This document shows, one piece after another, positions 1 to 58,136 of a stretch of 58,136 nt of DNA (positions within the stretch are counted from its first letter, which is position 1; every line of letters begins with the position of its first letter). The translations under genes and the position numbers were made by a program. The DNA comes from Anaerovorax odorimutans. Its GTDB lineage: Bacteria > Bacillota > Clostridia > Peptostreptococcales > JAAYPU01. The stretch spans positions 1 through 58,136 of the forward strand of contig JAENZQ010000024.1 of NCBI GenBank assembly GCA_016841185.1. Reading direction: 5' to 3'. The notes below the pieces were generated by a model, which saw only the letters and a program-made list of their open reading frames with translations, searched no databases and was not told the origin of the DNA.

Positions 1-972
1 GACGATTTTCGTAGAACCTTTACTGACAGCGCCCAATACAGCTAAAACAGGTACTAAATCCGGGCAATGGGAAGCATCAATAATGGTTCCTTTTGTGCAG
101 GAAGGTTTTACAATCATTTTATCCTGTTCAACAGAATAACGGCCGCCCATTTTTGAAATAATGTCCAATATGACTTTATCGCCCTGAAGAGAATCCCGAT
201 TAAGCCCTTTTAAGATCAATCCGTTTCCAATGAGTCCTGCGACGATCCAAAAAGCAGATTGGGAGTAATCGCTTTCTATCCGATAATTCCTCCCGATATA
301 TTTCTGACTGCCGGGGATATAAAAGGCTGAATAATCCCTGTTTGAGATTTTAATACCGAAACTTTCCAGAACATCCAGGGTCAGATCGATATATCCCTTT
401 GACTCAAGTACAGAAGTGATGTGAATGACAGAATCTCCTTTCAATAAAGGGAGAGCAAACAGCAAGCCGGTAATAAACTGGGAACTGATGTTGCCTGCAA
501 GGAGAAATTCACCGGATTTCAATCTGCCTTTCACCTGCAAGGGCAATTTCCCGTTAGCTGTTTCATAAGGAAAATTCTGCGTATTGAAAAGTTCATAGTA
601 GGGAGTCAGAGGTCTTTCGCCCAGTCTTTTTGATCCTGTAAAGGTTACTGAAGCATTGGATATAGCAGCCGCAATGGGAATCAGAAAGCGAAGGGTGGAA
701 CCGGATTCCCTGCAGTTTATTGTGGTTGGTTTCCCTTTGCTGTCCCGGATTCCACAGATGACAAGAGAAGAATTTTTTCTTTCGGCCTGAGCACCTAAAG
801 CCTCCATTCCTTCCATGGTGGCCTGAATATCATCGGATGTCATGAGATTGGTTATTTCAGATGTCCCATGAGAAAGCGCTGCAGCGATAATGGCTCGATG
901 GCTGATGCTTTTGGACGGAGGGATACGTATTTCACCGGATAATTGCTTTGGCTTTATGGTTACTGTATTCAC
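1..972 (-). CDS. aroA: 3-phosphoshikimate 1-carboxyvinyltransferase (EPSP synthase), C-terminus outside the window
   Basis: Transfers the enolpyruvyl group of PEP to shikimate-3-phosphate, the sixth shikimate-pathway step. The visible 324 codons start at GTG 972, which overlaps the aroB stop by four bases (GTGA), indicating translational coupling. Family hallmarks are visible: PPSKSISHRA near residue 20 (PEP/phosphate-binding lysine), ESGSTLRF near residue 90 (the NAGT-like loop), GNISSQF near residue 170, and PDLVPVLAVLGA with the conserved aspartate near residue 305. The family is usually about 420-430 residues, so roughly 100 C-terminal residues lie beyond position 1. It is the last visible gene of an aroF-tyrA-aroB-aroA operon. 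The family assignment is secure; glyphosate class was not determined. Confidence 0.95.
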   Translation of the reverse strand, partial: MNTVTIKPKQLSGEIRIPPSKSISHRAIIAAALSHGTSEITNLMTSDDIQATMEGMEALGAQAERKNSSLVICGIRDSKGKPTTINCRESGSTLRFLIPIAAAISNASVTFTGSKRLGERPLTPYYELFNTQNFPYETANGKLPLQVKGRLKSGEFLLAGNISSQFITGLLFALPLLKGDSVIHITSVLESKGYIDLTLDVLESFGIKISNRDYSAFYIPGSQKYIGRNYRIESDYSQSAFWIVAGLIGNGLILKGLNRDSLQGDKVILDIISKMGGRYSVEQDKMIVKPSCTKGTIIDASHCPDLVPVLAVLGAVSKGSTKIV

Positions 973-2048
973 ACCTTTACTCCTTCCTTAATAATAAATT
1001 CTTTTAAATTCTTTTTATCTGCTAAATGTATAAAGCTTTCTCCAATGGCTTTTAATAAAACAAGATGTATGTCATTGCCTCTGGATTTTTTGTCAGGGCT
1101 CAGGGCTTCCGACAGGCTTGCTTCGTCAATATCAGGGAGGTTAAAGGGCAAATTGAATTTAATGAGGAGATTTTTTATTCTTTCTGCTGTTCCTTTCTGA
1201 GTATATCCCATTTCTTCACTTTTGCCGGTAATGTGATACATACCGACGGCAACAGCTTCGCCATGGGTGTATTTTTTATAATGATATATTTTTTCTACAG
1301 CATGCCCGAATGTGTGGCCGAAGTTCAAGAGCATTCTGGTGCTTTCATCTTTTTCGTCTTCTTCTACAATTCTCTTTTTGATTTCACAGCATCTTAGGAT
1401 GATTTCATCCATATGTGAAATCAACTGCTTCTGATTAAGCGTTTCCAACTTGGAAAAAAGTTCTGAGTCTTTAATACATCCGTATTTGATGACTTCAGCC
1501 ATGCCGTCGGAAAAGAACCTGGGTTTCAGTGAATGAAGAAGCTGCGGATCGATAAAAACAGCCCGGGGATGGTAGAAACTGCCGACAAGATTTTTGCCCT
1601 CTTTCAGATTGACAGCTGTTTTTCCTCCTATACTGCTGTCCACCTGAGCGATCAGAGAAGTCGGGATCTGGATAAATGGGATGCCTCTGAGAAAAGTAGC
1701 AGCAGCGAAACCTGTCAAGTCACCGATGACGCCACCACCGAAAGCAATGAGTAAATCGCTTTTTGTCATATCAAAGTTCAGGAGTTCTTTATAAACACAT
1801 TCAAGAACCCCCAATGACTTACTGTTTTCTCCGGGATAAAGCCGTATCAGATGGACCTGAAAGCCAGATTTTTCAATATTTTGTATTAACGCATCACCAT
1901 AAAGTGCATCCACATTTTTGTCTGTGACAATGACAATTTTTTTTCTTTGGGCATAAGGTAATATTTTTTTGCCGATTTTTTTGATGATATCTTTTTCTAT
2001 AATAATAGGGTAAGAAGTATCAGGTAGATCAATATTTAACGATAACAT
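969..2048 (-). CDS. aroB: 3-dehydroquinate synthase
   Basis: Converts DAHP to 3-dehydroquinate using catalytic NAD and a divalent metal. At 359 residues it has the standard family length. The NAD-binding glycine cluster FGGGVIGDLTGF and the substrate loop PTSLIAQVDSSIGGKTAVN lie around residues 105-148. The metal ligands can be placed in GMAEVIKYG, FGHTFGHAVE and YTHGEAVAVGM. The ATG start is two bases from the tyrA stop (2050) and the stop overlaps the aroA GTG, so the gene is tightly embedded in the operon. No oddities were seen. Confidence 0.96.
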   Translation of the reverse strand: MLSLNIDLPDTSYPIIIEKDIIKKIGKKILPYAQRKKIVIVTDKNVDALYGDALIQNIEKSGFQVHLIRLYPGENSKSLGVLECVYKELLNFDMTKSDLLIAFGGGVIGDLTGFAAATFLRGIPFIQIPTSLIAQVDSSIGGKTAVNLKEGKNLVGSFYHPRAVFIDPQLLHSLKPRFFSDGMAEVIKYGCIKDSELFSKLETLNQKQLISHMDEIILRCCEIKKRIVEEDEKDESTRMLLNFGHTFGHAVEKIYHYKKYTHGEAVAVGMYHITGKSEEMGYTQKGTAERIKNLLIKFNLPFNLPDIDEASLSEALSPDKKSRGNDIHLVLLKAIGESFIHLADKKNLKEFIIKEGVKV

Positions 2049-2049
2049 A

Positions 2050-2898
2050 TTATTTCATCTCCTCTTTCTTTTTGGTGCAGGTGTTAAAAATGGTTTTTAG
2101 ACGCTCTATATCCTGAGAGGAAAGGGCTTTACGTATCTCATCCATTTCATTCATAAAGGCATCCATAAGAGGCATTAAATGGTCACGATTCTCCATGATC
2201 AATTGAGCCCAAAGCGGGGCATTCATTTTGGCGATTCGCGTAAATTCGCCAAAGCTGTTTCCGGTAAATCTCAGTACATCCTTTTCTTCATTGCAGTTAA
2301 TGAGTGAAGCTGCGATCAGATGCGGCATCTGGCTGGTATAGCCGATAATCCTGTCGTGTTTTTCCGGAGATACTCTGGATATTTTACCAAATCCCACCGC
2401 TTTTAGCAAAGTTTCTATTTTCTGAATATGAGCTTCGCTGTTTATTGATGAAGGGGTCAATAAAAAGTTCGCACCGTCAAAAAGAGTTTCGGAAGCAGCA
2501 TCAACGCCCTTGCCTTCATTGCCTGCCATAGGGTGGCCTCCGATATACTCGATATCTTTACGGATAAAGGTTTGAACTTCTTTTACAATGCCGCGCTTGA
2601 TTCCTGAAGTATCCATGACAATGGTACCGGGTTTTAATATGGACATGTGTTTCGACATAAAAGCTGCGGTGTCATGCGGATAAATTGCCAGAACCACCAC
2701 ATCCGAATTGGAAAGGGGGTATTCCGGTTCTGTAAACCCTTCATCGATCATATTATTCTTTTTTGCCTTAAATAAAGTCTCGCGGCTTTTATCGATACCC
2801 CAGACATTTTTGATATCCAGCTTTTTAAGCTTATAAGCAAAAGAGCCTCCAATGACACCTAAACCTACAATACTAATATTAAAATCATATTCCTCCAC
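2050..2898 (-). CDS. tyrA: Prephenate dehydrogenase
   Basis: Oxidatively decarboxylates prephenate to 4-hydroxyphenylpyruvate, the committed step to tyrosine. The 282-residue protein opens with a Rossmann motif, VGLGVIGGSFA (residues 11-21), and carries the family signature GGHPMAGNEGKGVDAA around residue 120, which contains the catalytic histidine region. There is no C-terminal ACT domain, unlike longer Bacillus-type enzymes, so feedback inhibition by tyrosine may be absent or work differently. This is of interest because the operon instead appears to be controlled by attenuation. It lies between aroF (16-bp gap) and aroB (1-bp gap). Confidence 0.93.
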   Translation of the reverse strand: MEEYDFNISIVGLGVIGGSFAYKLKKLDIKNVWGIDKSRETLFKAKKNNMIDEGFTEPEYPLSNSDVVVLAIYPHDTAAFMSKHMSILKPGTIVMDTSGIKRGIVKEVQTFIRKDIEYIGGHPMAGNEGKGVDAASETLFDGANFLLTPSSINSEAHIQKIETLLKAVGFGKISRVSPEKHDRIIGYTSQMPHLIAASLINCNEEKDVLRFTGNSFGEFTRIAKMNAPLWAQLIMENRDHLMPLMDAFMNEMDEIRKALSSQDIERLKTIFNTCTKKKEEMK

Positions 2899-2914
2899 TT
2901 TTAAGTCCTCCGTA

Positions 2915-3931
2915 TTAAATAGATTTATCCAGAAACTGTGATAAAGATTTTAAAGTATCCATTAAGTGATCAAGTTTATCCGGTTTTATGGATTGTTGGC
3001 CATCGCTTTTGGCATTCTGAGGATCCTGATGGACCTCAATCATAATACCATCTGCACCTACGGCAAAAGCTGCCTTGGCCAGCGGCTCCACTAACCACCA
3101 TTCTCCTGAAGCATGGCTGGGGTCCACAATAATGGGAAGATGACTGAGTTTTTTTATGACAGGAACAGAACTGATATCCAAGGTATTTCTTGTATATTTT
3201 TCAAAGGTCCTTATACCTCTTTCACAGAGGATTACGTTATCATTCCCTCCTGACATAATGTATTCGGCTGCCATTAATAGTTCCTCAATTGTTGCGGACA
3301 AGCCTCTTTTCAGCAAGACAGGCTTATCTGTACGTCCTAATTCTTTAAGAAGCATGAAGTTCTGCATGTTTCTTGCACCTACCTGGATGATATCCACGTT
3401 TTCATTGAAATAGTCGATTTTGTCGATGGACATGATTTCCGTAACAATAGGTAAGCCGGTCTCACGTTTTGCCTCATTTAAAATTTCAATCCCTTCTTCT
3501 CCTAAACCCTGAAAACTATAGGGGGATGTACGGGGCTTAAAAGCGCCTCCTCTTAAAAAGTGCGCTCCGGACTTCTTGATTTGCCGTGCCAAATCCATCA
3601 ATGATTCTCTGCTTTCGACGGAGCAGGGGCCTGCAATTACACCGAAATGCTTTCCTCCCAGTTTATGCCCGTCGATATCTATGACAGAATCATCAGGTCG
3701 GAACATTTTACTGGCTTTTTTATAAGGAGATTGAACCCTAATGAGTTTTTCCACGATACGGTTGGCTTCAATGGAAGAAGGGTCTATGGTTGAGGTGTCT
3801 CCCACAACGCCTAACAAGTGATAATTTGTTCCTTTACTTTCATGGATTTCGATGTCGTGTTCTTTTATCAGTCTTTTTTTTATGGCATCGATTTCTTCCA
3901 GCGGGGCGTCTTTGCACATTACAATAATCAT
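2915..3931 (-). CDS. aroF: 3-deoxy-7-phosphoheptulonate (DAHP) synthase, type I-beta with N-terminal regulatory domain
   Basis: Condenses PEP and erythrose-4-phosphate, the entry step of the shikimate pathway. Residues 1 to about 70 form a ferredoxin/ACT-like domain as in the Thermotoga-type enzyme, which in that family mediates Tyr/Phe feedback. The catalytic barrel follows with GPCSVES (metal/PEP binding), [18 protein letters not shown], and the terminal [10 protein letters not shown] and [16 protein letters not shown] motifs. At 338 residues it matches this class. It is the first structural gene after a leader with a Tyr/Phe-rich ORF and a terminator, so both its expression and its activity may sense aromatic amino acids. 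Confidence 0.96.
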
Positions 3932-3968
3932 TTTTAATCCTCCAATTCTCAGATAATAATCAGATAAT

Positions 3969-3994
3969 AAAAAAAAGACTCATTAATGAGTCTT
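3969..3994 (-). terminator. Attenuator terminator of the aro operon
   Basis: Read on the minus strand, a perfect 20-base palindrome (3975-3994) folds into an 8-bp stem with a UUAA loop and runs directly into eight U residues (3976-3969). It lies 37 bases before the aroF start, inside the transcribed leader, so it must be bypassed for aroF expression. Its 5' arm (ACTCATTAA) is exactly complementary to TTAATGAGT inside the leader ORF (4071-4063). The two structures are therefore mutually exclusive, as expected of an attenuator. Confidence 0.82.
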
Positions 3995-4030
3995 CTTATA
4001 TATCATCATTTTGATATTTTTTACAATTTT

Positions 4031-4186
4031 TTATGCAGCACCATTGAGGACTGCGTAAGGAAACTCATTAAAAAAGGAATCATATATTTTTTTGCAGTAA
4101 AAGTAGCCGGCGCTAAAATAAAAGCTCCAGCAAAAGTAAAAGTAGTATTCTTTTAATGCAAATTCCTTTCTTAAAACTCGTTCCAT
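4031..4186 (-). CDS. Tyr/Phe-rich leader peptide of the aro operon
   Basis: A 51-codon ORF lies between the promoter and the attenuator. It starts at ATG 4186 with a strong GGAGGA Shine-Dalgarno five bases upstream (about 4192-4197). It contains 8 Tyr, 9 Phe and 1 Trp; residues 14-30 alone carry 12 aromatics, including YYFYFCWSFYF and GYFY. A run of this kind is the hallmark of a ribosome-stalling leader peptide that measures charged tRNA-Tyr and tRNA-Phe, the end products of the downstream genes. The peptide itself need have no function. Codons 39-42 encode the RNA segment that can pair with the terminator 5' arm. Translation is inferred, not shown. Confidence 0.85.
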   Translation of the reverse strand: MERVLRKEFALKEYYFYFCWSFYFSAGYFYCKKIYDSFFNEFPYAVLNGAA

Positions 4187-4223
4187 GATGTCCTCCAAAT
4201 TAGCTTTTCTGCTATTTTAACTT

Positions 4224-4253
4224 ATTGTATATACATTCATACATAAATGTCAA
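4224..4253 (-). promoter_or_regulatory. Promoter of the aro operon
   Basis: On the minus strand a perfect -35 TTGACA (4253-4248) is followed after 18 bases by TACAAT (4229-4224). Transcription would start near 4217, about 30 bases before the leader-peptide ATG. The spacing is one base longer than optimal; an overlapping TATACA at 16 bases is an alternative -10. Confidence 0.7.
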
Positions 4254-4437
4254 GAAATTTTTAATAAAATCCCAATAATAATGATTATAATATATTATAT
4301 TTATCTTTAAATAGAATGCAACTTTGTGGAAAAAATATTTTCAAATACAGGATTGATGAATAAGCGGCATTGATTGAAAATGAAGTCAAAGAGTCGAAAA
4401 ATGTCATAAATTAACGAAATATTTAACAGAGTTTTAA

Positions 4438-4466
4438 TTGTTTATTTAAAGCAAGTTTATTATAAT
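4438..4466 (+). promoter_or_regulatory. Candidate promoter of the RimK-like gene
   Basis: A perfect TATAAT at 4461-4466 has TTGTTT 17 bases upstream (4438-4443). It lies about 135 bases before the RimK-like start, in the divergent intergenic region 3932-4602 that otherwise holds only the aro leader elements. The -35 is weak. Confidence 0.4.
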
Positions 4467-4602
4467 TAGGACTTACTGAATAATTAAAAATCCTTTTTAG
4501 AATTTTTATATTCAGGCCGGGTTATACCACACTGAATAGCTCGTATAATAGCTTTTGGCAAGCCGTAATTAAATTCGAATATACATATAGGGGCGTGATG
4601 TT

Positions 4603-5508
4603 TTGTTAGGATGGATTATTTATAAGAACCATGAGCTGGAACTGAAACCTGAATTATACGAAATAAACAGATTGATTGCAGAGGCTGAAAAACACGCTAT
4701 AGAATTACATGTTTTAAAGCCGGAGCAGATTGATTTGATTGTTACAAAAGAAGACAGGAAGAGCATATTAGTAGATGATAAACCGACATCATTACCGGAT
4801 TTTGTACTTCCCAGAATGGGTGCAGGTACAACATATTTTGCACTGGCGGTTATCAGACATCTGGAAAGGCTGGGAGTTCCCAGTTTCAATAATTCCGACA
4901 GTATCGATACGGTAAAGGACAAGCTTTATACTCATCAGATTTTAGCCCAGAGCAATTTACCTGTTCCCAAAACCATGCTGGTGAAATTTCCGGTAGATAT
5001 AAACCTGATAGAAAAGCATATAGGTTTTCCCGCAGTTATAAAAACACTATCAGGTTCCCAGGGAAAAGGCGTCTTTTTGGTTAAAGACAAACAATCATGC
5101 AAGGATTTGTTTCAGCTCCTTGAAATTACAAATTCCAAGATAAGTATTATTATTCAGGAATTCATTGAAACAAGCTATGGAAAAGATTTGAGAGTTTTCA
5201 CGGTAGGAGGGCGTGTAGTGGCCTGTATGGAGAGAAAATCCAACAGTGATGACTTTAAAGCAAATTACTCGCTGGGAGGTTCTGTCAGCAGTTACCCCGT
5301 TACGCCGGAAATAGAATGGCTTGCAGTAGAAGTGACAAGACTATTAGGCCTGGATATTGCAGGAGTGGATTTGCTTTTTGACCATGATCATTTTAAAATA
5401 TGCGAAGTAAATTCATCTCCGGGCTTTCAAGGTGTAGAATCCTGCTGTAATGTAAATATTCCAAAAGAAATATATACCTATCTGAAGCTGCGGCTAAGGG
5501 AACAGTAA
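4603..5508 (+). CDS. RimK-family ATP-grasp ligase (alpha-L-glutamate ligase-like)
   Basis: A 301-residue ATP-grasp protein. Enzymes of this family couple ATP hydrolysis to amide bond formation through an acyl-phosphate, for example adding glutamate to a protein or small-molecule carboxylate. The central domain has FPAVIKTLSGSQGKGVFLV (nucleotide-binding lysine and glycine loop), IIQEFIETSYGKDLRVFTVGG, and the C-terminal metal-binding motif KICEVNSSPGF. The start is TTG 4603: the nearby ATG at 4598 reads straight into a stop, and AGGGG lies about ten bases upstream of the TTG. The substrate cannot be deduced; the neighbouring genes (PTS IIA, spore photoproduct lyase) give no pathway clue. Confidence 0.85.
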   Translation: MLGWIIYKNHELELKPELYEINRLIAEAEKHAIELHVLKPEQIDLIVTKEDRKSILVDDKPTSLPDFVLPRMGAGTTYFALAVIRHLERLGVPSFNNSDSIDTVKDKLYTHQILAQSNLPVPKTMLVKFPVDINLIEKHIGFPAVIKTLSGSQGKGVFLVKDKQSCKDLFQLLEITNSKISIIIQEFIETSYGKDLRVFTVGGRVVACMERKSNSDDFKANYSLGGSVSSYPVTPEIEWLAVEVTRLLGLDIAGVDLLFDHDHFKICEVNSSPGFQGVESCCNVNIPKEIYTYLKLRLREQ

Positions 5509-5525
5509 GGGATAAGCTGCTTTTT

Positions 5526-5553
5526 TGTCATCGCGAGCGGATGCGTGGCGATC
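5526..5553. repeat. Dispersed short repeat, copy 1
   Basis: The segment starting TGTCATCGCGAGC and ending GCGATCT recurs in related form at 14302-14328. It is GC-rich against its AT-rich surroundings and sits between genes both times, typical of a dispersed intergenic repeat of the widely seen 'GTCAT-GCGAGC-AATCT' kind. Confidence 0.5.
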
Positions 5554-5627
5554 TAATTTTGGCATCATTATTGCAATGTATTATTAAGGTATTAGTGGAT
5601 TTAATTGTTAATAAGGGGGATAGTAAA

Positions 5628-5951
5628 ATGGATATGGAAATGGTCGTATTTCATTTGATAGCGCATAGCAGCGATGCCAAAAGTGCAAGCATGGAATCAA
5701 TAAAACATGCAAGAAAAGGGGATTACGAGAAAGCATATCTGTGCATCAAGAAGGCTACGGAAAGCATTTCGGAAGCTCATAAAATACAGTGTGAGCTGAT
5801 GGAAAAAGAATCAAAGGGCAGAAAAACCGAGCTTTCATTATTAATGGTTCATGCACAGGATTCCCTTGTAAATGCAGTTACTATTAGGGATATGGCTCAA
5901 GAAATGGTAAATATCTATACAGATATGAGACATATTCTTGCAAATGGATAA
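5628..5951 (+). CDS. PTS lactose/cellobiose-type IIA component
   Basis: A 107-residue all-helical phosphocarrier of the LacF/CelC family, which accepts phosphate from HPr on a histidine and passes it to a IIB domain. The active-site motif LLMVHAQDSLVNA puts the phosphorylated histidine at residue 75. The start is ATG 5628, preceded by AAGGGGGAT; the longer open frame to 5541 has an untypical N-terminus running through the repeat and is not used. No IIB or IIC gene of this class lies nearby, so it either serves a transporter encoded elsewhere or has a regulatory role. HPr and enzyme I are encoded at 36509-38493. Confidence 0.88.
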   Translation: MDMEMVVFHLIAHSSDAKSASMESIKHARKGDYEKAYLCIKKATESISEAHKIQCELMEKESKGRKTELSLLMVHAQDSLVNAVTIRDMAQEMVNIYTDMRHILANG

Positions 5952-5997
5952 ATATATAAAAAAGATTCAATTTAAAATCATATATTGCTAAAAAAGA

Positions 5998-6036
5998 CTC
6001 ACTTTTGATTTAAAAAAAAAGTGAGCATTTTTTTTT
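5998..6036 (+). terminator. Intrinsic terminator after the PTS IIA gene
   Basis: CTCACTTTT (5998-6006) pairs with AAAAGTGAG (ending 6025), followed by CA and nine T residues. It separates the IIA gene from the spore photoproduct lyase gene. Confidence 0.75.
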
Positions 6037-6090
6037 GAATGGAGATACCCTTTATAGAAAATACTAATAAAAAAGATAAAGGTGATCATA

Positions 6091-7101
6091 TTGAAAGAAT
6101 TTATTCCTGAAAAAGCATTTATAGATTCGGCAAGTCTTGAATATGAGACCGGAAAGCGTGTTTTAAATTTTCTTGAAAAATATAATGTCCCAATATCTTT
6201 TACTAATAGAGTCAAGATAGAAGGGGATACCCCTATCGAAAAATATGCGAATTCAAAAAGAACGATTTTTCTGACACTCAGTAAAGAGAAAAAACTCAGA
6301 CCGTGTTCTCCTTCTGCTGATTTTCAGTTTTCCCTGACCAGGTCATGCCCCGGCCTTTGTGAGTACTGTTATCTTCAGACGACACAGGGAGAAAGGCCAT
6401 ATATAAGGATATTTGCCAATATAGAGGATATTTTCCATGTCATCCAAAAACATATTGATGATAATGATGAAAAAAAAACGACATTTGAATGCAGTAGCAT
6501 TACCGATCCCATTCCGTTTGAGGCTATGACAGGCAGCCTTAAAGCTGCCATTGAGTTTTTCGGGAAAAATAAAAATGGCAGACTGCGGTTTGTTACGAAA
6601 TATCATATGATAGATAATTTATTGGATATACCGCATAATGGGCATACAACTTTTCGGTTCAGCATCAATACCGAAAAGGTGATTCGTGATTTTGAACACA
6701 ATACTTCTTCCATGGAGGAACGCATACGGGCTGCAGGCAAAGTGTGTGATGCAGGATATCCATTAGGCTTTATTGTTGCACCTATCATGAGGTATCCCGG
6801 CTGGAAGACGGAATACGAAGAAATGATGTACCTGCTCAGTCGTTATGTTTCTGAGAAAGACAGAGTTATTTCTTTTGAACTCATACAGCATCGATATACG
6901 GAGACAGCAAAAAAACTGATCTACAGCAGATTTCCAAAAACAAAACTGGAAATGAACGATGAAAAAAGAAAGTTGAAGTGGGGGCCTTATGGAAAGTTTA
7001 AGTATGTTTATAAAAAGGAGGAAAGTGAAGAAATCAAACAATTTATGACACTTTTAGTGGAAAAATACTTTCAGAATGGGAAAGTAGAATATTTCACTTG
7101 A
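6091..7101 (+). CDS. splB: Spore photoproduct lyase (radical SAM)
   Basis: Repairs the spore photoproduct (5-thyminyl-5,6-dihydrothymine), the main UV lesion in spore DNA, during germination. The 336-residue protein has the unusual radical-SAM cluster CX3CX2C (C86, C90, C93, in SCPGLCEYCY) that characterises this family rather than the common CX3CX2C of other classes with different spacing context, and a conserved cysteine in FECSSITD (C134) equivalent to the H-donor cysteine of the Bacillus enzyme. TTG 6091 is preferred as start because AAAGGTGATC, a near-perfect Shine-Dalgarno, ends five bases upstream and would overlap a GTG start at 6082. It is direct evidence of an endospore-forming host. 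No sigma-G promoter was confidently identified. Confidence 0.92.
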   Translation: MKEFIPEKAFIDSASLEYETGKRVLNFLEKYNVPISFTNRVKIEGDTPIEKYANSKRTIFLTLSKEKKLRPCSPSADFQFSLTRSCPGLCEYCYLQTTQGERPYIRIFANIEDIFHVIQKHIDDNDEKKTTFECSSITDPIPFEAMTGSLKAAIEFFGKNKNGRLRFVTKYHMIDNLLDIPHNGHTTFRFSINTEKVIRDFEHNTSSMEERIRAAGKVCDAGYPLGFIVAPIMRYPGWKTEYEEMMYLLSRYVSEKDRVISFELIQHRYTETAKKLIYSRFPKTKLEMNDEKRKLKWGPYGKFKYVYKKEESEEIKQFMTLLVEKYFQNGKVEYFT

Positions 7102-7130
7102 TATCAGTATGGTATTCCTTGAATAAAAAA

Positions 7131-7161
7131 TTGACATATTTATGGAAAAATATGGTACAAT
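7131..7161 (+). promoter_or_regulatory. Candidate promoter of the PucR-family gene
   Basis: TTGACA (7131-7136) and TACAAT (7156-7161) are good hexamers but 19 bases apart, longer than usual. The roughly 190-base stretch between it and the gene holds no ORF; it contains a CCTCA/TGAGG inverted repeat near 7203-7244. I could not match it to a known riboswitch. Confidence 0.35.
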
Positions 7162-7348
7162 ATAATCATAAGTTAAATTGCCATTCAATTATGTATATCT
7201 AACCTCAAAATTATTTATAGTTAACATACCTGTAGAACTGAGGCTTTAATAGTATATTCTCATTAAATATTCAATTCTTGAGTACTCAGCATAAGATAGA
7301 AGTCCATTTTTTTAAAAATTTCAATTGATTTTCAGGGGGAGAAGTGGG

Positions 7349-8968
7349 ATGACTGTTACTGTTCGCGATTGTTTGGAACTTCCTGTTTTTCAGGAAGCAG
7401 AGGTTGTAGGCGGCGTATCAGGGTTAAATCATGTTGTCAAAGCTGTTTCAGTCATAGAAACAACAGATTTGAATGAAATGTTGGCGGATCTTATGCAAGG
7501 AAATGAAATAGTGATTACTGCATTGTTTAATGCCCGGGATGATGTTTCAAAGCAATGTAACGTCATAAGGATGCTCAAGCGTGGGAAAGAAGCTGCTATC
7601 GTTTTGTTTTATGTTGGTCTTATTGTTCCAAAAATCCATAAAGATCTTATTGATACAGCCAACGAAGTGGGATTGCCATTGATTTGTATGCCTCTGATGC
7701 GAAGTGACCTGAGTTATGCAGATACAATCAGTGCTATAATGGAGCTTATTATTCAAGACAGAATGTATGCCACTCAGTTTATAAATGAGATCATTTTTGA
7801 GTTTTCCCGGGTACGAATGGTTGAACAGCAGAATCTGCAACATGTTTTGAACTTAATGGCAAAAAAACTTGAGTGCGGGTTAGCCATATTCGATCAGAAT
7901 CTGGATATGCTCCTAATAGCCAATGTACCGGAGCAGATATATTTAGCTATTAACGAAAAATTAAAAGCGTCCATCCGGGAGGATTCGTATATTTTACATC
8001 GGTATGGCAAAATAAACATCAATTTCAATGATCAGAATATCACAGTACATACCAGACCTACTCAGATTGAAAGAAACAAGCAGATGTATCTTTTTATCAT
8101 TGATCAAAAAAATAAATTCAATAGTATCACCATTGGACAAATAAATGAGACCATTAAGCTTTGTGCAAGCATTTGGAGGTATAATCCAATTGAAGAAGTC
8201 GAGGCAGGCCTGGTTGAGGCTATTTTGTTTAAAGACAATATGCTGATTAATCTACTGTCTAATAAATTAAAAATTGATATGGTAGAGGTTTATGGATTGG
8301 CAGTATTGGAGCCATGTCTGAGATCAGTGACTCCTGCAGACAGAAACAGGACTCTGGAAACCTGCAAACTTCATTTGAGGAATTGTCCATTAAGAACATT
8401 GGCAGCTGATAGTTCTGACAACATTGTTATTATTATAATGAAACCTTCAAAATGTAATGATGACGAGATATCAAGGGCAATGGCTGTCTTGCAGAAAAAA
8501 ATAGAGGATATTTGTTATCCTTCTATGGTTTCCATATGGTCTCTCAATCTGTCCGGGTATGAGCAGGTAAGTAATGAATATAAAAAAATAATAAAGGCTA
8601 GTGAGGCTGCTCAAAAGATATATCCATACAAGAGAAACCTGTCGAAGCATGAGATCACATTTGCGGCACACTGTCTTACACTACTTGAATTGTCAGATGA
8701 AGAAAAAAAGCTGATAAAATTACTGGAGCCATTAAAAGAATATGATTCTGCACATTCCGGTATGATGCTTGAGACTTTGGCTACCTTTCTGTTGGATGCT
8801 GATTTGAATTTGAATAAAGCCGCTGAAATCATGTACTTGCATCCGAATTCCATTAAATACCGGATCAAAAAAATTGAAGCGGTTTTAGGCGGAGAGATGA
8901 CCTGTGAACCATTTACCCTGATGCTTTCCATTGCATTGGCAGCATATAGGGTATTAAAGGGCTCCTAA
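7349..8968 (+). CDS. PucR-family transcriptional regulator
   Basis: A 539-residue regulator. Residues 1 to about 125 form the PucR (purine catabolism regulator) sensor domain beginning TVTVRDCLELPVFQEAEVVGG. The C-terminal HTH_30-type helix-turn-helix reads DLNLNKAAEIMYLHPNSI near residues 490-510. ATG 7349 follows AGGGGGAG at a nine-base spacing. Members of the family usually activate a neighbouring catabolic operon in response to its substrate. It lies directly upstream of, and in the same orientation as, the DUF917-permease-aminopeptidase cluster, separated by a terminator, so it is probably their specific regulator. The ligand is unknown; purine, hydantoin or related ureides fit the neighbours. 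Confidence 0.9.
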   Translation: MTVTVRDCLELPVFQEAEVVGGVSGLNHVVKAVSVIETTDLNEMLADLMQGNEIVITALFNARDDVSKQCNVIRMLKRGKEAAIVLFYVGLIVPKIHKDLIDTANEVGLPLICMPLMRSDLSYADTISAIMELIIQDRMYATQFINEIIFEFSRVRMVEQQNLQHVLNLMAKKLECGLAIFDQNLDMLLIANVPEQIYLAINEKLKASIREDSYILHRYGKININFNDQNITVHTRPTQIERNKQMYLFIIDQKNKFNSITIGQINETIKLCASIWRYNPIEEVEAGLVEAILFKDNMLINLLSNKLKIDMVEVYGLAVLEPCLRSVTPADRNRTLETCKLHLRNCPLRTLAADSSDNIVIIIMKPSKCNDDEISRAMAVLQKKIEDICYPSMVSIWSLNLSGYEQVSNEYKKIIKASEAAQKIYPYKRNLSKHEITFAAHCLTLLELSDEEKKLIKLLEPLKEYDSAHSGMMLETLATFLLDADLNLNKAAEIMYLHPNSIKYRIKKIEAVLGGEMTCEPFTLMLSIALAAYRVLKGS

Positions 8969-8995
8969 TCTAAAAACATGATACTATGTAAGAGA

Positions 8996-9030
8996 CCCAT
9001 CATAATATATTGATGGGTTTTTGTTTTTTT
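8996..9030 (+). terminator. Terminator after the PucR-family gene
   Basis: CCCATCA (8996-9002) pairs with TGATGGG (9011-9017), followed by TTTTTG and seven further T residues. The remaining 9031-9285 stretch before the DUF917 gene is AT-rich and holds no gene; the promoter of the catabolic operon must lie there, but no convincing hexamer pair was seen. Confidence 0.75.
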
Positions 9031-9285
9031 GAACAATAATCCATTCTTTTTTCATCTTTTTGGACAATTCTAATATCTTTGGCATGATGCTATTATGATT
9101 TTAATTTAAATATTTTGTCATATCTTTATAGATTTTTATTCAAAATTTTCTTCAAGAATCATTTCTATCAACTGACCTTTTAGTTTTTTCTGATAATTAT
9201 GTTGATTTTAGTGCGGCACAAATAAATAGAAAGGAGAGGATATATTTTACAAGTGCCTGCTGAAAATATAAAGGAGGAGATTATA

Positions 9286-10443
9286 ATGTCAAGAATATTA
9301 ACCAAAAACGAAATTACAAATGTTCTTAATGGTGCAACTTTACTTGGAGGAGGAGGCGGAGGATCTTTAAGTGACGGTTTAAAGATGCTTGATAAACTTC
9401 CGGATACGGTAACACTCAACTTAATTGAGCCTAAGGAAATGGACCCTGATAAGTATATTGGAATCACAGCAGGAATGGGTGCTCCGTCAATGATCGACAA
9501 AATTGATTTTACACCTTATGCTGTGAATTCATTCAATGCCTTAAAAAAGTTAGCAAGCGAAATGGATCCGCCAAGAACTATTACTTATTGCATGGCACTG
9601 GAGTGCGGTGGGTTTAACACATTTGTTCCAATGCTCAATGCCATCAGCCTCAATCTTCCTTATGTAGATGCTGACGGCTCAGGTCGTGCAGTACCGACAC
9701 TTCCCACGCTGTTATTAAATGTCAACGGGTGTGATACCTCTCCATTAGGTATGGCAAATGGGAATAACGATACTGTTTATATTATGACACAGGATTCTAA
9801 AAATGCAGCTCTGTGTGAAGACCTTGGAAGAAATGTCTGCGTTGCCTTTGGTAGTGTATCAGGTATTGCCGGGTGGATGGTCAGACAGGATGAAGTACTG
9901 GGTAAATTGGTGCCTTATGCTGTAACGCAGCTTGAAACCATTGGAAGTATCATAAGAAATACTTATCCGTATTGGGATATTTTCAGTGCATTAAAGGCTA
10001 AAGGCGTAGAACTGAAAGCATTAGGGAGAGGAAAAATCATCCTTAAAAAAATTGAAGAAAAAGGTGGATTTGATTTAGGAACAACCGAAATATTTGACCC
10101 GAGTACAGGGTATACATGGACCATTAATTTCCAAAATGAGAACCTTATTATGTATTATACGCAGCCTGGACATCAAGAAAAAATACCGTATATGACAGCA
10201 CCGGATATTATTTGCATGTATGATTTAAATACAGGAACACCTTTAACAAATGCAGATACTGAAGAAGGAATGGAAGTTGCTTTTGCTGTTATGCCCGTTG
10301 CGAAACAGTGGTGGAACGGCGGTGTCGATTATGCATACAGCTTCTGGAAGCAGTATATTCAAATGTTTGGCTATACGGGTCCATGTTTGACCTATTCAAA
10401 TTTAAAGGAACTGGATATAGAAGAAGCAGTTGCAGACGCTTAA
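9286..10443 (+). CDS. DUF917 family protein (S-methyl thiohydantoin desulfurase / hydantoinase-like)
   Basis: A 385-residue member of the family named DUF917 or S-Me-THD, related to hydantoinase/oxoprolinase subunits. The glycine-rich N-terminus GATLLGGGGGGSLSDG (residues 15-30) and the mid segment GSVSGIAGWM are typical. The start is ATG 9286, preceded by a strong AAGGAGGAGATT; the open frame extends further upstream but lacks a better signal. It is first in a three-gene run with a CodB-like permease (43-bp gap) and an aminopeptidase-like protein (33-bp gap), downstream of a PucR-family regulator. This suggests opening or desulfuration of a cyclic hydantoin-like compound. The exact substrate is an inference. 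Confidence 0.8.
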   Translation: MSRILTKNEITNVLNGATLLGGGGGGSLSDGLKMLDKLPDTVTLNLIEPKEMDPDKYIGITAGMGAPSMIDKIDFTPYAVNSFNALKKLASEMDPPRTITYCMALECGGFNTFVPMLNAISLNLPYVDADGSGRAVPTLPTLLLNVNGCDTSPLGMANGNNDTVYIMTQDSKNAALCEDLGRNVCVAFGSVSGIAGWMVRQDEVLGKLVPYAVTQLETIGSIIRNTYPYWDIFSALKAKGVELKALGRGKIILKKIEEKGGFDLGTTEIFDPSTGYTWTINFQNENLIMYYTQPGHQEKIPYMTAPDIICMYDLNTGTPLTNADTEEGMEVAFAVMPVAKQWWNGGVDYAYSFWKQYIQMFGYTGPCLTYSNLKELDIEEAVADA

Positions 10444-10486
10444 AAACCGTCATTAAAAACTGCTATTCTAAAAGGAGGATAGATCT

Positions 10487-11773
10487 ATGTCGGAAAGAAC
10501 CAGTGCCATAGAGAAAAAGGCTCTTGAGCCTGTAACAAAAGATGAGCGGCAGCACTGGACGGGTATTGCTTTTATCTGGATCGGAACGATGATTTGTATT
10601 CCAATGCTTATGGTAGGTGCCATGATGGTTTCAGGGCTTACGCTGGGTTCCACAATTGCAGTAGCGGCTATTGGCTTTGCAATATGTTGTATAATAATGT
10701 GCCTCACAGGTATGATAGGAGCAGACTTAGGTTACCCGGTGGTTATGTGTGCAAGCAAATCCTTTGGCGACAGCGGTGCACGAATAATAGTATCACTGGT
10801 GGTAGCAGTAGCTCAGTTTGGATGGTTTGGCGTTCAGACAGCTACATGCGGTCTGGCATTTTGCGAACTGATGACAATGGCTTTTAATGTGACAATGCCC
10901 TTCTGGTTAAGTGCTTTGATTTGGGGTATCGTCATGCTGACTACAGCCGTATTTGGCTTTAGATTCATGAAGATACTCAACTATATTGCAGTACCAACCT
11001 TGCTTTTGCTTTGTATATATGGTGTCGTAAATGCCATAAATACTTTCGGGATGAGTGCACTTACCGGCTATCAGCCCCCTCAGATGATGCCCATGCTCAG
11101 TGCCATATCCATTATGATAGGGCTTTTTGCAGTAGGAACTGTTATAAGTTCGGACTACACACGTTATTCTAAATCACGTGCAGATACGATCAAGTCTTGT
11201 GTCCTCGGTGTGTTGCCTGCTGCCATTGCTATGATCACAGCTGGAGCAATAATGAGTTTAGTAGCAGGGGAATATGATATTACAAAAGTATTTGCCAGTA
11301 CAGGACATCCCATGATCAGTATGCTGGTACTTATACTTGCTACATGGACCACTAATACCGGCAATGCATATACAGCTGGGCTGGCTGTTATGAGATTATT
11401 CAGCATAAAAGATTCCCGCCGCCCTGTTGTGACAGCTGTTTGCGGATTCTTGGGGACAATTCTTGCAATGATAGGTGTTATGACTTATTTTTCCGAATTC
11501 CTTAATTTACTGGCTGCTGCTATCCCGCCAATTGCCGGTGTATTGATTGCAGATTATTGGCTGGTTGGCAGAGGTAAAAAAGAAAAATGGTTTATTATAT
11601 CTGGTTTTAACTGGTGCGGAGTGGCTTCCTGGATTGGAGGAACTTTGATTGCTTTGTTTGCCAGCTTTTTCAGCCAGGCATTGGACAGTATACTTACGGC
11701 AATTATACTTTACCTATTGCTGAATATGGTATTTGGTAAAAAGGATCTTGCAGATATGGAAGCTCAGGAATAA
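10487..11773 (+). CDS. NCS1-family permease, CodB (cytosine permease)-like
   Basis: A 428-residue integral membrane protein with about twelve hydrophobic segments. It resembles nucleobase:cation symporter-1 carriers, a family that imports cytosine, purines, allantoin or hydantoins. Recognisable segments include QFGWFGVQTATCGLAF near residue 110 and the C-terminal PPIAGVLIADYWLVGRG, typical of the family. The start follows AAAGGAGGATAGATCT. Sandwiched between the DUF917 protein and the aminopeptidase-like protein, it most likely supplies their substrate. A hydantoin or pyrimidine/purine derivative fits best; cytosine itself is less likely because no cytosine deaminase is present. Confidence 0.85.
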   Translation: MSERTSAIEKKALEPVTKDERQHWTGIAFIWIGTMICIPMLMVGAMMVSGLTLGSTIAVAAIGFAICCIIMCLTGMIGADLGYPVVMCASKSFGDSGARIIVSLVVAVAQFGWFGVQTATCGLAFCELMTMAFNVTMPFWLSALIWGIVMLTTAVFGFRFMKILNYIAVPTLLLLCIYGVVNAINTFGMSALTGYQPPQMMPMLSAISIMIGLFAVGTVISSDYTRYSKSRADTIKSCVLGVLPAAIAMITAGAIMSLVAGEYDITKVFASTGHPMISMLVLILATWTTNTGNAYTAGLAVMRLFSIKDSRRPVVTAVCGFLGTILAMIGVMTYFSEFLNLLAAAIPPIAGVLIADYWLVGRGKKEKWFIISGFNWCGVASWIGGTLIALFASFFSQALDSILTAIILYLLLNMVFGKKDLADMEAQE

Positions 11774-11806
11774 AAATCAAAATATCTCAAAGAAGGGAGA
11801 CGGAAA

Positions 11807-12763
11807 ATGAAAACGAATCCTAAAATCGTTGAAGCTGCTAAAAATTTAATTGCTAATTGTTTGGGCACAAAATCAGATGAGAAGCTGCTTATTGTTACAG
11901 ATGATCAAAAAATGGAAATCGGCTATGCATTTGCAAAGGCCGGTCGGGAGTTGGGACTTGATACGGTCCTTGTTGAGAGTCAGGCTCAGGCGAAAGGTGA
12001 GCCTCCTGAGATAGTGGCTAAGGCAATGGCCGACGCAGATGTCGAGTTTTTGCTGACGACAATGTCTTACTCCCATACGGCAGCTCGGGGCAAAGCCAAT
12101 GAAAATGGTGCAAGAGTTGCTTCCATGCCCATCATGACAGAGGAAATTGCTGAGAAATATTTAGATACAGATTATAAATATATCAAAGAAATATCCGTCA
12201 AACTGGCAGACATTATGAAAGGGTCTGACAATGTCCGGGTCGAAACAGATATGGGCACCGATATCAGTTTTAGTATTACCGGAAGAGAATGCTATGCAGA
12301 TACAGGGGAATTGACAGAAAAGGGATGTATTGGTAACTTGCCTGCCGGTGAAGCGTATGTTGCACCATTGGAAAATACCGGTACGGGAACTTTAGTCATT
12401 GATGGTGTCATCGCCTATCTGGGACAGGTAAAAGATCCGGTAACACTTAAAGTCAAAGATGGTAGGATAATAGATATATTAGGAGGAGAATCAGCTGAAG
12501 ATCTAAAAGAATTCCTCAAAGATAAAGACGACGAAGCCTGGGGGATTGCTGAATTCGGAATTGGAACAAATCCGGAAGCCGAATTGATTGGTAATCCATT
12601 GGTGGATGAAAAGGTATGGGGGACTATACACATTGCTTTTGGAACTAATAAATTCATGGGTGGTGAAAGGGCCTCCAACACTCATTACGATTGCATCATA
12701 CGTAAGCCCACCGTGTATCTGGATGGTAAAATGATTCTGGACAAAGGAAAACATGTCTACTGA
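11807..12763 (+). CDS. Aminopeptidase (M29/COG2309)-like metallohydrolase
   Basis: A 318-residue protein of the leucyl aminopeptidase / aminopeptidase T superfamily, which also includes ring-cleaving or amide-hydrolysing relatives. Putative metal-binding elements are GNLPAGEAYVAP near residue 175, EFGIGTNPEAE near residue 250, and GTIHIAFGTN followed by THYDCII in the last 60 residues. It is shorter than classical M29 peptidases (about 370-410). It ends the PucR-regulated cluster, so it may hydrolyse the N-carbamoyl or dipeptide-like product of the DUF917 step rather than act as a general peptidase. A terminator follows. Confidence 0.75.
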   Translation: MKTNPKIVEAAKNLIANCLGTKSDEKLLIVTDDQKMEIGYAFAKAGRELGLDTVLVESQAQAKGEPPEIVAKAMADADVEFLLTTMSYSHTAARGKANENGARVASMPIMTEEIAEKYLDTDYKYIKEISVKLADIMKGSDNVRVETDMGTDISFSITGRECYADTGELTEKGCIGNLPAGEAYVAPLENTGTGTLVIDGVIAYLGQVKDPVTLKVKDGRIIDILGGESAEDLKEFLKDKDDEAWGIAEFGIGTNPEAELIGNPLVDEKVWGTIHIAFGTNKFMGGERASNTHYDCIIRKPTVYLDGKMILDKGKHVY

Positions 12764-12770
12764 TCTATTA

Positions 12771-12821
12771 AACAAAAAAGAGTATTGCATTATGTGTATA
12801 GTGCAGGGCTCTTTTTTGTTA
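12771..12821 (+). terminator. Terminator of the DUF917-permease-aminopeptidase operon
   Basis: AACAAAAAAGAG pairs with CTCTTTTTTGTT across an inner partial stem; the T-rich 3' arm ends the transcript. The structure is nearly symmetrical and could also act in reverse, though no gene converges here. Confidence 0.75.
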
Positions 12822-12852
12822 TAATATAAAAAATGACGACAAGGAGAAAAGA

Positions 12853-13422
12853 ATGCATAAATTTAATTCGGCAAACAGAAAAAAATTGGTTTCTGAAAAG
12901 AGAAAAAGAATTCTTCCTGCAGAACAAATCCTTAAAAACTCTGGATTAAAAAAAGATGATATCATGGCAGATATAGGCTGCGGCATAGGGTATTTCTCCT
13001 TTATTGCTGCAGATATCTTAAAGCCGGAAGGTAAAGTCTATGCGCTGGATATTTCTGATGATATGATCGATGAAGTAAAGAACCGTATGAATAAAGAAAA
13101 GATCCATAATATAGAAACAGTTAAAACAGAAGAATATGACTTGAAGCTGCCTGATCAATCCGTAACTTATGCATTTCTTTGTACTGTCCTTCATGAAATC
13201 CCTGATAAAGAACGCTTTATTTTAGAAGTTAAGCGCATTTTGTGCACAGGCGGAAAATTGGTTGTGGTGGACTGGGAGAAAAAAGAAACAGATATGGGAC
13301 CACCATTATCCCACAGGTTTGAAAGAGAAGAAGTTAAGGATCTATTAAAGTCACAGGATTTGCAGATCATGAAAGAAGGCACAGTTTCAAACCGGTTTTA
13401 TGAGATTGAAGCAATTCGATAA
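12853..13422 (+). CDS. Class I SAM-dependent methyltransferase
   Basis: A 189-residue methyltransferase of the UbiE/Methyltransf_11 kind. The SAM-binding motif I reads MADIGCGIGYFSFIA (near residues 36-50), the acidic motif II is VYALDISDDMIDEV, and the motif IV region reads YAFLCTVLHEIPD. The ATG follows AAGGAGAAAAG. The substrate is not deducible from the sequence. It is followed after 53 bases by an ATPase gene in the same orientation but appears functionally separate from the catabolic operon, whose terminator precedes it. Confidence 0.85.
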   Translation: MHKFNSANRKKLVSEKRKRILPAEQILKNSGLKKDDIMADIGCGIGYFSFIAADILKPEGKVYALDISDDMIDEVKNRMNKEKIHNIETVKTEEYDLKLPDQSVTYAFLCTVLHEIPDKERFILEVKRILCTGGKLVVVDWEKKETDMGPPLSHRFEREEVKDLLKSQDLQIMKEGTVSNRFYEIEAIR

Positions 13423-13475
13423 TCCATTTTGATTGATTTCAAGTGACATTAAGATGAAATTTTTTTGGGGGATGC

Positions 13476-14237
13476 ATGATGAAATTACAGGATAAAAATC
13501 AGTATTTAAGAAGTATAGAACTTCAAAGAGACAGGATAGATTCTTTCAAGAAATATCCGTTTTGCCTGCCGGCTATCCGGTATTTATCCCATTTAAACTT
13601 CCATCCCAGAGTGACCTTTATTATCGGAGAAAACGGCTCGGGAAAGTCCACGATTCTGGAAGCCATTGCAGCAGCATATGGTTTTAATCCTGAGGGTGGA
13701 ACAAAGAACTTCAATTTTTCTTCCAGAGCTTCGCATTCTGAACTTTATTCAGTGATAAGGCTTGTTAAAGGCATAAAAAAACCAAAGGATGGCTTTTTCC
13801 TAAGAGCAGAAAGCTTTTACAATCTTGCCACGAATATAGAAATATTAGATAAAGAGGGTGGAGGCGGTCCACCGATTATTGATTCATATGGAGGTGTCTC
13901 TTTGCATGAACAATCTCACGGAGAATCATTTTTTAAAGTATTCCTTAATCGGTTCGGCGGGCAGGGCCTATACATACTGGATGAACCTGAAGCCGCACTA
14001 TCCCCATCCCGGCAGATGGCAATGATTTCACGGATGCATGAACTGGTTGAAGCCGGATCTCAATTCATCATCGCTACCCATTCTCCAATTCTTATGGCTT
14101 ACCCGGATACCTTGATTTATCAAATCAAAGAGAAAATGGAGATTGTCCAATACGAAGAAACAGAACATTATGAAATCACAAAATCTTTTCTGAACAATAC
14201 CCAGAAAATGCTGGATATATTGATGGATATAGATTAA
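13476..14237 (+). CDS. Small ABC-type AAA ATPase
   Basis: A 253-residue stand-alone ATPase with Walker A FIIGENGSGKSTILE (near residue 50), an atypical signature region SLHEQSHGESFFKVF, Walker B LYILDEPEAALSP and H-loop FIIATHSP. It has no transmembrane or coiled-coil arm, which places it with the single-domain AAA_21/AAA_23-like proteins of uncertain role (some belong to defence or DNA metabolism modules). The ATG-ATG start follows GGGGGATGC. It is located 0.3 kb before the WYL-CRISPR region, but no evidence ties it to defence. Confidence 0.8.
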   Translation: MMKLQDKNQYLRSIELQRDRIDSFKKYPFCLPAIRYLSHLNFHPRVTFIIGENGSGKSTILEAIAAAYGFNPEGGTKNFNFSSRASHSELYSVIRLVKGIKKPKDGFFLRAESFYNLATNIEILDKEGGGGPPIIDSYGGVSLHEQSHGESFFKVFLNRFGGQGLYILDEPEAALSPSRQMAMISRMHELVEAGSQFIIATHSPILMAYPDTLIYQIKEKMEIVQYEETEHYEITKSFLNNTQKMLDILMDID

Positions 14238-14301
14238 TGGCTTTGCTGAGGCAGGACTCATCTGTTCGGTTTAACTGTAAAGGATAGGAACCTGTGTTTC
14301 T

Positions 14302-14328
14302 TGTCATCGCGAGCAGAGCGCGGAAATC
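14302..14328. repeat. Dispersed short repeat, copy 2
   Basis: TGTCATCGCGAGC followed by AGAGCGCGGAAATCT is the related copy of the element at 5526-5553. It lies in the 306-base gap between the ATPase and WYL genes, which otherwise holds a promoter and a terminator but no supported gene. Confidence 0.5.
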
Positions 14329-14360
14329 TCTTTCATTTATACTAAATATATGGAATTTCA

Positions 14361-14389
14361 TTGAAAATATTGTAATATTGTGCTAATAT
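14361..14389 (+). promoter_or_regulatory. Promoter with extended -10 upstream of the WYL regulator
   Basis: TTGAAA (14361-14366), a 17-base spacer and TAATAT (14384-14389) preceded by TG in the extended -10 position. Transcription would start near 14396 and give a leader of about 125 nt that ends in the terminator at 14484-14523. Confidence 0.5.
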
Positions 14390-14483
14390 TTGATTATTAG
14401 GAGGATGCATACATACTTTGCAAAGGGATCAGCTTTTATAACAAGAAAAAAGGGGAAGAAGGGATCTATAAATAATGATTATT

Positions 14484-14523
14484 AAAACCGTTAAATAACA
14501 GCTGTTATTTTAGCGGTTTTTTT
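14484..14523 (+). terminator. Terminator in the leader of the WYL regulator gene
   Basis: AAAACCG (14484-14490) pairs with CGGTTTT (14514-14520) with an inner AAATAACAGCTGTTATTT palindrome and a following T run. It sits 20 bases before the WYL TTG start, between promoter and gene. It is therefore either an attenuator or the end of a separate ~125-nt RNA. Confidence 0.7.
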
Positions 14524-14543
14524 GTTTTCAAGGGGGAATAGAA

Positions 14544-15488
14544 TTGAGCAAACTCAGCAATTGTATTCAAATGCTTATCTTATTGCAATCTAAAGGTTGT
14601 AAGGTGAAAGTCAAAGATCTGGCTGAACAACTGGAAGTCAATGAGCGTATGATAAGGCACTATAGGGATGAATTAGAAAAAGCCCGGATTTTCATCAATA
14701 TTGAGTCTGGAAGATACGGCGGATATTCTTTAGCCAGAAACTCCTTTCTGAAAGTACCAAGCCTTACTGAGGAAGAATTTTCTGCCATCCAATCCGCCCA
14801 GGAGTTATTGAGCTCCGATGACAGGTATATATTCAGAAAAAGTTTTGAAAATGCCTTGCATAAAATTACTGCTGCTTCTGATGTTCATGATAATTCGGAA
14901 CATACAACTTATATCGTAAAAGAACAGCGCATCAATTACGATTCTGAAGCGCAAAAAGAAAAGTATTTAAAAATAAATGCAGCAATCATAGAAAAGAAAA
15001 AAATCAACATTCTCTATTATTCCAATGCCTCCGGTAAAACCGAGAGAATTATCCATCCTTATGCACTTTTTACCTATAAAGGTTTCTGGTACTGCATGGC
15101 ATACTGCCAATATCGAAAGAAATTCCTGGATTTCAAATTAAATCGAATCCTCAATTATGCAGTGACAGATGAAAATTTTATTCCGGAAAAGGATTTTAAT
15201 TTTGATGATCACATAGGTAAAACAGGTATTTATAAAGGGGAAAAGATAAAAGTCAAACTTAGGATTCATCCACCAATGGCAATCATCGTTAGTGAAAGAA
15301 TCTGGGGAGAAGAACAGTTCATAGAATTTCATGACGACAGGTCCATTTCATTTGAGGCCTATATGGAGGACACTCCCGAACTGAAAAGCTGGCTTCTAAG
15401 CATGGGCAGTTCAGTTGAAATCGTCAGCCCGGAGAAGATTAAAAACGAAATACGCAAAGAAATCACTAAAATCTACAATAAATTTTAG
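14544..15488 (+). CDS. WYL-domain transcriptional regulator next to the CRISPR locus
   Basis: A 314-residue regulator with an N-terminal winged helix-turn-helix (VKVKDLAEQLEVNERMIRHY, residues 22-41) and a WYL domain centred on residues 140-220 (NILYYSNASGKTERIIHPYAL, GFWYCMAYCQYRKKFLDFKLNRI). WYL proteins bind nucleic acid or nucleotide ligands and are recurrent regulators of CRISPR-Cas and other defence loci. The start is TTG 14544 with AAGGGGG at proper spacing. It lies 220 bases upstream of cas6 in the same orientation, so control of the cas operon is the likely role; the intervening segment also holds the crRNA-like element described below. Confidence 0.9.
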   Translation: MSKLSNCIQMLILLQSKGCKVKVKDLAEQLEVNERMIRHYRDELEKARIFINIESGRYGGYSLARNSFLKVPSLTEEEFSAIQSAQELLSSDDRYIFRKSFENALHKITAASDVHDNSEHTTYIVKEQRINYDSEAQKEKYLKINAAIIEKKKINILYYSNASGKTERIIHPYALFTYKGFWYCMAYCQYRKKFLDFKLNRILNYAVTDENFIPEKDFNFDDHIGKTGIYKGEKIKVKLRIHPPMAIIVSERIWGEEQFIEFHDDRSISFEAYMEDTPELKSWLLSMGSSVEIVSPEKIKNEIRKEITKIYNKF

Positions 15489-15528
15489 TTTGTTACAGGG
15501 ATATTGCCGGGATAGGGGGTAGAGTATC

Positions 15529-15597
15529 CATTATGGATATATTTTGATTTCATAATTAATATCAGATAGCAAAAACAAATATTTACATTCCATTATG
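15529..15597 (-). ncRNA. Putative crRNA-like regulatory RNA (CreR/CreA type): degenerate repeat, spacer-like stretch, degenerate repeat
   Basis: On the minus strand, 15597-15581 matches the 3' half of the array repeat at 16 of 17 positions, including the full GGAATGTAAAT end that would form the crRNA 5' handle. A spacer-like stretch follows (15580 down to about 15552). Then 15545-15529 matches the central repeat part at 14 of 17 positions and keeps the CCA/TGG palindrome. This is the architecture of the short crRNA-like genes known to guide Cascade to cas or toxin promoters with partial complementarity. The first 15 bases of the guide match 15690-15676. Transcription and processing are inferred. 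Confidence 0.65.
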
Positions 15598-15675
15598 TTA
15601 GTATTAATAATTTTATTATTAACAAATTTTAGCGAATTAATAACGAATAATAATGATTTTTTAGAAAATAATATT

Positions 15676-15693
15676 ATAACAAAAACAAATAGG
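15676..15693 (-). promoter_or_regulatory. Candidate Cascade target site (operator) of the crRNA-like element at the cas6 5' region
   Basis: On the minus strand 15690-15676 repeats the first 15 bases of the putative guide (15580-15566): positions 1-11 are identical (ATTTGTTTTTG), position 12 differs, 13-15 are identical. Position 12 is one of the every-sixth bases that type I effectors flip out and ignore. The three bases 5' of it (15693-15691) read CCT, compatible with CC-type PAMs of clostridial I-B systems. The site lies about 20 bases before the cas6 start, adjoining a possible -10 (TATTAT, 15672-15677), so bound Cascade could block cas transcription. Confidence 0.55.
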
Positions 15694-15711
15694 TTAAAAG
15701 GAGGTGAGGTA

Positions 15712-16431
15712 GTGAGAATTAAATTGAGTTTTACTATAGAAAAGGACAGTATTCCTATACAGTATAGGTCCATATTTCTAAGCTATTTTAAAAATGCATT
15801 AGGCTGCTTTAATCCTGCTTTGTTAAGTAAATATTATGATTCTCCTCTACAAAAAAACTTTACCTTTGCGGTGTACCTTCCTAAAGCTCGATTTGAAAAT
15901 GATATCATTATAATACCAAACTACCATATCAATATGGTTTGGAGTAGTGATGATATGGAGGCTGGGGTTGCATTTTATAATGCCTTTCTTAAACAGAAAT
16001 ATAAAAAATACCCATTGCCGTATGGGAATTTTATGACTTTGGAAAGCATCCGGTTTGAAAAAGAGCAAGTCATTACGAGAGAGACTATTGATGTTATTTT
16101 TTTGGCACCGCTATGCGTTAGAGACCATAATAAAGAAACAAATAACGATCAATATTATGCATTTGATCGTGAGGGATTTGAAAAGGCACTTAGGAAGACA
16201 CTTTTAATGCAAATTGAAAATAACAGTATTCCGAAGTCCACGCTTAAGAACTTTAAAATGCAACCAGTGAATGCGAAGAGAGTAATTGTAAAACATTATA
16301 ATCAAAATATTGAGTCTTCTGTCGGAGAGTTCAGATTAACAGGCAATATTGAATTGCTTACCCACTTATATACTTCAGGTATGGGGGCAAGGAAATCAGC
16401 AGGTTTTGGATGTTTCGAAATTATGAAGTAA
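15712..16431 (+). CDS. cas6: CRISPR endoribonuclease Cas6
   Basis: Cleaves the precursor CRISPR transcript within the repeats to give crRNAs with an 8-nt 5' handle. The 239-residue protein has the family's C-terminal glycine-rich loop SGMGARKSAGFGCF. GTG 15712 is chosen as start because a perfect AAAGGAGGTGAGG precedes it; the open frame extends further upstream to 15595 but through AT-rich low-complexity sequence overlapping the regulatory region. It is the first gene of the cas operon, and its stop codon lies within the Shine-Dalgarno of cas8. Confidence 0.93.
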   Translation: MRIKLSFTIEKDSIPIQYRSIFLSYFKNALGCFNPALLSKYYDSPLQKNFTFAVYLPKARFENDIIIIPNYHINMVWSSDDMEAGVAFYNAFLKQKYKKYPLPYGNFMTLESIRFEKEQVITRETIDVIFLAPLCVRDHNKETNNDQYYAFDREGFEKALRKTLLMQIENNSIPKSTLKNFKMQPVNAKRVIVKHYNQNIESSVGEFRLTGNIELLTHLYTSGMGARKSAGFGCFEIMK

Positions 16432-16446
16432 AGGAGGTGTTGATTA

Positions 16447-18048
16447 TTGGGTAATACAATAACACTTAGACTGGGAGATGCTTTATATAATGCAGGTTTA
16501 GTTGGTTTCATTAGAGTATGCGATATATCTAATCTCAAGTATGTTCCAAAAGAAGACCATCTTACATTTAATCAGGATATATTAAAGAATTTCACTCAAA
16601 ATTATTTAGATGCTTTGATTAAGATATATGGTCATGAAACCATATATAAAGAGATTGTTAAAAAATACGAGATGATACAAGACTTATATGAACAAAAAAG
16701 AGACTATATAAAATCAATGGAAGACTTAATTAAATATATTAGCGGAAGTACCGGGAAAATGGAAAGAGCATCTTATAAGGCCGCATACAGCATTATAAAA
16801 GAACGGGGCGAACAATATGATTTTATTAGTGAACTAAAAAAAATTAAAAAAGAAAAAGAACAAGAGCAGCAATATGAAAAGTTATCAAGGTTATTAAAGC
16901 ATATGCGAAAATACGAAGATGTTTTTATTCTGAAGGATATTACCTATACTAAAATTGACAAATTTTGGGGCAACGTTGCTTTTCTTAACAGCCAAAATAA
17001 CAAATCAGAATTTTTTAATGCATATGAAAAAACTTTCACATATCCGGCCGTAAGTTTGGAATCGGATGAAAAATCAAAAAAGAACATCAACTGCTGTCAA
17101 TGTGAAACGCCAATGAAGAAAAGCCAGGGAAGTGGCTTGTCTTGGATTAATGACTTGGGAATTGATATTAATAGGAAGCAATCGAACTATTGGGAATTTA
17201 ATGTCGATACCTATTTATGCCCTGTATGCTATTTAGTGTATTCATGTATGCCCTTAGGTTTTCATATGAAAGGGACTGCCGGAGTATTTGTCAACGATAA
17301 TGAATCCGTCGAGCAGTTGATAACGCTCAATAGAGGCATGGAATCAGAGCGCGAGCAACAGGTAAATGAAAGTAATTTGCTTTATCAAGTTATCAACCAA
17401 TTTATCCAGGAAAATAAGATACTGGCGTCAAAATATCAAGTAAACAACATACAGGTTATCCGAAGAGAAGACAATAGGTATTCGGTTAACATTCTATCTA
17501 AAAATATACTAAGTAGAATTAGAAAAAACAAAGAACAATTGGAAAAATTGTATAGGATATCATTTCCTATAAGTGAAGGAAAAAACACGATATATCTGAA
17601 TATATACAGAGAAGTGATAGATAGAATACTATCAGGAAAAAATCTTTACGATTTAATGTATGAAATTATTTACGAAGCAGCGAAAGAACACAAAAAGATA
17701 TTCTTTGTGCAGCACATTGTGATGATCCAAGGTGGAACTGATAAGAAAGGAGAGATTCGCATGAATACGATGAAAAATGCCGGACAGGCACTGAGAACTA
17801 TGATGGATGAAGAGAAAATCAGAGGATTATCCTTTAGATTATTAAATTGTCTGAAAACACAAAACCAGCATGATTTTCTGGATACGGTATTGAGGCAATA
17901 TATTGGACTGAACAGACCACTGCCGGAAGCTTTTATGTACATATCTAAGGAGAATGATAAATTTTTAGATGCAGGCTATGCTTTTCTCGTTGGCTTAAAC
18001 AGCGGAAATTCTGATAGAAATAATCAAAGTGAAGGAGAGAATAAATAA
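16447..18048 (+). CDS. cas8b1: Type I-B Cascade large subunit Cas8b1 (Cst1 family)
   Basis: The large subunit of the I-B effector, expected to recognise the PAM and recruit Cas3. It has 533 residues with a four-cysteine zinc-finger arrangement characteristic of the Cst1/Cas8a1-Cas8b1 group: CCQCETP near residue 217 and YLCPVCYLVYSC near residue 258. The TTG start at 16447 follows AAAGGAGGTG at seven bases. The stop overlaps the cas7 ATG (ATAATG arrangement at 18046-18050), indicating translational coupling. Subtype assignment rests on this protein together with Cst2-type Cas7 and the gene order. Confidence 0.9.
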   Translation: MGNTITLRLGDALYNAGLVGFIRVCDISNLKYVPKEDHLTFNQDILKNFTQNYLDALIKIYGHETIYKEIVKKYEMIQDLYEQKRDYIKSMEDLIKYISGSTGKMERASYKAAYSIIKERGEQYDFISELKKIKKEKEQEQQYEKLSRLLKHMRKYEDVFILKDITYTKIDKFWGNVAFLNSQNNKSEFFNAYEKTFTYPAVSLESDEKSKKNINCCQCETPMKKSQGSGLSWINDLGIDINRKQSNYWEFNVDTYLCPVCYLVYSCMPLGFHMKGTAGVFVNDNESVEQLITLNRGMESEREQQVNESNLLYQVINQFIQENKILASKYQVNNIQVIRREDNRYSVNILSKNILSRIRKNKEQLEKLYRISFPISEGKNTIYLNIYREVIDRILSGKNLYDLMYEIIYEAAKEHKKIFFVQHIVMIQGGTDKKGEIRMNTMKNAGQALRTMMDEEKIRGLSFRLLNCLKTQNQHDFLDTVLRQYIGLNRPLPEAFMYISKENDKFLDAGYAFLVGLNSGNSDRNNQSEGENK

Positions 18049-18935
18049 TGAAAAAAGGACTAACATTATCATTGATATTTGAAGCAGAAAGTGCAAACTA
18101 TGGAGAAGGGTTCGGAAATATTTCACCACTAAAAAAACTGTCCAGAGAAGGCGGCGACATGTACTCTTATATTTCCAGACAAGCTTTGAGATACAACATG
18201 ATCAATCAGCTCAATTGGGACGATACTCCGGTTGAAGCTTCCGGCAGTGCAGACAAGAAAGTCATTCAATTTAGCCCTAAAGCAAACATTAAAGACAATC
18301 CTGAAATTGATTTGTTTGGTTATATGAAAACGACATCAAAGGATAAAGAAGATAAAAACAGTAAAGGGACTTCCAGTACCAGAAATGCGGTAGTTAGACT
18401 AAGTAACGCCGTAGCATTGGAAAGCTATCATTCTGATAGCGACTATTTGACCAATATGGGATTAGCAAAACGTATTCAAGAAAATAACTCCATTGCACAA
18501 AGCGAGATACATAAATCTTTTTATAGTTATACCATTACCATTGACCTGGATCGAATAGGAGTAGATGGAGAAACAGAAATAGAAAATTCAGAAAAGGCAG
18601 AACGTGTAAGTCAGTTTTTAGAGACAGTGGAGTTTTTGTATAGAGATATACGTGGAAGAAGAGAAAATCTGGCGCCAGTGTTTGCTATAGGAGGACTTTA
18701 TGATAGAAAAAACCCGTTTTTCGAAAATCGATTAACTTTAAAGAATAAGGCATTATCAATAGAAAAAATTCAGCAATCTATGCAGGGGATTGAAGAAGAT
18801 ACAATGGTTGGTTATTTAGAAGATACATTCAGCAATAATCAGGCTATTAAAGAAACTCTTAACTCCATAAGTATTGGGGAATTATTTGATGAATTGAGAA
18901 AGAGAGTTGGGGCGGTCTATAATGAAAGCAATTAA
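18048..18935 (+). CDS. cas7: Cascade backbone protein Cas7 (Cst2/DevR family)
   Basis: Forms the helical backbone of the effector that coats the crRNA. The 295-residue protein begins KGLTLSLIFEAESANYGEG and carries ISRQALRYNMINQ, the conserved N-terminal features of the Cst2/DevR family. The middle segment (residues about 75-115, KTTSKDKEDKNSKGTSSTRN) is the variable thumb-like region contacting target DNA. The start overlaps the end of cas8; the 3' end overlaps cas5 by 14 bases. Confidence 0.92.
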   Translation: MKKGLTLSLIFEAESANYGEGFGNISPLKKLSREGGDMYSYISRQALRYNMINQLNWDDTPVEASGSADKKVIQFSPKANIKDNPEIDLFGYMKTTSKDKEDKNSKGTSSTRNAVVRLSNAVALESYHSDSDYLTNMGLAKRIQENNSIAQSEIHKSFYSYTITIDLDRIGVDGETEIENSEKAERVSQFLETVEFLYRDIRGRRENLAPVFAIGGLYDRKNPFFENRLTLKNKALSIEKIQQSMQGIEEDTMVGYLEDTFSNNQAIKETLNSISIGELFDELRKRVGAVYNESN

Positions 18936-19638
18936 AGTTAAAGCTTTTCAGCAAATGCCTTCATATAGAAAACCGACCAGCTTTGCAATAAAAGAGAGTT
19001 ATCCCTTGCCCCCTTATTCCACTATAATAGGAATGGTTCATGCTGCTTGCGGTTTTGAGGATTATGTAGATATGGAAGTCAGTGTACAAGGGTTGCATTA
19101 TGCTGTTGTTAATGACTTATATATACGATATGAATTTGGAAATGCAACAAAATTTGAAGAAGGCAGGCACACTTTAAATGCAAATGGTTATGGTATTGTT
19201 AGAGGCGCAGGCAATATTGAGCTTTTAGGAGATGTTCAACTTATTTTGCATGTTAAACCTGAAGATGAAAATATGTTGGGTGCCATAAAAAACGGTTTGC
19301 TTTATCCTAAAAATTACTTGGCTCTGGGCAGGTGGGAGGACTTACTGAGAATTGATGAAGTAGAGGAAGTTCAATTATTTGAAGAAGAACTTGAGGATGA
19401 AGAAGAGCTAACATACGATACTTATATTCCTGTTGATATGGAAGTCCATAACTATCATGGCAGCAGAGAAATCGTTGGAACCTATTATTATTTAAATAAA
19501 AAATATACGAAAGATCAAAATGGTTTTCGAAAGTGGGACAAAAAGATAAAAGTGCGGCATGCCAGTAAAAATTCTACCATAAAATACGGCAGTACTGTTA
19601 TGAGAGATTCAAAAGGTGATATTGTACATCTTGTATAA
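18922..19638 (+). CDS. cas5: Cascade subunit Cas5 (Cas5t type)
   Basis: Caps the 5' handle end of the crRNA in the effector complex. It has 238 residues with the N-terminal RAMP strand MKAIKVKAFQQMPSYRKP and the family motif SYPLPPYSTIIGMVHAACGF (residues 25-44). ATG 18922 is chosen, with GGGGCGG six bases upstream; the frame is open slightly further to 18907. It overlaps the cas7 end by 14 bases. A short acidic insert (EEELEDEEELTYD) occurs near residue 155. Confidence 0.92.
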   Translation: MKAIKVKAFQQMPSYRKPTSFAIKESYPLPPYSTIIGMVHAACGFEDYVDMEVSVQGLHYAVVNDLYIRYEFGNATKFEEGRHTLNANGYGIVRGAGNIELLGDVQLILHVKPEDENMLGAIKNGLLYPKNYLALGRWEDLLRIDEVEEVQLFEEELEDEEELTYDTYIPVDMEVHNYHGSREIVGTYYYLNKKYTKDQNGFRKWDKKIKVRHASKNSTIKYGSTVMRDSKGDIVHLV

Positions 19639-19690
19639 AGGATGAAAATATATCCATATTGGAAAAAATTAAAAAGAAAGAAGGTCCAAA

Positions 19691-21964
19691 ATGGAGCAAT
19701 ATTTTGCAAAGTCTCACCCTGTTAAAACCATAGAAGAACATACTATGGATGTTTTGGAAAAGTATGAGGAAATGAAAAAGAAGTATCCCAATATATTAAA
19801 TGATGAGGAATGGAAATTGCTTGAATTGGCTGTTCTTTATCACGATTTTGGAAAAATGGATGTTAAATTTCAAAATAGAATAAGAAAAGCTATAGGCATG
19901 CCACCGATAAGAGATGAAGCAAAAAATATTGATGAAATTCCGCATAACTATTTGAGCCCGTGCTTTATACGGGAAGATGTTAAGAATAATATAGGTAAGA
20001 CAAACTATGAAATTTTGATTAAATCTATTTATTATCATCACGATAGAAAGGAAATAGAGAATAAAGAAATAAGAAATTATATAAAAAATTTCCTGGATAT
20101 CAAAAGAGAAAATGTTGTTATAAACAAGAATACAATTCCTATCGATAAAAAAGCACATTTCTTAAATGAAGTAAGATTTGATAAAGAAGTAAAGGTGCAT
20201 TTGGTTGAAAAATACATTAAAATCAAAGGCCTACTTAATCGTATGGATTATGCGGCAAGTGGAGATTTAGATCAATTAGAAGAAGATTGTTTATATGAAG
20301 ATGGAAAGGGCCTATATGAAAAAGTAAAAAGCTTTTTTATGAGAACAGATAAAAAAGAAAGAGCCTTGCAAGTAGATATACAAAATTGTACAGGGAATAA
20401 CCAGATAGTGATTGCCGCTACAGGAGCAGGAAAAACAGAGGCTGCTTTATTTTGGTTAGGAAACCATAAAGGTTTTTATACTTTACCCCTTAAAGTTTCC
20501 ATAAATGCTATATATAAAAGAATTCAGCAGGAAATTCAGTATGATAAGGTTGGATTATTGCATGGAGATGCTTTTTCTTTCTATTTAGACGAAAGAAAAA
20601 ATGATGATTTGGCTGAGTATACTCAAGCACATATGGCATATACAAATTCGAAAATGTTATCTAAGCCTTTGACAGTATGTACGATCGATCAATTGTTTAA
20701 ATTTGTATATCGATATAATGGCGGAGAAGCTGCTTTATCAACTTTGGCATATTCAAAGTTAGTTATTGATGAAATTCAAATGTATAGCACTGATTTGGTG
20801 GCCACAATAATTGTAGCACTAAAAAGAATAACGGACTTAGGAGGAAAATTTCTTATTATTACGGCTACATTTCCGCCAGTTTTGTATGAGTTTTTTTATA
20901 AGCACGGAATAGACGCTCCAAAACCAAAAAAGAACTATTATGGTGCAGTAAAGAGAAGGCATCGAATAAAAATAATTGATGATTTCCCGGACAACGCAAT
21001 TATTAAAAAAGCTCAAAACAAAAAAGTATTGATCATCACGAATACAGTGAAAAGAGCGCAGGAGATTTACGAGCAGCTTGGAGAAGAAAACATTTCTTAT
21101 GTCAGGCTTTTACATAGCCAATTTATAAAGAAACATAGAACAGAACTTGAAGATGAAATAATAAAATTTGCGCCCAATCAGGGGAATAAAAATGTGAATT
21201 CAGGCATTTGGATATCAACTCAAATTGTAGAAGCAAGCTTGGATATTGACTTTGATGTGTTATACACAGAAATGTGTTCCATAGATTCATTGCTTCAAAG
21301 AATGGGACGTATTTACAGAAATAGAGAATATGATGGTGTTTTGCCCAACATATATATAATTGACAATAAAAATGGAAAAGGAACAATCATAGACAGAGAA
21401 ATATATGAATTTTCATTAGAAGCATTAAAAGATTTTGATGGTCAGTTATTGGAAGAAAGTGACATGAAGGATGATAAGCAGGAACTTATTAACAAAGTTT
21501 ATGATTCTGCCTCTAACCCAAATATCTTAGAATCTAAATATTATCATTCCGTGGAAAATAAAATCAATCATTTATTAAATCTTAGAATGTATCAGCTAAA
21601 CAAAACAGACGCCTTATATCAATTCAGGAACATTCATTCAATCAGTATTATACCGGAAACGGTTTATGAAGAGTTAATTCAAGATGGTAAAATTAGCAAG
21701 TGGCAAAGTATCCTGCAAAGCAATACGACACCACAAGAAGAGAAACATAGATTGAAAAATGAAATTATGCAATATACCATTAATTTAAGCTTATCTGATA
21801 ATGACTATTTAAGGGATAAAAAGAAGAGTACAATGACAGAAATAATTTATACAGGCAGTCAAATTTATGTTGCTCCTGGCACATATGAATATGATAAAAA
21901 AAGAAATAAGGCGACAGGGTACATATATATAGATAAAGTCATAGTTGGAGTAGGGATGATTTAA
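19691..21964 (+). CDS. cas3: Cas3 nuclease-helicase
   Basis: Degrades target DNA after Cascade recruitment. It has 757 residues. The N-terminal HD nuclease domain shows LAVLYHDFGKMDVKFQNRI (residues 47-65) and SIYYHHDRKE. The superfamily 2 helicase follows with Walker A AATGAGKTEAA (near residue 240), DEIQ box LVIDEIQMYS (near 358), motif III TATFPP and motif VI LLQRMGRIYR. Both activities appear intact, so the system should be interference-competent. A Shine-Dalgarno AGAAAGAAGG precedes the ATG. The stop is one base from cas4. Confidence 0.95.
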   Translation: MEQYFAKSHPVKTIEEHTMDVLEKYEEMKKKYPNILNDEEWKLLELAVLYHDFGKMDVKFQNRIRKAIGMPPIRDEAKNIDEIPHNYLSPCFIREDVKNNIGKTNYEILIKSIYYHHDRKEIENKEIRNYIKNFLDIKRENVVINKNTIPIDKKAHFLNEVRFDKEVKVHLVEKYIKIKGLLNRMDYAASGDLDQLEEDCLYEDGKGLYEKVKSFFMRTDKKERALQVDIQNCTGNNQIVIAATGAGKTEAALFWLGNHKGFYTLPLKVSINAIYKRIQQEIQYDKVGLLHGDAFSFYLDERKNDDLAEYTQAHMAYTNSKMLSKPLTVCTIDQLFKFVYRYNGGEAALSTLAYSKLVIDEIQMYSTDLVATIIVALKRITDLGGKFLIITATFPPVLYEFFYKHGIDAPKPKKNYYGAVKRRHRIKIIDDFPDNAIIKKAQNKKVLIITNTVKRAQEIYEQLGEENISYVRLLHSQFIKKHRTELEDEIIKFAPNQGNKNVNSGIWISTQIVEASLDIDFDVLYTEMCSIDSLLQRMGRIYRNREYDGVLPNIYIIDNKNGKGTIIDREIYEFSLEALKDFDGQLLEESDMKDDKQELINKVYDSASNPNILESKYYHSVENKINHLLNLRMYQLNKTDALYQFRNIHSISIIPETVYEELIQDGKISKWQSILQSNTTPQEEKHRLKNEIMQYTINLSLSDNDYLRDKKKSTMTEIIYTGSQIYVAPGTYEYDKKRNKATGYIYIDKVIVGVGMI

Positions 21965-21965
21965 A

Positions 21966-22451
21966 ATGCAAATTACCGGTACCATGTATTCATATAGCTT
22001 TTTATGTGACAGAAAGCTCTGGCTTTTTGCACATAAAATAGCTATGGAACAGGAAAGTGAAAATGTAAGGATCGGAAAATTTATTGATGAAACTACCTTT
22101 GCTCGGGAAGATAAAAATATTCAGATTGACGATACTGCCAATATAGACTTTTTGAGAAAAGGCATTATATACGAGGTGAAAAAGAGTGAAAAAGAAATCC
22201 AGATGGGAATTAATCAGGTAAAATACTATTTGTATCTTTTACGGGAAAAAGGGATGGATGGTCAGAAGGGGATACTATCTATACCTACCAAGAAGCAAAC
22301 TCATGAAATTATTTTAGAGGAAGCGGATATAGTCAACATAAAAAGCAGATTAGAAAAGATTGAAGACATTATACAAAAAAACAAGCCGCCTGGTGTTATT
22401 GAAAAGAAAGCTTGTAAAGCCTGTGCTTATTATGAATTATGTTTTATTTGA
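21966..22451 (+). CDS. cas4: Cas4 exonuclease of the adaptation module
   Basis: A PD-(D/E)XK nuclease that trims prespacers and helps select those next to a PAM. It has 161 residues. The catalytic core includes GKFIDETTF and KGIIYEVKKSEKEIQ (E-x-K), followed by QVKYYLYLL. The Fe-S cluster cysteines are one near residue 14 (SFLCDRKLW) and the C-terminal CKACAYYELC. All key residues are present. It sits between cas3 and cas1, as in most I-B loci. Confidence 0.93.
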   Translation: MQITGTMYSYSFLCDRKLWLFAHKIAMEQESENVRIGKFIDETTFAREDKNIQIDDTANIDFLRKGIIYEVKKSEKEIQMGINQVKYYLYLLREKGMDGQKGILSIPTKKQTHEIILEEADIVNIKSRLEKIEDIIQKNKPPGVIEKKACKACAYYELCFI

Positions 22452-22467
22452 TAGAAGGTGGATTTTA

Positions 22468-23460
22468 TTGCAGCAATCTTATTACATTTTTTCAAACGGA
22501 GAAATAAAAAGAAAGGACAATACTCTTCAGCTCATTAAAGAGGATGGTATAAAAAGTGATATTCCAATAGAGAGAGTATATGATATTTATGTATTTTCTG
22601 AAATGAGATTTAACACGAAGCTAATCAATTTTTTGGCACAAAAAGGAATATGTGTTCACTTTTTTAATTATTATGAATTCTATTCAGGAAGTTTCTATCC
22701 GAGAGAAAGCAAAGTCTCAGGCAATTTATTGATAAATCAGGTAGAGTATTATACCGACCATGAAAAACGGCTTTATCTGGCCCAAGAGTTTGTTATTACA
22801 GGAGCATACAACATTTACAGAAATCTCAGATATTATAAGGAACGGGATAAACCTGTTGAACAATATATGAAGGAAATTTACGCTCTGAGAAATTCGTTAC
22901 AATATGTAAAGAATGTTAAAGAACTTATGGGTTTTGAAGGTAACATAAGGAAAACGTATTATGATGCATGGAATATAATTATTAATCAAGAAGTAGATTT
23001 TGACAAAAGAGTAAAAAGGCCACCTGATAATATGGTCAATACACTTATATCATTTATTAACTCAATGATATATACAAAAGTTGTTTCAGAGATTTATAGG
23101 ACTCAATTAAATCCTACAATCAGCTATCTTCACGAACCTTTTAATAAACGTTTTTCTTTGTCTTTAGATATATCTGAGATATTCAAACCATTATTGGCAG
23201 ATAGGCTTATATTTTCATTATTCAATAAAAATATTATTAATGAGAACGATTTTGAGCAAGAAATGAACTTTCTTAAAATGAAAGATTCAGCTATGAAAAA
23301 GATCGTACAGGCTTTTGAAAACCGCTTGCAGACAACGATTAAACATAAAACCCTTAATAGAGATGTTTCCTATAAACATTTGATCAGATTAGAGTTATAT
23401 AAACTGATCAAACATCTATTGGGGGAAAAAGCATTTGAAGGATTTAAAATCTGGTGGTAA
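22468..23460 (+). CDS. cas1: Cas1 integrase
   Basis: Catalyses spacer integration together with Cas2. From TTG 22468, preceded by AGAAGGTGG, it is 330 residues, the standard length for Cas1b; the frame is open further upstream but overlaps cas4 and gives an atypical N-terminus. The catalytic glutamate is in GFEGNIRKTYYDAW, the histidine in SYLHEPFNKRFSLSLD, and the acidic residues in DISEIFKPLLADRL. The C-terminal helical domain is complete. Confidence 0.95.
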   Translation: MQQSYYIFSNGEIKRKDNTLQLIKEDGIKSDIPIERVYDIYVFSEMRFNTKLINFLAQKGICVHFFNYYEFYSGSFYPRESKVSGNLLINQVEYYTDHEKRLYLAQEFVITGAYNIYRNLRYYKERDKPVEQYMKEIYALRNSLQYVKNVKELMGFEGNIRKTYYDAWNIIINQEVDFDKRVKRPPDNMVNTLISFINSMIYTKVVSEIYRTQLNPTISYLHEPFNKRFSLSLDISEIFKPLLADRLIFSLFNKNIINENDFEQEMNFLKMKDSAMKKIVQAFENRLQTTIKHKTLNRDVSYKHLIRLELYKLIKHLLGEKAFEGFKIWW

Positions 23461-23479
23461 GGAGGTATGAGGATAAGCT

Positions 23480-23758
23480 ATGTATCTTATATTGGTATAT
23501 GACATACAGCTTGATGAAAAAGGGTCTGCAGTTTTGAGAAAAGTATTTAAATCCTGCAAAAAATATCTTACGCATATTCAGAATTCTGTTTTTGAGGGGG
23601 AACTTTCAACTGTACAACTTCTTGAACTAAAAGCAGAAATTAGGAAATTTTTAAGAGAAGGACAGGATTCATGTATAATATTTAAAGGACGAAACACCAA
23701 GTGGATGGAAAAAGAATTTGTTATCAAAGAAGAAGATAAAGCAACTCAATTTCTGTAA
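23480..23758 (+). CDS. cas2: Cas2
   Basis: A 92-residue ferredoxin-fold protein that dimerises to hold two Cas1 dimers in the integrase. The N-terminal beta strand YLILVYDIQLDEKG contains the conserved aspartate, and HIQNSVFEGELS is the family's second hallmark. It is the last cas gene, 175 bases before the first repeat. Confidence 0.95.
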   Translation: MYLILVYDIQLDEKGSAVLRKVFKSCKKYLTHIQNSVFEGELSTVQLLELKAEIRKFLREGQDSCIIFKGRNTKWMEKEFVIKEEDKATQFL

Positions 23759-23933
23759 CTGTCGATATCAAATCCTGCAAAAATCATTTATTTATGACAG
23801 ATACAGAGGTGGTTGTAAAAACTGCTGGTTTTACAATTTGATGAGTATGAAGAAGTTCGCTTTAATTAAAATATTCAACATAGACAGAAATAACTTTTTA
23901 AGCCCAGTTATTTCAATAATTTTGACAAAACCT
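23759..23933 (+). promoter_or_regulatory. CRISPR leader
   Basis: A 175-base, AT-rich, non-coding stretch between cas2 and the first repeat. It is the expected location of the array promoter and of the sequence recognised during leader-proximal spacer integration. The last 20 bases before the repeat read TTTTGACAAAACCT at their core. No confident -10/-35 pair was chosen. Confidence 0.7.
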
Positions 23934-26900
23934 GTTTGGAATTTAGCCATAGTGGAATGTAAATTTTGAATGCTGATGCATTGTAATCTTTCACCGCATA
24001 GTTTGGAATTTAGCCATAGTGGAATGTAAATGCTATTCCGTTTACCCTCATGTACTTGCCTTTTATGTTTGGAATTTAGCCATAGTGGAATGTAAATACC
24101 TTTTCCACTTGTCAAGCATTTTCTTTTCTAACTGTTTGGAATTTAGCCATAGTGGAATGTAAATATAAAAAGTGTCATTTGATGACATTTGAAAAATTTT
24201 GTTTGGAATTTAGCCATAGTGGAATGTAAATTAATATTTTATAAAGATAAGTTATCACTTTGTTTATCGTTTGGAATTTAGCCATAGTGGAATGTAAATA
24301 GTCAGAAAAAATGCTATCTCTGTGCCAAGACAAGGTTTGGAATTTAGCCATAGTGGAATGTAAATAAACCTTATAGGTAGACGTACGCCCAAAACTATAA
24401 TGTTTGGAATTTAGCCATAGTGGAATGTAAATACAATCAATCGAAGAACTGGCTGTAACGATCGAGACGTTTGGAATTTAGCCATAGTGGAATGTAAATT
24501 AATAAATTGTTCTTGTGCTATTTGCATATTATCGAGTTTGGAATTTAGCCATAGTGGAATGTAAATCTATACATAGAAGTGATAATGCTATTCATCATTT
24601 TTGTTTGGAATTTAGCCATAGTGGAATGTAAATTAAAAATAGACACTCAGGGGATTAAGTGCCTACTCGTTTGGAATTTAGCCATAGTGGAATGTAAATT
24701 TCAAGTAACCACCCCCTAATCTATAAACCATTCACGTTTGGAATTTAGCCATAGTGGAATGTAAATTTAAACTTGGCTCATTATCAAATAGAAATCGTTA
24801 TTGGTTTGGAATTTAGCCATAGTGGAATGTAAATCTAAATTTAATCTCTCGGGTCATCTAACCTCACCTCGTTTGGAATTTAGCCATAGTGGAATGTAAA
24901 TCTTCTGTTACATAATTTTGCCATACAATTGTCTTGTTTGGAATTTAGCCATAGTGGAATGTAAATTTTGTTAGACAATAGTTATAATCACCTTCAAGCC
25001 CTGTTTGGAATTTAGCCATAGTGGAATGTAAATTGTTACAAAGGGCATAAAAGAGTAAACAAATATAAGTTTGGAATTTAGCCATAGTGGAATGTAAATA
25101 TTGATAAGCTTAGTCAAAAAATAGGTTTAAGCAGGTTTGGAAATTAGCCATAGTGGAATGTAAATCCTGGACTAGCAACAGGCGGAACAATAAAACAATC
25201 AGTTTGGAATTTAGCCATAGTGGAATGTAAATAATTGAAAGATATTTTACCCGACACTATAAAGAAAGGTTTGGAATTTAGCCATAGTGGAATGTAAATT
25301 GACTTAAAGCAGTAACGTTTCTTAAACTTCTTAAAGTTTGGAATTTAGCCATAGTGGAATGTAAATTTAATATGGCATCCTCTTTGAGATATTCATTTTC
25401 TGTTTGGAATTTAGCCATAGTGGAATGTAAATGAGTATTCATTATCAGGATCCCATTCTTTAAGTATCGTTTGGAATTTAGCCATAGTGGAATGTAAATG
25501 AATCGTTTATAACTTTGAATTCATCATTTTCAGCCGTTTGGAATTTAGCCATAGTGGAATGTAAATGTATGGTACTCCCTATTAATGCATGACTTACATA
25601 CGGTTTGGAATTTAGCCATAGTGGAATGTAAATGTGCTTTTCTTAGTTCTATATCTGCCATGTGCTTTACGTTTGGAATTTAGCCATAGTGGAATGTAAA
25701 TAGAAGAAAAAGACAAAGCCCTGATACATGAATTGCTGTTTGGAATTTAGCCATAGTGGAATGTAAATTGCAATATTCGAGGGAAAAGAATTCTTTCTCG
25801 CATGGGTTTGGAATTTAGCCATAGTGGAATGTAAATAATCCTTGTAAGTGTTGCAACTACTATATTGTTGCTTGTTTGGAATTTAGCCATAGTGGAATGT
25901 AAATAAAGAACGAACGTTAAAAGCTACTAAAGATAAATATGTTTGGAATTTAGCCATAGTGGAATGTAAATTGAAGCGACGATTGTTAGAGAGTCATTTT
26001 AGCCTTGGTTTGGAATTTAGCCATAGTGGAATGTAAATTTTTATATAGGTGTGCACATCAACATCTAATCTTTTGTTTGGAATTTAGCCATAGTGGAATG
26101 TAAATCTATCATTTTGTAGTCTTATAACATATTGACCTCTTGTTTGGAATTTAGCCATAGTGGAATGTAAATTTGTTTTATTCTCCTTTAATTTTATTTT
26201 GATAGCTTGTTTGGAATTTAGCCATAGTGGAATGTAAATCTACAGCAGTTAAGAAGATAGAAATCAATGCACCCCGTTTGGAATTTAGCCATAGTGGAAT
26301 GTAAATAGTTTTGTCAGCAATGCTAACTAAAGCTGTATATTGGTTTGGAATTTAGCCATAGTGGAATGTAAATTTCGGCTCATTTCTATCCTTTACTCAT
26401 TTCTTTTAGTTTGGAATTTAGCCATAGTGGAATGTAAATCCTGATTTTATGATCATCTCTAATGTTTCCAGACAAGTTTGGAATTTAGCCATAGTGGAAT
26501 GTAAATCGAATAGGAATTGAAGGAGAAAAAGAGTTTCGAAACGTTTGGAATTTAGCCATAGTGGAATGTAAATTATCTATTGATAAAAATTCAAGGTTAT
26601 CTTTTATAGGTTTGGAATTTAGCCATAGTGGAATGTAAATTGTGGATGAAGAAGGGACTATAACACGATTCAAGCAGTTTGGAATTTAGCCATAGTGGAA
26701 TGTAAATATGGAAATAATTGAATTATGGGATAATACATATAAAGTTTGGAATTTAGCCATAGTGGAATGTAAATTTGTTTAAAATACTTCATTGATATTG
26801 TTTGTTTATAGTTTGGAATTTAGCCATAGTGGAATGTAAATTTCATTTAACAGAAACAACTGTAACAGTTGACAAAAGTTTGGAATTTAGCAATAGTGGA

Positions 26901-28045
26901 ATGTAAATAAATATAAGGGGGTCGATATAGACAATGGTATTGTCGTTTGGAATTTAGCCATAGTGGAATGTAAATGTGGGTGGTTAGTGAGAGCGTGTCG
27001 AATTAGTCCCGTTTGGAATTTAGCCATAGTGGAATGTAAATATGTCCTACAAAGTCAATTCCTGATGTGCTGAGATAGTTTGGAATTTAGCCATAGTGGA
27101 ATGTAAATATCACAGAAATAAATGATACAAAATATGAGATAATCGTTTGGAATTTAGCCATAGTGGAATGTAAATAACATTGAAAAAGCAATTGATATGG
27201 CATTTAGAGAAGTTTGGAATTTAGCCATAGTGGAATGTAAATTTAAAGTGGCGAATGTGTGCCTGCAACAATGCGGCGGTTTGGAATTTAGCCATAGTGG
27301 AATGTAAATATACATGACACCTACAAGCATTGGACCAGCTTGTTAGTTTGGAATTTAGCCATAGTGGAATGTAAATTTGCTTCTTCTCTTGTCATTCTTG
27401 TCATTTTGTTTCGTTTGGAATTTAGCCATAGTGGAATGTAAATAAAGATACAGAACTGAAACATGTTTGCCATAACATTGTTTGGAATTTAGCCATAGTG
27501 GAATGTAAATTTTTATAACAAAATTGAAGAAAACGCAAGCACTTTTGTTTGGAATTTAGCCATAGTGGAATGTAAATTTTTATGGGTGCATGGTAGACTA
27601 CACCCAAGTGTACGTTTGGAATTTAGCCATAGTGGAATGTAAATACGTTTCTTGTAAGTCCGCATCCTTTATTTCCTTAGGTTTGGAATTTAGCCATAGT
27701 GGAATGTAAATGGTTTCAGCTTCTAATAGTTCTATCAACTTTTCTTCAGTTTGGAATTTAGCCATAGTGGAATGTAAATATTTATAAAATTCATGGTCTT
27801 TCACAGTGACGACGGTTTGGAATTTAGCCATAGTGGAATGTAAATAAAACCGGGACTAATCTCCCACCTATGCAAAACCGTTTGGAATTTAGCCATAGTG
27901 GAATGTAAATCAAATAAAAAAAAGAGTCTGCTTAAATGATGGCATATGTTTGGAATTTAGCCATAGTGGAATGTAAATAAAGTATAGAAGATTTTATCAA
28001 CGAGGGAGGCAAACGTTTGGAATTTAGCCATAGTGGAATGTAAAT
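23934..28045 (+). CRISPR. Type I-B CRISPR array, 62 repeats and 61 spacers
   Basis: The repeat is 31 bases, starting GTTTGGAATTTAGCC and ending GGAATGTAAAT; the unit spacing is 65-68 bases, so spacers are about 34-37 bases. I counted 62 repeats from 23934 to the last at 28015-28045. Almost all are identical; single-base variants occur at 25135 (GGAAATTAG) and 26878 (TAGCAATAG). The last eight bases, ATGTAAAT, are the predicted crRNA 5' handle. Orientation follows the cas operon: the leader is at 23759-23933. No two spacers looked identical on reading. The uniformity and length suggest an active, well-maintained array. Confidence 0.98.
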
Positions 28046-28068
28046 GTTGTTATGGAGTAGCTCGTGGG

Positions 28069-28164
28069 CGTAAAATATCCAGAATAACAAGGATTGAAAC
28101 TCAAGATAAATCCATTGTCTATTAAGAATATCGTCGCACCCCATACGGGTGCGTGGATTGAAAC
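28069..28164 (+). repeat. Relic of a type I-C CRISPR array: one intact repeat and one decayed repeat end
   Basis: 28133-28164 is a 32-base sequence starting GTCGCACCCCATACGGG and ending GCGTGGATTGAAAC, the classical type I-C (Dvulg) repeat with its CGCACCC/GGGTGCG hairpin. It has no similarity to the I-B repeat. Exactly 32 bases before it, a second GGATTGAAAC (28091-28100) marks the 3' end of a decayed upstream repeat, leaving a spacer-like 28101-28132. No I-C cas genes are in the window. It abuts the trailer end of the I-B array. Confidence 0.85.
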
Positions 28165-28240
28165 ATTGATAATAGTTAAAGCAGGGGGTATAATGTTCAT
28201 ATAGTTTTAATGAGAATTAAGAATGCAAAGGGGTAGGCAT

Positions 28241-28567
28241 ATGTCGATTCATGAAAAATTGGGAATAAGTAAGGATTTACTGAATGATTTGATACATATT
28301 TTTTTAAAATATCCTGAAATAGAAAAAGTAAAGGTTTTCGGAATCCAGAGCATTGGAAAATTATAAATACAATTCAGATATGGATATATGTATATCAGGA
28401 GAGAAGATAGACGATAGCATATGGTATCGTATCATAGACGAGGTTGACGAGCTGTATGCCCCCTTGAGTTTTGATATTCTTTTAATCATAAAATAGACAA
28501 AGAAACACTTGAAAAGAATATACAAAAGAATGGAGTGGATATTTATGTCAGAGAAAAGGATAATTGA
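28241..28567 (+). pseudogene. Broken MNT-family nucleotidyltransferase (MntA-like antitoxin)
   Basis: Starting at ATG 28241 the reading frame gives IHEKLGISKDLLNDL and VKVFG but then meets a stop. Removing one A near 28342 restores the expected continuation (GSRALENYKYNSDMDICISG, the polymerase-beta GSRA...SDMD signature, through DEVDELYAPLSFDILL). A second shift near 28485 restores HKIDKETLEKNIQK up to TGA 28567. Two frameshifts make this a pseudogene. In intact systems this enzyme AMPylates and neutralises its HEPN partner, encoded just downstream and also damaged here. Sequencing error could mimic shifts, but three in about 600 bases argue for decay. Confidence 0.8.
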
Positions 28568-28939
28568 AAGATTAGAAAGTTTTGAAAATGCTTTAAGCAG
28601 ATTAGAAGAAGCTCTGACTAAAGAGATTGATGATGATATTATTATTGATGCAACCATTCGAAGATTTGAATTTACATTTGAACTTGCGTGGAAATTAATG
28701 AGAGATTATTTGGAGAATTCAGGGATACCTGGAATAGCAAGTCCTAAAAGCATAATAAAATCTGCCTTCAAAACAGAGCTGATAATAGATGGGGAAGGTT
28801 GGATAGAGATGCTTAAGCATAGAAATCTGACAGCGATGTTTATAATGAAAAAACAGCTTTTGATATATATAAAGGCATTAAGGAGAAGGACATCCTATTG
28901 CTGAGAAAACTGCATGAAAGAATAAAAGAATGTATCTGA
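28545..28939 (+). pseudogene. Frameshifted HEPN-domain (HI0074/HepT-like) toxin partner
   Basis: ATG 28545 starts a protein with ERLESFENALSRLEEAL, RRFEFTFELAWKLMRDYLE and MLKHRNLTA, the standard features of the HI0074 nucleotidyltransferase-substrate-binding / HEPN family. After NLTA the frame is lost: a one-base deletion near 28835 replaces the expected VYNEKTAFDIYKGIKEKD continuation, which is present in another frame and ends at TGA 28939. As written, translation would run to 28904 with a wrong tail. The catalytic RX4-6H motif lies at the shift point, so RNase activity is probably lost. Confidence 0.78.
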
Positions 28940-28960
28940 TCTTCTGAAAGGAAATAAGTT

Positions 28961-29770
28961 ATGGGTAAGAAGGTTTATTACTATATATACAGCCCCTGCG
29001 GAAATGATACCGCACTGGTAGAAGGTACCCGTTTCAGCCGAAAAGAGAAAAAGATGATCAATGATGCCATCATGGAGAGGCATTCCAATGTGGAACAGGT
29101 GGGATTTGTAGAGAAGGACGGCGGATGCAGGTTGATCATGGCCGGAGGAGAGTTCTGCGGCAATGCTACGCGATGCGCTGCTTTTTATTACCTTAAAGGC
29201 AAAAGCGGAGAAATCGATATAGAGGTATCGGGAACGGAGCATTTAATAAAAGCCGGAATTGATAAGGCAGAAAATGTATGGTCCCATATCCCGATTTATA
29301 CGGGAAATGATGCAGTTACTTTTATGGAGCAGGGGATCTATCAGATAAAGATGGACGGGATTACTCATATTATTGTGGATGAAAATATTTCAGGGAAATA
29401 TTTAGAAATTCCTGAGAATATCAAAGAAAATGCTTTAAAGGTCATAAACCGCTTTAAGATAGATGAAACAGAAGCCATAGGGGTCATGCTCCTGGAGAAA
29501 GCGAACCAGGGGCTTAAAATACATCCGGTGGTATGGGTAAAATCTATCGATACCACATTTTATGAGACCGCATGCGGCAGCGGGTCGGTGGCTGTCGGAA
29601 TTTTGAAAAGCATTCAAAATAAATCCGGACAGTCGCTGGAATTGTTACAGCCGTCCGGGCAGTTTATCCGTACGGAAATCATTATGGAAAAAGAAAAACT
29701 TATTGGTGCATCTATTTCAGGCATTGTGTTTTGGGATGGGATGCGCAGAACCATTGAAACGGATATTTAA
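28961..29770 (+). CDS. DapF-superfamily amino acid racemase, CntK (histidine racemase)-like
   Basis: A 269-residue two-domain epimerase. Two catalytic cysteines are present in AGGEFCGNATR (near residue 67) and ETACGSGSVAVG (near residue 205). From memory of the family, the N-terminus YSPCGNDTALV, the segment NVEQVGFVEKDGGCRLIM and the QPSGQF end resemble Staphylococcus CntK, which makes D-histidine for staphylopine, more than true diaminopimelate epimerase, whose N-terminal HGLGNDF is absent. No nicotianamine-synthase-like (CntL) or opine dehydrogenase (CntM) gene is adjacent. The substrate therefore remains open. Confidence 0.72.
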   Translation: MGKKVYYYIYSPCGNDTALVEGTRFSRKEKKMINDAIMERHSNVEQVGFVEKDGGCRLIMAGGEFCGNATRCAAFYYLKGKSGEIDIEVSGTEHLIKAGIDKAENVWSHIPIYTGNDAVTFMEQGIYQIKMDGITHIIVDENISGKYLEIPENIKENALKVINRFKIDETEAIGVMLLEKANQGLKIHPVVWVKSIDTTFYETACGSGSVAVGILKSIQNKSGQSLELLQPSGQFIRTEIIMEKEKLIGASISGIVFWDGMRRTIETDI

Positions 29771-29778
29771 AAAAATCA

Positions 29779-29807
29779 TTGACATAATAAAAAAAATATA
29801 ATATTCT
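29779..29807 (+). promoter_or_regulatory. Promoter upstream of the antiterminator gene
   Basis: A perfect TTGACA (29779-29784) and TATTCT (29802-29807) are 17 bases apart. The start would be near 29814, about 30 bases before the first RAT element. Confidence 0.55.
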
Positions 29808-29845
29808 TTAGATGAAAAAGGGAATAAAAAGAAATTATTTTTATA

Positions 29846-29902
29846 GGTGTGTTACTGAAAGCAGGCATTAACCAAGGAAAGATTATTTTCCTTGGTTTTT
29901 TT
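29846..29902 (+). promoter_or_regulatory. RAT antiterminator element 1 with overlapping terminator
   Basis: A BglG/LicT-type ribonucleic antiterminator sequence (29846-29873; core GTGTTACTG...CAGGCAT...AACC) overlaps the 5' arm of a terminator, in which AACCAAGGAAA pairs with TTTTCCTTGGTT and runs into seven T residues. Binding of the downstream-encoded protein to the RAT would preclude the terminator, giving positive autoregulation. Confidence 0.88.
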
Positions 29903-29918
29903 ATCAAGGGGGCTTTAT

Positions 29919-30773
29919 ATGTCGCATGATAAAAAATACAAGGTCATAAAAGTATTCAATAACAATGTAATATTAGCCGAGGATATTGCTGCCAATCAGG
30001 AACTTATCATCATCGGAAAAGGCATCGGCTATGCAAAGAAGCAAGGCGCAGTGGTAAAAATGACTTCATCGGATATAGAGAAGACATTTGCTGCCTACGA
30101 CAGTGATATTAAAAAAGAGTTCCACACCCTTATTAATCAATTGGATGCGGATGTAATGGGTGCAAGCGAGGAAATAATAGCTGCAGCAGAAGAAAAGTTC
30201 GGAAGGCTGAATCCACATATCCATATCGCATTGACTGATCATATCGGGTTTGCTATAGACCGGTTAAAAACCAATATGGATATCAATAATCCTTTTCTGA
30301 ATGAGATTAAGTTATTATATGCCGAGGAATACCGGATAGGAATAAAAGGAGCGGAAATGATAGAAGAAAAACTGAATGTCATGCTTCCGGATTCCGAAAT
30401 CGGGTTTATCGCATTGCATATTCATGCAGCCAGACAAAACAGGAGCGTGAGCGATACGGTCCGGTCCACATCTTTAATCTCTGAACTGGTAAAACTGATA
30501 GAGGATGAATTACATATTAAGCTTGAGAGAACAGAATTAAGCTATTTGAGATTGATCAACCATCTCAGGTTTGCAATAGAAAGAATACAGAAGGGCAAAA
30601 CAGAGAAAAAATTATTTCTTGATAAAATCAGAAATGAACTTAAAGAATCATACCGGTTGGCGGAAAAAGTCGGAAAATGGATAGAAAAAAGCCTGGATGT
30701 GGAAATAGATGAAAATGAAATCAGTTATATCACCATTCATATACAAAGGCTTAAAAACATGTATTCAAACTGA
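29919..30773 (+). CDS. BglG/LicT-family transcriptional antiterminator controlling the N-acetylglucosamine operon
   Basis: A 284-residue RNA-binding regulator. Residues 1-55 are the co-antiterminator domain (YKVIKVFNNNVILAED, IIIGKGIGYAKKQG). PRD1 (about 65-170) has LTDHIGFAIDRL and ALHIHAAR; PRD2 (about 175-280) has LINHLRFAIERI and ITIHIQRLK; these histidines are the sites phosphorylated by the PTS. In the family, phosphorylation by the cognate EII inactivates and by HPr activates. ATG 29919 follows AAGGGGGC. Its own leader and two others in the next 4 kb carry matching RAT sites, so it probably induces GlcNAc uptake and catabolism. Confidence 0.93.
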   Translation: MSHDKKYKVIKVFNNNVILAEDIAANQELIIIGKGIGYAKKQGAVVKMTSSDIEKTFAAYDSDIKKEFHTLINQLDADVMGASEEIIAAAEEKFGRLNPHIHIALTDHIGFAIDRLKTNMDINNPFLNEIKLLYAEEYRIGIKGAEMIEEKLNVMLPDSEIGFIALHIHAARQNRSVSDTVRSTSLISELVKLIEDELHIKLERTELSYLRLINHLRFAIERIQKGKTEKKLFLDKIRNELKESYRLAEKVGKWIEKSLDVEIDENEISYITIHIQRLKNMYSN

Positions 30774-30803
30774 AAAATATGCGTCAATTTAAATAAAATA
30801 GAA

Positions 30804-30874
30804 AGCGTGTTACTGAGTCATATCAGGCATAAGCTTACAAGATATTTTATATATCTTATAAGCTTATTTTTTTT
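30804..30874 (+). promoter_or_regulatory. RAT antiterminator element 2 with terminator
   Basis: The RAT (30804-30835; core GTGTTACTG...CAGGCATAAGCT) overlaps a long hairpin (about 30830-30867, AAGCTTA...TAAGCTT) followed by eight T residues. It lies about 90 bases before the EIIBC start and would gate it. Confidence 0.85.
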
Positions 30875-30961
30875 ATAAATGGAAGAGTTCATTATTAGCA
30901 AGATGGCCATCTGCTAATTGGCATAATAACAATTTAATTCCATATTAAAGGAGGAAATAGA

Positions 30962-32365
30962 ATGACAAAGTTATTTGCACAATTGCAAAGAATAGGAAAA
31001 GCTTTGATGCTGCCCATTGCTGTATTGCCGGCAGCTGCACTGCTGCTGAGGCTGGGTGCTGAAGATGTATTCAATATTCCTTTCATAACCAATTCGGGAG
31101 GCGCTATTTTTGATAATTTGGCATTGCTGTTTGCAATTGGGGTTGCAATCGGTATTTCTTTTGACGGAGCCGGAGCCGCTGCGCTTTCAGGTGCTGTAGG
31201 TTATTTTGTTCTGATCAAAGGAGCCCAGACCATAAACCCGGACATTAATATGGGGGTATTGGCCGGTATCATTGCAGGTTATTTAGCCGGGGTTTTGTAT
31301 AATAAATACCATGACAAAAAAGTACCTGAGTTTTTAGGGTTTTTCGGCGGAAAACGATTTGTACCTATTATTACAGGCTTGTGCTCCATTATTTTGGCAC
31401 TGATTTTCGGGTTTGTATGGCCACCTATACAAAATGTAATTTACAGTTTTGGAGAATGGCTGATCAATGCAGGTGCTGTCGGCGTAGGAGTTTACGGGAC
31501 CTGTAATTCATTGCTGCTTCCTTTCGGGCTGCACCATGTTCTGAATACACTGGTATGGTTCATATTCGGAAACTTTACAAATCCGGAGGGCGCTGTTGTA
31601 ACCGGAGATCTTTTCCGGTTTTTTGCTGGAGACCCCAGTGCAGGACCTTTTATGGCAGGGTTTTATCCGGTATTTATGTTTGGTATGCCTGCCGTTGCCT
31701 TAGCATTATTTCATACTGCTAAAAAGGAACAGAAACCCCTTGTTGGCGGAATACTTTTCAGTGCAGGACTGACCTTTTTCCTGACAGGTATAGGGGAACC
31801 TTTATTATTCAGCTTTTGCTTTGTTGCCCCGTTTTTATACTTGATACATGCACTTTTGCAGGGATCTGCATTAGCTGTTACTTATCTGTTAGGTGTCAAA
31901 CATGGGTTTGGTTTTTCGGCAGGCCTCATCGATTATGTTTTGAATTGGGGATTGGCAACTAAACCGTGGATGATCATTCCCATCGGTGTGGTTTATGCCG
32001 TTATCTATTATTTTGTGTTTAAATTTGTAATTATAAAATTTGATCTGCCTACTCCCGGAAGAGAAAAAATAGATTGTACGCCTGAAGAAGAAACAGAAAT
32101 CACGGATGTGGATGATGATGCCACCATACTCAAATTCATAGAGTATCTGGGAGGATCCGATAATTTTGATACTGCAGAAGCATGTATTACGCGTCTGAGG
32201 CTGCAGGTAAAGGATGTATCCCTGATCAATGAAAAGGGATTGAAGGGTATAGGCGCGACCTGTGTTTTGAAAGTAAAGAATAATATTCAGGTCGTTGTAG
32301 GAACAAAGGCAGACTTTATTGCAAACAGCATTAACAATGAACTGAAAAAAAGTAAAGTAAAATAA
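30962..32365 (+). CDS. nagP: PTS N-acetylglucosamine-specific EIICB
   Basis: Imports and phosphorylates GlcNAc. It has 467 residues: the membrane IIC domain (about 1-350) begins FAQLQRIGKALMLPIAVLPAAA, contains LLPFGLHHVLNT and the substrate-loop motif GIGEPLLFSF. The IIB domain (about 385-460) carries the phosphorylated cysteine in AEACITRLRLQVKD. The IIA domain is absent here and encoded separately at 33144. Glucose-type PTS proteins are close relatives; GlcNAc is preferred because nagB and nagA follow. The start ATG has AAAGGAGG upstream. Confidence 0.9.
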   Translation: MTKLFAQLQRIGKALMLPIAVLPAAALLLRLGAEDVFNIPFITNSGGAIFDNLALLFAIGVAIGISFDGAGAAALSGAVGYFVLIKGAQTINPDINMGVLAGIIAGYLAGVLYNKYHDKKVPEFLGFFGGKRFVPIITGLCSIILALIFGFVWPPIQNVIYSFGEWLINAGAVGVGVYGTCNSLLLPFGLHHVLNTLVWFIFGNFTNPEGAVVTGDLFRFFAGDPSAGPFMAGFYPVFMFGMPAVALALFHTAKKEQKPLVGGILFSAGLTFFLTGIGEPLLFSFCFVAPFLYLIHALLQGSALAVTYLLGVKHGFGFSAGLIDYVLNWGLATKPWMIIPIGVVYAVIYYFVFKFVIIKFDLPTPGREKIDCTPEEETEITDVDDDATILKFIEYLGGSDNFDTAEACITRLRLQVKDVSLINEKGLKGIGATCVLKVKNNIQVVVGTKADFIANSINNELKKSKVK

Positions 32366-32375
32366 GGAGTTGTAT

Positions 32376-33098
32376 ATGTCAGCAGAGAAATATATAGAAA
32401 AAATACAGGGCTTAATTTCTATAATAAAAGAGACACAATATGATAAAATTGTAAAGGTATCGAGTATATTTGCATCGAAAATAAAAGAAGACAAGATGAT
32501 TCACGTATTTGGCACCGGACATTCTCATATGATCGGTATTGAGATGTTTGTAAGAGCCGGGGGGTTGGCCAATATAAATGCGATGCTGGACGATACCATT
32601 ACTACGGCAGCAGGTGCCCGAAAGGGCAGTGAAATGGAACGCTTGAGCGGTTTGGCAGAAATCATCTGGAATCAGTATAACATTAACAAAGAAGATGTAA
32701 TGATTATTATATCAAATTCAGGAAGAAACGCGGTCCCTGTAGAAATGGCTATGAAAGCTAAAAAAGAAGGCCTTACGTTGATTGCCATCACATCTATGTG
32801 TCACTCAAAAGCATGTGCATCTCGTCATCCTTCAGGAAAAAGGCTTTTTGAGATAGCAGATATCGTTTTAGATAATTGTGTTACTGAAGGCGACAGCCTG
32901 TTGGATTTCGATGGTGTAAGATCCGGACCCGGATCTACTGTTGCAGGGGCTGTGATTGTCAATAGTATTGTTGCAGAAACTTTGAAGATGCTCAACGAAG
33001 AAAATTATAAGCTGCCAGTATTCACAAGCCAGAATGTGGATGGTTATAATAATGATGACTTGTATGAAAAATATGCAGGCAGAGTCAAGCATATGTAA
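32376..33098 (+). CDS. SIS-domain phosphosugar-binding protein (UPF0309-like)
   Basis: A 240-residue protein with a sugar-isomerase (SIS) fold. IHVFGTGHSHMIGIEMFVRAGG (residues 41-62) and IISNSGRNAVPVEMA (residues 107-121) are the phosphosugar-binding elements. ATG 32376 follows AAGGAGTTGT. Its place between EIICB and EIIA of the GlcNAc operon suggests a role with an amino-sugar phosphate, for instance isomerisation or MurNAc-6-P-type chemistry, but it is not the MurQ etherase itself as the family differs. Confidence 0.82.
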   Translation: MSAEKYIEKIQGLISIIKETQYDKIVKVSSIFASKIKEDKMIHVFGTGHSHMIGIEMFVRAGGLANINAMLDDTITTAAGARKGSEMERLSGLAEIIWNQYNINKEDVMIIISNSGRNAVPVEMAMKAKKEGLTLIAITSMCHSKACASRHPSGKRLFEIADIVLDNCVTEGDSLLDFDGVRSGPGSTVAGAVIVNSIVAETLKMLNEENYKLPVFTSQNVDGYNNDDLYEKYAGRVKHM

Positions 33099-33143
33099 CA
33101 GATACAGTCAGAAAATACAAGCATAACGTAAAAGGATGAGCTT

Positions 33144-33638
33144 ATGTTTAACTTTTTAAAACATACAACTACAAAGAAATTATGGATCAAAGCACCATTT
33201 GATGGACAAATCATACAGTTGGAGCAGGTTCCGGACAAAGTTTTTGCCCAGAAAATGGTTGGAGACGGTATTGCCATCAACCCCAGAGGTGAGTGGGTTA
33301 CTTCACCGGTGGAAGGAAAAATCGTTCAAATATTTCCGACCTGTCATGCTTTGGGTATCAAGACAAATGAAGGAATAGAAGTGCTGATTCACTTGGGTAT
33401 TGAAACCGTCAAACTTAAAGGCAAAGGATTTATGCCTTTGGTTGAGAAAGGGCAGGCTGTCTGTGTCGGAGATCGGCTGATGAGAGTTGATTGGGATTAT
33501 ATCCGTGAAAATGCAGAGTCCACCATATCTCCCATAATTATAACCAATGGGAGCAAAGTAAGAAAAATGCAAGTATTACAATATGGTGCAATTACGGCAG
33601 GGCAGGATATATTAATGATTACATTGAGTAATGATTAG
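33144..33638 (+). CDS. PTS glucose/GlcNAc-type EIIA
   Basis: A 164-residue IIA(Glc)-type domain that transfers phosphate from HPr to the IIB cysteine of the EIICB. The active-site region EVLIHLGIETVKLKGKGF contains the phosphorylated histidine; the second conserved histidine is in FPTCHALGIKT. The gene completes the transporter encoded at 30962. Its stop codon (33636-33638) lies at the start of the third RAT element. Confidence 0.92.
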   Translation: MFNFLKHTTTKKLWIKAPFDGQIIQLEQVPDKVFAQKMVGDGIAINPRGEWVTSPVEGKIVQIFPTCHALGIKTNEGIEVLIHLGIETVKLKGKGFMPLVEKGQAVCVGDRLMRVDWDYIRENAESTISPIIITNGSKVRKMQVLQYGAITAGQDILMITLSND

Positions 33639-33704
33639 GTGTGCTACTGATATACAGGCATGAACCGTTACAAAGATACTTGTATGGGTTCATGCTTTCT
33701 TTTT
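33637..33704 (+). promoter_or_regulatory. RAT antiterminator element 3 with terminator, inside the operon
   Basis: The RAT (33637-33666; core GTGCTACTG...CAGGCATGAACC) overlaps a hairpin in which GCATGAACC (33658-33666) pairs with GGGTTCATGC (33686-33695), followed by a T-rich run. It separates the transport genes from nagB-nagA, so the catabolic genes are gated a second time by the same protein. Confidence 0.87.
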
Positions 33705-33729
33705 GCACATTATTGAAGGAGGATTAGAA

Positions 33730-34581
33730 TTGCAGATTTATATAGAAAAGGATTACTGCCAATTAAGCAAGAGAGCCGCAAGAATAATTGCAGATGAAAT
33801 CAATCAAAAACCGGATATTGTATTAGGGCTTGCTACCGGAAGTACACCGATGGGAACTTATAAAGAACTTGTCAGATTGCATAAAGAAGAAGGATTGGAT
33901 TTTTCTCAGGTCATTACTTTTAATCTGGATGAATATTATGATATTGCGCCTTCCAATAAACAGAGCTATCATTACTATATGCAGCATCATCTATTCGATC
34001 ATATCAATATCCGTCCGGAAAATATACACATTCCTGACGGTAAAGCTCAAGACGTAGAAAAATTTTGTATTATGTATGATGAACAAATTAAAGATCATGG
34101 GGGTATCGATTTTCAGTTATTAGGAATAGGAGAAAACGGACACATCGGATTCAACGAACCCGATCGCGAACTTAAGGTTTTGACGCATCTGTCAAAACTC
34201 AGTAAAAGTACCATTAAAGCCAATTCCAGGTTTTTCAACTCGCCGGAGGATGTGCCTGATAAAGCAATCACCATGGGGCTGGGGAGTATCATGCGGTCAA
34301 AAAAAATAATGCTTTTAGCAAGCGGGCGGAGCAAAGCGTCCATAATCGCCAAAATACTGACGGAAGGCAGGACTACAACCAGTATACCTGCATCTTCTTT
34401 ATTACTTCATAACCGTGTAACGGTCATACTGGATGAAGAGGCAGCGAGTCTGTATAATAAGCCTGCCTCAACGAGAGGCGAGAATATCCGAGATTTACAA
34501 ATCAGGAAAAACAGTGGTTATGAGAAAGGAGGTAAAAATGTTGTTACATATAAAGAATGCCAAAGTGGTCACACCTTTTGA
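33730..34581 (+). CDS. nagB: Glucosamine-6-phosphate deaminase
   Basis: Converts glucosamine-6-phosphate to fructose-6-phosphate and ammonia. Motifs: GLATGSTPMGTY (phosphate loop), VITFNLDEYYDI (catalytic aspartate) and LGIGENGHIGFNEP (catalytic histidine/glutamate). The start is TTG 33730, seven bases after GGAGGA; the frame is open to 33703 without a ribosome binding site. At 283 residues it is longer than most NagB (about 240-265); the C-terminal 30 residues beyond the conserved end overlap the nagA start by 44 bases, an uncommon overlap. Confidence 0.94.
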   Translation: MQIYIEKDYCQLSKRAARIIADEINQKPDIVLGLATGSTPMGTYKELVRLHKEEGLDFSQVITFNLDEYYDIAPSNKQSYHYYMQHHLFDHINIRPENIHIPDGKAQDVEKFCIMYDEQIKDHGGIDFQLLGIGENGHIGFNEPDRELKVLTHLSKLSKSTIKANSRFFNSPEDVPDKAITMGLGSIMRSKKIMLLASGRSKASIIAKILTEGRTTTSIPASSLLLHNRVTVILDEEAASLYNKPASTRGENIRDLQIRKNSGYEKGGKNVVTYKECQSGHTF

Positions 34582-35689
34582 GATACTGGAAAACCATTCT
34601 GTTACGGTTAAAAACGGTAAAATTATCGATATCTTCAAAAGCAATCTGAAAGAGGGCAATTTTGATCAGAAAATAGATGCAAAGGGGAAATATCTTACGC
34701 CGGGTTTTATTGATATCCATAATCACGGCTGTTTCGGCCATGATACAATGGAATCTACATTTGAAGCGCTGGATTCCATGGCGGGATTTCATATCCGAAA
34801 TGGGGTTACCGGGTTTTTAGCTGCAACAATGACGGCATCACCCGAATCAACAAAAAAAGCCGTAAAAAATGTTGCGGATTATATGCAGGCAGATAAATCC
34901 GGCCAGGCTCAGGTTTTGGGATTATATATTGAAGGGCCGTATTTTTCCAGGGAAAAGAAAGGTGCACAGCCTGAAAAGTATATAAAAAATCCGGATGTGG
35001 ATGAATTGAAAGATCTTATAGAAATATCGAATCACAATATTAGAGTAGTTGCATTGGCACCTGAACTCTTAAATAGTTATCAGGCAATTCGGTATCTTAA
35101 ATCTGAAAACATTACGGTTTCCATGGGCCACACAAATGCGGATTATGAAGCGGCATTGAAGGCCATACATGCCGGAGCGGCACAAGCCACACATCTATAC
35201 AATGGAATGAGAAGTTTTTCACACCGTGAACCGGGTGTGGTGGGGGCAGTGCTTACGGATGAAAGAGTCAGGTGTGAAATGATATGTGACGGGATACATA
35301 TACATCCGGCTGCAATGAAGGTAGCAGTGAAAATGAAAGGTGTTGAGGGAATCATTCTTATTTCGGATGCTATGATGGCAGCGGGTTTAGAAGATGGGAA
35401 ATACCAGTTAGGCGGTCAAGAAGTATTTGTGAAAAATGAAGAAGCAAGGCTGAAAGACGGTACTTTGGCCGGGTCTACTCTTACTCTCAGAAAAGCAGTT
35501 TACAATATGATACATATTGTAGGCGTGCAGCTGCAGGATGCGGTCAGGATGGCCACATTAAACCCTGCGAAAGCAATAAAAATACATGACATAAAAGGAA
35601 GTATTGAAATAGGTAAGGATGCGGATATGATCCTAATAGATGAGGATATTCAAGTTCATAAAGTCATCAAGAAGGGGGCTGTTTTGTAA
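34538..35689 (+). CDS. nagA: N-acetylglucosamine-6-phosphate deacetylase
   Basis: Hydrolyses GlcNAc-6-phosphate to glucosamine-6-phosphate plus acetate, feeding NagB. A 383-residue amidohydrolase with TPGFIDIHNHGCFGHD (metal-binding region), LYIEGPYFS (glutamate ligand), SMGHTNADYE and AAQATHLYNGM (histidines), and ILISDAMMAAG (catalytic aspartate). ATG 34538 follows AAAGGAGGTAAAA and begins inside nagB. It is tightly followed by a HAD phosphatase gene (15-bp gap). Confidence 0.95.
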   Translation: MLLHIKNAKVVTPFEILENHSVTVKNGKIIDIFKSNLKEGNFDQKIDAKGKYLTPGFIDIHNHGCFGHDTMESTFEALDSMAGFHIRNGVTGFLAATMTASPESTKKAVKNVADYMQADKSGQAQVLGLYIEGPYFSREKKGAQPEKYIKNPDVDELKDLIEISNHNIRVVALAPELLNSYQAIRYLKSENITVSMGHTNADYEAALKAIHAGAAQATHLYNGMRSFSHREPGVVGAVLTDERVRCEMICDGIHIHPAAMKVAVKMKGVEGIILISDAMMAAGLEDGKYQLGGQEVFVKNEEARLKDGTLAGSTLTLRKAVYNMIHIVGVQLQDAVRMATLNPAKAIKIHDIKGSIEIGKDADMILIDEDIQVHKVIKKGAVL

Positions 35690-35704
35690 AGTGGGGATTT
35701 ATAA

Positions 35705-36487
35705 ATGAATTACAAATTAGTAGGAATAGATTTGGATGGAACATTGCTCAATAGTCAGCATGAAGTGGATCAGGATACCATCGAAGCAATCAGGGAATGC
35801 AAAAAGAAAGGTATTAAAATTGTATTGGCTACCGGAAGGCTATATAGATCGATACGGAAATATATAGAATTACTTGAACTGGAAAATGAACAGATTACTT
35901 TGAACGGGGCGGCTATTATCAATTCTGCGGACCACTCCGTATTCAGGGAAAAATTATTGCCGGCAGAGTATTACCGGCAGGTAATCAGGAATGGAAAAAA
36001 AAGAAGGATCCCGGTAATGGTCTTTGACAGCACCAGCTATTATTCGGAAAAGCATCATGCAGCAATAAAAGAAATGGAAATCATGTGCAATCTTAATGTG
36101 AAAGTAATTCCTGATATAGAATCGATAAAAAATGTAAGCAAAGTATTATTTATAACGCATGATAATATGACGATAGAAAGTATAAAAAAAGTTGTTGATC
36201 ATGAAAAATTGAACTGTATCAGGACAGGGTACGATTATATAGAGGTTTTTGACAGAACAGTCAATAAAGGAACAGCTATCCGGGCCATTGCAGAAGAATA
36301 TGGCATTGATGCAAAAGAAGTATTGGCTATAGGTGACAGCGATAATGATATGGAAATGATCCGGTATGCAGGTATGGGTATTGCAATGGGCAATGCTTAT
36401 GAAGAAATAAAAGATGTCAGTGATGCTGTAACCGATACAAATAACCGATCCGGGGTCGCTAAAGCGTTATATCATTACGTATTGTAG
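35705..36487 (+). CDS. Cof-type HAD phosphatase
   Basis: A 260-residue HAD-superfamily IIB hydrolase acting on phosphosugars or similar metabolites. Motif I is GIDLDGTLLNS (nucleophile D), motif II LATGR, and motifs III/IV NKGTAIRAI and LAIGDSDNDMEMIRYAG. It lies between nagA and ptsH in one co-directional run, so it could relieve sugar-phosphate stress, but these enzymes are promiscuous and the substrate is not predictable. Confidence 0.9.
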   Translation: MNYKLVGIDLDGTLLNSQHEVDQDTIEAIRECKKKGIKIVLATGRLYRSIRKYIELLELENEQITLNGAAIINSADHSVFREKLLPAEYYRQVIRNGKKRRIPVMVFDSTSYYSEKHHAAIKEMEIMCNLNVKVIPDIESIKNVSKVLFITHDNMTIESIKKVVDHEKLNCIRTGYDYIEVFDRTVNKGTAIRAIAEEYGIDAKEVLAIGDSDNDMEMIRYAGMGIAMGNAYEEIKDVSDAVTDTNNRSGVAKALYHYVL

Positions 36488-36508
36488 TCATGGGAGGGAT
36501 TGATACAG

Positions 36509-36787
36509 ATGCAAAAAATTGAAGTGGTCTTGAAAAATGAAGCAGGGCTTCACGCCAGGCCTGCAAGTCAGTTTGTACGTGAAGCCAATCGTTATAAATC
36601 AGAGATACATATCCTCAAAGATGATATCCGTTATAATGCCAAAAGTATTATGTCCATATTAAGCTCTGGGGTAGAAGAAGGTTCAAAATTTATAATCCAG
36701 GCAGAAGGGGAAGATGAAAAAGAAGCCGTCAAAGCCCTTCAAGCTTTGGTTGATAATAATTTTGGCGAACAGGAGAACGAAACATGA
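36509..36787 (+). CDS. ptsH: Phosphocarrier protein HPr
   Basis: The general PTS phosphocarrier, 92 residues from ATG 36509. GLHARPAS contains the histidine phosphorylated by enzyme I, and NAKSIMSILSSG contains the regulatory serine phosphorylated by HPr kinase in Firmicutes. TTG 36500 is an alternative start but would be only two bases from GGGAGG. The stop overlaps ptsI (ATGA). Its place in the GlcNAc cluster means that general PTS components may be co-induced by GlcNAc. Confidence 0.93.
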   Translation: MQKIEVVLKNEAGLHARPASQFVREANRYKSEIHILKDDIRYNAKSIMSILSSGVEEGSKFIIQAEGEDEKEAVKALQALVDNNFGEQENET

Positions 36788-38493
36788 AAGGGATCGGAGC
36801 ATCACCGGGAATTGAAAAAGGTAAAGTTTTTGTAATTAAGGATTGGCAGCCAATGCTGGCGAACAATAAAACAGAAAATACGAATGCAGAAATATCTCGT
36901 TTAGAAAGAGCCTTAAATAAAAGCACAACTGAGTTAGATAATATTTTTACAAAAGTTAAAAGGGAAATAGGGGATAAAGAAGCTGCTATATTTGAAGCCC
37001 ATATTATGATAATAGAAGATCCTGAGCTGATCCGGCAGGTTAAAATAAAAATAAATGAAGAGAAAATGTCTGCGGAATATGCATTGAAGACAGTCAGAGA
37101 TATATATTTGGAAATGTTTAAAAATATGGATAACGCCTATATGCGGGAACGTGCAGCTGATATAAAAGACGTAACGGACAGAATTATCAGGAATCTGACG
37201 GGTATGGAAAAAAAAGATTTATTGGTTATAGAAGAGAAGGCTGTAATTGCAGCGAAGGATTTAAGTCCTTCAGATACGGTTCAAATGGATAAGGAAAAAA
37301 TAATAGGGATTCTGACAGATGACGGCGGTGCTGCATCTCATGTTGCAATTATGGCCAGGACACTTGAGATACCTGCTGTAGTCGGACTAGGGAATATTAC
37401 TGAACAGTTAAGGACCGGAGACGAAATTCTCATGGATGGGGATGAAGGTCATGTTTTTATTAAACCGGATAAGGATATCATTAAAGAATACATGAAAAAA
37501 AGAAAAATGCTCAGAACTTTAAAGACCATGTATGCAGATTTAAAAGGAAGAGAGAGCAGGACAAAAGACGGCTATAAGGTTGAGTTATCTGCAAATATAG
37601 GTACACCGGAAGAACTCCCTGCTGTATTGAGAAATGATGGTGAAGGGATCGGGCTTTTCAGAACAGAATTTCTCTATATGAACAGGGACAGACTTCCTTC
37701 AGAGGAAGAGCAATTCAAAGTATATAAAGAAACAGCGCAGAAAATGGAAGGAAAACCGGTGGTCATAAGAACTCTTGATATAGGAGGAGACAAGGCGCTT
37801 TCCTATATGCCAATGCCGGATGAAATGAATCCGTTTTTAGGATATCGGGCAATAAGACTTTGTCTTGACAGACCGGATTTTTTTAAAAGTCAGTTAAGAG
37901 CTTTATTGAGGGCCGGCGCTTATGGTAATATAAAAATTATGTTCCCTATGATTTCATGTATCGAAGAGTTAAGAAAGGCAAAAGCATTATTAAATGAAAT
38001 AAAAGAGGACTTAAATCAGAGAAGTCAGGTTTTTAACCCTGATATGGAAGTTGGCATGATGATAGAAGTTCCTGCCGCAGCCATATTATCGGATGTTTTT
38101 GCTAAGGAAGTTGATTTTTTCAGCATAGGGACCAATGATCTTATTCAATATATAACAGCGGTAGACAGAGGAAACAAAGATATTGCACATCTTTACACCC
38201 AGTTTCATCCGGCACTGCTTCGGTTGATAAAACAGGTCATAGACAACGGGCATAGGGAAGGGATATGGGTAGGCATGTGTGGTGAAGCGGCAGGAGACCC
38301 AAGGCTGATTCCTATACTAATCGGCATGGGGCTGGATGAATTCAGTATGAGTCCCGGTACCATATTGAAAGCAAGATGGATATTATCTAATTTATCTAAA
38401 AAGGAAATGGAAAAAAAAGTTGAAAATGTACTGAGATATGCTTCGGCAGAGGAGGTATGCGAAGCGTTAAGCTTTGATACAGGAGTGATATGA
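36784..38493 (+). CDS. ptsI: PTS enzyme I (PEP-protein phosphotransferase)
   Basis: Takes phosphate from PEP and passes it to HPr. It has 569 residues: an N-terminal phosphohistidine domain with GGAASHVAIMARTLEIPAVV (active histidine near residue 190) and a C-terminal PEP-binding barrel with GIGLFRTEFLYM, DIGGDKALSY, SIGTNDLIQY and the catalytic cysteine region GMCGEAAGD. It is complete and canonical. Coupled to ptsH by a four-base overlap. Confidence 0.96.
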   Translation: MKGIGASPGIEKGKVFVIKDWQPMLANNKTENTNAEISRLERALNKSTTELDNIFTKVKREIGDKEAAIFEAHIMIIEDPELIRQVKIKINEEKMSAEYALKTVRDIYLEMFKNMDNAYMRERAADIKDVTDRIIRNLTGMEKKDLLVIEEKAVIAAKDLSPSDTVQMDKEKIIGILTDDGGAASHVAIMARTLEIPAVVGLGNITEQLRTGDEILMDGDEGHVFIKPDKDIIKEYMKKRKMLRTLKTMYADLKGRESRTKDGYKVELSANIGTPEELPAVLRNDGEGIGLFRTEFLYMNRDRLPSEEEQFKVYKETAQKMEGKPVVIRTLDIGGDKALSYMPMPDEMNPFLGYRAIRLCLDRPDFFKSQLRALLRAGAYGNIKIMFPMISCIEELRKAKALLNEIKEDLNQRSQVFNPDMEVGMMIEVPAAAILSDVFAKEVDFFSIGTNDLIQYITAVDRGNKDIAHLYTQFHPALLRLIKQVIDNGHREGIWVGMCGEAAGDPRLIPILIGMGLDEFSMSPGTILKARWILSNLSKKEMEKKVENVLRYASAEEVCEALSFDTGVI

Positions 38494-38534
38494 TCAGAAG
38501 ATTTATAATTTTGATATAGAGCAATAACCGGCAA

Positions 38535-38587
38535 ACCCCCTTCATACTCATTTAAATGTTATAACATTAAATGGATGCAGAAGGGGG
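38535..38587 (+). terminator. Large hairpin after ptsI
   Basis: CCCCCTTC (from 38536) pairs with GAAGGGGG (38580-38587), with an inner CATTTAAATG/CATTAAATG partial stem. No U-tract follows, so termination may be inefficient or the hairpin may stabilise the mRNA 3' end. Confidence 0.5.
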
Positions 38588-38673
38588 TAGTATAATCTGG
38601 ATTTAAAAGGTATAATTTTAGTGTGTACCATCGATATGCATGACACGATAGTTCCGACAAAGGAGGCAGGTTT

Positions 38674-39621
38674 ATGAATAAAGAAGACCACTGCGGTATC
38701 GTAGAGGATCTGCTGACAAGTTATATAGATAAAAAAACAGGTAAAAGGACAAACGATTTCATTGAAGAACACATCGCTTCCTGTGAACAATGCCGTAGCC
38801 TGCTTCTGTTTAAGCGTGAAAAAATGGAAAGCCGGAAAGGGATCATTGACAGTTTAAAAAACATAAAGCGGCTGAAAAGATCAAGAGCCGCAGCGGCTTT
38901 TACTTGTGTTATTTTGTCTGTTGTGCTTTCTTTTTTGGTTTACGGTTCGGAATATAAATATTCCAACAATAAGGAGGAGCTATCGGCCGCCATTACGGAT
39001 TATACGTCCCATGGCAGGTATTCTGCAGATGCATATGTCCTTGAGACGAAGGAAGCAGACGGGGTGTTGATCGTTTTTTTCAAGGACAGATCAAACCCTG
39101 CGGTATATGGATTTGCAAGATTATTAAAAGGGGTGAATCAAAAATACAGGCTGATAAGAGCAAATTTTTCACCCAGTGATTATTCAGCTGTTGTAAAATC
39201 TTATGAATTTGAAACAGGGAAAGGGACATATTATGCCATAGGAGGCCATAACATAGACAGTAGTATTGCAGCCTTTGGGCTTAGATTTATAACAGGGTTT
39301 GAAAGTAATGATAAAGAGCAAAGGATTACCTATGATATAAAGAACAGTCAATTCCTGGAGGTTTACAAGAAATCAGCCCTGCTGGATTTATTGAGCGGAA
39401 ATGAAGATGCACGAGCTGAGTATTTCTTTGATCCTTTTCATACTGCTTTGTTGAATAAGGAAGGGCAAGAAATTACAGAGGATTACAAAAGGGCGGATAT
39501 TGCCGATAAAAATTGGAGTTCAGGTACGGGAACGGCAGAGTTGTTTTTATTGAACTTTTTTATTGGATTCATATTGATTTTGGGATTTATCTTGGCAAGA
39601 TACTTTTTAACAAAAGATTAG
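38674..39621 (+). CDS. Zinc-finger (HC2) anti-sigma-like membrane protein
   Basis: A 315-residue protein. The N-terminus carries the zf-HC2 anti-sigma motif EEHIASCEQCRSLL (H-x3-C-x2-C, near residue 36). A transmembrane segment lies near residues 68-88 (AAAAFTCVILSVVLSFLVYG) and a second hydrophobic segment at the C-terminus (FLLNFFIGFILILGFILA). The middle part is extracellular and unrecognised. Anti-sigma factors of this type normally sit next to an ECF sigma gene; none is present here, so it is an orphan or controls a distant sigma factor. Confidence 0.65.
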   Translation: MNKEDHCGIVEDLLTSYIDKKTGKRTNDFIEEHIASCEQCRSLLLFKREKMESRKGIIDSLKNIKRLKRSRAAAAFTCVILSVVLSFLVYGSEYKYSNNKEELSAAITDYTSHGRYSADAYVLETKEADGVLIVFFKDRSNPAVYGFARLLKGVNQKYRLIRANFSPSDYSAVVKSYEFETGKGTYYAIGGHNIDSSIAAFGLRFITGFESNDKEQRITYDIKNSQFLEVYKKSALLDLLSGNEDARAEYFFDPFHTALLNKEGQEITEDYKRADIADKNWSSGTGTAELFLLNFFIGFILILGFILARYFLTKD

Positions 39622-39653
39622 CTGATAGAACATAATGTTAGGAGTGAAAATCG

Positions 39654-39962
39654 ATGGATTCCGGAACATGGATTGCTGTATATATACCTGTATTCATACT
39701 ATTATTTGTTATTTTACCTCAACAGCATTTTACGCAAAAGGTTATTATGCTGAAAAATAAGAAAAAGTGGAGGCTGAAGTTTATGATAAATGAGTTGATC
39801 AAAAAATATATCGGAAAGAATTGTAAGATATCCGGCGGTTCATTTGGAACCAGCGTTACAGGAAAAATCATTCATGTTCACGAGAATTGGATCGAGGTTG
39901 AAACTAAAAATGGAGTCGAGCTTGTCAATGCTGAATTTGTTCAAAGTATAAAAGTGAAGTAA
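39654..39962 (+). CDS. Small membrane-anchored protein with Sm/KOW-like C-terminal domain, unknown function
   Basis: 102 residues. Residues 5-22 form a hydrophobic helix (TWIAVYIPVFILLFVIL). The C-terminal 55 residues (KKYIGKNCKISGG, TGKIIHVHENWIEVETKNG, VELVNAEFVQSIKVK) look like a small beta-barrel of the type found in ribosome-maturation or Sm-like proteins. ATG 39654 has TAGGAGTG upstream; an internal ATG at 39783 could make the soluble domain alone. I do not recognise the family by function. Confidence 0.55.
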   Translation: MDSGTWIAVYIPVFILLFVILPQQHFTQKVIMLKNKKKWRLKFMINELIKKYIGKNCKISGGSFGTSVTGKIIHVHENWIEVETKNGVELVNAEFVQSIKVK

Positions 39963-40063
39963 ATAAAAAGTCCAATATATGTTGGATTTGTATTTATAAA
40001 GAGATTAAGATATAATGACGTTGCCGGCAAGTTGTGAACGAAAATGCTGTGGGAGAGGATGTT

Positions 40064-40378
40064 ATGAGCCAAAGCGGATTTGGTTTGAGCAAAGAATTAA
40101 CGGAAGAATTGCTTCATATTTTTGCTAAATATTATCATATAGAGAAGGTGCTTATATTTGGTGCCCGGGCACGGGGGGAGTTTGACCCCTATGACGATAT
40201 GGAATTCTGTGTATTCGGCGAAGAAATATATCATGACGAATGGTATGAGATAATGGATGATATTGATGAACTTTATACACCTGCAGGATTTAATATGGTG
40301 CAAGCCCATAAAATCAAACAGGAAGAATTGAAAAAAATCACCGACCATGAAGGCATTGTTTTTTTTGAAAGAAAATAG
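40064..40378 (+). CDS. Orphan MNT-fold nucleotidyltransferase-like protein with altered active site
   Basis: 104 residues resembling the minimal nucleotidyltransferase fold: VLIFGARARGEFDPYDDMEFCVFG corresponds to the GSRARG...SDxD signature, but serine is replaced by alanine and the second aspartate by glutamate (DDMEF). These changes predict weak or no nucleotidyl transfer. ATG 40064 follows GGGAGAGGA; GTG 40034 is less likely. No HEPN partner follows; the next gene is GIY-YIG. The overall sequence is similar in layout to the broken MNT gene at 28241, for example the ELYTP/ELYAP segment. Confidence 0.72.
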   Translation: MSQSGFGLSKELTEELLHIFAKYYHIEKVLIFGARARGEFDPYDDMEFCVFGEEIYHDEWYEIMDDIDELYTPAGFNMVQAHKIKQEELKKITDHEGIVFFERK

Positions 40379-40398
40379 ACCTTGGGAGATTAAAATAA

Positions 40399-40677
40399 AT
40401 GCATTATGTTTATATCGTCCAATGTAAAAGAGGTAGTCTTTATACCGGATGGACAACGGATTTAGTAAATAGGATCAAAAAGCATAATAATGGAAAAGGT
40501 GCAAAATATACACGGGGCCGAATACCGGTTGTATTAAAATATTATGAAGAATTTGAACATAAGTCGGATGCTTTAAAACGGGAAAGAGAAATCAAAAAAA
40601 TTTCCAGATCGGAAAAAATAAAATTGATTGAAAGTTTTGACCTTAAAGAGAGATTTCATGATAAACTGTTTGACTAA
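40399..40677 (+). CDS. GIY-YIG domain protein (UPF0213 type)
   Basis: A 92-residue single-domain nuclease-fold protein. YVYIVQCKRGSLYTGWTTDL holds the GIY-YIG equivalents (YVY...YTG), followed by the conserved arginine and histidine in NRIKKHNNGKGAKYTRG and the glutamate in ALKREREIKK. The family is widespread; some members cleave or bind nucleic acid, but the physiological role is unclear. GGGAG precedes the ATG at a suitable distance. Confidence 0.9.
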   Translation: MHYVYIVQCKRGSLYTGWTTDLVNRIKKHNNGKGAKYTRGRIPVVLKYYEEFEHKSDALKREREIKKISRSEKIKLIESFDLKERFHDKLFD

Positions 40678-40719
40678 TAATGTATTTGTATATAAAATAT
40701 AATTAATATAGCAGACATC

Positions 40720-40929
40720 TGAGTGACTGCAGGGAATAGTAAAAATGTAAGTCTTATAGAGAGTAAACAGTATGGTGGAAAGTTTGCAGACTGAAGTTTT
40801 GAACCCGCTCTGTTTTTTGTCGCTTCGTATACAAACCGCGTTATGGTTTGTTAAAGGGAGTCCGAAAGGACTAAAAAGAGTGGTACCGCGGGTCAGTCTC
40901 GTCTCTTCAGAGAGATGAGGCTTTTTTGT
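40720..40929 (+). promoter_or_regulatory. T-box riboswitch leader
   Basis: The T-box itself is AGAGTGGTACCGCGGG (40877-40892), close to the consensus AGGGTGGNACCGCGG. The terminator follows, CTCGTCTCT pairing with AGAGATGAG and running into six T residues (about 40898-40927). Stem I is bounded by GAGTG (about 40722) and CGCTC (about 40808), with GGTGGAAAG in its distal part. UGGU predicts a tRNA with discriminator A. I could not fix the specifier codon; it must lie in the segment CTGAAGTTTTGAACC on the 3' side of stem I. Confidence 0.88.
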
Positions 40930-40964
40930 ATTTAAAATTAAATTTAAGTAAAAGGAGTAAGGTT

Positions 40965-42056
40965 ATGTTTGAGATGCCTAAATATGTAGAGCCTGATTTC
41001 AACCATGAAAAGTTTATTCAATCTCCTGATGTTCAAATAGGAGAAGTCGCCATAAAAGGTGTTGCACCGGATAATTATCATGCAACTTCCATATATCCTG
41101 AATATTTTAAAGTGGAAGGCCGTTGGATCTTAGCACAGCAGACGCGAATGGACTGTGTTCCCGTTTTAGAAAACGGAGAAATCATTGTAAAAGAGTTCAG
41201 AAAATTAGAAATAGGAGAAAAGGTGATATTAGGCAGAAAGGACGATGGCAGTGAAGGCATTTATATGCATGATAAAAGCTTTGTTGTTCCTGATAACGAA
41301 ATAGATGCCTTTGCATTCAGAAGCGGCCGGTCCAGAGAAACCTCCTTTTCAAGAGACTATGAAAGGCTTCGGGATCTGCTGAGACATGAGAAAGAGCATG
41401 GGAAAATCATATGGGTCCTGGGACCTGCGGCAGTATTTGATTATCGTTCACGAAATGCCATATCTACACTAATCGAGCACGGGTATGTTCACGCTGTCTT
41501 AGGAGGCAATGCTGTTGCGACCCATGATCTTGAAGGGGCGTTTTTCCGTACGGCATTGGGGCAGGACATCCAAAATCAGGATCTAAAGCCTAACGGGCAT
41601 TATCATCATCTGGATGCCATAAACATGGTGCGAAAATCCGGTACTGTAGAAAAAGCCATTGAGGACTATAAAATTCAGGGCGGAGTGATTTATTCCTGTG
41701 TAAAAAATAATATACCCTATGTATTAGGAGGCTCTATACGGGACGACGGTCCGCTTCCCTGTGTATTCGGAGATGTATACGAAGCACAGGATGAGATGAG
41801 AAATCAGCTTCAGAATGCTACAACAGTTATTTGTTTAGCCACTCAATTACATACCATTGCTGCAGGTAACATGACACCGTCTTATACTGTGATAGATGGA
41901 GAAGTACGTCCTGTTTTCATTTATGCCGTTGATGTTTCGGAAATTGTTCTGAATAAGTTAAGAGACAGAGGGACTTTAGAGGTTACCACCATCGTATCAA
42001 ATATTCAGGACTTTTTATATAAGCTGAATGGCCTGCTGATAGACGAAAAAGAGTAA
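40965..42056 (+). CDS. LOR/SDH-domain enzyme (archaeal-type ornithine cyclodeaminase family, TIGR00300-like)
   Basis: 363 residues from ATG 40965 (AAAGGAG upstream). The protein matches the family found as MMP1218-type ornithine cyclodeaminase and as the C-terminal half of cyanobacterial ArgZ/AgrE: VHAVLGGNAVATHDLEGAF, GHYHHLDAINMVRKSG, YVLGGSIRDDGPLP, and TQLHTIAAGNMTPS. Members bind NAD and convert ornithine to proline with ammonia release, but many are uncharacterised. Control by a T-box implies expression tied to depletion of one amino acid, which fits proline or another amino acid supply. The substrate is inferred. Confidence 0.75.
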   Translation: MFEMPKYVEPDFNHEKFIQSPDVQIGEVAIKGVAPDNYHATSIYPEYFKVEGRWILAQQTRMDCVPVLENGEIIVKEFRKLEIGEKVILGRKDDGSEGIYMHDKSFVVPDNEIDAFAFRSGRSRETSFSRDYERLRDLLRHEKEHGKIIWVLGPAAVFDYRSRNAISTLIEHGYVHAVLGGNAVATHDLEGAFFRTALGQDIQNQDLKPNGHYHHLDAINMVRKSGTVEKAIEDYKIQGGVIYSCVKNNIPYVLGGSIRDDGPLPCVFGDVYEAQDEMRNQLQNATTVICLATQLHTIAAGNMTPSYTVIDGEVRPVFIYAVDVSEIVLNKLRDRGTLEVTTIVSNIQDFLYKLNGLLIDEKE

Positions 42057-42089
42057 TTTCTTTCTTTTATTCCAAAAAAAAAGAACCCT

Positions 42090-42120
42090 AAAACTGTTCA
42101 ACCAGAACAGTTTTTTTTTT
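42090..42120 (+). terminator. Terminator of the T-box-controlled gene
   Basis: AAAACTGTTC (42090-42099) and GAACAGTTTT (42105-42114) form a perfect 10-bp stem with a 5-base loop, followed by further T residues to 42120. Confidence 0.9.
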
Positions 42121-42170
42121 GGCTTTATACCTACTTATAATAAGGGAAGTTTCTGCCTTAATGCAGGTTT

Positions 42171-42200
42171 GGAATAATGATTTAATATCCGCTTATACTA
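42171..42200 (+). promoter_or_regulatory. Candidate sigma-G promoter of the germination operon
   Basis: GGAATA (42171-42176) and TATACTA (42194-42200), 17 bases apart, resemble the forespore sigma-G consensus (GNATR and CATNNTA). The pair lies 25 bases before the gerB-type start. This fits the known late forespore expression of gerA-family operons. Confidence 0.55.
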
Positions 42201-42224
42201 ATAAAAACATAAAGAGGTTTATAT

Positions 42225-43316
42225 ATGAATGCGGTTTCAAATCGTCAATTAGCGACTATACTGTTTTTATCGCTGACTGGTTACAGTGTCATTGAACTGC
42301 CTAAGATCATGGCTGAAGAAGTTCAGAATGGTGCCTGGTTCACCATTATAACCACTTCTGTCATTTTTGCATGTTTTTCATTGATTCTGACTTACATGGG
42401 AACCTCATTTTATGAAAAAACATTGTATGAGTACAGTATGCTGCTGATTGGCAAAAGGTTGACTCAACTCATTTCTATCATCTATATATTTTACTTCTTT
42501 GGTGTATTAACTTTGATTACCAAGAGCGTTGCATTGGTCATAGATTCGGATTATCTGGAGAAAACGCCTTTAAATCTGATTGTCATATTCTGTATAGTAC
42601 CATCTTTATACGCAGCTTCAAAAGGCTTGACGAATCTGGCCAGGATCATAGAAATATACGGTGTGATTATATTGATCACAGCAATTTTTTTTCACAGTTT
42701 CATGATTTATAAAGGTGATATCCTAAACATACGCCCATTTTTTAACCCGGATGAAGCAGGAACATACTTTAAAGGCATATTATCTACTATCATTCCATTT
42801 CTTGGAATCGAAGTGATTACGTTTATTCCTTTATCGAAAAATAATGGCAGAAAAATAATGCTGATCAGCTTTTTGACCATTATCTTTATTGGCTTCTTTT
42901 ATGCATTAATCGTCGAAACCGTTTATATGATGCTATCTATTGAAGATGCCGTTAATTATAATGATGCTTTGATCATCGCCATACGGGAGCTGGAGGTTCC
43001 GTTGCTGCAGTTTTTCACAAGGCTGGATTCTATTTTTTATATCGTATGGCTTATGGCAGTTTTTGCGACAATGAGTATCGTATTGTATGGAGTGAAAGAT
43101 TATGCCGGTAAGTTGCTTCCCAAATTAAACTCGAATATATTTTTGATTGGTATCGGTTTGTTAAACTTTATTGTAAGTTTGTTTTTTACTGAATTGAAGA
43201 TCATTACAAAGGCTTTCCAATTATTATCCTATTTAGGATTGGTAGCTTTGGTGGGCATTCCATTATTATTGATGATCGTTTATAAGGTGCGGAAAAATGA
43301 AGGAAATATTTCATAA
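42225..43316 (+). CDS. Spore germination receptor B subunit (GerAB/GerKB-like permease)
   Basis: A 363-residue integral membrane protein of the spore-germination amino acid permease family, with about ten hydrophobic segments; it forms part of the germinant-binding receptor in the spore inner membrane. NRQLATILFLSLTGYSVIELP near the N-terminus and the PSLYAASKGLTNLARIIEI segment are typical. ATG 42225 follows AGAGG at seven bases. It is the first gene of a B-C-A operon and overlaps the C-subunit gene by 20 bases. Confidence 0.9.
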   Translation: MNAVSNRQLATILFLSLTGYSVIELPKIMAEEVQNGAWFTIITTSVIFACFSLILTYMGTSFYEKTLYEYSMLLIGKRLTQLISIIYIFYFFGVLTLITKSVALVIDSDYLEKTPLNLIVIFCIVPSLYAASKGLTNLARIIEIYGVIILITAIFFHSFMIYKGDILNIRPFFNPDEAGTYFKGILSTIIPFLGIEVITFIPLSKNNGRKIMLISFLTIIFIGFFYALIVETVYMMLSIEDAVNYNDALIIAIRELEVPLLQFFTRLDSIFYIVWLMAVFATMSIVLYGVKDYAGKLLPKLNSNIFLIGIGLLNFIVSLFFTELKIITKAFQLLSYLGLVALVGIPLLLMIVYKVRKNEGNIS

Positions 43317-44430
43317 AAAAAATCTTTTGATGGTTTTGGCCATTAATATAATTTCTTCTCTGCTGACAGGCTGCTGGGATGCCAAGGATGTGGACAATCA
43401 AAATGTCGTATTGACGGTAGGTCTCGACTATAGGGATAATATGTATACTTTTTACACAAATATTGCAAATTTCGCCAAGTCAAGTAAGGAGGGTCCGATT
43501 AATATTGCTTTGGTCAAAGGAAGCGGTATAAACTTTTTGACAGCAAGAGACACTTTGAACCGGGCCAGTGACAAGCATATTTTTTTGGGATCGACCCGTG
43601 TTGTATTATTTTCTGAAGAGATGGCTGAGAAGGGTATTGAGGAGTATGTCTCAAGAATGCGAGGAGACTTTGAGTACAGAAAAACATTAAAGCTTATTAC
43701 CGCCAGCGACGACCTTGATGAAATATTTCAAATCAAACCCAAGAATTCCATCGACATTGGATATGAGATTGAACAGATTATAAACAACATGGAAGAAAAC
43801 GACACAACTTTTGTGACAAATGCAGGAAAGGTCATTCAGCATATTGCGTCCGGGCAATGCGGGTTTTTATTGCATTCCATAGGAATAAATGAAGAATCCA
43901 TAGAAGTAAACGGCTACAGTGTTTTCAGAGAATCAAAAAAAATAGGATTTATTAAAGCCGAAGACAGAGAGGGCATCGTTTATTTGCTCAATAGAAAAAA
44001 ACCGCAGTTCGGATATACTTTGCATTATAATGATATTGATATTTCAGTCCATACGGTAAAAAGAAAAGGAAAAGAAATCACGCATGTATACGAAGAAGAC
44101 GGAGGAGTGTCCATTTCGGTGGAACTGGATATGGAAGGGGAAATCCGATATACTTCAAAGCCCTTATCTATCGATGAAAGTATTAAAAAGGATTTAGAAA
44201 AACAGTTAAGTGATATGATAAAAGAAGATATTATTTCCACGATAAAAAAGTCGCAGGAGCTGGGATGTGATTATCTGGATTTTTATAAGTACTTTCGTAT
44301 ACAATATCCTACCGAATTCAAAACTATGGATTGGGAAGACGCTTATACAAAAGCTAGTGTAAATGTTTTTGTTCATTCAAAATTGGTTCCGGCAGCTATG
44401 AAGAATATCAATCCGAAGAGAGGCAGGTGA
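43297..44430 (+). CDS. Spore germination receptor C subunit (Ger(x)C lipoprotein)
   Basis: 377 residues. The N-terminus is a lipoprotein signal peptide, with the hydrophobic stretch LLMVLAINIISSLL followed by the lipobox LTGCWDAKDVD; WD after the cysteine is the hallmark of the Ger(x)C family. The mature protein sits on the outer face of the spore inner membrane as part of the receptor. It starts within the B-subunit gene and ends in a GTGA overlap with the A-subunit reading frame. Confidence 0.92.
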   Translation: MKEIFHKKNLLMVLAINIISSLLTGCWDAKDVDNQNVVLTVGLDYRDNMYTFYTNIANFAKSSKEGPINIALVKGSGINFLTARDTLNRASDKHIFLGSTRVVLFSEEMAEKGIEEYVSRMRGDFEYRKTLKLITASDDLDEIFQIKPKNSIDIGYEIEQIINNMEENDTTFVTNAGKVIQHIASGQCGFLLHSIGINEESIEVNGYSVFRESKKIGFIKAEDREGIVYLLNRKKPQFGYTLHYNDIDISVHTVKRKGKEITHVYEEDGGVSISVELDMEGEIRYTSKPLSIDESIKKDLEKQLSDMIKEDIISTIKKSQELGCDYLDFYKYFRIQYPTEFKTMDWEDAYTKASVNVFVHSKLVPAAMKNINPKRGR

Positions 44431-44435
44431 GCCAT

Positions 44436-45881
44436 ATGTTTCAAAAAAGAAAGTATGAAAAAGTATTAGAGGACATTTCCTTAAAAGATATCGATTTGAG
44501 AAAAAGAGTTTTATTCAATGGAGAAAACGAAATCACCATATTATATATCAAGCAATTGACAGATACAAACAGGCTTTCGGAACATATCATAAGGCCTATC
44601 TTGCATTATGCTTCAAAGATGAAGGAGTCTCTAAAGGCGGATGTTATTGCTCAATCGATTATTTATGCTGAAGATTGCACAGTCCAACAGGATGACAACA
44701 AGATTATCGATATTCTACTCAGCGGAAAAACCGTTCTGCTTCTATCAAATGATAAACATTTTATTGTGGCAGATATCAGAAAGGTTGAAAGAAAGCCCAT
44801 AACAAATCCGGAATTGACATTTACTCTGAGAGGACCCAAAGATTCTTTCACCGAAGATTTGGATACGAACATTTCTTTGATACGGTATCGTATAAAAGAT
44901 GAAAATCTTAAAATAGATCATTTTAATATTGGGCAGCGAACCAAGGCAAAGGTTGCCGTTATGTATATCAAAGATGTGGCAAACAGTAAACATGTCCAAG
45001 AGATCAAAACAAGATTGAAAGATATTTGTGTTGGGGGAATCATTGAGTCCGGAGAGCTTCAAGCTTTTTTACTGAACAATAAATACAGTCTGTTTCCGCA
45101 GATGGGTATCGTAGAACGCTCGGATATGGCCTGCGGGGCACTTTTGGAAGGCAAGGCTGTGATTTTAACGGAAGGCAGCGGGATCGGACTGATTGCCCCC
45201 AAGACCCTGTCAGAATTCTTATGGTCCTGTGAAGATAATTATGATAATAAGTTTTTTGGTGCTTATTCAAGATTGTTGCGCATTTTTGCCATTGTTCTGA
45301 CATTGACCCTTACGCCATTATATGTGGCGTTTGTCTCTTTCAGACTGGATGTCCTTCCTGCTGATTATATAATTGCCATTGCTTCCAGCAGGGCCACCGT
45401 ACCATTTAATACATTTACGGAAGCATTGATTCTTGAAGGAGTGGTAGAAATCTTGAGAGAAGCAATGCTCAGAGTCCCTAAGCAGATCGGACCTGCCATC
45501 GGTATCGTAGGGGCCATTGTAATAGGAGAGGCTGCCATATATGCCGGTTTATTCAGCCCGCTGCTGCTGATCATCGTGTCCTTGTCTCTTTTAACTTCTT
45601 TTGTTTCACCGGATTATACACTGGTCAACCCTTTAAGAGTACTAAAGATTTTTATGCTGCTACTGACAGGTGCTTTTGGGATATTCGGGTTTGTTATCGG
45701 TCTCAATATGATCCTGATCAATGTGATTTCTACCAATAGCTTAGGCGTCCCGGTTCTTGCACCTTTTGCCCCTATGAATACAAAAGATGAGATAAAAAGT
45801 ATCTTTTACAATAAGAGCATTGTATCCGGCAGGCCTAATTATTTAAATTTAAAAAATAATATTCGCAAAAGAGATTCTTAA
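44436..45881 (+). CDS. Spore germination receptor A subunit (GerAA/GerKA-like)
   Basis: 481 residues from ATG 44436, which has AGGTGAG five bases upstream; GTG 44427 is possible but crowded. The N-terminal soluble domain carries the nutrient/receptor assembly region (FNGENEITILYIKQLTD). The C-terminal membrane domain contains RLDVLPADYIIAIASSRATVPF, LREAMLRVPKQIGPAIGIVG and EAAIYAGLFSPLL, all strongly conserved in GerAA proteins. A subunits usually come first in these operons; here it is last. Confidence 0.94.
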   Translation: MFQKRKYEKVLEDISLKDIDLRKRVLFNGENEITILYIKQLTDTNRLSEHIIRPILHYASKMKESLKADVIAQSIIYAEDCTVQQDDNKIIDILLSGKTVLLLSNDKHFIVADIRKVERKPITNPELTFTLRGPKDSFTEDLDTNISLIRYRIKDENLKIDHFNIGQRTKAKVAVMYIKDVANSKHVQEIKTRLKDICVGGIIESGELQAFLLNNKYSLFPQMGIVERSDMACGALLEGKAVILTEGSGIGLIAPKTLSEFLWSCEDNYDNKFFGAYSRLLRIFAIVLTLTLTPLYVAFVSFRLDVLPADYIIAIASSRATVPFNTFTEALILEGVVEILREAMLRVPKQIGPAIGIVGAIVIGEAAIYAGLFSPLLLIIVSLSLLTSFVSPDYTLVNPLRVLKIFMLLLTGAFGIFGFVIGLNMILINVISTNSLGVPVLAPFAPMNTKDEIKSIFYNKSIVSGRPNYLNLKNNIRKRDS

Positions 45882-45947
45882 AATGTATTAATTCTTTTAT
45901 TTTTCTGATAGAATAAAGGCATCTGTTATATGAGGAGAATATGTATC

Positions 45948-46616
45948 GTGACGGTTTTTGCTCTTAAATGGATTGCTATTGTTACCATGCTCATTGACCA
46001 TGTTGGATATATTTTTATGTCCGGTTCTTCAAGCTATCTGATATTCAGAAGCATCGGGCGGTTGGCATTTCCCATTTTTGTTTTTTTTATAGCAGAAGGA
46101 TGTTTCAGGACAAAAAATATACATAAGTATCTGCTGCGGTTATTTGCATTTGCCCTGATATCGGAACTTCCTTTTGATTATGCATTTCATGGGGCGTGGG
46201 TTTATACCGGCTATCAGAATATTTTTTTCACACTCTTTTTTGGAGCGTTCAGCATTTATTGTTTCAACCGATTTTTGGAGAAGAGTAAAACATACGCTTC
46301 TTTTGCTTTTATATCTCCTGTTCTGATGGCTGCAGCAGCAGAATTTCTGCATACGGATTACGGCGGTATCGGTGTAATAATGATTTTCTTTTTATACTAT
46401 TATCGCAAAAGCTTTTTACTGCAGGCACTTATACTTTTATTCGGAAATCTGACTTTAGCCGTATTATCAAGTCCAATTCAGCTCATCGGGGCTCTTACCA
46501 TCATTCCCCTCTATTTATATAACGGTGGGAGGGGAAAAGACATTAAATATTTTTTTTATGCTTTTTACCCGGTGCATCTGCTGATATTGGCCATTATTAA
46601 TTTATTGAGGCTATAA
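45948..46616 (+). CDS. TraX-family membrane protein
   Basis: 222 residues and about seven hydrophobic segments. LKWIAIVTMLIDHVGYIFM and GRLAFPIFVFFIAEGCFRTKN are the conserved N-terminal motifs of TraX proteins, membrane acyltransferase-like proteins first described for F-pilin N-acetylation but common on Firmicute chromosomes. GTG 45948 is preferred because AGGAG (45933-45937) precedes it by ten bases; ATG 45930 lacks a ribosome binding site. No conjugation genes are nearby, so the F-plasmid role does not apply. Confidence 0.85.
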   Translation: MTVFALKWIAIVTMLIDHVGYIFMSGSSSYLIFRSIGRLAFPIFVFFIAEGCFRTKNIHKYLLRLFAFALISELPFDYAFHGAWVYTGYQNIFFTLFFGAFSIYCFNRFLEKSKTYASFAFISPVLMAAAAEFLHTDYGGIGVIMIFFLYYYRKSFLLQALILLFGNLTLAVLSSPIQLIGALTIIPLYLYNGGRGKDIKYFFYAFYPVHLLILAIINLLRL

Positions 46617-46769
46617 ATATAACTTAAGAAAACTTCGAAACCTATTACTTGAATTTTATAAACAATAAATAAATTATTGTAAACTTAAGATGATACTTAT
46701 AAAATATTTTAGCATAGAGTCAATTATTTCTGATATAATGATATAGAATTTTTCCATAAGGAGTTTTTT

Positions 46770-47468
46770 ATGATTAGTATTATTGTTACAAAACCCTGTT
46801 CTCGGATAAGGGCTGAAGCCAGAGATGCTTTGAGAGGCAACTGGAAGACGGCCGTCCTTGTTGCACTTGTTTATCTTGTTGTTTTAAATGCGCCTGTTTA
46901 TATTATAAGAAATTTTCTGAATGAGAATGCTGCAGGTTTTTTTGGTCTGATTTTTTCCATAGTAATAGGCGGTCCTTTAGCTTATGGATTGTCGCTATAT
47001 GCTTTAAAGCTGGTCAGAAGGCAACAAGGCGAAATCAGCGATTTGTTTGAGGGCTTTAATGCATTTGGCCAGATTGTATTATTAAGCTTTCTTATTACCC
47101 TGTTTACTATATTGTGGGCTCTGTTATTTGTAATTCCGGGAATTATTGCCATGCTGAGATATTCACAGGCTTATTATATTCTCATTGATAATCCGGAGAT
47201 GAGCCCGAGTGAGGCTATAAATAAAAGTAAGGAAATGATGAGAGGCAATAAGGGGAAATTATTTCTTCTGGGATTATCTTTTATCGGCTGGATACTTCTG
47301 ACTGTTCTTACTTTGGGAATAGGATGTTTATGGCTGACACCATACATGTATACTTCTCTGGCAGTGTTTTATAGAGAACTATCAGAAGAAGTGCCGGTTG
47401 GCACAAAGGGAACCCCTGAAGGCAACACTCAGATAGAGGTAAACGATTTGAATGAGAATGATTTTTAA
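46770..47468 (+). CDS. DUF975 family membrane protein
   Basis: 232 residues with about five transmembrane segments. The N-terminal SRIRAEARDALRGNWKTAVLVALVY and the central PGIIAMLRYSQAYYILIDNP with EAINKSKEMMRGNKGKLFLLGLSFIGW are characteristic of DUF975, an uncharacterised Firmicute membrane family. It is convergent with the permease gene, with which it shares a terminator. Confidence 0.85.
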   Translation: MISIIVTKPCSRIRAEARDALRGNWKTAVLVALVYLVVLNAPVYIIRNFLNENAAGFFGLIFSIVIGGPLAYGLSLYALKLVRRQQGEISDLFEGFNAFGQIVLLSFLITLFTILWALLFVIPGIIAMLRYSQAYYILIDNPEMSPSEAINKSKEMMRGNKGKLFLLGLSFIGWILLTVLTLGIGCLWLTPYMYTSLAVFYRELSEEVPVGTKGTPEGNTQIEVNDLNENDF

Positions 47469-47476
47469 AAATAATT

Positions 47477-47502
47477 AAAGAAAGTTTTTTAAGTCTTTCT
47501 TT
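47477..47502. terminator. Bidirectional terminator between convergent genes
   Basis: AAAGAAAG (47477-47484) pairs with CTTTCTTT (47495-47502), flanked by T-rich sequence on both strands. It overlaps the last codons of the permease gene on the minus strand. Confidence 0.6.
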
Positions 47503-48802
47503 TGACAAAAATCAGATAGCATACGGAATATAATGCCGTCAGGCAAATACCGGCCGCAAGACCGGAGCCCTGTCCCTCTATAAATGGCATGCTTGCAATG
47601 ATCAGAATAAGGGATAAAACGGTCAGGACCGATGTGAAAGGATATCCGGGAAGCTGGCAGTGTCCTTCAGGCGGACATCCTGATTTTTTTCTGAAAATAA
47701 AATGTGTGATGGAGATAATAAGGTAAGTAAACAGTAGAGAATACCCTCCGGAGCTAACAAGAAAAACATATACTTTTTTAGGTAAGATGAATGAGGATAA
47801 AAAGGCAAAGAGCATTGCGAGCCCAGAATAAATAATGCATTTAGCCGGAATATCCTTTTTTTCTTTTATCCATTGAGGTGCATATCCTTCAATGGCGAGA
47901 GAATTTAACATTCGTGCTATTCCAAAACTTGCTGCAAACATGGTGGATAAAATGGCAATAACCAATATGACATTCATAATATTGGATGCCCATGGTATTC
48001 CCTGAAAAGAAAGGGCTGCAACAAATGGGCTGGTTTCTTCAGTAAGAGTGTCATAAGGGACAAGAAACAGCAGTGAGGATATCGCTATTATATATAGGCC
48101 GGAAAGAATTAAAACAGTAAGGTTGATTGCTTTTGGCACATTCTTGTGTGGATTTTCTGCTTCGGAAGCCGCAAGTCCTATTATTTCAAAACCTGCATAA
48201 GTAAACATCACAATCAGCATACTCCCTGCAAAACTCATGGCTCCGCCTGCAAAAAATCTACCCTGAAATGGATGGATCACAACCTGCCTTTCAAAGAAAA
48301 TACCGGAAATAAGGCCGACGGCAATAACAATAAAGCCTATTACGGCCAGTAATTTTAATGCAGCCAAGATGGATTCAAGAGCGCTGAGCTTATCTGTTCC
48401 TAAAAGATTTACGGCGGTTGTAAGAATAATAATGATACTGCCCACAAGAATGATGGGTATTCCGGGAAACCATTCTTTTAGAAATACGGATACGGCTACG
48501 GCTTCGCTGGACATTGCAAGGACCATTCCGGTCCAATATTGCCATCCCACGATAAAACCCATCCATGAGCCTAAATAATACTGTGCAAAGCTTCTGAAAG
48601 AACCGGGTAATGATTCGGCAACCGTCATTTCGGATAGTGCAAGAAGGATAAAGTATACCAGAATGCCTCCAAGAATATATGCTATAATAACGGAAGGGCC
48701 TGAATTTTTTATAGGAATAGCGGATCCTAAAAAGAAGGAACCCCCTACAATTGTTCCCAAAGCCAGCATTGTCAGATCCCATGCAGTAATGCCTTTTTTC
48801 AT
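47489..48802 (-). CDS. APC-family amino acid permease
   Basis: 437 residues from ATG 48802, which is preceded on the minus strand by TTGGAGG at a good distance; the frame is open further upstream to 48859 but that part would translate the palindromic repeat. About twelve transmembrane helices are visible. The N-terminal LTMLALGTIVGGSFFLGSAIPI is the APC glycine-rich unwound helix 1, and ARMLNSLAIEGYAPQWIKEKK is the conserved cytoplasmic loop. The substrate is unknown. Its leader contains an unusual run of short repeats. Confidence 0.88.
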   Translation of the reverse strand: MKKGITAWDLTMLALGTIVGGSFFLGSAIPIKNSGPSVIIAYILGGILVYFILLALSEMTVAESLPGSFRSFAQYYLGSWMGFIVGWQYWTGMVLAMSSEAVAVSVFLKEWFPGIPIILVGSIIIILTTAVNLLGTDKLSALESILAALKLLAVIGFIVIAVGLISGIFFERQVVIHPFQGRFFAGGAMSFAGSMLIVMFTYAGFEIIGLAASEAENPHKNVPKAINLTVLILSGLYIIAISSLLFLVPYDTLTEETSPFVAALSFQGIPWASNIMNVILVIAILSTMFAASFGIARMLNSLAIEGYAPQWIKEKKDIPAKCIIYSGLAMLFAFLSSFILPKKVYVFLVSSGGYSLLFTYLIISITHFIFRKKSGCPPEGHCQLPGYPFTSVLTVLSLILIIASMPFIEGQGSGLAAGICLTALYSVCYLIFVKRKT

Positions 48803-48831
48803 GATAAACCTCCAAGAATCAAGTATATGAG

Positions 48832-48945
48832 TAACGCCTCCGGCGTTAGTGTAAGACAACTTATACTTAACTTACACTTACACTTAAACTTATACTTTTC
48901 TTTTACTTTCGCTTCACTTACACTTTTGCTACACTTACATATTAT
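48832..48945 (-). repeat. Degenerate TAAGTG(T) short-repeat tract and 7-bp palindrome in the permease leader
   Basis: 48832-48848 is an inverted repeat, TAACGCC-TCC-GGCGTTA. Next to it, on the minus strand, about a dozen irregular copies of TAAGTGT, AAAGTG and TAAGTT follow between roughly 48945 and 48855. The tract is non-coding, unlike its surroundings, and sits just upstream of the permease ribosome binding site. It could be a slippage-prone region or part of a small dispersed element. The rest of 48946-49092 holds no gene. Confidence 0.6.
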
Positions 48946-49092
48946 ATCCAATTAAAAGCGCATTATAATGGGCTGTATTGTAACATTCTATTTGCTTCGT
49001 CATAATATGAAAGTGCAGGAAGATGTATTTTTTGTCGGAATCAGTTTTTATTAACAGACCTTTCTCTTGCAAATCCAGTAGGGAGAGATTTT

Positions 49093-49734
49093 ATGGGAAG
49101 AACTATTTATCGATATGTAGGTGACCCTGTTGACGATATTCTAAGCGAATTTGATGAGTTTGGCTGTCCAAGACGCCGCCGAAGGGCTGAAGAATTTGAT
49201 TGTTGCGTAAAGGTAGAAAATAAAATTGATATCAAACAGGAAGCGGATGCAAAAGGCGGAGACGGCGGAGACGGCGGAGACAACAACTCTGCAGCAGCAG
49301 CAGCAGCGACAAGCGGAGGTGTAGCCGTATCAGTACCGGTTACGGTAGATGTGGAAGAAGAAAATTTGTTCAAGCCTTTTGCAAATAATGGAGCAGACGG
49401 TGAAGATGCGATTGAAGCGGCTCAGGACAATATGGCTAAACCCAATGGCAGCGGTGGAACAGAAGCTGAGGCCAATGCCGGAAACGGCGGTAACGGCGGA
49501 GATGCCGAAGTAAAACAGTCGGCTTATGCAAAAATAGACAACTGGACAGTCATTGTTTGCGGAGATGACGGCAGCAGAGAATGGATCAGAAACTTGCGAG
49601 TAGAATCAGACGAAGATACGATAGACCTTAAGGTTGAAGAGGACGGAATTTTTCTCAATGGTGAGAAGATGAAAGTAAAAGAGCTTAAAGACGGGTCTAA
49701 AGTATTTATCTTGAAACAGTCTTCAAAAAAATAA
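49093..49734 (+). CDS. Gly/Ala/Asp-rich low-complexity protein, unknown function
   Basis: 213 residues. The N-terminus (MGRTIYRYVGDPVDDILSEF) and C-terminus (about 70 residues, KIDNWTVIVCGDDGS, LKVEEDGIFLNGEKMKVKEL) look folded. The middle third is low-complexity: KGGDGGDGGDNNSAAAAAATSGG and NAGNGGNGGDAEV. There is no signal peptide or membrane segment. GGGAGAG precedes the ATG. Such Gly/Asn/Ala-rich soluble proteins occur among spore-surface and coat proteins, but nothing here proves it. I do not recognise a family. A strong terminator follows, so it is monocistronic. Confidence 0.7.
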   Translation: MGRTIYRYVGDPVDDILSEFDEFGCPRRRRRAEEFDCCVKVENKIDIKQEADAKGGDGGDGGDNNSAAAAAATSGGVAVSVPVTVDVEEENLFKPFANNGADGEDAIEAAQDNMAKPNGSGGTEAEANAGNGGNGGDAEVKQSAYAKIDNWTVIVCGDDGSREWIRNLRVESDEDTIDLKVEEDGIFLNGEKMKVKELKDGSKVFILKQSSKK

Positions 49735-49741
49735 ATTATTT

Positions 49742-49768
49742 AGGAGGGTGAAAACCCTCCTTGTTTAC
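49742..49768 (+). terminator. Terminator after the Gly/Ala/Asp-rich protein gene
   Basis: AGGAGGGT (49742-49749) pairs perfectly with ACCCTCCT (49754-49761) around a GAAA loop, followed by TGTTTAC. The stem is strong but the U-tract short. Confidence 0.7.
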
Positions 49769-49898
49769 AATTTTGATAGATTCATACAGCTTACTTTTAT
49801 AAAAGTTGAAATAAAGTATAATAGAGTTTCTATTAAAAGTGCATACTTATAGATGTAAGTTTATTGCCATTTATAGTTATTTTGCTTTGGAGGCTTTT

Positions 49899-51218
49899 AT
49901 GAAAGTTGGATCAAGTTCAAGTGTAGATAATCTTTATGAGGGTTTCGGCAGACAAGCTGTGGATTACAACAATACCCGGAAATTAAATATTGCAATGTTT
50001 ACCAATAATTATTCCCCATATATCGGAGGCGTTCCCATATCCATTAACCGCTTGGCCAAAGGCCTCAGAGAAAAGGGGCATAATGTATATATTTTTGCAC
50101 CTGATTACCCGGAAGCAGAGCAGGAAAATACGCCTTATATCGTAAGATGTAAGCTACTGGGTTATTATAAAAGAAAGCAATTTAACTATGCAGTGGTAAA
50201 TATTTTCTCGCCGGAAATTAGAAAAGAATTTGCATTGTTGAATATTGATGTCATTCATGTCCATCATCCGTTCTGGATGGGTTCGTTAGGATTGATATTA
50301 GGAAAAAGGAACCGGATTCCGGTCATCTTTACTTTCCATACCAGATTAGATAAGTATGCACATTTTGTTCCATGTTTTAGAAAAATATTCGAAAAATATT
50401 ATTCCCACCATATCATTCAGCATTTCAGCCATAAATGCAATGCTGTCTTTGCCCCTACGGATTCGGCTAAAGAATACCTTGAAATGATTGGAGTTCGTCG
50501 TTATAAAACTGTTCTTACAACCGGTATAGATTTTAGTAATTCAGAAAACGCTGATACAAAAGAAATATCGAAAATCAGAAATACATATGCAGATAAAAAT
50601 GAATTTCTTCTGTGTACGGTATCCAGATTATCCAAAGAAAAAAATATCTTTTTTATTTTGGAAGGCATTGAAAAGCTAAAGGGAAAAACGCCGGTTTCTT
50701 TTAAATACATTTTGATAGGCGACGGGCCTGAGAAGAATAATATATTGAATAGTATTAAAAGAAAAGGTTTAGAAGATACCGTGTTTCTTTTAGGATCAAT
50801 ACCGCCTGAAAGTATGGGCAAATATTATTCTGCTTCCGATATTTTTGTGTTTGCTTCACAGTCAGAAACACAGGGGATCGTACTTCTTGAAGCAATGGCA
50901 GGGTCGTGTCCGGTAGTTGCTATTCGTTCAAGCGGGATAGACGACATTATCCGGGAAGAGTATAATGGTTTTAAAACTACAGAGTCAGCAGACTTGTGGT
51001 CGGATAAAATATTATTATTGATGGAGAATCCGGAATTATTAAAGCAAATGTCAAAGAATGCTTATACATTCTGTAAAGATTTTTCCATAGAAAAAATGGC
51101 CGAGAAGGCTGAAAAAGAATACTTGCGTGTCATATCAAGCCTGAATCACCGGAAAGCCGGTGAAGATATCCATTATCAAAGTATGAGGAAGACGCTCAGA
51201 AAGGTTAAAGAATTTTAG
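49899..51218 (+). CDS. Glycosyltransferase family 4
   Basis: A 439-residue GT-B enzyme that transfers a sugar from a nucleotide-sugar donor to a lipid or glycan acceptor. The N-terminal acceptor domain has NYSPYIGGVPISINRLAKGL and VIHVHHPFWMGSLGL; the C-terminal donor domain has TVSRLSKEKNIFFILEGIEKL, LIGDGPEK and SQSETQGIVLLEAMA (the EX7E region). ATG 49899 follows TTGGAGG; the upstream extension to 49839 is unlikely. It resembles diacylglycerol glucosyltransferase-like GT4 enzymes, but the acceptor is uncertain. Confidence 0.88.
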   Translation: MKVGSSSSVDNLYEGFGRQAVDYNNTRKLNIAMFTNNYSPYIGGVPISINRLAKGLREKGHNVYIFAPDYPEAEQENTPYIVRCKLLGYYKRKQFNYAVVNIFSPEIRKEFALLNIDVIHVHHPFWMGSLGLILGKRNRIPVIFTFHTRLDKYAHFVPCFRKIFEKYYSHHIIQHFSHKCNAVFAPTDSAKEYLEMIGVRRYKTVLTTGIDFSNSENADTKEISKIRNTYADKNEFLLCTVSRLSKEKNIFFILEGIEKLKGKTPVSFKYILIGDGPEKNNILNSIKRKGLEDTVFLLGSIPPESMGKYYSASDIFVFASQSETQGIVLLEAMAGSCPVVAIRSSGIDDIIREEYNGFKTTESADLWSDKILLLMENPELLKQMSKNAYTFCKDFSIEKMAEKAEKEYLRVISSLNHRKAGEDIHYQSMRKTLRKVKEF

Positions 51219-51310
51219 CAAATGAGAATAAGATTTTGAATAGATTGATTTTTGTATAAAATAAACATAGAATGGGAGATAGAAATATAATTATTTGAAA
51301 GGATGATAAT

Positions 51311-51844
51311 ATGAGTAAAAATCCAATCGTTACCATTGAAATAGAAGGGGGAGACAGCATAAAAGCAGAGCTTTTCCCTGAAACTGCACCAAATACTGTT
51401 AGAAACTTTATATCTCTGATAAAAAAAGGTTTTTATAATGGGACGGTTTTTCATCGAGTTATACCAGGTTTTATGATTCAGGGTGGAGATCCTGAAGGAA
51501 CCGGCATGGGAGGCCCAGGCTACAGTATAAAAGGGGAATTCGCTTCCAATGGATTTGAAAACGATTTAAAACATGATAAAGGTGTTCTTTCAATGGCCAG
51601 ATCCGCAATGCCGGATTCCGCCGGTTCACAGTTTTTTATTATGGTAGAGAAGGCGCCCCATCTGGATGGGCAATATGCTGCTTTCGGGAAAGTCACAGAT
51701 GGTATGGACGAGGTAAATCGGATCGTATCTGTAAAAAGAGACTTCCGTGACCGTCCAAAAGAGGATGTGAAAATGAAAAAAGTGACGGTAGATACTTTTG
51801 ACAATGAGTATGGAGAAGTCGAAAAAATAGGGGAACAGGTCTAA
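51311..51844 (+). CDS. ppiB: Peptidyl-prolyl cis-trans isomerase, cyclophilin type
   Basis: A 177-residue single-domain cytoplasmic cyclophilin that speeds prolyl isomerisation in protein folding. GTVFHRVIPGFMIQGGDPEGTG carries the catalytic arginine and the FMIQGGD core. SAGSQFFIMVEKAPHLDGQYAAFGKV is the second hallmark. No signal peptide. AAAGGATG precedes the ATG. Confidence 0.96.
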   Translation: MSKNPIVTIEIEGGDSIKAELFPETAPNTVRNFISLIKKGFYNGTVFHRVIPGFMIQGGDPEGTGMGGPGYSIKGEFASNGFENDLKHDKGVLSMARSAMPDSAGSQFFIMVEKAPHLDGQYAAFGKVTDGMDEVNRIVSVKRDFRDRPKEDVKMKKVTVDTFDNEYGEVEKIGEQV

Positions 51845-51889
51845 TTGAAAGAAAATAATAAATAATTCAAAGAATTACATTTAAAAGAA

Positions 51890-51933
51890 AAAAATACATA
51901 ATTCTAAGATTTTGAAGGATTGTGTATTTTTTT
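51890..51933 (+). terminator. Terminator after ppiB
   Basis: AAAAATACATAAT (51890-51902) pairs with ATTGTGTATTTTT (51919-51931) and runs into a T tract. Confidence 0.75.
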
Positions 51934-52054
51934 ATAGAGGAAAAATCTAAGAAATATCGAATATATATAAAAATAGAAATTTAAAGTACAGAAAAGACAT
52001 TTTTAAAAAATCAGATTATAGTGTAAAGAATAGATTTATCAGGAGAGATATTAG

Positions 52055-54772
52055 ATGAATGAGAAAAATGATTTTTATAAAGGTCTTATTATAAATGCTC
52101 CTTATGCTTATGTATGCGTAAAAGAAACTCATAATACTTTTGAAAACTCCGAAGGGTTCTTTTTGATTGATGTGAACCCTTGTTTTTGTAAACTGATAAA
52201 AGCCGGACATGAAGAATTAATTGGCCGGCGTACGGCAGATATAGAATTATTATCTGATATGGATCTGGAGATTTATTTTGACGAGATAGAGAAAAACAAA
52301 GAGGAGAAAGTGATTAAAAAGTTTTTTCCAAAGTTGAACCAGTGGTATCGGGTTATGATTTATTCTCCTGAACAAGGATGCTTTGCACTACTGTTGATGG
52401 AGCTTGCAGAAGAAAAGGATCCGATAATGGAATATAGTGATTTGATGCTGTCCGTCAGTGATGCCATCATAGAATTCGACAGTAATTATATTGTTAAAAC
52501 CGTAAAAACAGTTCCTTCTTGTCCCATAAGGGAAATAACCGGAAAAAATATAAATCAAATATTCAGTAAAAAAATTGCCGCTCAATATATAAAGGCCTTT
52601 GAGAAAGTACACATAACAGAAGTAATTGAAGAAATCGAATACAAGGATGTTTTACATAAAACCGGCTGCAGCTGGTATCGTGCAAGAATACATATGAAAA
52701 ATAAGAATAAAAGAGCAGGATTTATAGCCGTCATCACCGATATTACCAAAGAAAAAATGGCCGAACTGGAATTGCGCATCAAAACGGAAGAACTGGAATT
52801 ATTTTTTGAAATGCTCCCCGGATTATTATGTGCTGTAGACCAAGAGGGCAATATCGTTAAATGCAACAAGGCATGGAAGGAAATTATGGGATATACCCCG
52901 GAAGAATTGGTCACCATGAATATTAAGGACCTTATACATGAGAACGATCTATCTTCAATTATTAAAGTTGTTTTGGAATTAAAAAAGCATAACGGATTCA
53001 AACAACATGTAAGCCGCTGCCTAAAGAAAGACGGCTCTTATTGTTATATTTCCTGGAATTGCTGCTATGATGGAGAATGCTTCTATGCTATTGCCAGTGA
53101 TATCAGTAAAATTAAGGCATTTGAAAAGGAATTGATGGCACAGAAGAGATTTTTGAAGACACTCATTGATACCATACCGGATTATATTTATTATAAGGAC
53201 AAGGAAGGACGATATCTGGGCTGTAATAAAGCAGTTGCTGAAGATATTTTCATGCTAAAGGAAGAAGAAATTATCGGGAAAAACGATATTGAGATTCAGG
53301 ACAATGAGTTTTCCAAAAATTGCATAAAACAGGACAGGAAAGTGTTGGAACAGAAAAAAACAATGATTTATGAAGAAAAAGTTGAGCCTCCGGGAAAAAC
53401 CATATATTTAGAGACCATTAAAACACCTTTCTACAACGATGAGGGATCAGTATCCGGAGTTATAGGAGTATCCAGAGATATAACAAATAGGCTTATTTCA
53501 CAGGAAAAAATTAAAGAAAGCGAAGAAAGATTCCGGCAGCTTGCAGAGAATATCGAAGAGGCATTTTGGCTTTCAACGGATACGGAAATGCTGTATATCA
53601 GTCCGGGATTTGAAAGGATATGGGACAGAAGCCGGGATTGTATCTATGAGGATATTTTCAATTTAAGAAATTATATTTACAAGGAAGACAAGAAAAAGAT
53701 TTTGAGAATCCTTAATACGAAAGAATACAAAGTGAACGGGTATTTTAATGAAAAATATCGGATCGTAAAACCAGATGGCACTCTAAGGTGGGTATGGGAA
53801 AAGATTTTTCCCATTCGCGATGAAAATGGAAAGATTGTCAGGAGAGCAGGTATCATAGAAGATATAACGACTCTTAAAATTGCCGAAGAAGTTGTCGCAA
53901 GAACAAGAGAAGAAATGATGCAGGTGGAGCTTAGAAAAAAATCGGTGGAGCTTCAGCAATTAGGCGAACTGGAAAAGCTTCGGACAGATTTTTTCGCCAA
54001 TCTTTCTCATGAATTAAGAACACCTATTAATTTAATCCTCGCAGCCCTTAAAATGATTGAAATAAATGATCAGGAAACAGAAGATAAAACCATGTCAAAC
54101 CATAAATATTTAAAGATCATGAAACAGAACAGTTATCGACTTATGAGGCTCATCAACAACCTTATCGATGTGACAAGACTGGATGCAGGATTTTTAAGCT
54201 TCAACGCTTCTACATGGGATATCATCTACATTCTTAAAAGCATAACGCATTCGGTTGCCATATATGCCAAAAGTAAAAATATTGCACTATCCTTTGAATC
54301 AGAAGTGGATAGTATTTTCATCAAGTGTGATCCGGACAAAATAGAGCGGATTCTGCTGAATCTTCTGTCTAATGCCATCAAGTACAATAAAGATAACGGA
54401 AGTATAAAAGTATTCGTTTCTAAACTGGATAAAGAACTGTTGATCAGTGTCAGTGATACAGGAATCGGCATCCCGAAAGATAAATTGAACTTGATATTTG
54501 AACGATTCAAGCAAGTGGACAGCCGATTAACCAAAGAAGGAGAAGGCAGCGGGATTGGGTTATCTTTAGTTAAGGCATTTGTTGAAATGCATGGCGGAAA
54601 AATCACCGTTGACAGTATTTTGGGCATGGGTACGGATTTTTCCATTAAGCTTCCGATACATGGAGGGAAGGATTGTATAAACGACAGAATCATGGAGAAT
54701 GAAGATTGTGATGATCTCAGGATAGAACGAATTAGGATGGAATTTTCAGATATATATGGAATAGAATTTTAA
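52055..54772 (+). CDS. Orphan multi-PAS sensor histidine kinase (paralogue 1)
   Basis: 905 residues, no transmembrane segment. Roughly five PAS-like modules occupy residues 1-615, including FFEMLPGLLCAVDQEGNIVKCN (about 250), TIPDYIYYKDKEGRYLGCNKAV (about 370) and a PAS/PAC with EKYRIVKPDGTLRWVWEKIFPI (about 570). HisKA follows with FFANLSHELRTPINLIL (phosphorylated histidine near 653), then HATPase with NLLSNAIKYN, SDTGIGIPKDKL and GSGIGLSLVKAF. It ends in ERIRMEFSDIYGIEF, shared with its paralogue. No response regulator is adjacent; cytoplasmic PAS kinases of this kind in clostridia commonly act on Spo0A, which is an inference here. Confidence 0.92.
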   Translation: MNEKNDFYKGLIINAPYAYVCVKETHNTFENSEGFFLIDVNPCFCKLIKAGHEELIGRRTADIELLSDMDLEIYFDEIEKNKEEKVIKKFFPKLNQWYRVMIYSPEQGCFALLLMELAEEKDPIMEYSDLMLSVSDAIIEFDSNYIVKTVKTVPSCPIREITGKNINQIFSKKIAAQYIKAFEKVHITEVIEEIEYKDVLHKTGCSWYRARIHMKNKNKRAGFIAVITDITKEKMAELELRIKTEELELFFEMLPGLLCAVDQEGNIVKCNKAWKEIMGYTPEELVTMNIKDLIHENDLSSIIKVVLELKKHNGFKQHVSRCLKKDGSYCYISWNCCYDGECFYAIASDISKIKAFEKELMAQKRFLKTLIDTIPDYIYYKDKEGRYLGCNKAVAEDIFMLKEEEIIGKNDIEIQDNEFSKNCIKQDRKVLEQKKTMIYEEKVEPPGKTIYLETIKTPFYNDEGSVSGVIGVSRDITNRLISQEKIKESEERFRQLAENIEEAFWLSTDTEMLYISPGFERIWDRSRDCIYEDIFNLRNYIYKEDKKKILRILNTKEYKVNGYFNEKYRIVKPDGTLRWVWEKIFPIRDENGKIVRRAGIIEDITTLKIAEEVVARTREEMMQVELRKKSVELQQLGELEKLRTDFFANLSHELRTPINLILAALKMIEINDQETEDKTMSNHKYLKIMKQNSYRLMRLINNLIDVTRLDAGFLSFNASTWDIIYILKSITHSVAIYAKSKNIALSFESEVDSIFIKCDPDKIERILLNLLSNAIKYNKDNGSIKVFVSKLDKELLISVSDTGIGIPKDKLNLIFERFKQVDSRLTKEGEGSGIGLSLVKAFVEMHGGKITVDSILGMGTDFSIKLPIHGGKDCINDRIMENEDCDDLRIERIRMEFSDIYGIEF

Positions 54773-54794
54773 ATGCACCATAAACTGATAAAAG

Positions 54795-54825
54795 CACTTT
54801 TCGAAATTTGTCGAAGAGTGTTTTT
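54795..54825 (+). terminator. Terminator between the two histidine kinase genes
   Basis: CACTTTTCGA (54795-54804) pairs with TCGAAGAGTG (54811-54820), followed by five T residues. The kinases are thus probably separate transcription units. Confidence 0.75.
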
Positions 54826-54943
54826 AAAAGGATTATTTAAGAAAATCACGAATATATAATATAATCTTTGAGGTAATTACAACTTATATTAGCTTGTTTT
54901 TGGAAGTCGATTAATACGCGACAAAGCATGGAAGGAGAAAGCA

Positions 54944-57676
54944 GTGAATCACATGAATGATTATTACAGAGCTATTTTTGATGACGGCCCCTATGGTTTT
55001 ATGATTTGTGATGTGATACGGGAATCTTCCGGAAAAATTTATTTAAAGGTTAAGGAAGTTAATAAAAACTTTAGTATTTTCTCAGGGCAGAGTGATTCAG
55101 AGGTTGTTGGTCAAAATTTAGTGGACATTTTAACTGAAATAGGGTGGAAGTCCACAGAAATAGGAGACGTTATCAATCAAATAAATCATTCCGGTGAAAA
55201 GATTAAAATCCGAAAATACCATACGCTTTCGCATAAGTGGTATGAAGCCGTTATTTTTTCTCCTCGGAAAGATTTTTTAGTGATATCGTTTTTGGATATT
55301 TCGGATGAAATACGACGTATAGAGAAGTATAATGACTTACTGGTTTCTATATGCGATGTTGCCATGGAATTTGACGAAGAATACAGAATTACAGATTTTT
55401 CTTCATTTGATTCTGTGCATGCACCAATTCCAAAAGATAAGGTGATTCATAAAAAAATACAAGAATTTCTGGGTTCGGAAACATCAAAGCAGTTTATTAA
55501 AGCTTTTAAAAAAGCCCTTAAAACAAATGATGTGGTTGAAATCGAATATCAACAGCATAACCATCCTGAAGGATACCGGTGGCACTGTGCTGAGATCATT
55601 GCAAGGAAAGACATCAAAAATAAAACCGTATATTATGCGGCAATATACAGTATAGACAAGGAGAAAAAAGCTGAACTTAAACTTATTAAAAAAACAGAGA
55701 AGTTAGAAAGTTTTTTCGAGATTCTGCCGGGGTTGTTCTGCATTGCTGATTTAAAAGGCAACTTTGTAAGGTTCAATAGGGCGTGGGAAAGTATGTTGGG
55801 CTATACGCCGGATGAGATGGCAAAACTTAATTATTTTCAGTTGATACATCCGGAGGACCTAAAAGAGTTGTATAAAGAATTTGAGGATATCAGAAGCGGT
55901 GAGAGGAAAATGAATCTGATCGTCCGCTGTATGAGCAAAAAAGGAGATTACAGTTATATTTCATGGAACTGCCACTTTGAAGGCGGCTATTTTTATGCTG
56001 TTGCTGTAGACATTGACCAATTGAAAAAATATGAAAAGAAACTGGTTAGTCAGAAGAGGTTCTTAAAGACTTTATTGGATGCTATCCCGGATTGTATTTT
56101 TTATAAAGACACCAACGGTGTTTTTCTTGGCTGTAATCAATCAACCTGTCAGGCAATAGGAAAAAAAGAGGGAGAAATAATCGGAAAAACGGAAGAAGAG
56201 CTTCAAGCCCCTCTGGACAGGCGTCAACAGGATCAGGAGGTCATAAATTTCAGGAAAACGAAAACTTTTGAAGAAACCGTATATGATCGAAATGGAGAAT
56301 GTCATTTTATTGAAACCATCAAAACGCCTTTTAAAAATGAAGAAGGCGAAATTGCAGGAGTTATTGGAATATCAAGGGACATTACAAGCCACAAGATTGC
56401 AGAGCAGAAAATAAGAGAAAGCAAAGAGCGGTTCAGACAAATGGCAGAACACATCGAAGAAGTATTTTGGCTGGGAACAGAAAATGAAATGCTGTATATA
56501 AGCCCCGGATTTGAAAAAGTCTGGGAGAGGAGCAGAGAAAGTGTATATAAAGACATCCGAAACTTCAGAAAATATATATTCTGCAAAGATAAAAAAAGAG
56601 TATTTGATGCTTTGGAGAGTTCTGCATATAAAAAAAATGGTCAATTTGATGAAAAATACAGGATTGTTAAGCCGGACGGCACATTAAGGTGGATATGGGA
56701 GAAAATTTTCCCCATTCGCGATGTAAATGGCAATATTGTCAGAAGAGCAGGTCTGGCGGAGGATATAACGAAAATAAAAGAAGCAGAGGAAGTTATTACC
56801 AGAACAAAAGAAAAAATAATGCAGTTTGAGCTGAAGAAAAAATCCTTGGAAATCGAACAGTTATCGGAGCTGGATCGGCTTCGGACGGATTTCTTTGCCA
56901 ATCTGTCTCATGAACTTCGAACACCTATAAATATGATTTTTTCTGCACTTAAAATGATTGAACTGCATAATGAAGACCATGCCGAGAGTGAACCTGTTCC
57001 TTTACACAAATATTTCAGGGTAATAAAACAGAACAGTTACAGGCTCATGAGGCTGATAAATAACCTTATAGATGTAACAAGGCTTGATTCAGGATTTATG
57101 ACATTCAACGGAGGAAACTGGGAAATTATCAGCATTGTTGAAAATGTATCCCTATCGGTTGCAGAATATGCTGCAAGTAAAAAAATCAGTCTTCATTTTG
57201 ACACTGAAGTTCCGGAACTTGTCATCAGGTGCGATCCCGATAAAATCGAACGGATTCTTTTGAATCTGCTGTCCAATGCCATTAAGTTTAATCGGGAGGG
57301 CGGATGGGTAAATGTTTCAATTTCAAGAACAGATAAAGACTTATTCATATTTGTAACTGATGATGGCCCGGGCATACCAAAAGATAAATTAAGAATGATT
57401 TTCGAAAGATTCAAGCAAGTGGACAGCAGACTTTCTAAGGGAGGGGAAGGCAGCGGAATAGGCTTGTCTCTGGTCAAAGCCCTGGTTGAGATGCATGAAG
57501 GACACATAACGGTTGACAGTATATTAGGACAGGGAACACAATTTATCATTCAATTACCTATTAAAACAGATAAGACAAAAAGGAAAAATGCAGATTTTGA
57601 ATTTGATGAACGGGAGGATTCCAGAAGAGAAAGGATACGAATGGAATTTTCGGATATATACGGGTTGAAGTTTTAG
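54944..57676 (+). CDS. Orphan multi-PAS sensor histidine kinase (paralogue 2)
   Basis: 910 residues, the same architecture as the kinase at 52055 with about half or more of residues identical in the C-terminal part: PAS modules (FFEILPGLFCIADLKGNFVRFN, AIPDCIFYKDTNGVFLGCNQ, EKYRIVKPDGTLRWIWEKIFPI), HisKA FFANLSHELRTPINMIF, HATPase NLLSNAIKFN, DDGPGIPKDKL and GSGIGLSLVKAL, and the tail ERIRMEFSDIYGLKF. GTG 54944 is chosen, six bases after AAGGAG; ATG 54953 is also possible. N-terminal PAS modules differ most, so the two kinases may sense different signals and share an output partner. Tandem duplication is the likely origin. Confidence 0.92.
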   Translation: MNHMNDYYRAIFDDGPYGFMICDVIRESSGKIYLKVKEVNKNFSIFSGQSDSEVVGQNLVDILTEIGWKSTEIGDVINQINHSGEKIKIRKYHTLSHKWYEAVIFSPRKDFLVISFLDISDEIRRIEKYNDLLVSICDVAMEFDEEYRITDFSSFDSVHAPIPKDKVIHKKIQEFLGSETSKQFIKAFKKALKTNDVVEIEYQQHNHPEGYRWHCAEIIARKDIKNKTVYYAAIYSIDKEKKAELKLIKKTEKLESFFEILPGLFCIADLKGNFVRFNRAWESMLGYTPDEMAKLNYFQLIHPEDLKELYKEFEDIRSGERKMNLIVRCMSKKGDYSYISWNCHFEGGYFYAVAVDIDQLKKYEKKLVSQKRFLKTLLDAIPDCIFYKDTNGVFLGCNQSTCQAIGKKEGEIIGKTEEELQAPLDRRQQDQEVINFRKTKTFEETVYDRNGECHFIETIKTPFKNEEGEIAGVIGISRDITSHKIAEQKIRESKERFRQMAEHIEEVFWLGTENEMLYISPGFEKVWERSRESVYKDIRNFRKYIFCKDKKRVFDALESSAYKKNGQFDEKYRIVKPDGTLRWIWEKIFPIRDVNGNIVRRAGLAEDITKIKEAEEVITRTKEKIMQFELKKKSLEIEQLSELDRLRTDFFANLSHELRTPINMIFSALKMIELHNEDHAESEPVPLHKYFRVIKQNSYRLMRLINNLIDVTRLDSGFMTFNGGNWEIISIVENVSLSVAEYAASKKISLHFDTEVPELVIRCDPDKIERILLNLLSNAIKFNREGGWVNVSISRTDKDLFIFVTDDGPGIPKDKLRMIFERFKQVDSRLSKGGEGSGIGLSLVKALVEMHEGHITVDSILGQGTQFIIQLPIKTDKTKRKNADFEFDEREDSRRERIRMEFSDIYGLKF

Positions 57677-57717
57677 GGCAGAATAGAATACAATCAAATG
57701 TTTTATGCCAGTGAATA

Positions 57718-57725
57718 TGTCGAAA
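57718..57725 (+). promoter_or_regulatory. Possible Spo0A box
   Basis: TGTCGAAA matches the core of the 0A box (TTTGTCRAA) and lies about 95 bases before the zinc-ribbon ORF. A short motif like this occurs by chance, so the call is weak. Confidence 0.25.
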
Positions 57726-57818
57726 ATGCTCAACTAACCATTAATATTGAAAAGTATTTAAATATTGACTATGATACATATAGGTTAAAGATTTTAAAAA
57801 TGAATTAGGGGTGAGTTC

Positions 57819-58040
57819 ATGAAAGAAATGTGCAGGGATGGAGAAAAAGAATGGAAGAGGATTCATTTATCATCTGAAGTTCAAGAGATCCAAAAGTTTC
57901 GGAAAAGTGATCCCTTGAAAATTTTTAAAGAAGAGAATCCCGTTGACTTAAAAAAGTATTCTCAAAAATGTGCCTTGTGTCATAGTGAAAAAAATATTGT
58001 ACCTTACAAAAAAATATCTATCTGCAGGAGCTGCATTTAA
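57819..58040 (+). CDS. Short zinc-ribbon protein, unknown function
   Basis: 73 residues: a charged helical N-terminus followed by a C-terminal CALCHSEKNIVPYKKISICRSC ribbon (two CxxC pairs). The ribbon resembles the C-terminal zinc knuckle found attached to AbrB-like transition-state regulators of clostridia, but no AbrB DNA-binding fold is present. The ATG is preceded by AGGGGTGAG. It ends the window; an imperfect GTGATA/TATCAC inverted repeat at 58041-58062 follows without a clear U-tract. Confidence 0.6.
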   Translation: MKEMCRDGEKEWKRIHLSSEVQEIQKFRKSDPLKIFKEENPVDLKKYSQKCALCHSEKNIVPYKKISICRSCI

Positions 58041-58136
58041 GTGATAAAGACAGGATTATCACGATACAATAATAGAAAGCCATCTAAAATCAAAAGATTT
58101 GTGAGATTGTTGAAAAAGCCTACAATCTCCAGGCTT

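Follow-up and report, generated by a model that had tools for sequence, protein, structure and literature searches.

Genes and features of the aroF locus

The window analyzed, a stretch of 58,136 nucleotides of DNA from Anaerovorax odorimutans, carries at one end an aroF-tyrA-aroB-aroA operon (Table 1). It is preceded by a leader ORF with a Shine-Dalgarno (SD) sequence in front, which encodes the peptide MERVLRKEFALKEYYFYFCWSFYFSAGYFYCKKIYDSFFNEFPYAVLNGAA. Eighteen of its codons are aromatic (9 Phe, 8 Tyr and 1 Trp), and 12 of these lie within codons 14–30. All these figures, given earlier in a first-pass annotation of the sequence, were reproduced, and so was the terminator with a U8 tract that it had placed before aroF. 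The terminator scan returned two terminator-like sites (the same palindrome, one per strand) versus 0.2 expected, and the leader plus terminator folded 5.3 standard deviations below 200 shuffled sequences. Promoter-like sites at the leader region numbered five versus 5.8 expected, i.e., there was no excess over chance.

In the fold of the leader, two helices joined region 1 to region 2 (4174-4161 with 4081-4068, and 4160-4150 with 4103-4093), and this pairing enclosed a small apical hairpin, GCUGGAGCU ... AGCGCCGGC, with Phe and Tyr codons in its loop. The putative antiterminator segment, TTAATGAGT, has its complement, ACTCATTAA, at 3991-3983. The best duplex formed by this segment comprised 11 pairs (−10.7 kcal/mol) and was equalled by none of 50 shuffles, which bears out the 11-pair complementarity to the terminator 5′ arm noticed in the first-pass annotation.

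No Rfam match to the leader (3969-4253) was obtained with 4227 models, leader families included, at E values up to 1. The T-box model RF00230, searched with the same E limit, matched a single site, away from the leader at 40723-40909 (90.7 bits, E = 1.7e-18, just under the Rfam gathering score of 93), in line with the mention of a T-box elsewhere in the window in the first-pass annotation. The window also contains a CRISPR-like array with the repeat GTTTGGAATTTAGCCATAGTGGAATGTAAAT, directly followed by two further repeat-like units, present in one copy each and ending in ATTGAAAC, one of which is GTCGCACCCCATACGGGTGCGTGGATTGAAAC.

Table 1. Features of the aroF locus and other elements of the window.
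Feature	Coordinates	Strand	Basis or remark
aroA, presumably (incomplete, runs off the window end)	1..972	-	label assigned from its sequence
aroB, 3-dehydroquinate synthase	969..2048	-	TIGR01357
tyrA-like prephenate dehydrogenase	2050..2898	-	best models score under curated cut-offs
aroF, DAHP synthase	2915..3931	-	NF006421 / TIGR01361
U8 tract of the terminator	3976-3969	-	
Intrinsic terminator hairpin (regions 3:4)	3997-3972	-	terminator scan; 11 pairs, 4-nt loop
Leader ORF, 51 codons, ATG to TAA	4186-4031	-	ORF list and relatives
Putative antiterminator segment	4071-4063	-	complementary to terminator 5′ arm
Region 2, 3′ strand of long hairpin	4068..4103	-	fold; family test
Apical hairpin, Phe/Tyr codons in loop	4106..4131	-	fold, covariation
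Region 1, 5′ strand of long protector hairpin	4150..4174	-	fold of leader; family test
Shine-Dalgarno TGGAGGA of leader ORF	4191..4197	-	GGAGG core before ATG
Promoter-like TTGACA-18-TACAAT	4253-4224	-	11/12 consensus matches
CRISPR-like array	27600-28160		
T-box leader	40723-40909	+	RF00230

Occurrence of the leader upstream of DAHP synthase genes

A survey for DAHP synthase was positive in 35 of 40 genomes, the own genome counted. At a strict cut-off, the order had 110 places with the enzyme, spread over 97 of its 198 genomes, and the regions upstream of 101 of these places were examined for leader ORFs having an SD score of at least 4 and at least 7 aromatic residues within some 12. Such an ORF was present in 80 of the 101 regions, a count that does not represent independent trials, as the loci are mutually related. 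None of 505 dinucleotide shuffles of the same regions contained a leader-like ORF, so the leader is well above chance. With a laxer SD rule the leaders amounted to 86, and an intrinsic terminator, by our own criterion, followed 78 of them.

The 21 regions without a leader at the set thresholds include one in which the sequence stretch stops short of the leader (L009), six accepted under the laxer SD rule (L010, L014, L024, L211, L213 and L221) and one in which the leader sits before an upstream gene instead (L117, the leader being L239). Leader conservation in relatives, a check put forward with the first reading of this locus, thus gave a positive result by comparison. In contrast, the view that such a leader would be unusual for a clostridium did not hold, since it is common in the order.

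Among 80 loci with titled records, the motif was recognized by eye in Clostridium magnum (L031), C. ganghwense (L032), a Pelosinus MAG (L035), a Clostridium MAG (L039) and a Clostridia MAG (L040, apparently the same contig as L019). A loose aromatic filter, applied to these 80 loci with neither SD nor shuffle control, gave 43 with an ORF, several of them plainly by chance, and 37 with none.

Two variants of the arrangement were observed. In L205 and L207, the roughly 450 bases upstream of the DAHP synthase gene contain two different aromatic leader ORFs, one after the other. Both have a terminator-like hairpin behind them (that of the first ORF was read by eye); apparently, they are two attenuators in series. 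The leaders of L024, L206, L208, L218, L219, L234 and others, in family f10, are of a FAAEYYYY type that is devoid of the W-G/S-A-G hairpin, and in several f10 leaders terminator arms such as GCAGTCGAAAC find their partner in a segment resembling TTTTGCTGC. Taken together, an aromatic leader coupled to an RNA switch looks like a common but little-described sensor of aromatic amino acid starvation.

The conserved peptide motif and the apical hairpin

The leaders share a peptide core resembling WGFYFSAGYF, the W-G/S codons of which pair in the RNA with the S-A-G codons (GCUGGRGC ... GCGCYRGY). The first-pass annotation had anticipated the conservation of aromatic codons rather than of the peptide, and in this it was mistaken, as a peptide motif is conserved. 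Covariation was analyzed starting from 114 sequences, 89 of which matched a loose peptide pattern; three mis-registered rows (L020, L128 and L204) were dropped, leaving 86 rows with 40 distinct arm pairs. Each of the six core pairs was canonical in 39 or 40 of the 40 arm pairs, and the outermost one in merely 26. The covariation score was 368, versus a mean of 101 and a maximum of 263 in 2000 shuffles, and the paired fraction of the arms was 0.94 in the true register versus 0.22–0.42 in slid registers. The covarying codons are TGG (Trp) with GCT or GCC (Ala), TTG (Leu) with GCA, TTA (Leu) with GTA (Val), and GAC (Asp) with GGT (Gly). In our reading, an RNA hairpin has left its imprint in the WGFYFSAGYF-like motif: the peptide would be conserved because pairing in the cap constrains the codons, the bases co-varying as the residues change.

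A DNA pattern of the hairpin was found in 58 of the 198 genomes of the order, a number including two accidental-looking matches (G097:C30 and G019:C189) whose loops, by eye, are not aromatic codons; the reversed-pattern control gave 0. In the phylum, the pattern was found in 5 of 398 genomes, own genome included, and the reversed control in 1. A frame-blind pattern gave 73 distinct contexts, with G097:C30 probably among them, and in all 73 the loop length was divisible by three, as expected for a translated stretch.

Another explanation of the motif would be nascent-peptide arrest, in which the WGFYFSAGYF-like peptide jams the ribosome exit tunnel and perhaps senses free aromatic amino acids as TnaC does, in place of starvation read codon by codon. 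The motif is indeed peptide-like and conserved over many families, but a change of residue goes along with a change in the RNA partner, the exceptions being L032 (TTG with GCT), L017 (GAC with AGC) and L194 (a mismatch). The serine codon of the 3′ arm is AGC in 36 of the 40 distinct arm pairs and never TCN (the other four encode Gly), and in L018 and L022, which belong to one genus, the hairpin is preserved although the reading frame is shifted, with APV replacing SAG. Moreover, the divergent FAAEYYYY group does without the motif, and the residue conservation independent of RNA pairing that marks a TnaC-like peptide was not found in the sequences. Considering the codon-level covariation and the frame-shifted leaders, arrest was set aside as improbable.

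A binding site in the apical hairpin for a trans-acting protein or a small molecule, with the ORF being secondary, would account for the strong conservation of AGCGCYGG and for a purine-purine mismatch that occupies the stem in 38 of the 40 distinct arm pairs (A-U in the other two). This reading is very unlikely, as the loops, of 6 to 21 nt, vary in codon steps only, leaders lacking the hairpin still have the aromatic codons and the leader has no match in Rfam.

An additional trait of many leaders is an in-frame run of 6–7 A after the S-A-G codons (e.g., near 4095-4087 in the window), often as two Lys codons, which occurs in several families and pairs partly with U-rich codons. It could also be a slippery site.

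Antiterminator, protector helix and modelled switching

The complementarity between the antiterminator segment (region 2) and the terminator 5′ arm (region 3) was compared with 50 shuffles in 78 leaders. At most one shuffle was as good in 22 of them, the window included (about 1.6 expected), and at most five in 37. The segment follows the terminator through several types of arms, CTCATTA/TAATGAG, CTCTTAG/CTAAGA, CTCTTGG/CCGAGA and GCAGTCGAAAC/GTTTTGCTGC, so that the terminator arms of relatives co-vary with it. These comparisons support a 2:3 pairing kept with compensating changes, though not in every leader. Swapping terminator arms between loci was tried as a test and rejected for its poor discrimination: an average of 28% of the arms taken from other loci pair equally well, because the arms of relatives are alike.

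The 1:2 pairing was evaluated in those 55 of the 86 leaders whose anatomy was clear; the other 31 lacked the motif or a terminator or were set aside because of their register. In 29 of the 55, the window included, at most one of 50 shuffles was as good, and in 49 of the 55 the 3′ strand of the 1:2 helix overlapped the antiterminator segment by at least 5 nt. Leaders deprived of the terminator folded below their shuffles (10 each), with a median z of −2.5 and 34 of the 55 under −2.

The competition among these helices was modelled in three states: with no ribosome, with a ribosome stalled at the loop end and with one standing at the stop codon. A first, cruder measure, the pairedness of the terminator 5′ arm, gave 0.54, 0.65 and 0.49 in the 55 leaders (no ribosome, stalled and at stop, respectively). 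This measure is blunt, and therefore the specific 2:3 probability was computed, in 49 of the 55 leaders; the other six were dropped with the best partner lying in or before the hairpin or within the footprint. With the terminator 3′ arm still absent, the mean 2:3 probability was 0.27 in the ribosome-free state, 0.60 upon stalling and 0.11 once the ribosome stood at the stop codon, and values of at least 0.5 were reached in 14, 37 and 4 of the 49 leaders, respectively. In 43 of the 49, the stalled value was above the no-ribosome value; region 2 was defined as the segment pairing best with region 3, which favours the stalled value. When region 1 was shuffled, the mean rose to 0.44 with no ribosome and to 0.25 at the stop codon, and the real region 1 gave the lower value in 35 of the 49 leaders in both states. 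These models are equilibrium ones in which the order of synthesis is merely mimicked. Four leaders (L014, L017, L118 and L180) showed no antiterminator in the modelled stalled state, and that of the window switched weakly (0.68, 0.79 and 0.58).

This weak switch of the window leader is what could be said for an ORF occurring by chance or decaying neutrally in front of a merely constitutive terminator or polarity site, a possibility that is hardly credible given the 0/505 shuffles, the apical covariation and the presence of this element ahead of several genes of the aromatic pathway.

Proposed mechanism

We consider that the window leader is a ribosome-mediated transcription attenuator sensing charged tRNA-Tyr and tRNA-Phe, with a probability of roughly 0.87. 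Comparison and folding establish the ORF, the SD sequence, the codon bias, the terminator, the alternative helices (by covariation or above-shuffle complementarity) and the preservation of the frame; from these we infer that, in the cell, the leader is translated, ribosomes stall on it and RNA polymerase reads through.

According to the model, four regions of the leader transcript would compete. With no ribosome, or with a ribosome already at the stop codon, regions 1 and 2 would form a long hairpin, at the tip of which sits the small GC-rich hairpin whose loop consists of Phe/Tyr codons. The closed 1:2 helix would let the 3:4 terminator form, and the aroF-tyrA-aroB-aroA operon would be off. 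Under shortage of Tyr or Phe, a ribosome would stall at the clustered codons of the cap and its surroundings and keep the long hairpin open, leaving region 2 free to pair with the terminator 5′ arm, so that RNA polymerase would read on.

The reading of the locus as a Tyr/Phe-codon attenuator had been advanced in the first-pass annotation, and it is strengthened by the recurrence in the order of the leader ORF, the terminator and the antiterminator with compensating changes. The same annotation had cautioned that the geometry differs from the trp paradigm. The oddity is real, as region 2 is not covered by a ribosome at the stop codon, but the 1:2 helix that explains it had been missed: by that time, 1:2 could form again.

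A wider proposal, to which we give even odds, is that of a distinct, order-wide attenuator class in which the control codons are displayed in the loop of a conserved hairpin, this hairpin nucleates the protector helix and one compact device serves the entire aromatic regulon, in response to the charging of Phe/Tyr tRNAs and, where an additional Trp codon is present, possibly to that of Trp.

Genes downstream of other copies of the leader

The regulon was delineated from 20 hairpin matches away from the DAHP synthase places plus three near them (L195, L199 and L239). NCBIfam was run on 17 proteins, and the remaining labels were assigned by likeness. Most of the identified genes downstream of leaders belong to the aromatic pathway, with copies preceding pheA-, aroE-, aroK/aroD- and trpE-type operons, besides LarAH10-like racemase-symporter loci.

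By NCBIfam, DAHP synthase follows the leader in L162, L163 and L164, with a TrpE-type protein behind it in L164 (under the cut-off of the TrpE model), and L165 has a TrpG-type protein. Shikimate kinase was identified in L167, L177, L178 and L179 (within a longer protein in L167 and L179), next to aroD in L178; aroE in L171; a chorismate mutase/prephenate dehydratase, then a DAHP synthase, in L195; and a LarAH10-like racemase with a sodium-solute symporter in L172 and L175. By likeness alone, L160 and L161 have DAHP synthase, L165 and L166 are as L164, L168 as L167, L173 as L171, L174 and L176 as L172 and L175, and L199 as L195. The leaders of L169, L170 and L239 precede genes with no assigned identity; for the first gene after L239, NCBIfam gave no family. 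In L169 (G056:C28:221300-225400), a tRNA gene cluster and then masked sequence lie downstream of the leader with its terminator. Outside the order, we take the genes after L240–L243 to be DAHP synthase-like and that after L247 to be ACT-like.

Concerning the loop codons, a Trp codon is present in all three loci read as DAHP synthase-trpE (L164–L166) versus one of the 86 other matched rows (L125). This is suggestive of Trp sensing by such leaders.

In L172, L174, L175 and L176, racemase and symporter genes lie behind an aromatic leader, in both gene orders. The LarAH10 model scored 459 and 503 with the L172 and L175 proteins versus a cut-off of 540, so the placement is approximate. LarAH10 of Megasphaera elsdenii has been reported as a phenyllactate racemase (PMC7583248). 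In a later work, LarAH10 is grouped with racemases of hydrophobic 2-hydroxyacids, D-gluconate being the likely native substrate, and the true substrates of C. pasteurianum LarAH52 and of LarAH66 are said to be possibly still unidentified (PMC11770544). A Phe/Tyr leader before LarAH10-like genes suggests aromatic substrates, and for relatives of LarAH52 and LarAH66 among these loci it would point to phenyllactate or hydroxyphenyllactate. If the hairpin-class reading is true, the LarAH10-like racemase and symporter genes would have functions related to aromatic 2-hydroxyacids of the phenyllactate type.

Comparison with known attenuators

Bacillota are usually associated with T-boxes for the control of aromatic synthesis genes, and the classical ribosome-mediated attenuators are those of the trp, pheA, his and leu operons of proteobacteria. 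Comparison of sequences with these was made through the Rfam models alone and gave no match. Leader-peptide attenuation beyond proteobacteria is documented, for other amino acids and genes, by the his leaders of bacilli (PMC2965389) and a reported leucine-rich attenuator of Staphylococcus aureus (PMC5794164).

Closer precedents concern the aromatic pathway itself. Stav et al. 2019, who scanned five genomes including Clostridium novyi, list, in their Fig. 6b legend, two candidate uORFs that encode F and Y and are associated with shikimate genes (PMC6429828). The comparison is one of descriptions, as the available text gives no sequence, alternative pairing, wider regulon or source genome; like the leaders studied here, those uORFs encode F and Y and stand in front of shikimate genes, and they are probably the same or a related motif. 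The uORFC-13-1 motif, located upstream of aroF in Acholeplasma and environmental sequences only (24 representatives), shares with the present family a Phe-coding uORF, a terminator and aroF, but a codon-loop hairpin is absent from its description in the available text (PMC8632094). No such motif appears in the accessible part of PMC11109978, and the literature search returned no recognized description of the pairings or the regulon of this leader family. The mechanism is known and partly foreshadowed in print. Within reach of that search, what appears to be new is the conserved hairpin that carries the codons, together with the anatomy of four regions and the regulon.

Should the proposal be right, classical leader-peptide attenuation would commonly govern aromatic synthesis across a large clostridial order, and the hairpin motif would offer a searchable signature as well as a regulon. 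The window leader resembles the classical proteobacterial attenuators in having a leader ORF with control codons, regions pairing as 1:2, 2:3 and 3:4, and an intrinsic terminator. It differs from them in that the control codons are placed within and next to the loop of a conserved hairpin that separates region 1 from region 2, and in that region 2 is inside the ORF, some 30 nt ahead of the stop codon.
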